Assembly: GCA_024638215.1 (NCBI GenBank)
Contig: JAHEKS010000006.1
Span: forward strand, 1 to 36,622
Source of the DNA: Acidobacteriota bacterium
Lineage (GTDB): Bacteria > Acidobacteriota > Terriglobia > UBA7540
Reading direction: 5' to 3'
Length of the DNA stretch: 36,622 nt
Under the pieces are notes generated by a model. It searched no databases. It saw nothing but the letters and a program-made list of their open reading frames with translations, and was not told the DNA's origin. A program made the position numbers and the translations under genes. Shown here piece after piece: positions 1-36,622 of this stretch (position 1 is its first letter; every line of letters begins with the position of its first letter).

Positions 1-1
1 G

Positions 2-673
2 TACTCATTCTTCACCTACGACCACACGGCTCTGGGCGCGGCCACGCAAGGCCCGGCCATGGAAATAAACTGGGGCGCCGTTCCCGACGTCCAACTTCAC
101 CTCGTCGTGCCCCTTGCGGCAGCTTTACCGCCCGGCGGCCCCGACACGTTCGGAATGGGCGACACCGAACTTGGAATCAAGTACCGCTTCGTCCACGAAA
201 CCAAGCACCGTCCCGAGATCGGGACCTTTCCTTTTGTCGAGGTGCCCACCGGCAGTCCACGCGCCGGGCTCGGCAACGGGCGCACGTGGTATCGCCTGCC
301 CATCTGGATTCAAAAGAGCGAGGGTCATTGGACGACCTACGGCGGCGGCGGCGAGGTCCTCAACTCCGAACCGGGCATGCGCAACTATCCCTTCGCGGGC
401 TGGCTCTTGCAGCGCGATATCGGCAAAAAGCTCACGCTGGGTGGCGAAATCTTCGCCCACGGCCCCGAAGGTGCCGCTGCCTTGAGTACTCGCTCCTCCA
501 CGTTGGCAGATTTCGGAGGCTATTACTATTTTAGAAATCCAGGATTCCAACTGTTGTTCGCCGTCGGGCACAGCGTGGCCGGCCAGCCCGAAACCATCGC
601 CTATCTCGGCCTCTACTGGACCTGGGGGCCAGCTTCGCCGCGCAGCCTTTTGCACGATATGACCCGCTTCTGA
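2..673 (+). CDS. Outer-membrane beta-barrel protein, 5'-truncated by the window edge
   Basis: The reading frame is open from base 2 with no stop before it, so the gene begins left of the window and the ATG at 59 is probably internal. The visible 223 or so residues alternate polar and aromatic or hydrophobic residues in short strands separated by Gly/Asn-rich turns, with many Tyr, Trp and Phe. The protein ends with strand-like segments. This is the pattern of the transporter-like outer-membrane barrel family that includes the proteins annotated as 'MetA-pathway of phenol degradation'. The motif GMGDTELGIKYRF is typical of it. No substrate can be inferred. It converges on metG, whose stop lies 14 bp away. 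Family call moderate; function unknown. Confidence 0.6.
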   Translation, partial: YSFFTYDHTALGAATQGPAMEINWGAVPDVQLHLVVPLAAALPPGGPDTFGMGDTELGIKYRFVHETKHRPEIGTFPFVEVPTGSPRAGLGNGRTWYRLPIWIQKSEGHWTTYGGGGEVLNSEPGMRNYPFAGWLLQRDIGKKLTLGGEIFAHGPEGAAALSTRSSTLADFGGYYYFRNPGFQLLFAVGHSVAGQPETIAYLGLYWTWGPASPRSLLHDMTRF

Positions 674-687
674 GCGCGGCCGCGCGG

Positions 688-2829
688 TCAACGGAGCTTT
701 GATCCCTTCGGCACCTCTTCCTTGAACGTCACCAGTACCGGCTTCCCCTCTTCGCCCACCGACGCCGCCACAATCATCCCATTCGACTCCAGGCCCCGCA
801 TCTTGCGCGGCTGGAGGTTGGTCACCACAACGACCTTCATGCCGACGAGTTTTTCAGGCTCGTAATACTCCGCGATGCCGGCCAACACCTGGCGGACTTC
901 CGTGCCGATGTCCACCTGCAGCTTCAACAGCTTGTCGGCTTTGGGAATGCGCTCGGCGGAAACCACTTCGCCCACGCGCATCTCGACCTTGGCGAAATCT
1001 TCGATGGTGATCTTTTGCTCGGAACTCGGGACTCGGGGCTCGGGACTCGGACCGGCTGAAGGTTGAGCGGGAGTCGGGGCCGGTGCTGGCTTTTGTTCGG
1101 TTCGCTGATCCACAGTAACCTCTTTCTTGGCTGGTTTCTCGGCCGCTGGCTGCCCGGTTTCAAACTGCAGCAGCTTGGCGATGGACGCGTCCACGTCCAA
1201 TCTTGGAAAGATGATTTCAGGCTTGCCGATTTGCGAGCCGGGCTTGAGGCCGCCCCACTTCAGATCGCCAGGATTCTGGTCTTCCAATCTGCCCTCGCAG
1301 CCAAGCTGCTTCCAAAGCGTTCCGGTGGCCGTGGGTAGGACCGGGTACACAAGAACTGCGATGAATCGCAACGCCTCCGTTGCGTTGTAGAGAACCTCAC
1401 CAAGCAGATCCTTCTTCGCCCGGTCTTTCGCCATTGCCCAGGGCTCAGTGTTCCGGAGGTACCGGTTCACCTGTGCGATGAAATTCCACACCTCGTCCAA
1501 CGCGCGCGAGAAGTCCTGGCTTTCGACGTACCTTTGGAATTTATTCCTGGCGGTGTTGGCCGCCACCACGAATGGGAAATTAAAAGCTGCGTCGGTCTGA
1601 ACGGGGGCCTCGAAAGGACTCCTCGACGGTGCGTTACTCTGACCGCAGGGGACTTCGGAACCAAAGTACTGGTGGAGCATTGCAGTGGTCCGGCTGGCCA
1701 AGTTACCGAGCCCATTCGCCAAATCGGAGTTGTACCGCTCAAGCATCCGCTCGTATGAAATGCTTCCATCCTGCCCGAAGATGAACTCGCGCAGAACGTA
1801 ATAGCGCAACACGTCGGAGCCGGAGACGACGCCGTTGGTTTCGCTCTTGAAAAACTTTGCCACCGGCTCGACGTAAACGGCGTTGCCCTTCGACTTGCTC
1901 ATCTTGTCTTGCCCGACCAGCAGCCATCCGTGCGCGACGATCTGTTTGGGCAGCGGTTCGCCGGCGGCCATTAAAAACGCCGGCCAATAGACCGCGTGAA
2001 AGCGGATGATGTCCTTGCCGATCATGTGAACATCGGCGGGCCAGAATTTGCGGAAAGTCTCGTCGCCGCCCTCGGCCTTCCCGTAGCCGATGCCGGTCAT
2101 GTAAGAGGTCAGCGCGTCGTACCAGACGTAGAACACGTGTTCGGGATCGTCCGGCCAGGGGATGCCCCACTTAATCCGGCGGCGGCTGATAGAAATATCG
2201 CGTAGGCCGCCCTTGACGAAACTTTTCACCTCGTTGAAGCGGAAATCAGGGGTGACGAAGTTCGGATTGGCCTTATAGAAATCAAACAAGGGGCCATCCT
2301 CGCGCCCCGGCTCGCTCGGCCCGAATTGCGAGAGCCGGAAGAAATAGTTGTCCTCGCTGATCAACTCTCCCGGCCGCCCACAGATGTCGCAGGTGGCGGG
2401 CTCGGTGCCTTCCGAAAGATAGCGCTCGTCGTAAATGCAGTAGCGGCCTTCGTAACGTGCTTTGTAAATCACCTCCGGGTCGCGCTCGCGCGCCAAACGC
2501 AGAAGGCGATGGACGGAAGCCGTGTGGTCGGGCCGGTCGGTGTAAATGAAATGTGTGTTCTCGATCTCGAGCAGCTTCCAGAGGTCCTGAATTTCCCGGC
2601 GCTTTTCGGCGACAAACGCCTGCGGCGTCATGCCCGCGGCGTGGGCGGCGCGCTCGAGTTTTTCGCCATGCTCATCGGTGCCCGTCAGGAAAGCGACGTC
2701 GCAGCCGCACTGCCGCTTGTAACGCGCCAAGGCGTCGCAGGCGAGCGTGGTGTAAGCGTGCCCGGCGTGCAGCCGCGCGTTGGGATAATAAATCGGTGTC
2801 GTGATGAAGAACGTTTTTCCACTCTTCAT
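688..2829 (-). CDS. metG: Methionyl-tRNA synthetase with C-terminal tRNA-binding domain
   Basis: This enzyme charges tRNA-Met with methionine in the cytosol. The N-terminal class I Rossmann domain has the HIGH-equivalent LHAGHAYT and the KMSKS loop (DKMSKSKGN). One CxxC zinc knuckle (CDICGRPG) lies in the connective peptide. The anticodon-binding helical domain follows. A Pro/Ala/Ser-rich linker leads to a C-terminal EMAP-II-like OB fold (VEMRVGEVVSAERIPKADKL), as in dimeric long-form MetRS. At 713 residues the length is normal. I chose the ATG at 2829 over the in-frame TTG at 2847 because the HIGH region then starts about 20 residues in, as in homologues. Neither start has a clear Shine-Dalgarno sequence. 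Part of the linker is encoded by period-7 repeats (see 1021-1048). Very confident in identity. Confidence 0.97.
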   Translation of the reverse strand: MKSGKTFFITTPIYYPNARLHAGHAYTTLACDALARYKRQCGCDVAFLTGTDEHGEKLERAAHAAGMTPQAFVAEKRREIQDLWKLLEIENTHFIYTDRPDHTASVHRLLRLARERDPEVIYKARYEGRYCIYDERYLSEGTEPATCDICGRPGELISEDNYFFRLSQFGPSEPGREDGPLFDFYKANPNFVTPDFRFNEVKSFVKGGLRDISISRRRIKWGIPWPDDPEHVFYVWYDALTSYMTGIGYGKAEGGDETFRKFWPADVHMIGKDIIRFHAVYWPAFLMAAGEPLPKQIVAHGWLLVGQDKMSKSKGNAVYVEPVAKFFKSETNGVVSGSDVLRYYVLREFIFGQDGSISYERMLERYNSDLANGLGNLASRTTAMLHQYFGSEVPCGQSNAPSRSPFEAPVQTDAAFNFPFVVAANTARNKFQRYVESQDFSRALDEVWNFIAQVNRYLRNTEPWAMAKDRAKKDLLGEVLYNATEALRFIAVLVYPVLPTATGTLWKQLGCEGRLEDQNPGDLKWGGLKPGSQIGKPEIIFPRLDVDASIAKLLQFETGQPAAEKPAKKEVTVDQRTEQKPAPAPTPAQPSAGPSPEPRVPSSEQKITIEDFAKVEMRVGEVVSAERIPKADKLLKLQVDIGTEVRQVLAGIAEYYEPEKLVGMKVVVVTNLQPRKMRGLESNGMIVAASVGEEGKPVLVTFKEEVPKGSKLR
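1021..1048. repeat. Period-7 tandem repeat inside metG linker
   Basis: Four consecutive 7-bp units (GGAACTC, GGGACTC, GGGGCTC, GGGACTC) lie within metG. On the coding strand they encode the PEPRVPSS part of the linker between the catalytic/anticodon body and the tRNA-binding OB fold. The units resemble those in the intergenic repeats near 11.3-11.5 kb. Confidence 0.8.
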
Positions 2830-2898
2830 GTCAAGGCCAAGGGTCAAATAAGCAGGAAGTCCGAAGCATAAAGGATTTCGCGACCGTAAAGCTTTTGC

Positions 2899-2947
2899 AC
2901 TTCAGACTTCATACTTCATACTTCATACTTCACACTTCCTACTTCTC
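2899..2947. repeat. Period-7 tandem repeat (ACTTCAN family)
   Basis: Seven consecutive heptamers of the form ACTTCNN (ACTTCAG, three ACTTCAT, ACTTCAC, ACTTCCT, ACTTCTC) fill the 5' flank of metG, between it and the larC stop. No coding potential is apparent. Confidence 0.85.
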
Positions 2948-2974
2948 CGTTCCCAAATCTTGAAACCTATGCCT

Positions 2975-4168
2975 TCACGGCTTGCGATACGCAGCCTGCG
3001 CCGCGAGCAGGACGTCCTTGAGCGGGACGTTTCTCTCCGTTGCCACGCGCTGGCAGTCCTCGTACTCGGGAGCTGCGTTCACCACTTTGCCGTCCAGCCA
3101 CGCCACTTTCACATTCAGTGGGCCATAGGCCGTTTCCACGGTGACGATTTCACGTTGCAGAACCTTTCGCCGCGCCTGATAGATGCGCACGCCGATGGTG
3201 GTGGTCTGCTCAAAGACCAGCCGCGCCAGCTCGTCGCACTTGTCGGGGTCCGCAACCACACTGATCAGCATTCCCGGCCGGTTCTTCTTCATCTGAACCG
3301 GCGTGCAGGTTACGTCAAGCGCCCCGGCCGCGAGCGCCCGCTCGACGAAAAATCCGTAAAGCTGCGGGCTCATGTCGTCCACATTGGCTTCGATAACCGA
3401 GACGGCTTCTTCGCTTTCGGCGCCCGGCTGCGGACGCGCTTGCTCGATTTCAGCTCTCTCGCCCACAAACAATCGCGCAATGTTGGGATGGCGCGGAAAA
3501 TCCTTCTCGCCCGCGCCGTAACCGATCCGGCTGACCTTCATCGCAGGCATGGGACCAAAGCTCGAAGCGAGTGTCGAGACAATCGCCGCGCCGGTCGGCG
3601 TGACCAATTCGCCTTCAACGCCCGAGGAATAAATCGGAATGTCCTTGAGCAGCTCGGCCGTGGCGGGGGCGGGCACGGGCAGCGTGCCGTGCGCGGCTTC
3701 GACGTGGCCGCCGCCGACGTTCAAGGGCGAGGAAATGAGTTCTGAAATTTCCAGCAACTCCAGGCCCGCGCACGCGCCCACCACGTCGAGAATCGTGTCC
3801 AGCGCCCCGACCTCGTGAAAATGGACTTTTTCAATCGGCTGGTTGTGCAGCTTAGCTTCGGCTTCACCGAGGCGCCGGAAGATCTTGAGCGCGCGCTCCT
3901 TCACCGAAACGCTCAGGGTGCTCTCGCCAATCAGCTTCTCGATGTGCGAAAGGTGGCGCGCCCGGTGCTGGCCGGGGTCGCGGATTTCGATCCGGCTGCC
4001 CGCGATCCCGCGGCGCATCGCCACCGTGCGCTTGAACTCGTAAAAGCCCACCGGAACTTTCTTGAGTTCTTCGAGCAAGCGCTTGGGCGCGAGGCCGGCA
4101 TCAATCAGCGCCGCCAAAAACATGTCGCCGCTGATACCCGAAGAGCCGTCGAGATAAGCAATTCTCAT
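2975..4168 (-). CDS. larC: LarC-type nickel insertion protein
   Basis: LarC (TIGR00299/DUF111 family) is the CTP-dependent nickel chelatase that installs Ni in the pyridinium-bisthiocarboxylate nucleotide cofactor of lactate racemase and related enzymes. The N-terminus (MRIAYLDGSSGISGDMFLAA) is the family signature. The body carries FHEVGALDTILDVVGA, TPTGAAI and EANVDDMSPQ, all conserved. At 397 residues it is a full, unsplit LarC; in lactobacilli the same protein is made from larC1/larC2 by frameshifting. The frame is open for 110 codons upstream, but those are the antisense-like shadow of the sirtuin gene. The ATG at 4168 overlaps the sirtuin TGA in an ATGA, so the two are translationally coupled. 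No larA, larB or larE is in the window. Confidence 0.93.
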   Translation of the reverse strand: MRIAYLDGSSGISGDMFLAALIDAGLAPKRLLEELKKVPVGFYEFKRTVAMRRGIAGSRIEIRDPGQHRARHLSHIEKLIGESTLSVSVKERALKIFRRLGEAEAKLHNQPIEKVHFHEVGALDTILDVVGACAGLELLEISELISSPLNVGGGHVEAAHGTLPVPAPATAELLKDIPIYSSGVEGELVTPTGAAIVSTLASSFGPMPAMKVSRIGYGAGEKDFPRHPNIARLFVGERAEIEQARPQPGAESEEAVSVIEANVDDMSPQLYGFFVERALAAGALDVTCTPVQMKKNRPGMLISVVADPDKCDELARLVFEQTTTIGVRIYQARRKVLQREIVTVETAYGPLNVKVAWLDGKVVNAAPEYEDCQRVATERNVPLKDVLLAAQAAYRKP

Positions 4169-4929
4169 AAAAGCCTCGGCAGAATTTCCCCGGAGGCTCC
4201 GCGCAACACCCAGGTGGCGTGCGAATCGAGCGGCGTTGCTTCCGGATTGGTCACAACGATGCCGGCGCCTGCGTGCCGCGCCACTTCCACCAGCCCTGCC
4301 GCGGGATAAACCACGCCGGAAGTACCCACAACCATGAAAATGCCTGAGTGGGCGGCGGCGGCGAAAGCCTGCTCCCATTCCGCGGCGGGAAGCGGCTCGC
4401 CAAACCAAACCACTCCCGGCCGAATGAGTGAACCGCAGCGGCAACGCGGCGGCAGTTCGCCGAGCGGTACCTGCTCGTTGCGTTCTTCGGCGCCGCAATT
4501 CACGCAGCGCACGAGCCAGATATCGCCGTGCAATTTCAGAATGCGTTGGCTGCCGGCGCGGTCGTGCAGGCCGTCCACATTCTGAGTGATGAGCGCGAAC
4601 GCCTCCGACTTCAGTCCGTCCCGCGTTTTGCGCCGCTCCAATTCGGCCAGCGCGTGGTGCCCGGCGTTCGGCTTGGTCTTGTGAATGCGACCGCGGCGCC
4701 AGTCATACCATTCCCACACCAGGCGCGGATCGCGCTCGAACGCTTCCGGGGTCGCGAGTTCCTCCGGCCGAAAATTCCGCCACAAGCCGCCCTGTCCGCG
4801 AAAGGTCGGCACGCCGCTTTCGGCGGAAATCCCTGCGCCCGTCAAAACGGCCACCGACTCGGCATCCTCGAGCGCCTGGCGAACCGCGGCGGCTGCGTCG
4901 GTCACTTCGCTGCGCCCCGCTTTACGCAT
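4165..4929 (-). CDS. cobB: NAD-dependent protein deacylase, sirtuin class III (CobB/SIRT5 type)
   Basis: Sirtuins remove acyl groups from lysine side chains using NAD+. The 254-residue protein has the NAD-binding TGAGIS (about 30-35), TQNVD (115-119), the catalytic His in LHGD (H134) and a zinc module of four Cys (C142, C145, C163, C165). Y75 and R78 form the YxxR pair that in SIRT5 and E. coli CobB binds the carboxylate of succinyl or malonyl lysine, so desuccinylase activity is expected from family knowledge. It is the first gene of a two-gene unit; its TGA overlaps the larC ATG. The link between a sirtuin and a nickel-cofactor enzyme is unusual, and may reflect only shared transcription. 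Confidence 0.93.
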   Translation of the reverse strand: MRKAGRSEVTDAAAAVRQALEDAESVAVLTGAGISAESGVPTFRGQGGLWRNFRPEELATPEAFERDPRLVWEWYDWRRGRIHKTKPNAGHHALAELERRKTRDGLKSEAFALITQNVDGLHDRAGSQRILKLHGDIWLVRCVNCGAEERNEQVPLGELPPRCRCGSLIRPGVVWFGEPLPAAEWEQAFAAAAHSGIFMVVGTSGVVYPAAGLVEVARHAGAGIVVTNPEATPLDSHATWVLRGASGEILPRLL

Positions 4930-5080
4930 TTCACAGCAACAATTAGAGATAGTATGCTGTCCGTCAAAAGATTGTCAACGAAACGGCGCGCGGTGGCGAG
5001 CCAGCCTTGCGATTCGGGCCGCGCGAATTTGCAGTTTACCGATCAGCGAAAACTGGTGTAACTTGGAAAGGTTAGGTTGC

Positions 5081-5152
5081 GGGCCGGTAGCTCAATGGTG
5101 GAGCACTGCCCTTTTAAGGCAGGGGTTCTGGGTTCGAGTCCCAGCCGGCTCA
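5081..5152 (+). tRNA. tRNA-Lys (anticodon UUU)
   Basis: A full cloverleaf can be drawn. The acceptor stem GGGCCGG pairs with CCGGCTC (one G-U). The D arm is GCTC/GAGC. The anticodon stem CTGCC/GGCAG encloses the loop CTTTTAA with anticodon TTT. The T arm CTGGG/CCCAG carries TTCGAGT. The discriminator is A and CCA is not encoded. Confidence 0.95.
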
Positions 5153-5160
5153 CGGTAGAG

Positions 5161-5188
5161 TTCTCAGTCGTCAGTCTTCAGCTCTCAG
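5161..5188. repeat. Period-7 tandem repeat (NNNTCAG family)
   Basis: Four heptamers (TTCTCAG, TCGTCAG, TCTTCAG, CTCTCAG) follow directly after tRNA-Lys. They have the same 7-bp period as the other repeat loci in this window but a different consensus. Confidence 0.75.
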
Positions 5189-5272
5189 CAAAACCCTCCC
5201 AATCCCTCAAGCGAGGCGAGCCGAATCGCTGCCCTCGGCCATCCTCGTGGTGCCGGCCGCGCCAATCCTCGT

Positions 5273-5278
5273 TATAAT
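5273..5278 (+). promoter_or_regulatory. Possible -10 box (TATAAT) of the amidase gene
   Basis: A perfect TATAAT lies 7 bp before the GTG at 5286. No good -35 hexamer is seen 16-18 bp upstream. If this box is used, transcription would begin at or next to the GTG and the mRNA would be leaderless, which would explain the absence of a Shine-Dalgarno sequence. Confidence 0.35.
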
Positions 5279-5285
5279 CTTCTCC

Positions 5286-6683
5286 GTGAAAATAACAGAC
5301 GAAATTCTCTATTCCTCAGCCGTCGAGATGGCGCGTGCGGTGCGCGAGAAGAGAATCTGCGCCGTCGAGCTTGTTCGCGCGCACCTCGAACGCATCCAGG
5401 CGGTCAATCCCAAAATCAACGCAGTGGTTCAGATCGCTGCCGACCGCGCGCTGGAAGAAGCTCGCAAAGCCGACGATGCACTTGCGCGCGGCGAAGTCAA
5501 AGGCCCGCTGCACGGCGTGCCCTTCACTCTGAAAGACGCCATCGAAACCGAGGGAATCATCACGACAGGTGGAACGGCCGGGCGGCGCGGCTTCGTGCCT
5601 GCGGAAGATGCGACCGTCGTCAAGCGCCTGCGCGATGCGGGAGCCATTCTGCTGGGCAAGACCAACTGCCCCGAGTTCGGCTGGGCTTGGGAAAGTGACA
5701 ATCTCATTTACGGGCGCACGAACAATCCGTATGACCTGTCGCTTTCGCCGGGCGGGTCGAGCGGCGGCGAGTCCGCCATCATCGCCAGCGGCGGGTCGCC
5801 GTTCGGTCTCGGCTCAGACGCAGGCGGCAGCGTGCGCTTCCCCGCTCACTGCACGGGCATCGCCAGCATCAAGCCGACTTCGGGCCGCGTGCCGCGCACC
5901 GGCCATTTCCCTGGCCCGGGCGGCACCCTCGATGCGATTTGGCAGATCGGGCCGCTGGCGCGCTATGTCGAGGATCTCAACTTGATTCTGCGCATCGTCC
6001 CCGGCCCCGACGGGCGCGACGCGGCGATTGCGCCCGTGCCGCTCGGCGATCCCGAGGAAGTGAGTCTGAAAAAACTTCGCGTGGCGTTTTTCACTCACAA
6101 CGGAATCGTTGCGCCGACGGAAGAAACGGCTGAGGTAATTCGCAAGGCCGCCAGCAAACTCTCCGACCAGGTCGCACGGGTGGACGAAGTGCGCCCGCCC
6201 GCCATCGAGCAGACTTACGCGATCTACCTCAAGCTGTTTTCAGCCGACGGCGGCGAAGGGCTCGATGGCTTGATCAAATCGGCGGGCACAACCGAAGTCC
6301 ATCCGCTGATGAAGCGGGTGCTCGAAATCCAGCGTGCGAATGCGGCAACGATGCCCGAGTTCGGCGCGCTGATAGCGCGCTGGGACGCGTTTAAGACCGC
6401 GATGTTGTCTTTCATGGAGAACTATGACGCGATTCTCTCCCCCGTGTGCAGTTTCGCAGGGATGGTTCACGGCTCGACGTACCAGCGGCTGCCGTCCTTC
6501 AGCTACACGATGACCTACAATCTCACCGGCTGGCCTGCCGCAGTGGTCCGAGGCGGCACCGCTTCGAACGGCTTGCCGATCGGCGTGCAGATCGCTGCTC
6601 GCCCTTGGCGTGAAGACGTGGCGCTGGCAATTGCCCAACGCCTTGAAACGGCGATGGGCGGCGCTGTGCGGCCGCCCATCTAA
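5286..6683 (+). CDS. Amidase-signature hydrolase
   Basis: Amidase-signature enzymes hydrolyse C-N amide bonds with a Ser-cisSer-Lys triad. All three parts are visible. Counted from the GTG at 5286, the Lys is in HGVPFTLKDAIE (K83), the cis-Ser is in the SPGGSSGG loop (about 158-159) and the nucleophile is in SDAGGSVRFPA (S182). SIKPTSGRVP follows, as in the family. Length (465 residues) is normal. GatA shares this fold, but no gatB or gatC is nearby and the C-terminal half looks like a stand-alone amidase, so the substrate is unknown. An in-frame GTG at 5247 is an alternative start. Neither start has a clear Shine-Dalgarno sequence. Confidence 0.9.
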   Translation: MKITDEILYSSAVEMARAVREKRICAVELVRAHLERIQAVNPKINAVVQIAADRALEEARKADDALARGEVKGPLHGVPFTLKDAIETEGIITTGGTAGRRGFVPAEDATVVKRLRDAGAILLGKTNCPEFGWAWESDNLIYGRTNNPYDLSLSPGGSSGGESAIIASGGSPFGLGSDAGGSVRFPAHCTGIASIKPTSGRVPRTGHFPGPGGTLDAIWQIGPLARYVEDLNLILRIVPGPDGRDAAIAPVPLGDPEEVSLKKLRVAFFTHNGIVAPTEETAEVIRKAASKLSDQVARVDEVRPPAIEQTYAIYLKLFSADGGEGLDGLIKSAGTTEVHPLMKRVLEIQRANAATMPEFGALIARWDAFKTAMLSFMENYDAILSPVCSFAGMVHGSTYQRLPSFSYTMTYNLTGWPAAVVRGGTASNGLPIGVQIAARPWREDVALAIAQRLETAMGGAVRPPI

Positions 6684-6785
6684 TCACGAACAACTTGCCT
6701 GTTGTTATTCGACCCCGGACGATCGCTCAGCGGGTGACCGCGCGTATCTCTACTGACTCGGTTTCAGACAGCAGGCGACGCGCCG

Positions 6786-8162
6786 TCAGGACTTCAGCGT
6801 GTCCGAGGCCGCATCCCAGAACAACTTCTTGCCGGAGCGATACGAGAGGTTGACCATGTGGCCCGCGGCGGCGGCATGGTGGCCGACCACGGCGTCTTCC
6901 GAGCACGGGTTGCGCGAGCGCGCGCACTGGAAAAATTCCGTCATGTGCAGAACCACGGAATCCAGTCCCTGCTCGCGGTAGGTGCTGCCCATGTCGAGCG
7001 TCTTGGTGGGCCGCGCCGAAAGGTCGGACTCCTCACGGTGGTCGTCCATGTTCATGAACTCTTCCTGGAGTTTCTTCGGCCAGCTATCAATCGAGTAGCT
7101 GTAACCCTCCCGGTGAATTTCCGAGGCCACCGTCATACCGTCACCCACCAACTCCAGCGTCCCCTCGGTGCCCAGGAACTGCATTCCCTGCCCGCCCGAG
7201 GAGGCGTTATTGAACGTCGAGCCCATGTTCACCTGGAACCCTTCGGGATATTCGAACACCGCGTCAAGGGTGTCGGGCACTTCGCGGCCGTCTTTGCGGT
7301 AGAGGATTCCGCCGCCCGCGTAAACGCTCGAAGGCATCGTGGCGTCCAGGATGAAGTGAATGGAAGTGATGAGGTGCACGAAGAGGTCGGTCGAAATTCC
7401 TCCCGAATAGTCCCAGTACTTGCGGTACCGGAACACGCGCTCGGCATCGAAGTCATGCTTGGGCGCTCTTCCCAGCCATTCCTCCCAGTTGAAGTTGACG
7501 CCGTTCTTGAGGTCTGGCGGAATGGGATAGTTCCACGCCCCGGTCGAGCTGTTGCGGTTGTAGGAGGCGATCACCTTCGTCACCTTGCCGAGTTTTCCCG
7601 ACTGCACGATCTCGCGCGCCTTCTGTTGCAGCGCCGAGGATCGGCCCTGGCTGCCCACCTGCAAGACGCGATTGTAACGCTTGACCGCTTCGATGATCGG
7701 CGGGCCTTCTTCCACGGTGTGGGTCATGGGTTTTTCGATGTACACGTCCTTGCCCGCCGCCAGCGCGTCCAGCACGATGGGCAGGTGCCAGTGATCGGGC
7801 GTGGCCACGATCACCGCGTCCACGTCCTTGCGGTCCAAAACCTTCTTGTACTGCGCGAAATTCGTCTCGATTTGGCCGCCCGTGCGTTCTTTGGCGCGGT
7901 CAAGATGTCCTTGGTAGCAGTCGCACGCCAAAACCAGATTGGCTAGGCCCGTCTTCCTGGCAGCCTCCAAAAGGATATTCCCGCGGATGCCAAAACCGAT
8001 GAAGGCCACGTTCACGCGGTCCGCGGGGCTGGCGGGCCGGGGTGAACCTGTCGCCGCTTCCAGCGGCACCCACTCGCCATTCAAGAAATAGCCCAGGCCG
8101 GCCGCACCGGCCGCACTTCGCCGCAGAAATTCGCGTCGCGATAAGTCGCGAAATAAAGGCAT
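6786..8162 (-). CDS. Tat-exported Gfo/Idh/MocA-family oxidoreductase
   Basis: This is an NAD(P)-dependent sugar-oxidoreductase-like protein. The N-terminus carries a twin-arginine leader (SRREFLRRSAAGAAGLGYF), so export as a folded protein with bound cofactor is expected. After about 45 residues the Rossmann fold begins (VNVAFIGFGIRGN). The family motif EKPMTHT lies near residue 144 and VATPDHWH just before it. The C-terminal alpha/beta substrate domain is complete, at 458 residues. Similar Tat-borne Gfo/Idh proteins are abundant in Acidobacteriota and Planctomycetota, where they act on periplasmic sugars. It converges on the amidase gene and starts back-to-back with the LOG gene. Substrate unknown. 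Confidence 0.92.
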   Translation of the reverse strand: MPLFRDLSRREFLRRSAAGAAGLGYFLNGEWVPLEAATGSPRPASPADRVNVAFIGFGIRGNILLEAARKTGLANLVLACDCYQGHLDRAKERTGGQIETNFAQYKKVLDRKDVDAVIVATPDHWHLPIVLDALAAGKDVYIEKPMTHTVEEGPPIIEAVKRYNRVLQVGSQGRSSALQQKAREIVQSGKLGKVTKVIASYNRNSSTGAWNYPIPPDLKNGVNFNWEEWLGRAPKHDFDAERVFRYRKYWDYSGGISTDLFVHLITSIHFILDATMPSSVYAGGGILYRKDGREVPDTLDAVFEYPEGFQVNMGSTFNNASSGGQGMQFLGTEGTLELVGDGMTVASEIHREGYSYSIDSWPKKLQEEFMNMDDHREESDLSARPTKTLDMGSTYREQGLDSVVLHMTEFFQCARSRNPCSEDAVVGHHAAAAGHMVNLSYRSGKKLFWDAASDTLKS

Positions 8163-8378
8163 GACAAAACCCTCCTCCTTAGAATTCCGGTTCTTTCAGG
8201 CGGGACAATTAGTCTCGCAGCAAGTCAGGTCCCGTCCAGGCGGTTCGCATTCTCAACAGCCGGGCAGACATCACCGCCCTCGTTGCTTGCACTCAGATTG
8301 CCATTTCGTTTTCTTCGCCCGAACTTTTCCCTGTCTGATATGCTCTCGGCAGCGCTGGAATCTGTGCCCGAGGGATCT

Positions 8379-9254
8379 ATGAGCGAAGACGCCAAATCAC
8401 CTGCCAAAGCTCCCCTGATACCACCCGTCGCCTACCGCAGCGAGCGCTTCATGGAAAGCGCCGACGCGCGCACTATTCGCATCGCGGCCGAATACATTGA
8501 GCCCCAGTTGCGTCTGAAGCGCGCCGGCATTCAGAACACCGTGGTCTTCTTTGGCTCGGCGCGGATCTCGTCGCGCCAAGAGGCCCTGCGCCGCATGAGC
8601 GAACTCGACATCCGTGGCTCAAACGGCGCCGGCGCGCCCCCCACGGCCGCGGAACTCAAAGCTGCGCGCCAGGCCCTGCACATGTCGCGCTACTACGAAG
8701 ACGCCCGCGAGCTGGCGCGCCTGATCACGCGCTGGTCGCTCTCACTCGGCAACAAGAGCCAGTTCGTGGTGGTCTGCTCGGGCGGCGGCCCGGGCATCAT
8801 GGAAGCCGCCAATCGCGGCGCCTCGGAGGCGGGCGGCAAATCCATCGGCTTCAACATCAAGCTGCCCAACGAGCAGGCGCCCAATCCTTATATCACCCCC
8901 GAGCTCAGCTTCATGTTCCGCTACTTCTTCATGCGCAAACTGTGGTTTGCCCAGCCGGCTCGCGCGCTGATCGTCTTTCCTGGCGGCTTCGGCACCATGG
9001 ACGAGCTGTGGGAATTCCTCACACTGATTCAGACTCAGAAGATGGGCCACCGCGTTCGCGTCCTGCTCTACGGCTCGAAGTTCTGGAAGCGCGCCATCGA
9101 TTTCAACTGGCTCAGCGAGGAGGGAACCATCAACCGCGAGGATTTGAACGTCCTCCACTTTGTGGACGGCCCTTCCCAGGCGTTCGAGATTCTCAGGAAA
9201 CAATTACGGCGCGATCGCAAAGTCCGCGCTGCCATCCGGCAACCGTTCCCATAG
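8379..9254 (+). CDS. LOG-family protein (TIGR00730-like nucleotide phosphoribohydrolase)
   Basis: The 291-residue protein carries the lysine-decarboxylase-like/LOG signature PGGFGTMDELWE and the upstream SGGGPGIMEAANRGA loop. LOG enzymes release free bases, classically cytokinins, from nucleoside 5'-monophosphates by cutting the N-glycosidic bond. The bacterial role of this long, N-terminally extended subgroup is less clear. I chose the ATG at 8379 because GAGGGA sits 4-5 bp upstream. In-frame codons back to 8283 lack such a site. The roughly 80 residues between the start and the nucleotide-binding core are helical and charged. No partner gene is apparent. Confidence 0.88.
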   Translation: MSEDAKSPAKAPLIPPVAYRSERFMESADARTIRIAAEYIEPQLRLKRAGIQNTVVFFGSARISSRQEALRRMSELDIRGSNGAGAPPTAAELKAARQALHMSRYYEDARELARLITRWSLSLGNKSQFVVVCSGGGPGIMEAANRGASEAGGKSIGFNIKLPNEQAPNPYITPELSFMFRYFFMRKLWFAQPARALIVFPGGFGTMDELWEFLTLIQTQKMGHRVRVLLYGSKFWKRAIDFNWLSEEGTINREDLNVLHFVDGPSQAFEILRKQLRRDRKVRAAIRQPFP

Positions 9255-9737
9255 AACAGGAGCTGAAAATCATAAACGGCAGACGGCGGAAGCCGTTCCA
9301 CGCGGCCAGAGACTCGGTCCAACAAAGCGGGACCGTGAGCGGGGCCACCCTGCGCGGGCTCGAATTGAAGATGGCTTGGTCCTGGCTCTGGTTGGGCTTC
9401 GTTTTGGCTTTAGCTCGAGTTCGTTTCTTAAGCTTGGCCCGTGGAATCAATCACTTGACGGCTTTGTTGGTCAAAATGGCAGGCCTCGGATTCCCTTCTC
9501 CGCGCTCACAATCCCGGCAAGCCACCTCCGGGACGGATTTCGCACGAGCAGGCCCGGTCTATTCCAGGCGGGGCCGTTCGGGCGTTCCATGTTGTCAACC
9601 TCCCGGGGCGCGGCGCCGGGGTCGCGGCCGCCGAATTGTTAGCCCAGTGGTCTAGCCGATAGACGCCGCCCCGTCAAAACCCTTCCAGCCCACGTCCGGC
9701 TCCGGGATTCGCAACTTCTTCCTCAACCTTGGGGGCG
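9255..9737. other. Gene-poor intergenic stretch
   Basis: No convincing gene is seen between the LOG gene and the fumarase promoter. Open frames on both strands run through it, but they begin inside the LOG gene, lack ribosome-binding sites and resemble no family. No hairpin or repeat stands out. Confidence 0.5.
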
Positions 9738-9743
9738 TATAAT
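9738..9743 (+). promoter_or_regulatory. Candidate -10 box (TATAAT) upstream of fumarase
   Basis: A perfect TATAAT lies 47 bp before the fumarase ATG. The -35 region is a poor match. The gene also has a near-ideal Shine-Dalgarno sequence, GAAGGAGG, ending 4 bp before the ATG at 9791, which fixes the start. Confidence 0.5.
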
Positions 9744-9790
9744 GGCTGCGTAAGCATCTTTGATCGTCCGCCGCGTGTGAAGGAGGCCGC

Positions 9791-11317
9791 ATGCAATTTT
9801 TCCGCGAATCCATGACCGAACTCATTATCCAGACTTCGACGAATCTTCCCCCCGACGTTCGCCAGGCGATGCGCCAGGCGCTCGAAATCGAATCACCCTC
9901 GACGCAATCGGGCCAGGCGCTCGGAATCATCGGCCAGAACATTGACATGGCCTCCGACGACGAAGGCCCCATCTGCCAGGACACCGGCTACCCCACCTTC
10001 GAGATCAAAACGCCCATCGGCGCGAACCAGATCGAGATGGCGAAACAGATCCGCGAGGCCATCGCCGGGGCCACCAAGCGGGGCAAGCTTCGCCCCAACT
10101 CCGTGGATTCGATTACCGGAAAAAACAGCGGCAACAACCTCGGCATCGGCACGCCGGCCATTCACTTCGAGCAGTGGGAAGAGCCCGACATCGAAGTCCG
10201 CCTGATTCTGAAGGGCGGCGGGTGCGAGAACAAGAACATTCAATATTCCGTTCCCTGCGTGCTCGACCACCTGGGCCGCGCCGACCGCGACCTGGAAGGC
10301 GTGAAAAAATGCATCCTGCACGCGGTGTGGCAGGCGCAGGGCCAGGGATGTGCGCCGGGAGCCATCGGCGTATGCATCGGCGGCGACCGCGCCTCCAGTT
10401 ATCACTTCGCGAAGCTCCAGCTTTTCCGCACCCTCGACGACACCAACCCCGACCCCACGCTCGCCAAACTAGAAAAAGAATGCATCGAGGAAGCCGACAA
10501 GCTGGGCATCGGCACGATGGGCTTTGGCGGCAAGGCGTCGCTGATCGGCTGCAAGATCACCGCCGCCAACCGCCTGCCCGCGTCGTTTTTCGTTTCCGTG
10601 GCATACGATTGCTGGGCGTTTCGCCGCTTGGGCGTGATGATTGACGCGCAAACCGGCGCCATCAAAAAGTGGCTCTACCGCGACCCGTCGCGGCCCGTCG
10701 AGCGCATCATGGCCGCGGGCACGGGCTTCAAATTGACCGGGCGCGAAATCCGCCTGGAGCCGTCGCTATCGGAAGAAAAGGTTCGCGCGCTGAAAGTTGG
10801 CGACGTGGTGCTCATCAACGGCCCCATGTTCACCGGGCGCGATGCCTTGCACCACTACCTGCTCCATCACGACGCGCCGTGCGACTTGAAAGGCGCGATT
10901 CTCTACCACTGCGGCCCGGTGATGCTGAACGAAAACGGCAAGTGGCGCACCAATGCCGCCGGGCCTACCACCAGCATCCGCGAAGAGCCTTACGAGGCCG
11001 ACATCATCAAGCGCTTCGGCCTGCGCGCCGTGATGGGCAAGGGCGGCATGGGCAAGAAGACTCTCGCGGCACTTCAGGAATTCGGGGCGGTGTATCTCCA
11101 CGCCATCGGCGGCGCGGCGCAGTTCTACGCGCGGTGCCTGCCCAAGGTCGAGGGCGTGGACCTGCTCGAAGAATTGGGTGTCCCCGAAGCCCTGTGGCAC
11201 TTCGTGGCGCGCGACTTCCCCGCCATCGTCACCATGGATTCGCACGGCAACTCGCTGCACGAGGATGTGCTGAAAGCGACCGGCGATGAACTAGAGAAGG
11301 TCGGGGCGCGGGGATAG
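9791..11317 (+). CDS. fumA: Class I (iron-sulfur) fumarate hydratase, fused alpha-beta form
   Basis: This enzyme interconverts fumarate and malate in the citric acid cycle using an oxygen-sensitive [4Fe-4S] cluster. The alpha part (about residues 1-290) has CQDTGYP, KGGGCENKN, APGAIGVCIGGDR and the VAYDCWAFRR segment. C62, C187 and C274 are the likely cluster ligands by comparison with E. coli FumA. The beta part (about 300-508) has LRALKVGDVVLINGPMFTGRD and GKGGMGKKT. Many anaerobes and archaea encode the two parts separately; here they are one 508-residue chain. It stands alone between a gene-poor stretch and a repeat-rich downstream flank. The symbol is by type, since fumA/fumB cannot be told apart here. 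Confidence 0.94.
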   Translation: MQFFRESMTELIIQTSTNLPPDVRQAMRQALEIESPSTQSGQALGIIGQNIDMASDDEGPICQDTGYPTFEIKTPIGANQIEMAKQIREAIAGATKRGKLRPNSVDSITGKNSGNNLGIGTPAIHFEQWEEPDIEVRLILKGGGCENKNIQYSVPCVLDHLGRADRDLEGVKKCILHAVWQAQGQGCAPGAIGVCIGGDRASSYHFAKLQLFRTLDDTNPDPTLAKLEKECIEEADKLGIGTMGFGGKASLIGCKITAANRLPASFFVSVAYDCWAFRRLGVMIDAQTGAIKKWLYRDPSRPVERIMAAGTGFKLTGREIRLEPSLSEEKVRALKVGDVVLINGPMFTGRDALHHYLLHHDAPCDLKGAILYHCGPVMLNENGKWRTNAAGPTTSIREEPYEADIIKRFGLRAVMGKGGMGKKTLAALQEFGAVYLHAIGGAAQFYARCLPKVEGVDLLEELGVPEALWHFVARDFPAIVTMDSHGNSLHEDVLKATGDELEKVGARG

Positions 11318-11326
11318 GGGCGCGAC

Positions 11327-11353
11327 ACTCGGGGTTGGGGTTTCGGGATTCGT
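11327..11353. repeat. Degenerate period-7 repeat
   Basis: Heptamers related to ACTCGGG/TTTCGGG/ATTCGTG follow the fumarase stop. They belong to the same family as the copy near 11498-11540. Confidence 0.6.
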
Positions 11354-11385
11354 GGATAGCAGGATGGCGAAAACCCACAGCGCAC

Positions 11386-11474
11386 CGTCATTCCGAGCGA
11401 AGCGAGGAATCTGCTTTTTCCGCTGCGAGCGCCCTACGAGATTCCTCGTCGCCTGCGGCTCCTCGGAATGACGA
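11386..11474. repeat. Imperfect inverted repeat of the CGTCATTCCGAG type
   Basis: Outer 12-bp arms CGTCATTCCGAG (11386-11397) and CTCGGAATGACG (11463-11474) are perfect complements. Inner arms GAGGAATCT (11404-11412) and AGATTCCTC (11439-11447) also pair. The 89-bp unit can fold into a long hairpin. Sequences of this type recur between genes of many environmental bacteria; here it probably acts as a MITE- or REP-like element, perhaps also as a terminator for fumarase. Confidence 0.8.
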
Positions 11475-11497
11475 GTAGGATTAGTCTCCCGGTATAG

Positions 11498-11540
11498 GAC
11501 TCGGGGTTCGGATTTCGGGATTCGGGACTCGGGATTCGCG
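11498..11540. repeat. Period-7 tandem repeat (GGATTCG/GGACTCG family)
   Basis: Six heptamers alternate between GGACTCG, GGGTTCG, GATTTCG and GGATTCG. The boundaries are accurate to a base or two. Together with the copy near 11327 it flanks the inverted repeat at 11386-11474. Confidence 0.7.
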
Positions 11541-11560
11541 GGGGCGCGTGGCGCGCGCCC

Positions 11561-12469
11561 TTACCGTTCCGCACGCGACTCACCGGGCGGCGGCGCGTGA
11601 ATTGCGGATCTGAACAGGGTCAAGCTTACCAGCACCGCTCCAACCCAAAGGATCTGTTGGAATTCGCGAACAGCGTGCCCGTAGGGTGCAAGGAGCGCCG
11701 GCGCAACGCCATTCACCAGTAAAATGAAGAAGTCTACCGCCCAGACCCCAAGAACCAAGCGCTCCCGTAAACACGACAGCATTACAGAAAACTTAACTGC
11801 CACCGCCACCACCAAGCCGAGCGAAATAAGGGTGAATGCCGCCTCGCGGTGGCCTGGCCACGGCTTCGTCATATCACGGTGGGCAAGAAACATCATCCAT
11901 AGGGAAGTCACGAGGAATAAGGCCGCTGCCCCCCAGTGTCGCGCCGCGCAGTATTCCGCATGGAACCATTTCCTTCGTGCCGAACGATCAGACGGAACTC
12001 GGCAGCTTCCTCTTCTCCACCAGTGAAGCCACGGGTCGGCGCGGCCGGAATAAAAAATGTAGACTCCGGCCAGTACAAACAGAACCAAAACGCAAATCTG
12101 CGCGACGGTGACATATTCGAGCGGCCCTTGCCGGAGCCAGGGAGGGTTCCGCAGGAACCCTGCCCCCACTATAAGCGCGACAAAAACCAACACGGTGCCC
12201 AGAGGCCACAGGAAGCCGAAGATGATCCCCTCTTTGAGCCGCAACCGCTGAACCTTTCGCCATCTCGCCTGCCTTGCGCGGATTCTAGCCGCTTCCGCCC
12301 GGTGTGCCGCGACCTCGTCCTCGCCGATGTGCCTGCGCTCCAATTCCACGCTGAGTTCCTGACGCGCGGTTTCCGTCAGGTCCTCAGGGCACGCGGCCAG
12401 GGCCAACAAGTAGTCATCGGAGAATGTTTCGTAGGCAGGAGCGGAACTTTGGCCACTGCGGTCACTCAT
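11561..12469 (-). CDS. Hypothetical multi-pass membrane protein
   Basis: I do not recognise the family. The 302-residue protein begins with a soluble acidic helical segment (about 10-65). It contains DDYLLALAACPEDLTETAR, a pattern common at the start of small acidobacterial membrane proteins, and a cluster of Arg follows. About six hydrophobic segments lie between residues 88 and 295 (for example FGFLWPLGTVLVFVALIVG), with RADPWLHWWRR in a loop. AGGAAAT lies upstream of the ATG at 12469. The gene lies just outside the left end of the Mu-like element and is probably a host gene. Confidence 0.6.
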   Translation of the reverse strand: MSDRSGQSSAPAYETFSDDYLLALAACPEDLTETARQELSVELERRHIGEDEVAAHRAEAARIRARQARWRKVQRLRLKEGIIFGFLWPLGTVLVFVALIVGAGFLRNPPWLRQGPLEYVTVAQICVLVLFVLAGVYIFYSGRADPWLHWWRRGSCRVPSDRSARRKWFHAEYCAARHWGAAALFLVTSLWMMFLAHRDMTKPWPGHREAAFTLISLGLVVAVAVKFSVMLSCLRERLVLGVWAVDFFILLVNGVAPALLAPYGHAVREFQQILWVGAVLVSLTLFRSAIHAPPPGESRAER

Positions 12470-12753
12470 TCAGATTTCCTGTTTGTATCGGAGGCTCATT
12501 GCCGGCACCCGCTCACGTTGGAGAGCATATCGTTTCAGGATGCGATACTAACGCCGGTTATGCCGATTTTCAAATGGGTTTCGAGGCCCGGGCGGCCCCC
12601 GCCCGAAATGTAAGGGTGGGTTCGAAAATACGCCCATACGACAAGCCCCGCCACAATCTGACAGGGGAAACCTAGGCGCACCAAATGTCCGAGTAACTTT
12701 GCAGGGCGCATTCGCGTCGTGACAAGTCGAAGGCCACGGTGCGGAGAGCGGGG

Positions 12754-13201
12754 ATTGGTGAGGATGGGGCGGCGTGGGCGTGGGTGGTAAGTCTACGAAA
12801 ACAGGAAGTGGTGTTTTGAAGCTCGCGCAGAATTGGTGAGGGAAAGAGGCGGGAGTTGAAAGTCTCTGTTGAAAGCCCGCGCTGAAAGTAAAGGACTTAT
12901 TTAGAGACGGAGAGGTAAAAAGTTGAAAGTCTGTTGAAAGTCTCGGCCTAGAAAGAGGGGGTCACCGGTAAGTATATAAAACATTGAGCCTTAAAGACTT
13001 TCGACGCGGCAATTTCAACGCATACATGCCAAAACCGTGCATCTTGCGTATAACAAGACTGTTACTAGATTGAGTCATGAGGAAGTGACTAGAAAGACGT
13101 GTAATACCGTTAGTCAATAAGAATGCTCAAAAGGAACCATCAAGACTGATAATCAAGCTAAACACTCAAGAATTGGTGAGAAGGTGAGCCACAACGGTGA
13201 G
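12754..13201 (+). repeat. Dispersed repeats AATTGGTGAG / GGTGAG
   Basis: ATTGGTGAG occurs at 12754-12762. The 12-bp AGAATTGGTGAG occurs exactly at 12829-12840 and again at 13169-13180. Shorter GGTGAG copies follow just before the MuB-type gene's stop. All are in the same orientation. They may be binding sites for the element's transposase or ATPase. Confidence 0.6.
12855..12943 (+). repeat. Iterated GTTGAAAGTCT repeats
   Basis: GTTGAAAGTCT occurs at 12855-12865, 12922-12932 and 12933-12943. Shorter copies GTTGAAAG at 12868 and GCTGAAAG at 12881 keep a 13-bp spacing to the first. Spacings of 11-13 bp, about one helical turn, suggest a protein-binding array. Confidence 0.65.
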
Positions 13202-13210
13202 CATAGAAGG

Positions 13211-13963
13211 TCACTCTTCAGGCAGGCCCACGAGGTACTTCTCCGAGGCGCGGACGATCTGGGCGGTCATTACGCTGCCATCTTTCGCGGCCCGTTTCGC
13301 CGCTATCGGCACGATGACGTTCAGCCAACCGAAAGAGCCTTGCGACATCCGGTAGAGCTCCTGGAGGCCGCCATCGTCAAAAGTGGCCTTCCACTTCGTC
13401 CCCACAACCAGGTCCGTCTCTTTGAGGCTCAGCCGGGGAAGCTCTGCCTTATGAAACGTGCGCCGCCGCAGGCGCTCCAGGTCATCGCGGGAGAGCATAT
13501 CGCGCAAGTGAGGCGTTCCGAAAAGGGCCAGCGGGAAGCCGCGCTCCCCGTCCGTGTCGCGCAGATCGGAGACCCGGTCCCAGATGGAGCGCAGGAAGTC
13601 GAATGTCCGCACCGTGAGCAAATCCGCCTCATCAATAAGGACGAACACCGGCTCTTTGGCGAGCTCTTCAGCCGCGCGTTGTTTGATCGAATACATGTTG
13701 GCGGCCTGCCCTGCGGACGGCGCTATATTCATCGCCTGTACCAAGGCCGTCAAGATCGGCCTCGGCGAAGTCAGCACATCCGCCTCAATCCAGACGTGGC
13801 GGAAGCCTGCGCCCCGCTTTACAATCCAGCGCTTGATTGACTGAGTTTTCCCGAGCCCTGGCCACGCCACCACCATGCCGATAATCTGCTCTTCGTTGAT
13901 GCGGTCGAGCGACTGCATGGCGATCTGGGCGGCGCGGGTGTTGAAAAAGGTTCTCTCGCTCAT
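13211..13963 (-). CDS. MuB-type transposition target-capture AAA+ ATPase
   Basis: In Mu-like elements the B protein coats target DNA and delivers it to the transposase in an ATP-dependent way. This 250-residue protein has a Walker A AWPGLGKT (33-40) and a Walker B VFVLIDEAD (105-113). RRRTFHKAEL near residue 187 fits an arginine-finger region. Related ExeA/TniB ATPases share these motifs. The assignment to the MuB role rests on its place directly downstream of a MuA-type transposase. Its ATG overlaps the TGA of the preceding small gene in an ATGA, indicating coupled translation. It is the last gene before the repeat-rich left end. Confidence 0.88.
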   Translation of the reverse strand: MSERTFFNTRAAQIAMQSLDRINEEQIIGMVVAWPGLGKTQSIKRWIVKRGAGFRHVWIEADVLTSPRPILTALVQAMNIAPSAGQAANMYSIKQRAAEELAKEPVFVLIDEADLLTVRTFDFLRSIWDRVSDLRDTDGERGFPLALFGTPHLRDMLSRDDLERLRRRTFHKAELPRLSLKETDLVVGTKWKATFDDGGLQELYRMSQGSFGWLNVIVPIAAKRAAKDGSVMTAQIVRASEKYLVGLPEE

Positions 13964-14202
13964 AGGTTCGACTCCACTTTCAGCCTCAGCATTCCGCCGC
14001 GCGGACGCTGGTATGCGCGCTGGTAACGTAGGTTGCGAAAGATGCGCAGTTGCTTTATGCGGCGCTTTCCGAGCCGCTCCAGTCGCTCCGCTTCAGCGAG
14101 CTGCTCATCCGTCAGTGCGGCGAGGGCCTTGTGTATCTTGGCCCAAGTTCCGCTCGTTTGCAGGGCCTCGCGGACAGCCGGGTCAGGGGCCTCAATTCTC
14201 AG
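13960..14202 (-). CDS. Small basic protein between transposase and ATPase, probable CTG start
   Basis: An 80-codon frame fills the gap between the transposase stop and the ATPase start, ending in an ATGA overlap with the ATPase. The N-terminus (LRIEAPDPAVREAL) is acidic. The middle (KIHKALAALTDEQLAEAERL) is helical. The C-terminus is strongly basic (about RRIKQLRIFRNLRYQR), so nucleic-acid or partner binding is plausible. There is no ATG, GTG or TTG at the head. The CTG at 14202 is the best start, 9 bp after the transposase TGA. The frame is also in phase with the transposase, so readthrough of that TGA would fuse the two. I do not recognise the family. Confidence 0.6.
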   Translation of the reverse strand: MRIEAPDPAVREALQTSGTWAKIHKALAALTDEQLAEAERLERLGKRRIKQLRIFRNLRYQRAYQRPRGGMLRLKVESNL

Positions 14203-14211
14203 CGCTACGTC

Positions 14212-16308
14212 TCACGATTCCTCCGCCGTGCATTCCTCGATCTCATACAGCGAGGGCGCACTCTTTTCCTCAGCCTCGGGAGGGCCAGCGATAAATTCAT
14301 CGGGACTGATGCGCTCGCGTGCCGATGGCGGAGTCACCAGCGGCCGCAGATGTGCGGCCATCCACGCATTAGAAGAAATCGCAGGCAGATCGGCGCACGC
14401 TGGGGGCTCCGTCGCGGCGCGGAGAAGATTTCTTGAGAATCTTTTTTCCGCCATCGCTTTCGACAAAAGTCCGGGGTCACCCGTGCCCACGCGCGGGACG
14501 GCGGGCACAACTATCTCGTCGTCGCCCGGCCGCGCTGGCAGCACATAAATTCTCGAGCGGTCTATGCGCGAGCGCTCGACCGTGCGCCGCTGGCCTTGAA
14601 TAAGCACAAGCTCATGCGAGTAGTAGCGGGTCTTCCGGTAATTCCCTTCAGGGATATCAATGTGGCCGCCCGGTTGAACCAGGACGTTTTCATAGACCCG
14701 CGCCGTGATGCGGTCGAGTTCTTGCTGCGTCACGCGGCGGAAACCTTCAGCGGGAGTCTCGCGGCGGAAAACAATCGAAGGCGTGAGGCCGTTCATGTCC
14801 GTGCCCTCGGATTGGTGCTCGCGCCACTCAGCGAAAAATTGCTGATACCGCTGGAGCAGTTCTTCGCGCGAAAGCAGCGGCGTCGTTTTGGCGCGGCCGT
14901 GGCAGTAATCCTCATGCGTCCTGAGTTGCTCCGCCGCGCTGGAGAGTTCATCTCTCTCTTCCGTCGAGGCCCCGCACCAGCCGGGTAGCGTGCGTGAAAA
15001 GCGCGCCAACTCCCGATGAAACCGTTCTAAACGCGAACCCTGCGGATTGTGCTCGCGCGGCATGTTGCGCCCGATGTTGAGCTTGTCGAGGATGCCGTTC
15101 TGCCCTTCCCGCGCCCTCTCGCGGTCGAACTGGCGGAACTGGCCGCCGAAGGCTTTGCCGCGAAAACGGCCACGGTCAGAGTTAATCAGCCCCGGAATGC
15201 CGCAGTCCAAGCACACGCGGACCAACAGGTCAATTTCATCTTCCTGGCCGGGGAATTCGACCAGCAAAGCGTCGAGCGGATAGATCGAACGCTCGTCGAA
15301 CATGGTCAGCAGATAGAAACGGCCGGCGCGGACCTGGCCCTTCTTCGGCCCGGAACGCCAGAGCAAATTGTCGGGGTCGAATGAGAAAACATCTGTAATC
15401 CATTCGTCGTTATCTACTCTATCAAGGGCGCGGCAGTCCGTGTAGCTGCGGTGAATCTGCATTTCAGCGGCCTTGAGTGCAGAGCGGCCCTCAGCCGCGA
15501 TCTTGGCGGGCGCGCCAAGGGAAGCGTAGTAGCGATACACGGCGGAGCGCTTGGGCATGACATAGGTTTTCCCCGCGCGCCACGCTTCCTGTTTCCCGGC
15601 CAGGCATTCACACACTCCCGCGTAGGTCTGCTCGCGGCTCCGGCCTTGCGGCCGCAATTCGAGTATTTTCCCCTTTGTCGAATCGTCCAGGCCGCGCGGC
15701 CCGCTCGGCCTGGGGCCTGGCCGGTCCTTCGCCAGCGCTTCAAGCCCCAGAAGGCCGCCGCCCGCCTTCAGATAGTCGGCCCGCAGCCGCTGGACCGACT
15801 TGCGGCTGAGCCCGAGCTGCTGTGCGGCGTCGGCTTCGCACTCGCCCTTGTTGGTGAATCTTTTTCGCCAGTCGCCATTGAGCAATGGCAGGATGGCCTT
15901 GTGGCGCGTCTGCGCGGTGAGCTTCTGCTCATAGGTGAGGCGCAGGCGCTCGAATAGCGGCGAGAGGAAAAGTTCGCCTTGATGTTCTCCAAGCTGGAGG
16001 CAGCCGGCGGCCTCGCCGCTAGCGGGTAGCGCCGCCGGCGCCTGATTAAAGAATCGCGAGCCGAGCATTCTTTCGCGCGCCGCGCCTTGCAACCACCTCT
16101 CTTTTGCATCCCAGGGAAGTGAACGGCCATCCACCACGACCACGAATCGAGGGCCGAAACGCTGGGCGCTCGGAGCCCGAACACCCTTGATTTCCTTGCT
16201 GTCAATCCTGTTGCGGACTTCCTGCGCGGTACATTCCAGGAACTCCGCCGCTTTGGAAATGCTCAGCAGGCAAGGTAGCGTTTCGTTTTCGAGTGAGACT
16301 TCAGCCAT
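14212..16308 (-). CDS. Mu-type DDE transposase (MuA-like)
   Basis: This recombinase nicks the element ends and joins them to target DNA. The 698-residue protein starts with an HTH domain of the Mu DNA-binding type (LSISKAAEFLECTAQEVRNR). A second HTH (AAQQLGLSRKSVQRLRADYL, about 161-180) precedes the catalytic core. The core is RNase H-like with D306 (WITDVFSFD), D378 (NSDRG) and E428 (QGSRLERFH); the spacing of 72 and 50 is close to that of MuA. A beta-barrel-like domain follows, then a charged tail of about 130 residues. AGGAGA lies 11 bp before the ATG at 16308. Intact and probably active. Confidence 0.92.
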   Translation of the reverse strand: MAEVSLENETLPCLLSISKAAEFLECTAQEVRNRIDSKEIKGVRAPSAQRFGPRFVVVVDGRSLPWDAKERWLQGAARERMLGSRFFNQAPAALPASGEAAGCLQLGEHQGELFLSPLFERLRLTYEQKLTAQTRHKAILPLLNGDWRKRFTNKGECEADAAQQLGLSRKSVQRLRADYLKAGGGLLGLEALAKDRPGPRPSGPRGLDDSTKGKILELRPQGRSREQTYAGVCECLAGKQEAWRAGKTYVMPKRSAVYRYYASLGAPAKIAAEGRSALKAAEMQIHRSYTDCRALDRVDNDEWITDVFSFDPDNLLWRSGPKKGQVRAGRFYLLTMFDERSIYPLDALLVEFPGQEDEIDLLVRVCLDCGIPGLINSDRGRFRGKAFGGQFRQFDRERAREGQNGILDKLNIGRNMPREHNPQGSRLERFHRELARFSRTLPGWCGASTEERDELSSAAEQLRTHEDYCHGRAKTTPLLSREELLQRYQQFFAEWREHQSEGTDMNGLTPSIVFRRETPAEGFRRVTQQELDRITARVYENVLVQPGGHIDIPEGNYRKTRYYSHELVLIQGQRRTVERSRIDRSRIYVLPARPGDDEIVVPAVPRVGTGDPGLLSKAMAEKRFSRNLLRAATEPPACADLPAISSNAWMAAHLRPLVTPPSARERISPDEFIAGPPEAEEKSAPSLYEIEECTAEES

Positions 16309-16500
16309 CGCCCTTTTTCTCCTGAAAGTTGCACCCGTAGCCGGGCCGTATGCGTCAGTACGACGCCGACTCTGGCGAGTTCTTCCGTAGTGCAGCGGTT
16401 TGGAGCCACCAAGTTCATCCTCAGAGGGCGCGCTCCCTAACGTTCCTTACCCTTTTGGCGCGGACACGGTTCGCTTTGATGGCGCGCTGCTCCGCGCGAT

Positions 16501-16540
16501 CCAGGTCAGCGTTTCGTCTTCGAGTGCGGGTTCAGGCATT
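16501..16540 (-). repeat. Partial duplicate of the transposase 5' end
   Basis: This segment matches 16270-16309, the start of the transposase gene, at roughly three quarters of positions, including a shared core GCGTTTCG. Its own ATG (16539) opens a 30-codon frame starting MPEPALEDETL, against MAEVSLENETL in the transposase. A second short frame overlaps it (DLDRAEQRAIKANRVRAKRV). The 258 bp between the transposase and the next gene otherwise hold nothing clear. It may be a decayed gene copy. Confidence 0.5.
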
Positions 16541-16566
16541 GTCGGCCTCAAGGGCGCCGCGAAGGT

Positions 16567-16904
16567 TTAGAACGGTATATCCTCGTCTGCGAGCCCTTCC
16601 TCCCGGTGACTTTTGACGATTTTCCGCTTGCCATCCGGGCTGGTCTCGACTGTGAAAGTGCCGGGTTCGATTCGAAGTTTGAGCGCGATCTGCGTCTCAA
16701 GCTGCGATACCAAGGCTTCGAGGTCTCCGCGCCGCGCTTGCAGCTCTTCCTTCGCGCGTCCTACAGTCGCCACGGCCTCGACAATTTCGCAGAGGTCCCG
16801 CTGCTTTATCTCTGTCGGGAAGTCTCCGAGTTCATCAAGGTTCCAGAGGTCCTCAAGGTCTTTGGGTGTCGGAGTCGGATTTTTTTATCCTTCTGCTTTT
16901 TCAC
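16567..16904 (-). pseudogene. Small acidic coiled-coil protein, apparent frameshift at an A7 run
   Basis: The conserved-looking frame runs from just after the preceding gene's TAA to 16567: KNPTPTPKDLEDLW, then EIVEAVATVGRAKEELQ, a Glu/Leu-rich helix, and a C-terminus ending EGLADEDIPF. It has no early start codon; the first is a GTG at 16773, deep inside. A GTG at 16904, overlapping the upstream gene, begins MKKQKDKK but enters the wrong frame. One extra A in the A7 run (T at 16880-16886 on the plus strand) would join the two into a protein of about 112 residues. Sequencing error, mutation, or slippage on the A run are all possible. Family unknown. Confidence 0.5.
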
Positions 16905-17301
16905 GGTCGGTCTCCTTGCGGCGGCGCTGCGATCCTTTCAGCGCGTGGGCCGTCCTTACCGTACGCGCGAGCAGCAACTCCATGCGGCGCGCGGATTCTC
17001 CGAGTTCAAGCGCTTCGCGCAGGTCCCTGCTGAGCAACTGGCGTTGAAGGGCGTCATCTTGTAGAATCTCGCAGAGCGCCGGAACGGCATCGGCGGGAAG
17101 GTGGTAGCCGCCCTTCGTCGCAGCCGTCCAGGTGTCCAGCATCGGGACAGTCACCTTGCGCCCAAGCGACCGCGTCAATTTTTCTGCGATGACGGCGCGG
17201 CTGAGCGAACTGCGGTGGATCGCTTCCCGGAGCAGCGGGCGGAGTTCGCCGTCTACATCGCGCGTGTCGTAAGCGGCTCGGGTTGTCGGTTCATCAGACA
17301 T
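16885..17301 (-). CDS. Hypothetical early regulator of the Mu-like element
   Basis: The protein is 138 residues from the ATG at 17301, or 145 from a GTG at 17322. It is helical and charged, with a segment (SSLSRAVIAEKLTRSLGRKVT) that looks like a helix-turn-helix, followed by MLDTWTAATKGGYHLPADAVPALCEIL, then a basic tail. Short proteins of this type, with HTH and a 'PADAVPALCEIL'-like segment, are common in early regions of Mu-like phages. It is the first leftward gene and starts inside the operator-like repeat, so it is probably under control of the divergent XRE regulator. Exact family not recognised. Confidence 0.65.
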   Translation of the reverse strand: MSDEPTTRAAYDTRDVDGELRPLLREAIHRSSLSRAVIAEKLTRSLGRKVTVPMLDTWTAATKGGYHLPADAVPALCEILQDDALQRQLLSRDLREALELGESARRMELLLARTVRTAHALKGSQRRRKETDREKAEG

Positions 17302-17336
17302 TCCAATTAGAATGTCTTGCACATTAGGATTGGGAT
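17300..17336. promoter_or_regulatory. Operator-like inverted repeat between divergent element genes
   Basis: ATTCCAATTAGAATGT (17300-17315) and ACATTAGGATTGGGAT (17321-17336) are imperfect inverted repeats, pairing at about 12 of 16 positions around a 5-bp centre. The element covers the start codon of the leftward gene and lies 17 bp before the XRE start. That is where a phage-type repressor would bind to control both arms. Confidence 0.6.
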
Positions 17337-17352
17337 GTCAAGGGGAGATGCT

Positions 17353-18267
17353 GTGTCGAAGAAAAAAACAGAACTTGGCAAAAGGATTGAGAAGGTCCGT
17401 GGCAAGATGCTTCAGAAGGATTTTGCCAGCAAGGTCGGACTAACTCAGGCCGGGGTCTCCGCGCTAGAGAAAGGCAGCAGGGGGCGCACTGCGTCAGCAG
17501 GAGTTTACCTTCGAATCGCCCGACTTGCGAAAGAGGCTGGCGACCGGGCCTTCTTCATAGAGCGCGCAGGCTTTAAGCCGCGTGAAATTGTTTCACTCGC
17601 AAACAGCCTCCTCTCCGAGCAGCTCATCCGGCCTGGGTCCCATGAGATGGTCGCGATCCCACGCGTGAGAAAGGTTGGCGACAAATTTGAAGAGATCGGG
17701 CCGCGTGTGCCGATGCTTTCAGAAATGATTCCCAACCCCGCCGCAACCTACTGCTTTGCGGTCGGAGCGGGCAGCGAGACCAGGCATTGGGCTGTGGTGG
17801 ACGTCACAGGGGCAGACTCAGACGATGTGCGACAGTTTCTCGGGATTCCGGTTCTTATGGAGTTCAAAGAGGGCTACAGACTGGTAAGGGACCCGAAGCG
17901 TAAGCCTAAAGGTGTTCGTCTTCCAATGCTGGAGCTTGGAAGTCTCTTCTTGGAGACGGGGGACGTAGTACCGGGCTATGGAGCGTTGTGGCTGCTCAGG
18001 TTTCTGCCCGAGCATCCATTGTCTGGCATGACCAGAGATTCGTGGCCTGTCGGCCGTTGGGTTGAAGAGGACGCTGCGCTGTTTATGGCAGACCTCTCAC
18101 GGAGATGTTCCAACCCGGAAATGGTGGAGTACTACCGGCAGTTGCGAGTCTCGAAGAGGATAGCCCTCTCCCCGCAGAATCAGGTCATCGGCTCTGTAAT
18201 CGGTCGCTGGACCCCGCCGCAGGAGCACTTGAAGACGGGGTTCCCCTGGGACAAGGGTTCGCACTAA
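17353..18267 (+). CDS. XRE-family transcriptional regulator (candidate element repressor)
   Basis: The first 65 residues form a Cro/C1-type HTH: GKRIEKVRGKMLQKDFASKV, then GLTQAGVSALEKGSRGRTAS. The remaining 230 or so residues are not recognised. They do not show the Ser/Lys autocleavage motif of LexA/CI proteins clearly, though a sensor or oligomerisation domain is likely. I chose the GTG at 17353 because AGGGGAG lies 5 bp upstream; in-frame TTG and ATG codons at 17317 and 17335 lack this. It is the first rightward gene, divergent from the transposition genes across an operator-like repeat, which suggests a role like the Mu c repressor. Confidence 0.8.
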   Translation: MSKKKTELGKRIEKVRGKMLQKDFASKVGLTQAGVSALEKGSRGRTASAGVYLRIARLAKEAGDRAFFIERAGFKPREIVSLANSLLSEQLIRPGSHEMVAIPRVRKVGDKFEEIGPRVPMLSEMIPNPAATYCFAVGAGSETRHWAVVDVTGADSDDVRQFLGIPVLMEFKEGYRLVRDPKRKPKGVRLPMLELGSLFLETGDVVPGYGALWLLRFLPEHPLSGMTRDSWPVGRWVEEDAALFMADLSRRCSNPEMVEYYRQLRVSKRIALSPQNQVIGSVIGRWTPPQEHLKTGFPWDKGSH

Positions 18268-18273
18268 AGACCG

Positions 18274-18546
18274 ATGAAACCACCACCACCTTTTTCACAG
18301 TTCGACGATAGCGCAGACCGCCTGCTGGCCACTAGCGAAGCATCGCGCCTCTTAGGCATTCATGCAAGCACGCTCAAATCTTGGAGGGTGCGCGGACGCC
18401 GCGCCGGACCGCCATTCGTGAAATTGCAAAGGCTGGTTCGATATTGGCGGAGCGACCTGCTACGCTGGGGCAGTCGGGGGAGAGTGGTGCCGTCCAACTT
18501 CCGGGTGGCCGGCGATAAAAACGAGGAGGAGGCTGATGCCGTCTAA
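18274..18546 (+). CDS. AlpA/excisionase-like helix-turn-helix protein
   Basis: The 90-residue protein contains LLATSEASRLLGIHASTLKS and then WRVRGRRAGPPFVKLQRLVRY. This is the MerR/AlpA-type winged HTH pattern in which a wing follows the recognition helix. Such proteins regulate or assist recombination in mobile elements. It begins 7 bp after the XRE stop and overlaps the next gene by 11 bp, so it belongs to the same operon. The N-terminus is Pro-rich. The C-terminus is acidic. Confidence 0.8.
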   Translation: MKPPPPFSQFDDSADRLLATSEASRLLGIHASTLKSWRVRGRRAGPPFVKLQRLVRYWRSDLLRWGSRGRVVPSNFRVAGDKNEEEADAV

Positions 18547-18898
18547 CGAAATATATAAAGGCTCAATGGAGCTTGCGCTCGCTGCCCACGAACGCGCGGA
18601 GCGCAAAAGGATTCCCTATGCCGAGGCGCTGATCGAGACATGTCGTGAACGCCCTGAACTCGCGGCGGCTTCGCGTCGCGGCGTCCTCGGACGGGGCAGT
18701 CGCAGGGATTTCTGGCGCGATGGGAAGTGGGAGCCCGCCGAGGCATTCCGCGACGCCAACAAAGCGCTGGCAGACATGGCGGCGCAGCGCGCTGAAGAGA
18801 AAAATATTCGCTACGCTGTCGCGCTCTCAGAAGTGGCGCGCGACTTTCCAGAAGTGGCCCGTAAGGCTCGCGAAGCTGTCCTTAGCCGCAAAATCTAA
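18536..18898 (+). CDS. Small protein with a duplicated ~33-residue motif
   Basis: The 120-residue protein contains two copies of one motif: RAERKRIPYAEALIETCRER followed by PELAAASRRGVL, and RAEEKNIRYAVALSEVARDF followed by PEVARKAREAVL. They are separated by a Gly/Trp-containing linker (RDFWRDGKWEPAEAF). Each copy looks like a helix, a turn at the Ile-x-Tyr, then a helix ending in PE(L/V)A. Similar motifs occur in phage structural and scaffold proteins and in their proteases, which is family-level recollection, not a confirmed match. A strong GAGGAGG precedes the ATG at 18536. It overlaps the HTH gene. Confidence 0.7.
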   Translation: MPSNEIYKGSMELALAAHERAERKRIPYAEALIETCRERPELAAASRRGVLGRGSRRDFWRDGKWEPAEAFRDANKALADMAAQRAEEKNIRYAVALSEVARDFPEVARKAREAVLSRKI

Positions 18899-18937
18899 AG
18901 TTTCACCCGAAGCACAGCGAATGAGGGGAAACGTAAA

Positions 18938-19741
18938 GTGAACATCTTCAGATCGAAGCCCATGCCGAGCACCTGGAGTACGCAGAGCCAGCGGCGCACG
19001 CTCGAACTCGGCCGCCTGCGCAAAGAGTTTGAAACGTGCGAGCTCCTGTTAGCCTCCCTAAGGAAGCGGTGCGACGAAGTGGAAGGCATCTTCGCCGGAG
19101 CGATCTCGCACGCGGCCCAGGGTATCCAGAACCCCTTTCCCTTCCTTCCTGGGGCTCCCGCCGCCGTTCATGCAGAGCGCCTGCGCGGGGAGTTTTTTGA
19201 GAAGCATCGCAAAGAGTTAGCTGAAAAGATCGCACGGCTGGAAGAACAGACCGTCGCCGAAGCTGAAGGCCGCCGGGAGGGCCAGAATAGCTTGGCCCGG
19301 CTCGCGCAAACCCGCCTTGAGAAGGATGGCGAAGTCGAGCGCGCCTTCGAGCAAGTCCGGCGCGTGCTCCAGGAGCGCGCGGAGCTCACGCGGCAGATGC
19401 TCGTATTCGCCGAGGCGATAGATTTCTCGGCTGACGCCTCGCGGCTTGACAGCGTACGGTTTGAGGAATTTCTCGAACGGCTCCCCGGCGAGATTGTTCC
19501 CCAAAGTCGCGCATGGATGGCCTGGTTTCTGGGGGCGGATTCGGTGGCCGAGCGGTACCGCGTGGTACGGCGCCCCATTACGCTCCCGGAAACCCTGACA
19601 AGCGCCCACGTTTACTCGGCGCGTGACATCGTTCACATGACGGCCCAGCAGGCGGGGGAGATTGATTCCGCTCCGCGCATGGGGAGCGACCGCCCAGCAA
19701 TCGAAAAGGTCCAGGAAGAGAAGGCGGTCGCGGCGAAATGA
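18938..19741 (+). CDS. Hypothetical coiled-coil protein of the Mu-like element
   Basis: I do not recognise this 267-residue protein. After a basic N-terminus, residues 20-60 and 90-170 are Glu/Arg/Leu-rich with the heptad character of coiled coils (for example LAEKIARLEEQTVAEAEGRR). A Trp-containing segment (SRAWMAWFLGADSVAERY) and a C-terminal tail follow. The start is the GTG at 18938 with AGGGGAAA about 8 bp upstream; the ATG at 18962 is an alternative. Place and strand put it in the rightward operon before the tape-measure-like gene. Confidence 0.7.
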   Translation: MNIFRSKPMPSTWSTQSQRRTLELGRLRKEFETCELLLASLRKRCDEVEGIFAGAISHAAQGIQNPFPFLPGAPAAVHAERLRGEFFEKHRKELAEKIARLEEQTVAEAEGRREGQNSLARLAQTRLEKDGEVERAFEQVRRVLQERAELTRQMLVFAEAIDFSADASRLDSVRFEEFLERLPGEIVPQSRAWMAWFLGADSVAERYRVVRRPITLPETLTSAHVYSARDIVHMTAQQAGEIDSAPRMGSDRPAIEKVQEEKAVAAK

Positions 19742-20036
19742 GTCGAGACTTAAAGCTCGCGCGCACAAGAGATGTCGGGCATGGTATGCGCGCCGCTACG
19801 CCCGCGCCGGGTTTGCTCCTTCCCTGGCGCGGGCGCGAGTTTCCGATTTTGCGTGAGTGCCATGCTCCCGCCGTATCGCGGTCAACCCGCCAGTGTGCAC
19901 GAACCTTGCCGCGTCACCCCTTGAGCTCGCCGCTTCAGCGCGGGGGGAATTTTGCGGGCTGCGCCTGAAGCGGTGGGGCACGGTGAGCCCTTTGACCGGG
20001 ACGCAGCCCGCAGACGGATGGGAAAGGAGAACACAA
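19742..20036. other. Short gap without a clear gene
   Basis: A 76-codon frame opens at 19738 across the preceding stop (ATGA). Its Cys/Pro/Arg-rich product looks like chance translation. No other gene, hairpin or repeat is evident before the strong ribosome-binding site at 20020-20028. Confidence 0.5.
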
Positions 20037-20219
20037 ATGAGAAATACCGATACCACAGGCAGCACAGGCCCAGCAGCGCCCCCATCGACGCCTGCTGAGG
20101 AGAGACCCAAGGACGGCTTCCCCTGGCCCCGAGACCCCGCCGATACAAAGCGGCGCATCGGTGAAGCTCTCGATGAGGAGGGTCGGTTTGGCCCCGGCTC
20201 CATCCAGATTGACCCTTAA
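20037..20219 (+). CDS. Small hypothetical protein, Pro/Thr-rich N-terminus
   Basis: The 60-residue protein has a disordered Thr/Gly/Pro-rich N-terminus followed by DGFPWPRDPADTKRRIGEAL and an acidic tail. GGAAAGGAG lies 8 bp before the ATG at 20037, a strong initiation signal. It is in the rightward operon between the coiled-coil gene and the tape-measure-like gene. Its position just before a tape-measure-like gene recalls tail-assembly chaperone genes, but it is far shorter and shows no frameshift signal. Family not recognised. Confidence 0.65.
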   Translation: MRNTDTTGSTGPAAPPSTPAEERPKDGFPWPRDPADTKRRIGEALDEEGRFGPGSIQIDP

Positions 20220-20288
20220 GAGAAAGAACGCCGTGACGCTGTGGAAATGGCGCGAGCGCCTGGCGGAAGAGGCTAAAAGGAATTCGGA

Positions 20289-22124
20289 ATGACCGTTGGA
20301 GAAACGCTCGGCCTGATTTTTGAGATTGCCGCTGACCCGTCGAAGGCGATGGCGGCGCTCGAAGCCGTGAAAGCAAAGGCGCAGGAAACCGCCGCAGCGG
20401 CGGCGCAGGGAAACCAGGCGGTTGCGGCGAGCGCTGAAGCTGCAAATACCACCGAGCAGGCGATGGGGCGCACCATTGCGCAGTCGCTCCAGATGCAGGG
20501 CGCGACGGCGGAGCAGGCGGCCCAGGTTTATAAACAGTTGGGGATCTCCGGGACGCGGGCCGGAGCGGAGATTCAGGCGGCGTTTGGCAGTGCAACTCCC
20601 GCCATCGAGGCGGCGGGAGCATCGTCGCAAAGCTTCAGGCAGGAACTGCGGGCCGACCTTGGAGACCGCCAGGCCCTGCGGCGTGCTATGTACGCTGTGT
20701 TCACGCCGGTGATGTTCGCTTACATCATTCCCGAAATCACGCGCATGGGCCAGGGGATCGCCGAAGTGGCAAAGGAGGTTGGCGGGCTCGACACCGGTTT
20801 CCAGCAACTGATGACCGATGCCGTAGCCGACAACGACAAACTGCTGGGTTACAAGCGCCAATTGAACGTAGCTCAGCAAATGGAAATAAACCTGATCAAG
20901 GATGCGAACACGCAACGGCTGCGGACGATTCAGATTGAACTTGAGAACGCCAAAGCCGCCCAAGCCACAGCGCACGCTACCGCCTTGAACCTTCAAGGTC
21001 AGATCGATCTTTTCCGGCTGCAAGCCGAGCAGGTAGAGGCCATCGGCGGGGGTGTGGCGGCCATTGGGGTTGCAATCGCGAAGCGCATCGAGGGCATTGA
21101 CAAGCTTCAGAAGGCGCTCGATGAGCAACAGAAGTCAGAGATAGCCGCAGGCAAGGATGTAGCCGCACTGGAGGGCGAGCTTGCCGTCCCGACCACGAAG
21201 CAGGCCGCTGCGGCGGAGGTCGGGCGCACCGCCGCCGAGGACCAGCGTGTCATGATCCGCAACTGGATCGCCTTCTGGCGCGACCATTGGCGCATCATGG
21301 CGGAAAATCTGCGCCAGGAGCAGGAACTGCAAAGAAATGCCGACCGCCTAAAGATCGAGGAAGACAGGGCAACCTGGGACCTCTATATCGACAACATCAA
21401 GCGCGCCCGCAAGGAGCAGGATGCGATTTACGCGGAGATGGAAGCGCGCGGACGGATGGCCACGCGCATCTGGGTGCAAGAGCACAAGCAAGCGGCGGAC
21501 GCCACTGACAAGCTCACCAAGGCATACGGGCTCCTGGAGGTGATCGGAGGGCGCACTTACGCTGAGTTGACCCGCATGGCGCTCGAATACCGCGGCCAGG
21601 CGGTGAGCGCGCACAAGCTGGTGGCGGCGGCAATTGCCGCGGAAAGCCTTGAGATGCTGATTGCCGCGGCGGTGGGTGAACAGTCATTCAAGATGATGAT
21701 TCGCCAGCTGGCGGAGTACGTCGAAAAGAAAGCTGTCATCCACGCCGCCATGGACATTGCGCTGATGCTGGAGGCCATCGCCCACTACGACTTCGCGGCG
21801 GCGGGGCACTACGCGGCTGCGGCGGCAGCATGGCTAGCGCTCGGCGGCGCGGCGGCGGCTACAGCGAGCGCTGTCGGCTACGGCAGCTCGATGGGTGCGC
21901 AGCCTGCCGCCGCAGCCGCCTGGGCTCCTTCCGCCACGCCGGGAAGCGCGGCGGGGGCGGGTGGGCCGCAGCAAACGACCGTGATTCAGGTGGACGGCAG
22001 CATCAAGCCCGACGCCCTTTACGCCGGCCGGGCGATCATCAACTTGGTGCAGGCGATCAACAAAGCGCAGAGCAGCGGAACGGTCCGGCTGATCATCACC
22101 GCGCCACCAGTAGTGAGGAGTTGA
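20289..22124 (+). CDS. Tail tape-measure-like protein
   Basis: The 611-residue protein is Ala-rich and helical. A long coiled-coil region (about 180-410) is followed by a hydrophobic Ala-rich segment (about 500-535) and a C-terminal beta-strand TTVIQVDGS. This order (helical rod, then IAHYDFAAAGHYAAAAAAWL, then Gly/Ala linker and short strand) is typical of the C-terminal end of phage tape-measure proteins, which set tail length. At 611 residues it is short for that family. A 19-codon frame (20233-20292) overlaps its ATG and may aid initiation. No capsid, portal, terminase or baseplate gene accompanies it, so a role in a non-viral or satellite system is possible. Confidence 0.65.
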   Translation: MTVGETLGLIFEIAADPSKAMAALEAVKAKAQETAAAAAQGNQAVAASAEAANTTEQAMGRTIAQSLQMQGATAEQAAQVYKQLGISGTRAGAEIQAAFGSATPAIEAAGASSQSFRQELRADLGDRQALRRAMYAVFTPVMFAYIIPEITRMGQGIAEVAKEVGGLDTGFQQLMTDAVADNDKLLGYKRQLNVAQQMEINLIKDANTQRLRTIQIELENAKAAQATAHATALNLQGQIDLFRLQAEQVEAIGGGVAAIGVAIAKRIEGIDKLQKALDEQQKSEIAAGKDVAALEGELAVPTTKQAAAAEVGRTAAEDQRVMIRNWIAFWRDHWRIMAENLRQEQELQRNADRLKIEEDRATWDLYIDNIKRARKEQDAIYAEMEARGRMATRIWVQEHKQAADATDKLTKAYGLLEVIGGRTYAELTRMALEYRGQAVSAHKLVAAAIAAESLEMLIAAAVGEQSFKMMIRQLAEYVEKKAVIHAAMDIALMLEAIAHYDFAAAGHYAAAAAAWLALGGAAAATASAVGYGSSMGAQPAAAAAWAPSATPGSAAGAGGPQQTTVIQVDGSIKPDALYAGRAIINLVQAINKAQSSGTVRLIITAPPVVRS

Positions 22125-22247
22125 AGGGACCATCTAACCACAAAAAGCTCTCTGTCGTAGCCCGCTTTTCTTCCTTCCTTGGCGTCCAGCCCTCTTGGTG
22201 TTGGAAGTCTCTCCTCACGATCTCTGCGCGGACACACACGGCTTGTT

Positions 22248-22275
22248 TTGGTCAGCGGATATCCTGCGCTATAAT
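22248..22275 (+). promoter_or_regulatory. Promoter candidate for the MFS gene
   Basis: TTGGTC (22248-22253) and a perfect TATAAT (22270-22275) are 16 bp apart. They lie upstream of the MFS exporter and downstream of the Mu-like element's last gene. Confidence 0.55.
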
Positions 22276-22408
22276 GCGCTGACGGGCGCCCCGGTGGCGT
22301 CCCTCCTCTCGCCGGGCATTGAGCCCGCGGCCCGGCGCGCCGCAATCGAACCCCTCGCACAAACGGAAGCCCCGACGCTTCCCGCCGCTGACTTTTCTGC
22401 GATCCCGG

Positions 22409-24037
22409 GTGATTTCCGTGGATGCGCACCCATCCAATCACGGCTCTGACAGCCGCTGGCTGACCGGCATTGCGGTGCTGGCCAGCGCGGTGATGGAAGT
22501 GCTCGACACTTCCGTCGTCAACGTCAGCCTTCCCCACATTGCCGGTAGCCTCTCCTCGAGCGTTAACGAAGCCACCTGGGTCCTGACCTCCTACATCGTC
22601 GCCAACGCCATCATTCTTCCCATCACCGGCTGGCTGGCCAATTATTTCGGGCGCAAGCGCCTGCTGCTCACCGTGGTCACCGGCTTCACGGTTTCGAGCA
22701 TCTTGTGCGGGCTCGCGCCCAGCCTGCCGATGCTGATCTTCTTCAGGGTAATGCAAGGGACCACCGGCGGCGGCTTGCAGCCGCTGTCGCAAGCCGTGCT
22801 GCTCGAGGAATTCCCCGGCCGCGAGCGCGGCCCGGCGATGGCGCTGTGGGGCTTAGGCATTGTGGCCGCACCCATCCTGGGCCCGACGCTGGGCGGTTGG
22901 ATCACCGACACCTACACTTGGCGCTGGGTTTTCTACATCAACGTGCCGGTCGGGATTTTCAGCCTCATCATGATTTCGATTTACCTGCACGACCCCCACT
23001 ACATCCGCCGCGGCAAGCTGCGCGTAGACGGCTGGGGGCTGGGCATGCTCGCCCTCGGCATGGGGTCGCTGCAGATCATGCTCGACAAGGGGCAGGAAGA
23101 AGACTGGTTTTCTTCGCACCTGATTGTCTGACTGGCCGTGCTGGCCGTGGTTTGCCTGACCGCCTTCGTCATACGCGAATTGCGCGTTTCCGAGCCGCTG
23201 GTCCGCATTCGACTGCTGAAATACCGGTCGTTCGCGACCGGCGTGGGGCTGGTCTTTGTGCTGGGCTTCGTCCTCTATGGCAGCCTGGTATTACTTCCTT
23301 TGTTCATGCAGAATTTACTCGGGTGGACGGCGGTGACGGCGGGCTTCTGGACCAGCCCGCGCGGCGTCGGCACCGCGCTCTGCATGCCGCTGGTGGGCTA
23401 CATGCTTCGCAAGGGCTGGGACGGGCGCTGGATGCTGGCGTTTGGTTTTGTCGTCGCCGGGCTGGCCTTTTTCGGATACTCGCGCATGAACCTGCAATCG
23501 GGAACCTGGGACATCTTCTGGCAGCAGGTCATCCAGGGCTCGGGCATGGCGTTTATCTTCGTGCCTTTGACCACCATCACCATGGACCCGATCCCGCAGG
23601 AGGCGATGGGATACGCCACCAGCCTGTACAGCGTCACGCGCAACATTGGCGCGAGCGTCGGCGTCTCGTTTGTCACCACCTGGCTGGCACGGCGCTCGCA
23701 GTATCACCAAACCGTCCTCGCCGCGCACGCCACGCCTTATGACCTATCCTTCCGCCTGGGATTGCAGCAGGCCACCGCGTTGCTCATGCAGCAAGGCCGA
23801 GACGCCGCGACGGCCGGCCAGCAGGCTCTGGGCATGATTTACGGCGCAATCCTGCGGCAAGCGTCGCTGCTGAGCTTTCTGGAGGTATTTCGCATCATGG
23901 GCTACACGTTCCTCGCCTGCACTGCGCTGGTGCTCCTCATGCGCCGCCCCCACCACGCCCGCCATGCCGCCCTGCCGCGAGACGAACAAGCAGGTGAGCC
24001 CGCGCACCCTGCGGGGCCGCAGGAAATTGCCGCTTAG
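22409..24037 (+). pseudogene. DHA2-type MFS multidrug exporter with an in-frame TGA
   Basis: The two halves are in one frame and together make a 14-helix EmrB/QacA-type proton-driven drug exporter. The first half has MEVLDTSVVNVSLPHIAGSL, the motif D1-like signature; then RKRLLLTVV and GGLQPLSQAVLLEEFPGRER, the antiporter region. A TGA at 23129-23131 lies between helices, where homologues usually have an aromatic or hydrophobic residue; TGG to TGA would explain it. The second half is intact to 24037. GTGs at 22409 and 22418 are possible starts, and a TTG at 22319 also fits the frame. A nonsense mutation or an assembly error is likely. No emrA partner is adjacent. Confidence 0.85.
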
Positions 24038-24039
24038 CT

Positions 24040-24067
24040 GTAGGGGCGATTCATGAATCGCCCCTAC
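24040..24067. terminator. Perfect 28-bp palindrome between convergent genes
   Basis: The 28 bp at these positions read identically on both strands (core GGGGCGATTCATGAATCGCC). They lie between the MFS stop (24037) and the cupin stop, and the right arm supplies the cupin's TAG (24064-24066). The sequence can act as a two-way terminator and is of a type often repeated between genes in environmental genomes. Confidence 0.75.
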
Positions 24068-24495
24068 GACTTCCCCAGCCACTTGAAATAATAAAACGTC
24101 ACCGGCGAGTCTTGCGCGGCCTTGATGCCGTGCAGGCGGTTGGCGGCGTACATCAGGTCGCCGGTTTTGACCGGTGTGGCTTTGCCTTCGATGGAAATCG
24201 CGCCGTGACCAGCGGTGATGAGCAGGATTTCTTCCTCGGGATGTTTGTGGGGCGGGTGAGGCTCGTCGCCGGGGTTGAGAGCGATGCTGCCCACGGTCAG
24301 GCTCTTGAGCTGCCCGGTCGCTCCCTCAAAAAAGGTTCGCCGTTCGCCGAATGGGTGATGGTCGAGCTTGGCTTTCGCGGCTGCCATGACTTCAGTGGGA
24401 ATCGTCGCCGGTGCGGCCGCGCCGCCCGCGGCGGGCAGGGCCATGCCGGCCACCAACGTTTGCAGAAGAGTGCGGCGTGAAGGTGAGGGATCCAT
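24064..24495 (-). CDS. Tat-exported cupin-domain protein
   Basis: The 143-residue protein has a Tat leader (SRRTLLQTLVAGMALPAAGG) and a single cupin barrel. The metal-binding motif is EPHPPHKHPEEEILLITAGH, giving two or three His and a Glu. The second motif contains GDLMYAANRLHGI. Small secreted cupins of this form are common near sugar-metabolism genes in Acidobacteriota; no substrate can be assigned. The ATG is at 24495, followed upstream by the CapA-like gene 30 bp away on the same strand, so the pair may be one operon. Its stop codon lies in a palindrome shared with the MFS gene's end. Confidence 0.88.
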   Translation of the reverse strand: MDPSPSRRTLLQTLVAGMALPAAGGAAAPATIPTEVMAAAKAKLDHHPFGERRTFFEGATGQLKSLTVGSIALNPGDEPHPPHKHPEEEILLITAGHGAISIEGKATPVKTGDLMYAANRLHGIKAAQDSPVTFYYFKWLGKS

Positions 24496-24525
24496 CGAGA
24501 ATCCTCCTGAGTGAAATCGCTGCGC

Positions 24526-25536
24526 TTACTGCGCGGCGGCCCTTTCGGCATTTTCTGACGGGCGCGCCTCTCGGGGCTTCTCCCCGTTCGTCACCACGGC
24601 CTGCAAGGAACCGTCAATCGTGATGGGGACGGATTGCACCTGGCGGATGCGTTTGCCCGCCAGCGTGACTTCCAGCATCAAGCCGTGGTGGGTGGGGGGA
24701 TCGTGCTGGTCGAAGATGAAATTGCCCAGGCTGTAGGCGATCCAGCGCCCGTGATATTCCTCGAGCGGTTGAACGACGTGCGGGTGGCTGCCCACGATCA
24801 GGTCCGCGCCCGCGTCAATCATCTGCTGCGCCAATTCCACTTGCGAGCGTTGCGGCCGGCGCATGTACTCGACGCCCCAGTGCACGCTGACAATCACCAC
24901 GTCGGCCAGCGCGCGCGCAAAACGGATGTCCGCCAGCGCGCGGTCGCGGTCAAGCCAAGCCACGCCCGGCTGGTCCGTCCCCGCCGTGGCCTCCTGGGGC
25001 GGCACGTTGACGTAGGCGAGAAACGCCAGTTTGACGCCGTGCAGCCTGACCAGAACGGGATAATGCGCTTCCAGGTCGTTCGCACCGGCGCCCACGGGGC
25101 GAATGCCCGCGGCGCGCAGCCTCGCCAGCGTGTCCACGAGCGCCGGGCGCCCCCAGTCGAGCGTGTGGTTGTTGGCGACGCTCATCACCTTGAAGCCGGC
25201 GAGCGTGAGCCCCGCGATGGCCTTCGGGTCGGCGCGAAACGAATAAAGGTGGTGCAGGTTGCGGCCGGTGTCGGAGACGGGACACTCTAGGTTGCCAAAC
25301 GTCAGGTCGGCCGAGCGCAGCGCGGGAGCGATTCGCTCGAAGGGATAAGTCCAATCGTCCTCGGCCCGCATTCTGGCGCCCACCGAGCGCGAGAGCATCA
25401 CATCGCCGACAAAAATGAGCTTCTGTTCTCGCGCCGCGGGAGGCGTTCGCGGAGCACGCTGCTGCGCCCGCGCCGCCGGCGCCACCACCAGCGTGGCCAG
25501 AAACAGCCGTATAGAGAGACGAACCCAGGCCTTCAT
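24526..25536 (-). CDS. CapA-family metallophosphoesterase-like protein (poly-gamma-glutamate type)
   Basis: The CapA family has a calcineurin-like metal-binding fold and is tied to poly-gamma-glutamate synthesis in Bacillus; most bacterial members have unknown roles. The 336-residue protein has a Sec signal peptide (LFLATLVVAPAARAQQ). The metal-site motifs are present in order: FVGDVMLSR, GNLECPVSD, VANNHTLDWG, VSVHWGVEY and GSHPHVVQPLEEY, then IAYSLGNFIFDQ. No capB or capC is nearby, so capsule synthesis is not implied. It is likely co-transcribed with the cupin and possibly with the acetyltransferase, 25 bp upstream. Confidence 0.9.
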   Translation of the reverse strand: MKAWVRLSIRLFLATLVVAPAARAQQRAPRTPPAAREQKLIFVGDVMLSRSVGARMRAEDDWTYPFERIAPALRSADLTFGNLECPVSDTGRNLHHLYSFRADPKAIAGLTLAGFKVMSVANNHTLDWGRPALVDTLARLRAAGIRPVGAGANDLEAHYPVLVRLHGVKLAFLAYVNVPPQEATAGTDQPGVAWLDRDRALADIRFARALADVVIVSVHWGVEYMRRPQRSQVELAQQMIDAGADLIVGSHPHVVQPLEEYHGRWIAYSLGNFIFDQHDPPTHHGLMLEVTLAGKRIRQVQSVPITIDGSLQAVVTNGEKPREARPSENAERAAAQ

Positions 25537-25561
25537 CGCGGACCTGCTCGGTGCTCCGGTT

Positions 25562-26083
25562 CTATTTCAAATTTTCGGGGATGAGGAATTCCACCAGCAC
25601 CAGGTCGTGCCACTCGCCGGCCAGGCGCCCGTGCTTCTCGTGCAAACCCACTTCGCGCCAGCCCGTTTCCTGGCAGAGCTTGCGTGCCGGGGCGTTGTCC
25701 GCAATCACCCGCCCCACCAGCTTATAAAAGCCCTTGTCCTTTGCCGCCTGCTGCATGGCGCGCATCAACTCGTGGGCCACGCCGTGGCCGCGCAGGGTGC
25801 GTTCAATATAGATGGAAAGCTCCGCGATGCCGTCGTAGCAGTGCCGCGGGCTGTAAGGCGTGAGCGACGCCCAGCCCATCAAGGTGTGTTTGACCTGCGC
25901 CACCAGCACCGGAAAGCGGTCAGGCCGCGCCACCAACCATAAGTATCTCTCTTCCGGCGTCACGTAAGCATCGTCGAAGGTCGCCGTGCGGTCCTGCACG
26001 CCCTGGTTATAGATGCGGGCGATTTCCTTCGCATCCTCCACGCGCGCCGGGCGAATCTTCAGCGGCTCAGTCCATTCCGACAT
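25562..26083 (-). CDS. GNAT-family N-acetyltransferase, phosphinothricin-acetyltransferase type
   Basis: The 173-residue protein opens with KIRPARVEDAKEIARIYNQG. It carries the acetyl-CoA pyrophosphate loop RTLRGHGVAHELM (about 98-110) and the IADNAPARKLCQETGWREVG segment typical of the Pat/Bar-like subgroup. That subgroup acetylates amino groups of small molecules such as phosphinothricin and methionine sulfone. GWASLTPYSPR fits the substrate-binding side. It is probably a detoxification or amino-acid-acetylating enzyme, with substrate uncertain. It is the first gene of a three-gene leftward cluster with CapA-like and cupin genes. Confidence 0.88.
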   Translation of the reverse strand: MSEWTEPLKIRPARVEDAKEIARIYNQGVQDRTATFDDAYVTPEERYLWLVARPDRFPVLVAQVKHTLMGWASLTPYSPRHCYDGIAELSIYIERTLRGHGVAHELMRAMQQAAKDKGFYKLVGRVIADNAPARKLCQETGWREVGLHEKHGRLAGEWHDLVLVEFLIPENLK

Positions 26084-26310
26084 CCCGCACCTGCCGACTT
26101 AAGTGGTTGAGATAGCGCAGATGATTCTATCGCGGATAGCAGAGTTAGGGCAAATCAGAATAAAGGCGGCACATCCCTATTCGCGGACCCAAGCTCGCAG
26201 TCTGCCTTTTCCGGCGATTTCGTGGCGCAACGCGCGCTCTTCGATGATAATTACGGGGCGCGGAAGAAGACGGAGAATTCACTCGTCGAAACAGCGCATC
26301 GAATCCAGAT

Positions 26311-27492
26311 ATGAAGAAAACCATCGCGGTCATTACCAGCTCGCGCGCCGATTACAGCCACCTTTACTGGCCGCTGCGCGACCTTGCCGCCCACCCGGAA
26401 GTTGATTTGCGTCTGATCGCCATGGGTCCGCACCTGTCGCCGGAGTACGGGCGCACGATCGGCGAAATCGAGAAGGACGGTTTTCGGATTGACGCGCGCA
26501 TCGAGTGCCTGCTGAGTTCCGACACCGACGTCGGCATGGCCAAGACCATCGGCGTGGCGACGCTCAGCCTGGCGGACGTCCTGGGCGCGATGCGGCCGGA
26601 TATCCTGCTGCTCATCGCCGACCGCTACGAGATGCTCGCGCCCGCCGCGGTAGCGCTGGCGCTGCGCATTCCCATCGCCCACATCGAAGGCGGCGAAATC
26701 AGCCAGGGCGCGATTGACAACGCGGTGCGCGACGCCCTCACCAAGATAAGTCACATTCACTTCACTTCGACGGAAACCGCTCGCTGTCGCGTCATCTCAA
26801 TGGGTGAAGAGGCATGGCGCGTCCATCGCGCCGGCGCGCCATCGCTCGACCACCTGCGCCGCAGCCGGCTCTTGACGCGCGAGGAGCTGGAATCGAAATT
26901 GTCCCTGGACCTTTCCCGGCCGCCGGTCGTCGTTTCTTATCATCCCGTCACGCTCTTGCGCGACCCCACCGCCGAAGCGGACGAGTTTTTCGCGGCGCTC
27001 GCGGCCTTGCGCGACCCGCTGGTCTTCTGCTATCCCAATGCCGACGCGGGCAGCCGCGCCCTGATCGAGCGCGCGCGGGCTTTTCTTGCGGCGCGCGGCG
27101 AGGGGCGCCTCTTTATCAACCTGGATGCAGTGACCTATTGGAGCCTGCTGCGCCACGCCGGCTTGATGCTGGGCAATTCCTCCAGCGGCATTATGGAGAC
27201 GGCTTCGTTCGCCCTGCCCACCGTTAACATCGGCTTGCGGCAAAAGGGCCGCGAGCACGCGCGCAACGTGCTCGACGCGGAAGCGCGCGCCGAGGCGATT
27301 CTGGCCGCAGTGCGCGAGGCGCAAAGCGCCGAATTCAGAAAATCCCTCGCGGGAATGACCAACCCTTACGGCGACGGCCACGCCGCGGAGAGGATCGTAA
27401 AAGTGCTGACCACCGCGCCCGGAGCTGAGGTTCTGCTCATCAAACAGCCGGCAAGCGAATCTCCCGGGAGCCATGTCACGCAGGGGGAGTAA
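26311..27492 (+). CDS. neuC: UDP-N-acetylglucosamine 2-epimerase, hydrolysing (NeuC type)
   Basis: NeuC-type enzymes convert UDP-GlcNAc (or a related UDP-sugar) to free ManNAc-type sugar plus UDP. The 393-residue protein starts ITSSRADYSHLYWPLRDL and has LLIADRYEML, then HIEGGEISQGAIDNAVRDAL with TKISHIHF. This GGE...IDNAVRDALTK order marks the hydrolysing group. NSSSGIMET near residue 292 binds the nucleotide. Both halves of the GT-B-like fold are present. No sialic-acid synthase (neuB) or CMP transferase (neuA) is adjacent, so the gene is isolated or recently separated from its pathway. The symbol is by type only. Confidence 0.85.
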   Translation: MKKTIAVITSSRADYSHLYWPLRDLAAHPEVDLRLIAMGPHLSPEYGRTIGEIEKDGFRIDARIECLLSSDTDVGMAKTIGVATLSLADVLGAMRPDILLLIADRYEMLAPAAVALALRIPIAHIEGGEISQGAIDNAVRDALTKISHIHFTSTETARCRVISMGEEAWRVHRAGAPSLDHLRRSRLLTREELESKLSLDLSRPPVVVSYHPVTLLRDPTAEADEFFAALAALRDPLVFCYPNADAGSRALIERARAFLAARGEGRLFINLDAVTYWSLLRHAGLMLGNSSSGIMETASFALPTVNIGLRQKGREHARNVLDAEARAEAILAAVREAQSAEFRKSLAGMTNPYGDGHAAERIVKVLTTAPGAEVLLIKQPASESPGSHVTQGE

Positions 27493-27558
27493 GTCGGGGG
27501 AGCACCGGATCGCCCGTCAAACCCGCGGTGCGGCTGAGCGGGCCAGTCCCGTTTCGAC

Positions 27559-27588
27559 TTGACAGCGAGGCCTGTGCCGGGCTAAAGT
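27559..27588 (+). promoter_or_regulatory. Sigma-70-like promoter of the DUF72 gene
   Basis: TTGACA (27559-27564) and TAAAGT (27583-27588) are 18 bp apart. They lie 22 bp before the DUF72 ATG, which is preceded by an AAAGGCGA ribosome-binding site. Confidence 0.6.
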
Positions 27589-27610
27589 AATAGGCGAACA
27601 AAAGGCGAAT

Positions 27611-28525
27611 ATGGAGCGAAACCCGGCCCAAATTCGAGTCGGGCCCGCCGGCTGGTCCTACGACGACTGGGACGGCATCGTCTATCCTCGCCCCAAACCG
27701 CGCGGTTTCCACGCCGCCGAATACCTGGCGCAATTTTTCTCCGCCATCGAAATCAATACGTCGTTCTATCACCCGCCCGCCGCAAAGATGACGCGCGAGT
27801 GGGCGCGGCGCGTGGAGCACAACCGCGACTTCCAATTCACCGTCAAGCTCTGGCAGCGCTTCACGCACGACCGCGACGCCGGCCGCCAGGAGGAAAAGAC
27901 TTTCAAGGAAGGCATCGCGCCGCTCGCCGCAGCCGGAAAGCTGGGCGCCGTGCTGATGCAATTTCCCTGGTCGTTCAAAAATTCCAGGGAGAATCGCGAA
28001 TACCTGGGCGGCTTGGTGATGCAGTTCATGGAATACCCGCTGGTGCTCGAGGTGCGCCACGACTCATGGAACCAGCCGGAGATTTTCCGCATGCTCGCGG
28101 ACCTGGGCGTGGGATTCTGCAACATTGACCAGCCAGTGATTGGGCGCTCCATAGCTCCCAGCGACCGCTCGACGGGACCGATCGGGTACGTGCGCCTGCA
28201 CGGCCGCAACTACGAGAACTGGTTCACCTCGGGCGAGCATCCTGAAGAACGGTACAACTACCTTTACAAGATGGAAGAGCTTGAGCCCTGGGCGGAGCGC
28301 ATCAAGAACATCGCCGAGCACTCCGAAGCGACCTTTGTCATCACCAACAACCACTTCGAGGGCAAAGCCATCGCCAATGCCCTGCAACTGGTGAACCGCC
28401 TCACGGGCAGAGCCGTCCGCGTGCCGGAAGCGATGTTCGAGCGCTATCCGCAGCTCGAAGGCATCGCCGACCGCGCCAACCTCCCGGTCCCGGCCGCGCA
28501 TTCGGGCTCGCTCTTTGACTCTTAG
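27611..28525 (+). CDS. DUF72-family TIM-barrel-like protein
   Basis: DUF72 proteins (YecE family) have a TIM-barrel-like fold; their reaction is not established. The 304-residue protein has RVGPAGWSYDDWDGIVYP at the N-terminus, IEINTSFYHPP, FTVKLWQRFTHDR and LEVRHDSW, and ends with the VITNNHFEGKA segment. All are standard family motifs. Length is normal. It converges on the histidine kinase gene. Confidence 0.9.
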   Translation: MERNPAQIRVGPAGWSYDDWDGIVYPRPKPRGFHAAEYLAQFFSAIEINTSFYHPPAAKMTREWARRVEHNRDFQFTVKLWQRFTHDRDAGRQEEKTFKEGIAPLAAAGKLGAVLMQFPWSFKNSRENREYLGGLVMQFMEYPLVLEVRHDSWNQPEIFRMLADLGVGFCNIDQPVIGRSIAPSDRSTGPIGYVRLHGRNYENWFTSGEHPEERYNYLYKMEELEPWAERIKNIAEHSEATFVITNNHFEGKAIANALQLVNRLTGRAVRVPEAMFERYPQLEGIADRANLPVPAAHSGSLFDS

Positions 28526-28527
28526 GC

Positions 28528-28609
28528 AAGCAAGCCTGCCTGATCAAGCCCCCACTCGCGCAGCCAGTCGGCCAAACACCCCGGTAGCGGCGCCCGCGAG
28601 GGCTTGCTT
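28528..28609. repeat. Spaced inverted repeat between convergent genes
   Basis: AAGCAAGCC (28528-28536) and GGCTTGCTT (28601-28609) are perfect complements 64 bp apart, filling the space between the DUF72 and histidine kinase stops. A weak terminator or decayed mobile sequence is possible. Confidence 0.4.
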
Positions 28610-31512
28610 CAGCTCCTGAGGATCTGTCGCAACTTGGCCAGCAGATCGCGGGGCGTGAAGGGCTTGGAAAGCAAGACGACGCCTTCTTCCAGGATGCCGT
28701 GCTGGGCGATGGCGTCCGCGGTGTAGCCGGAGATGAACAGCACTTTCAACTCAGGCCGCAATTGCTTCAGACGGTCGGCCAGCTCCTTGCCGTTCATTCC
28801 GGGCATGACGACGTCGCTCAGGAGAAGGTCGATCTTCTCCGAATGCTGAGCCCAGAGGGCCAGCGCCTGTTCCGCGTCGCCCGCTTCCAGCACTGCGTAA
28901 CCGTTCCCCCGCATCGCCTCAGCGGCCAGAGAGCGGACGCTCGGCTCGTCTTCCGCCAACAGAACCGTCTCACTGCCCGTCAGCTCCGCCGCTTGGGTGC
29001 TCGCTCCTGTAACTGCCTCAACGGGCTCGTCAATGCGCGGGAGGTACACTTTGAAGACCGTCCCCTGCCCCGCTTCGCTATACACGTTGACGTGCCCGCC
29101 GCTCTGTTTGACGATGCCGTAAACGGTCGAAAGACCCAGGCCCGTGCCTTTGCCCGCATGCTTCGTCGTAAAGAAGGGTTCGAAGATATGGGACTGTGTT
29201 TCCACATCCATGCCCCAGCCCGTATCGCTCAGGGCCAGCAGGACGTATCGCCCCGGCGTGACGTCAGGATGAGCGCGGACATACTCGTCGTCCAGCTCCA
29301 CGTTGGCGGTTTCGATGATCAGCTTGCCGCCTTTCGGCATGGCGTCGCGGGCGTTCACCGCCAGGTTCATGATGACCTGTTCGATCTGTCCCGCGTCCGC
29401 CTTCACCCCGCCCAGGTCCGGGGCGAAGCTGGTGTGGAACTCGATATCCTCCCTGATCAGCCGGCGCAGCATCTTGTGCATTCCTTCCACGATGGCGTTC
29501 AGGTCGAGCACCACCGGCATGACCACCTGTCTTCGGCTGAAGGCCAGCAGTTGCCGGGTCAGCGCGGAGGCGCGATCGCCGGCGCGCCGAATCTCCTCTA
29601 AGTGGCTTCGCGCGCTGCTGCCCGGCGCCCCACCTTCCAGCATCAAGTCGGTATAGCCGTTGATGACGGTCAGCAGGTTGTTGAAGTCATGAGCCACGCC
29701 CCCCGCTAGCCGCCCGACGGCTTCCATCTTCTGAGCCTGGAGGAATTGCCGCTCAAGTTGCTTGCGCCCCGTGACGTCGCGCTGAATGGCCAGGAAGCCG
29801 ATGATTTCGCCCGGCTCGTCCTGAATCGGGTTGACGGAGCTTTCCACGCTTATCAAATGGCCATCTTTGGCCCTGTTGACGATTGTGCCCCTCACGACTC
29901 GCTTCTCCTGAATCGCATTCCAAAATCTCTTGTAATCGTCGGCACTCATGTTCCCGCTTTTCAGGATCCGGGGCGTCGTTTTCCCGACCACCTCATCGGG
30001 CGTGTAACCATATAGGCGCGTAAACTCGGGATTGATGGAGGTAATGATGCCCTCCCGGTCGGTCATGAAAATCACCTCGCCCGAGGCGTCCACTGCCCGG
30101 CGAAGCCTGATCAGGGCTTGCTCGGCCCGCTTGCGCTCGGTGATGTCCCGATTGAAGCTCAAGATGGCCTTCCGCCCTCCATATTGAATGACGGAAGAAC
30201 TGACCAGGATTTCGATCTCCTTTCCGTCGCGCCTCTGGTGCACGCTCTCGAATCTCTGACATGTCCCCGTCCGCAACAAGTCGGCAACCTGCTCCTCGCT
30301 GCGCGCGATGTCTTTGGTGAAATCCTTCATGCGGGCGCCCACAAGCCCTCCCGGGGCTACTCCGTAAAGCTCGCAGGCCGCCGCGTTCGCTTGCAGAATT
30401 CGTTCGCTCTCGGGATCGAAAATCACAATGGGTACAACTGCACTCTCAAACAGAACGCGATAGTCGTGCTCCGAGCGCCGCAGTTTGGTTTCGGCAGCAT
30501 ACCGGCTGCGCTCCGCCATCATGGTGCGAAGGATATACAGCGCAACTGAAACCCCGACGCAGAAGTACATCAGTTTGCGGTAAGGAGCGGGAGCGCTCAG
30601 GGCGAGAACGACCACCACGAGCAGAGTGGCCGCCGCACAGAGACTCAGGAACAGGCGCAAGGCGCCGCGGCGTCCATCCTGGTCCGGCCTGAGACCAGGA
30701 AGGTCCTGCCAGCGAACGGCCAGAATTCCGAGCAGCAGCCATAACCCGGGCCTGCTGACAGCGTAAATAGGATTGAAATAGCCGGGGAACACGGCCCGAA
30801 GAAACACGACGGACGCAAACACGCCGCCCACTCGGAGATAGATGGCGCGCGCCCGCGAAGACGTGTCAACACGCGAACGCAGCAGCAGCCCGCCGGCGAT
30901 CAAGAGGTTTCGCAACAGTTCGGGATGACCAATGACCATCCACGTCTGTCCCGCCAGGAAGCGAGGCAGATAGATAAGCTGGAAGTAAGCCAGTCCGGCG
31001 GCCAACGTCACCTGGAGGAAATCCAGAAGCGAGATCCAGTTCCAGTCCGGCCTGCCCTCCTTCTCGGCCGGGAAGAAAATGAGAAAGGCAAGCAGAGGGT
31101 AGCTGCACCAACCCAGAAAACTCAGTGTGGAAATCAGGCTCCCTGGACCGAAGGAGACATCGAGCAGGAAATCATGAAAATCGGCCGCAGCCATAAGCCC
31201 GAAAAAAGCAGCGGTCATCAGCCACAGCCCCCTGCCTATCGGAGAGGATCTCACTGCCGCGAAACCACAGGCCAGGGCGCACAGGAGAACGACGACCGTC
31301 TCGAAACCATCCATGAAGGCTTGCTGATAGGAGGGCGGGAGAACCACCAGGCGGGCCGCATCCAGAAGAATGAGCAGAGCAGCCGCGGCAATTAGAAGCC
31401 TGCTCCCGACCCGGCGAGAAGGCGTGTGCGCTTTCTTGGAGTCCACTAGTCCACCCGCGGTAATTGCCCAGGCCATGCGGAAGTAGGCAGGGCCGGCACC
31501 TGAAATCGCCAT
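28609..31512 (-). CDS. Membrane hybrid sensor histidine kinase with two PAS domains and a receiver
   Basis: This protein senses a signal and passes phosphate to its own receiver domain. The 967-residue chain has about eight hydrophobic helices (about 38-335) forming an N-terminal membrane sensor. PAS 1 (about 350-465) and PAS 2 (about 475-595) follow. The dimerisation and phosphoacceptor domain has GGVAHDFNNLLTVINGYTDL. The ATPase domain has NLAVNARDAMPKGG, LSDTGWGMD and GTGLGLSTVYGIVKQSGG. A C-terminal receiver (about 845-965) has the phosphorylatable Asp in LLLSDVVMPGMNG and the SKPF Lys. The start may be the ATG at 31512 or the one 12 codons in. No separate output regulator is adjacent. 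Confidence 0.93.
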   Translation of the reverse strand: MAISGAGPAYFRMAWAITAGGLVDSKKAHTPSRRVGSRLLIAAAALLILLDAARLVVLPPSYQQAFMDGFETVVVLLCALACGFAAVRSSPIGRGLWLMTAAFFGLMAAADFHDFLLDVSFGPGSLISTLSFLGWCSYPLLAFLIFFPAEKEGRPDWNWISLLDFLQVTLAAGLAYFQLIYLPRFLAGQTWMVIGHPELLRNLLIAGGLLLRSRVDTSSRARAIYLRVGGVFASVVFLRAVFPGYFNPIYAVSRPGLWLLLGILAVRWQDLPGLRPDQDGRRGALRLFLSLCAAATLLVVVVLALSAPAPYRKLMYFCVGVSVALYILRTMMAERSRYAAETKLRRSEHDYRVLFESAVVPIVIFDPESERILQANAAACELYGVAPGGLVGARMKDFTKDIARSEEQVADLLRTGTCQRFESVHQRRDGKEIEILVSSSVIQYGGRKAILSFNRDITERKRAEQALIRLRRAVDASGEVIFMTDREGIITSINPEFTRLYGYTPDEVVGKTTPRILKSGNMSADDYKRFWNAIQEKRVVRGTIVNRAKDGHLISVESSVNPIQDEPGEIIGFLAIQRDVTGRKQLERQFLQAQKMEAVGRLAGGVAHDFNNLLTVINGYTDLMLEGGAPGSSARSHLEEIRRAGDRASALTRQLLAFSRRQVVMPVVLDLNAIVEGMHKMLRRLIREDIEFHTSFAPDLGGVKADAGQIEQVIMNLAVNARDAMPKGGKLIIETANVELDDEYVRAHPDVTPGRYVLLALSDTGWGMDVETQSHIFEPFFTTKHAGKGTGLGLSTVYGIVKQSGGHVNVYSEAGQGTVFKVYLPRIDEPVEAVTGASTQAAELTGSETVLLAEDEPSVRSLAAEAMRGNGYAVLEAGDAEQALALWAQHSEKIDLLLSDVVMPGMNGKELADRLKQLRPELKVLFISGYTADAIAQHGILEEGVVLLSKPFTPRDLLAKLRQILRS

Positions 31513-31993
31513 TAGGGTTATCGGCAGTTGCCGCTTCGTCTTGAGCCGTTATCGATCCTCAACCCGGCAGCGTCTTCCAGCTTGCGGGAGTCGCGGCGCG
31601 AGGTCCCACAAAGGTTCTCGGTAGCGCTGTTGCCATCGGTGATTTTGCCCACTTGCCTAGCGGTGACCAGGGAGTCGAGGGGGGCATCAAACAGGTCGCG
31701 TTATAACGGTGACGGAGTATCCTCTGGCCAATTGAAGATGTCGGGGGCCGGCCGAGGCAAGGCGTGTCCTTTGGTTCAAAACTCCGCCCAGCCCACAGCC
31801 AATTCCTGCTCGCACACGGCAAGAGGCCAGGGGGATATATCGCACCAGGGGCATTCAGGCGGCGAAGAACGTTTGACAGTCTTGAAGAGCCACTGGTAGG
31901 ATGGATTGTTTGCAGCCAGCAGAACGCCGATGCCGGGGAGGGTTGCCCTCTTTCCAACGGCTGCATGCGACGTGCTGCTTGCTCCTCTCGGCT
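31513..31993. other. Gene-free stretch before tRNA-Glu
   Basis: The 481 bp hold overlapping frames on both strands of 120-135 codons, but neither has a ribosome-binding site nor resembles a family. They are probably the upstream regions of the kinase gene and of tRNA-Glu. I see no repeat. Confidence 0.5.
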
Positions 31994-32071
31994 GTCCCCG
32001 TCGTCTAGCCCGGCCTAGGACATCGCCCTTTCACGGCGGTAACACGGGTTCAAATCCCGTCGGGGACGCCA
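31994..32071 (+). tRNA. tRNA-Glu (anticodon UUC), island integration site
   Basis: Acceptor stem GTCCCCG pairs with CGGGGAC. The anticodon loop CTTTCAC carries TTC on a stem with one U-G pair. The T arm is ACGGG/CCCGT around TTCAAAT. Discriminator G and CCA are encoded. The integrase gene ends 6 bp past the CCA, so the 3' half of this tRNA is the probable attachment site. Confidence 0.95.
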
Positions 32072-32076
32072 CGATT

Positions 32077-33165
32077 TTAGCGGCTTTTCGCACCTACCTC
32101 GAAAAAAGCACTCGATTCGGGGCCTTCCAGGGGCCTTAGAACTAGGTCGAGACGCTTTACGGCTTCGCGGCCTTGGTCCGCGCCTAGGTGCGCGTACCGC
32201 TGGGTCATCCTAAGATCGCTATGACCTAGCTGGCGTGCGATCTCGTCCAATTGGACGCCACTTCGCCGTAGGAGCGTAGCGAAAGAGTGCCTCAGGTCAT
32301 GAAAACAAAAATCGTAGATTTCCGCAGTCCGGCAAGCTCGCATAAAAGTCATTGAAACGTCTTCCGGTGTCGCCTCCAACGCGAACAAAGGCTCCTCAGA
32401 ACGGGTTTCAGTCCCGAGTGCCACAAACCGAATGACCGCCGTCGCCATCTTGTTTAGATAAACGGTTCTCCCCTTGCCATTCTTAGTTTTAGGCAGATTG
32501 ATTTGCGAGTGCGGAAGATCAATGTCCTTCCAGCGGAGGCTCAGAATCTCGCCTCGCCTCATTCCGGTGGAAACCGCTAATAGGACTATAGGGCGAATCC
32601 AAGGCGGACAGTGAGCAAGTAATGATTTCATCTCGGTCGGTTCCAAGTATCGCAGGCGGCCAGCGGGTGCCTTCGGCATCATCACCCTAGCCGCCGGATT
32701 CGCCGCAATCATTCCGCTTTCCAGTGCCCAGTTCAGAAGATGTTTTAGAACCCCGGCCTCCTTTCGTACCGTAGCCGGTGAACACTTCCGCCCACGTGGG
32801 TGAGGAGCGCTGCGTCGCGAGATATATTCTTCCACGCGCCTCCTAGTGATATCCGCCAACTTTCCGGCAAAGAACGGCTTAAGATGTTTGTCAAGAATAG
32901 ACGATTGCCGCGCATACTCCTTTGGGCTTAGCAATGATTTTTGCCGGTCTATAAACTCCTTCGCTGCCTCCTTGAACGTCATCGGAACAAATCCCGTTTC
33001 TCTTGCTTCTTCCGCCTTGGCCCGCTCGCGTTCCAGTTCCCGCCTAGCGCCCTTGAACGACTGGCGTCGAGCACGCCTTTTATGCCTCCTGCCACCAGCA
33101 TCAATCCAGGTGATGTACCAGGCATTGCCCCGATCCTTCCTACGCCGCAGCCCGATTCCTCGCAT
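32077..33165 (-). CDS. Tyrosine site-specific integrase of the tRNA-Glu island
   Basis: The enzyme integrates and excises the island at the tRNA. The 362-residue protein has a basic AP2-like N-terminal arm (GNAWYITWIDAGGRRHKR), a SAM-like core-binding domain (about 62-160) and the catalytic domain. Catalytic residues are visible: R203 (STGMRRGEIL), the Lys of the KTKNGKGR hairpin, H289 and R292 (FHDLRHSFATLL), H315 (QLGHSDLRMT) and Y324 (QRYAHLG). GGAGGGGAAGG lies just before the ATG at 33165. The gene points toward the tRNA. No excisionase gene is seen in the 450 bp upstream. Confidence 0.95.
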   Translation of the reverse strand: MRGIGLRRRKDRGNAWYITWIDAGGRRHKRRARRQSFKGARRELERERAKAEEARETGFVPMTFKEAAKEFIDRQKSLLSPKEYARQSSILDKHLKPFFAGKLADITRRRVEEYISRRSAPHPRGRKCSPATVRKEAGVLKHLLNWALESGMIAANPAARVMMPKAPAGRLRYLEPTEMKSLLAHCPPWIRPIVLLAVSTGMRRGEILSLRWKDIDLPHSQINLPKTKNGKGRTVYLNKMATAVIRFVALGTETRSEEPLFALEATPEDVSMTFMRACRTAEIYDFCFHDLRHSFATLLRRSGVQLDEIARQLGHSDLRMTQRYAHLGADQGREAVKRLDLVLRPLEGPESSAFFEVGAKSR

Positions 33166-33614
33166 CCTTCCCCTCCATTCCGTGATGTAGCTGATTCCAC
33201 TGATATAGAATCCAGTCGCATTCTTACTGCGCTCTAAACTCGGATTTTTTCGGCCCCCCGAACCCGGTATCCTTAGTACCCATTTCCGGGTCGGATTCGG
33301 AGTTCTAGGGACCGTCCCGTGGCTTTTATTATACTATATTATCAGTGTAGTTAAAAGGCACAAAATACTGAATACCTAGAAAGGCTCGTCGCGGGGACCT
33401 TTTAAGGGGTCGTTTTCGGGGCGGGGAGGGGTCTAGGAGCGTCCGGACGGGGGACGGCACTAGAAAGGGGCCTTTTCGGCCCGGCGGCCCGTCCTAGGGC
33501 GGTTTTAGGGCATTTTCCAGATTTCTTCGCTTTTTATTCGCCCTTTAGAGGGAAAAGGGCCGAAAAAGGGCCTATTCCCGGCCACTTCCCTTTCGAGCGG
33601 CGGGATACGGGGTC
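33166..33614. other. G-run-rich intergenic region of the island
   Basis: No gene is seen. The stretch has many runs of G and CTAG-like breaks. GGCCTTTTCGGCCC (33469-33482) and GGGCCGAAAAAGGGCC (33557-33572) form an imperfect inverted pair. A short AT-rich segment near 33320-33350 may hold the integrase promoter. It may contain regulatory sites, or the island's recombination or replication sites. Confidence 0.45.
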
Positions 33615-34268
33615 TTACCGCTTCTTTCGAGGAGGGGTGGTTTGCTTTAACTTTCGGGCCACATCGGAGAAGACATACACAGCCTGCAATAGGTTCTCGA
33701 CGATATCCATCACATCATTCGCCTGCGAGGCGCTTACTGCGTGTCCCCGATGTGCTGCGGCACTTCCCACGTCGAGTGCTGCTTCTAGAACTTCTCTGTT
33801 TTTCGGACTCACGAAACCATCATTTTCGAGCTTCTTTAGCTTTTGGCCAAAACTTCCGACATCTCCCACTTTCTCAGTGGCAACCATGTCGATTAAGGCT
33901 CTTGCTCCCATCATCGGCAGCCGAACGTTATCCGCGTCTAATGAGCGGTACACCTCATCAAGTAAGAGCTGCAAACTCGTCGGAAGCTTGTAATCCCATC
34001 GAGGTGGGGTCCTTGAGGCCGCAGGCGGGAAATATCTCACCTTCAAGTCGGGGTCCTCTGAGAACCAGTCCGTGCGCCGAAGGACAACGTTTGCACACCC
34101 ACAGCATTCGAGCATCTCATTTGTGGTTTCCCAGGACACCTCGCCCGCACTTTCTTGCTCTTCTCTCCCTCTATCCGTAGCGACCTTTAACAACCTGTGC
34201 TTCGTCTTCTGGCCGCACATATTGCAGTGAACTCGCTCGAACTTGGGAGCGGCCTTTGCCTTCTGCAT
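33615..34268 (-). CDS. DUF4145-like protein with an N-terminal zinc ribbon
   Basis: DUF4145 domains are small helical modules common in defence islands and fused or adjacent to nucleases and helicases. In this 217-residue protein the N-terminal ribbon has C15, C18, C55/C56 and C58 (HCNMCGQ, ECCGCAN). The C-terminal half has DEVYRSLDADNVRLPMMGAR and GSAAAHRGHAVSAS, the typical DUF4145 sequence including the RALID and AHRG segments. AAGGAGAGG precedes the ATG at 34268. It follows the RNase HI gene by 51 bp on the same strand and so is probably in its operon. Function unknown; a link to defence is inferred from family and context. Confidence 0.8.
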   Translation of the reverse strand: MQKAKAAPKFERVHCNMCGQKTKHRLLKVATDRGREEQESAGEVSWETTNEMLECCGCANVVLRRTDWFSEDPDLKVRYFPPAASRTPPRWDYKLPTSLQLLLDEVYRSLDADNVRLPMMGARALIDMVATEKVGDVGSFGQKLKKLENDGFVSPKNREVLEAALDVGSAAAHRGHAVSASQANDVMDIVENLLQAVYVFSDVARKLKQTTPPRKKR

Positions 34269-34319
34269 ATCGCCCTCTCCTTGGTCATATGAGCAACAAT
34301 TCGTGCCCAGCGCGAGCGT

Positions 34320-34787
34320 TCACGCCGACCTCCCAAAAGACATTTGCATCTTGGCTGCTCTGAAGGCTAGTTGGTCGCAGAGATTATTATCTTCGTGACT
34401 TGCGTGGCCCTTGACCCATTCCCAAGAGATAACGTGCCGTTGCGATGCCTTGTCCAGCTCCTCCCATAGGTCTTGATTCAGAACCGCCTTCGTGCCTGAC
34501 TTCCCTTTGCGGCTTCGCTTCCATCCTGCTTCCTTCCACTTTGGAAGCCATTCGGTGATTCCCTGTTTAACGTATTGCGAGTCGGTTACAACAGTGACTT
34601 CACAGGCCTCCTTCAAAGCTTTCAATCCTTCGATCACTGCAACTAGCTCCATTCGATTGTTCGTGGAAGCAGGCGCGCATCCAAAGAGCTCCTTTTTGTG
34701 GTGCCCATACTGGAGTATACAAGCCCAACCACCTGGCCCCGGATTCCCGATACAAGCCCCATCCGTGACCAGGGAGACCCTTTTCAT
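34320..34787 (-). CDS. rnhA: Ribonuclease HI, island-encoded, with complete catalytic site
   Basis: RNase HI cuts the RNA strand of RNA:DNA hybrids with two metal ions. At 155 residues the protein has the length of E. coli RnhA. All four acidic residues are present: D9 (LVTDGACIGNPGPGG), E47 (NNRMELVAV), D69 (VTDSQYV) and D138 (NNLCDQLA). The basic handle (WKRSRKGKSGTK, about 89-100) used for hybrid binding is also present. GGAG lies 6 bp before the ATG at 34787. It sits between the TIR-like gene (42 bp upstream) and the DUF4145 gene, all on one strand. A housekeeping rnhA would not normally lie in an integrase-borne island, so its role with these neighbours is of interest. Confidence 0.95.
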   Translation of the reverse strand: MKRVSLVTDGACIGNPGPGGWACILQYGHHKKELFGCAPASTNNRMELVAVIEGLKALKEACEVTVVTDSQYVKQGITEWLPKWKEAGWKRSRKGKSGTKAVLNQDLWEELDKASQRHVISWEWVKGHASHEDNNLCDQLAFRAAKMQMSFGRSA

Positions 34788-34829
34788 ATGAGACTCCGCA
34801 CGCCAGCAGCAATCCGATGTTTTCTAATT

Positions 34830-35537
34830 CTAAAGGGCTTTGGTTTCAGGCTCATATCCAGCTGTCTTCAGCTCTTGAAAGAGTTTGGCCTTTACTTCGT
34901 CAGGCCTTTCCTTGAACGGAATGTAAATCAAGCCTCCGATGTCACTTGGTAACTCAACGGACTCTTTGTGCAATATCGCAACCCGGGGACGCCCTAGTCG
35001 GGCCAAAACCATACCCAACTCCAGCACAACGTTCTGCCGGGCTCGATACTTCTTCTGCTCTGGAAACCCAGCCTTGTATCCTTCATCATCGGGAGTAAGC
35101 AGGACGCACGCATAGCCGACATTCCCGTGTTCCCCAAGGTACCGCTCCAGCTTTTCGATGATTGTATCGCCCGCAGCAGGAAGGTTCTGCAAGACAATCG
35201 GGTCTAACCCCATGCGGCGTAAAAGTAATTCAAGTCCGTCACGAGACACTGTATCGTGGCCATAAACAATGAAAACTGGCCTCGCTGGCTCTCCTGCCGC
35301 GACCGCGTCAACGGCCTCAGGGGGTTCTATAGCAATTCCCGCTTTGCCTGCGGCATCCCAATCCCGAACCTTTTGGGATAACCCCGTTGGCTTGCCCTGT
35401 ATCAGAACCGTGCCCTTGTCAAAAGCAGTGAAAATCTCTCCCCCCTGACATCGGAACTTACGCCCGTATTGAACCTTTGTTTCATTAAACTTCACCCGAC
35501 ACTCATTGAGAAGAGCCCGTAAAGAGTCTGCCTTCAT
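34830..35537 (-). CDS. TIR-like (PF10137/CAP12-type) protein with TBP-like N-terminal domain
   Basis: The C-terminal part (about 86-230) matches the TIR-like family (predicted nucleotide-binding, CAP12/Pycsar effector type): VFIVYGHD (88-95), TIIEK (125-129), LLTPDD (146-151), RARQNVVLELG (165-175) and ELPSD (195-199). Related TIR effectors destroy NAD+ to stop phage growth. The LHEQ of many members is VLQN here. The N-terminal part (about 1-60), with GEIFTAFDKGTVLIQGKPT, resembles the TBP-like domain of RNase HIII, which binds RNA:DNA hybrids; similar segments may be common in this TIR family. I chose the ATG at 35537 (GAGGTG 4 bp upstream) over starts as early as 35702. First gene of the cassette. 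Confidence 0.85.
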   Translation of the reverse strand: MKADSLRALLNECRVKFNETKVQYGRKFRCQGGEIFTAFDKGTVLIQGKPTGLSQKVRDWDAAGKAGIAIEPPEAVDAVAAGEPARPVFIVYGHDTVSRDGLELLLRRMGLDPIVLQNLPAAGDTIIEKLERYLGEHGNVGYACVLLTPDDEGYKAGFPEQKKYRARQNVVLELGMVLARLGRPRVAILHKESVELPSDIGGLIYIPFKERPDEVKAKLFQELKTAGYEPETKAL

Positions 35538-35595
35538 GCTGCACCTCATGTGTTCCGGTAAACATTGCAACAAGTGTACTCCCGAAAAACTAGTC

Positions 35596-35644
35596 TGTGG
35601 AAGTCCCTCTCCAGCATGAGGTTGAAATAACCATGACTTCCACA
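35596..35644. promoter_or_regulatory. Inverted repeat upstream of the TIR-like gene
   Basis: TGTGGAAGTC (35596-35605) and GACTTCCACA (35635-35644) are perfect complements separated by 29 bp. They lie 59 bp upstream of the TIR-like start, in the space before the divergent RepA-like gene. They may be an operator or a leader hairpin. The rest of the 404-bp gap (35538-35941) also has a small GTCCC(CA)GGGAC palindrome near 35737, but no gene. Confidence 0.55.
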
Positions 35645-35941
35645 CCGCTGATCTCACTTGGCAATCTCTGACCATCGTTATTGTCCCATTTGAATCAGTC
35701 AATTCTCTTACTCAGACTGTGAAAACCTGCTGGGAAGTCCCCAGGGACTGGCCAGGGGCATTTCCAGGATTACTTCGCCCCACAACGAAAGAAAATTCCC
35801 TAATTTCGGTCGGATGTCGAGTGGAACGGGATTCTATATAGGTAGGGGCTCGCGGTACCGATGCGCGCAGCAGTTTTCTCGGGAGCCTCCGTGGTTCTGC
35901 TCCGCGTCGGTCCCGCAGCCTCAAAAACTGCGGAGGCGACA

Positions 35942-36550
35942 ATGACAAGTACTGCTAGCAAAGTTGGCGACTGCTCGAATGATGAAATTCTGCGATTTCC
36001 CCGATACCGGCTTCCACGGTATAAGTCCAACCACGATATTCCTATCGCGTTCACTCCCCTGGAGAAGGTCCGTTGGATGTGGCCACGTCGAATCGCTTAT
36101 GGAAAGGTCACTCTTCTGGATGGGGACCCCGGCGTTGGTAAATCCCTGGTCATGGCAGATATCGCGGCACGGGTCAGCACCGGCCGCCCAATGCCCTTTT
36201 GCAAAGGCAGCAGAGAGCCACGGAACGTAATCATCCTAAGTGCTGACGACGATAACAGAACGATTATTGGTCCACGCCTGCAAGCTGCCAAAGCGGATCG
36301 CCTTCGAATTGTAGTACCCCCGCTTTTTCGAGAATCCGACGGGAAGATGCTCTACGAAATCCCAGGAGAAATCAAAAGGGTTGAGCGACGGATTAGGCGT
36401 CAGAAAGCCGCTCTCGTCATAATCGACCCCCTCTCGGCATTTGTGCCCAGGAACTATAACCTGAACGATGACCAGGATGTTCGGCGGGCTCTTACTCCTC
36501 TTGACTTGCCCCCGTTCTCTGTACCAATCATAATGCGAGTTCCCGGGTAG
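35942..36550 (+). CDS. RepA-like AAA_25 ATPase, C-terminally truncated
   Basis: The 202-residue product has the RecA/RepA-type core: Walker A LLDGDPGVGKS, the SADDDNRTIIGPRLQAA segment, a Walker B-type VIIDPLSAFV and DDQDVRRALTPL. Full-length members continue another 100-200 residues with the RHLNK-type segment after ALTPL. Here the sequence diverges right after ALTPL and stops 15 residues later. A frameshift, or an insertion close to the window edge, is likely. GGAGG lies 5 bp before the ATG at 35942. The family includes replication helicases of plasmids and integrative elements, so it may be the island's replication or maintenance gene. Confidence 0.75.
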   Translation: MTSTASKVGDCSNDEILRFPRYRLPRYKSNHDIPIAFTPLEKVRWMWPRRIAYGKVTLLDGDPGVGKSLVMADIAARVSTGRPMPFCKGSREPRNVIILSADDDNRTIIGPRLQAAKADRLRIVVPPLFRESDGKMLYEIPGEIKRVERRIRRQKAALVIIDPLSAFVPRNYNLNDDQDVRRALTPLDLPPFSVPIIMRVPG

Positions 36551-36575
36551 TTTTTTGCTTTTGTTCTTCTCCGCA

Positions 36576-36616
36576 GTGCAGCTCGAAGGGAGCCGTAGGC
36601 GACCGGAGAGCTGCAC
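36576..36616. repeat. Inverted repeat at the window edge
   Basis: GTGCAGCTC (36576-36584) and GAGCTGCAC (36608-36616) pair perfectly across a 23-bp loop, 26 bp after the premature stop of the RepA-like gene. This may be the end of an inserted element or a terminator; only 6 bp remain after it. Confidence 0.5.
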
Positions 36617-36622
36617 CGCACG

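Follow-up and report, generated by a model that had tools for sequence, protein, structure and literature searches.

Compact Mu-type transposable elements of Terriglobia that encode a tape-measure-like protein are candidate satellites of Mu-like phages

The DNA analysed here, a stretch of 36,622 nucleotides from contig JAHEKS010000006.1 (the window), carries a complete 9.5-kb transposable element of the Mu type in the genome of a soil Acidobacterium. Compact elements of about 9.5–11 kb recur in Terriglobia, the named hosts being Terriglobia/Acidobacteriota metagenome assemblies, and the best explanation for them, to which we give somewhat better than even credence, is a Terriglobia family of Mu-type transposable satellites of Mu-like phages. 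The window element is a mobile element with an incomplete set of virion genes, and the genes that it has kept, for transposition, for control and for a few assembly proteins, are those that would be expected of a satellite. The satellites described so far are mainly islands built around an integrase, and none that uses a Mu transposition module was found in the literature searched (open-licence papers).

The features of the element are listed in Table 1. It begins with TG at position 12740 and ends with CA at 22236, and among the TG and CA dinucleotides of the two end regions this is the only pair bordered by an exact 5-bp repeat; an equal similarity of the ends together with such a pair was reached in 5 of 300 shuffles. 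The end-site motif GTTGAAAGTC is found in five copies at the left end and one at the right, compared with two to three copies for the best 10-mer in the shuffle control. The element therefore has Mu-type ends, with TG...CA termini, a 5-bp duplication and site arrays on both sides, and the target duplication that the earlier note had predicted is present as CACGG. The contig is free of N and contains both element ends and the target repeat, and an assembly artefact was rejected on these grounds. To the right the element is flanked by an MFS transporter gene, and to the left by a gene with no Pfam match that lies beside a fumarase gene. A family-wide search for the empty site with the right flank returned matches to the transporter gene only, none of which ran into the intergenic DNA.

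Table 1. Features of the window element, with positions in the window.
Feature	Position	Strand	Basis or remark
Whole element	12740..22236	.	9,497 bp, TG...CA ends; flanking 5-bp repeat and similar inverted ends
Target duplication CACGG, left copy	12735..12739	.	
Target duplication CACGG, right copy	22237..22241	.	
Left-end array of transposase-site-like repeats, GTTGAAAGTCT type	12784..13014	.	Copy number above that in shuffles
MuB-type transposition ATPase, 250 aa	13211..13963	-	phrog_296 E 8e-30, AAA_22 E 9e-16
MuA-type DDE transposase, 698 aa	14212..16308	-	phrog_310 E 5e-31
Disrupted gene, relative of L022:443-973	16567..16925	-	Shared with the second element
Transcriptional regulator, 145 aa	16885..17322	-	phrog_2345 E 2e-14
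Xre-type repressor, 316 aa	17317..18267	+	HTH_3 E 9e-4 (below the Pfam cut-off); sister homologues
HTH_17/excisionase-type DNA-binding protein, 90 aa	18274..18546	+	Family matches; sister-element homologues
p120, free-standing C-terminal tail of Mu-type protease/scaffold	18536..18898	+	C-terminus of C47 protease, E 2e-10
p267, element-specific coiled-coil protein, 267 aa	18938..19741	+	In sister elements, absent from the complete modules mapped
Short ORF directly before the tape measure gene, LWKWRERLAEEA	20232..20291	+	Similar in both elements of the genome; coding status uncertain
Putative tape measure protein of 611 aa, terminal gene	20289..22124	+	Homology and synteny of relatives
Right-end transposase-site-like motif TGTTGGAAGTCTC	22199..22211	+	

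With a MuA DDE transposase and a MuB ATPase, matched by phrog_310 and phrog_296, the window element belongs to the Mu-type transposable elements, and the catalytic residues D306, D378 and E428 of MuA are kept in all ten homologues compared. The earlier note had recognised this pair of genes, opposite a rightward operon (17317–22124) ending in a 611-residue tape-measure-like protein, and both observations were borne out, the second through homology to relatives. It had also counted all visible genes but one as intact; the broken one proves to be a relative of L022:443-973, near 16567–16925, whose DNA shares 96% identity over 390 nt with a second element in this genome and differs from it by one base in length. 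Pfam and PHROG scans gave no match within the element to portal, terminase, tube or lysis families, as that note had read from the letters, and neither a small terminase subunit nor a replication protein, a pac/cos site or a lysis gene could be recognised there. The element is accordingly not a complete Mu-like prophage, which would possess portal, terminase, capsid, tail tube and lysis genes.

The 611-aa protein has no direct family match, and it is identified as a putative tape measure protein (TMP) through its relatives. It is 40% identical to L022:5830-7620, in the second element of the same genome. The L022 homologue follows p164, a gene found ahead of the TMP position in complete Mu-like modules as well and called tail-chaperone-type from its position and size, with no PHROG match. 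The same homologue has a phmmer match of 240 bits to the TMP (710 aa) of G037:C47, a complete Mu-like phage that carries Portal_Mu, terminase and the Mu-I protease. In three sister elements the equivalent terminal or near-terminal gene matches tape-measure families (phrog_8462, E 1e-10; phrog_167, E 4e-7; phrog_24, E 3e-7). The TMPs of the resident modules are about 250–314 aa long, whereas those of the elements are about 520–1050 aa, and this gap provides a direct test, as tail length should differ between the particles. In the window the TMP gene stops 112 bp short of the right end of the element, and the short ORF before it has 80% DNA identity to the second element over a stretch beginning at 20239.

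The TMP is not, as had been thought, the only structural-type gene, because p120 has a match to the C-terminal end of Mu-type protease/scaffold proteins, including that of the module in its own genome (E 3e-7); some sister elements have a capsid gene in addition. The scaffold-tail motif is present twice in p120. In the eight elements tested the last ~55 residues of the Mu-type protease/scaffold are matched by the gene before p267, except that in L022 the match is an HTH fusion and not a separate gene. The type of scaffold tail is that of the element's own host lineage in 8/8 elements tested. Thus, the tails of five elements from genus g2 match g2-type modules and their near kin, the tail of the G029 element matches a type shared by G029, G033, G035 and G012, and for the two elements in the window genome the only matching type is the one present in that genome and in G036, with p120 also matching the C47 phage. 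Such matching could instead result from descent of the scaffold tail from that module. The coiled-coil protein p267 gave no family match and no solved-structure match; its predicted model is a long helical hairpin of low confidence (mean pLDDT 65), for which a fold search of the PDB found nothing at E<=0.001.

We found the same layout in the window element, L002+L022, L025, L028, L079, L080, L081, L083, L082 and L141, several of these being incomplete where a contig breaks off within the element. The common order is MuB-MuA, followed in the divergent direction by repressor, HTH gene, small gene, coiled coil, in some members major capsid protein (MCP), in some tail chaperone, and then TMP. L089 is a further compact element, and L026 is an MCP-only variant that ends in a capsid-type gene. 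The layout spans three bacterial families, L082 coming from family f6 and L141 from a third, and the neighbouring host genes vary (L025 adjoins purM and L082 adjoins xseB), so that the recurrence of one gene order at different sites, proposed earlier as a check, was indeed observed. In the window element, L022, L025, L028, L081, L089 and L082 no further gene of the element separates the TMP gene from host genes or end-site arrays, and arrays of transposase-site-like repeats come directly after it in L025, L081, L028, L022 and L089. Downstream of the TMP in L141 lie a small gene of the HTH type and a weak match to a tail tube. A simple deletion of the window copy was considered and rejected, since the sister elements end the same way. 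The refuting case named in the earlier note, in which close relatives would have a full Mu-like prophage at this locus, is likewise unlikely in view of sister elements that come to an end immediately after the TMP.

The second element of the window genome has the same layout, with a MuA only 28% identical to that of the window, and ends in a TMP gene adjoined by ribosomal protein L13. It was joined from C48 and C387 by a 121-nt overlap, and its middle is less certain because it is split over two contigs and contains a 10-N gap. In the assembled genome G007 there are no fewer than five distinct compact elements, whole or in part (L028, L079, L062, L081 and L089). The right end of the element in G120 is identical over 215 nt in two contigs, which diverge directly after CA; similarity of xseB to relatives begins 21 bases further on. 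These two insertion contexts show that the G120 element is mobile. The left end of this element and both ends of that in G105 were also looked for, and none could be pinned down.

The kept genes follow the order of complete modules, and origin by reduction of a Mu-like phage, probably through internal deletion, is therefore likely. It could then be asked whether the elements are simply reduced or decaying Mu-like phages that have lost the terminase-to-protease region and most tail genes and persist solely through a working transposition module. The colinearity of the remnants with full modules (scaffold C-terminus, MCP, tail assembly chaperone (TAC), TMP), the disrupted gene in the window element and the existence of the full Mu-like phage G037:C47 would all fit decay. 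However, the same end point is seen in several diverged elements of three families, the TMP frames are intact at 40% identity, and the element-specific p267 is not a remnant of any full module mapped. In addition, dN/dS is 0.05–0.15 for the MCP genes of compact elements, 0.16 for the closest TMP pair, 0.29 for the next closest and 0.20–0.44 for p267; more diverged pairs, including that with the window TMP, are uninformative because synonymous sites are near saturation. The capsid, TMP and coiled-coil genes are thus under purifying selection in sister elements, as the earlier note had argued from the intact genes, and the low values for MCP and the closest TMP pair (0.05–0.16) speak against decay, which we consider quite unlikely. 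Conservation in three families together with purifying selection indicates instead that the reduced form has a life of its own.

As satellites, the elements would require a helper, and in the window genome a candidate is present: TerL, portal and protease lie on C254, and C346 has the rest of a module, including its tail part. A Mu-type portal is found in 28/39 genomes of family f1 (counting the window's own) and in 6/6 f1 genomes with compact elements; this co-occurrence is weak evidence because the portal is common in f1 with or without a compact element, and G120, a genome of f6 that carries an element, has no detectable portal of the Mu type. The f1 portals are mostly single-copy, two genomes that belong to one genus have the same host genes beside the module, and the scaffold-tail gene tracks the module type of the host. 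These features would suit a helper that is a resident, vertically inherited and putatively GTA-like Mu module, a sub-case of the satellite explanation whose rather low probability is included in that of the whole and does not add to it. A Mu-transposing satellite that reprograms both the head of such a module, by a competing scaffold tail and a capsid protein of its own, and the tail, by its own TMP, would be a new class, a proposition that we regard as doubtful. Viral contigs searched with TMP, MuA and p267 yielded no relative and no compact element, one search returning structural modules only; the MuA of G120 gave a single distant match there, to a different kind of element. Among cultured-phage records p267, TMP and MuA had no relative.

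Under the satellite explanation, an active helper, either a Mu-like prophage or an infecting phage, would lead to lifting of the repressor, and MuA/MuB would then replicate the element by transposition. The p120-like scaffold tail, probably with p267 and in some members with the element's own MCP, would enter the head-assembly pathway of the helper, and the element TMP, accompanied in some members by its own tail chaperone, would replace that of the helper to give chimeric tails. Portal, protease, terminase, tube, baseplate and lysis functions would come from the helper. The candidate factors that would engage helper assembly are p120, through its homology to the scaffold C-terminus, and the products of the TMP, TAC and MCP genes.

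The same genes might serve a different end. Every retained virion gene encodes an assembly protein, of which an excess or a mismatch could block heads or tails, and the element might be a host-protecting transposon whose copies of scaffold tail, capsid and TMP act as a dominant-negative poison of related Mu-like phages, with no packaging. This possibility is favoured by the fact that interference with tail assembly is a known defence (Tab, Tai, Rta), but a full-length TMP and a capsid protein under strong constraint exceed the apparent needs of poisoning, and we think it unlikely. A domesticated tail or rod device, the other function that the earlier note had put forward beside a satellite, would agree with retention of a tail ruler as the main gene. 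It is very improbable, as the window element has no tube, sheath or baseplate and is mobile, given its target duplication and the recurrence at many sites. The earlier reading is thus partly supported and its underlying observation confirmed, the satellite part being strengthened by recurrence and selection and the device part set aside.

Mu, Mu-like prophages and mini-Mu share with the family described here MuA, MuB, TG...CA termini, a 5-bp target duplication and end-site arrays. A full Mu-like phage, unlike these elements, has heads, tails and lysis, and to our knowledge no laboratory mini-Mu construct has virion-assembly genes as a selected set. SaPIs differ in having genes for integrase, replication and terminase. 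CpmB of SaPI1 shares with the helper scaffold a C-terminus that binds the capsid protein, and it competes for that protein (PMC5644958). Like CpmB, p120 would be a free-standing protein with the C-terminal capsid-binding part of a helper scaffold, and p120-like proteins may, by analogy, attach to the capsid protein of the helper.

The PLE satellites of Vibrio encode a TMP, which is needed for efficient transduction, and a TAC, and give rise to chimeric tails; tmp genes have also been noted in other putative satellites and some cf-PICIs (PMC12987554, Ext. Data Fig. 10). PLE resembles the present family in its satellite-encoded TMP and tail assembly chaperone and in the absence of most virion parts (PMC12987554). 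In contrast, PLE uses site-specific integrases and parasitises ICP1 in Vibrio cholerae, whereas the elements described here, with neither a site-specific integrase nor an ICP1-type helper, use a MuA/MuB module and have a scaffold-tail gene and sometimes a capsid gene, in Terriglobia hosts within the Acidobacteriota. The trick of SaPI (a competing scaffold) and that of PLE (an own tape measure) would thus stand side by side in one small element, and their presence in a phylum with little phage biology would argue for recurrent solutions.

Capsid-forming PICIs (PMC10690885) are comparable in that some members of the present family have their own MCP, but cf-PICIs encode a whole head and packaging set, and the family here is without portal, protease and terminase. 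Four of the compact-element MCPs group in a single clade (support 100/99), next to and separate from that of the nearest full-module MCPs, and the fifth, from L026, falls outside both.

Between the Mu-type element of the window (16537-16925) and a second, strongly diverged compact element of the same genome (L022, 413-802), 390 nt are 96% identical. The transposases of these two elements share only 28% identity, so this stretch points to a recent exchange of DNA between elements that reside in a single host. The gene that it carries is disrupted in the window copy. The second element also contains, approximately 400 bases past a 10-N assembly gap, a gene whose product matches part of MuA and lacks the catalytic part; it could be a transposition regulator or a remnant. 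In L141, the compact element of a third family, a weak tail-tube match behind the tape measure gene indicates that some members retain one additional tail gene.

Features of the compact elements and of the host family
Feature	Location	Match
Mu-like structural modules	L049, L053, L056, L059, L050, L052/L085, L057 + L142	
208-aa protein, partial MuA match	L022 3834-4460	phrog_310, E 2e-8
Weak tail-tube match after tape measure protein	L141 3786-4799	Phage_tube_2, E 5e-5

Portal matches were found in 28 of the 39 host family genomes, mostly as one copy per genome; in the window's own genome, the module parts lie on contigs C346 (L057) and C254 (L142). The Mu-like structural modules are possibly a domesticated or GTA-like phage of the host family. 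Their tape measure proteins are unusually short (about 250-314 aa), and in two genomes of one genus the modules have their host neighbours in common (a RodZ-like gene). A 14 kb viral contig (L138) carries MuA/MuB from another, only distantly related, transposable phage.
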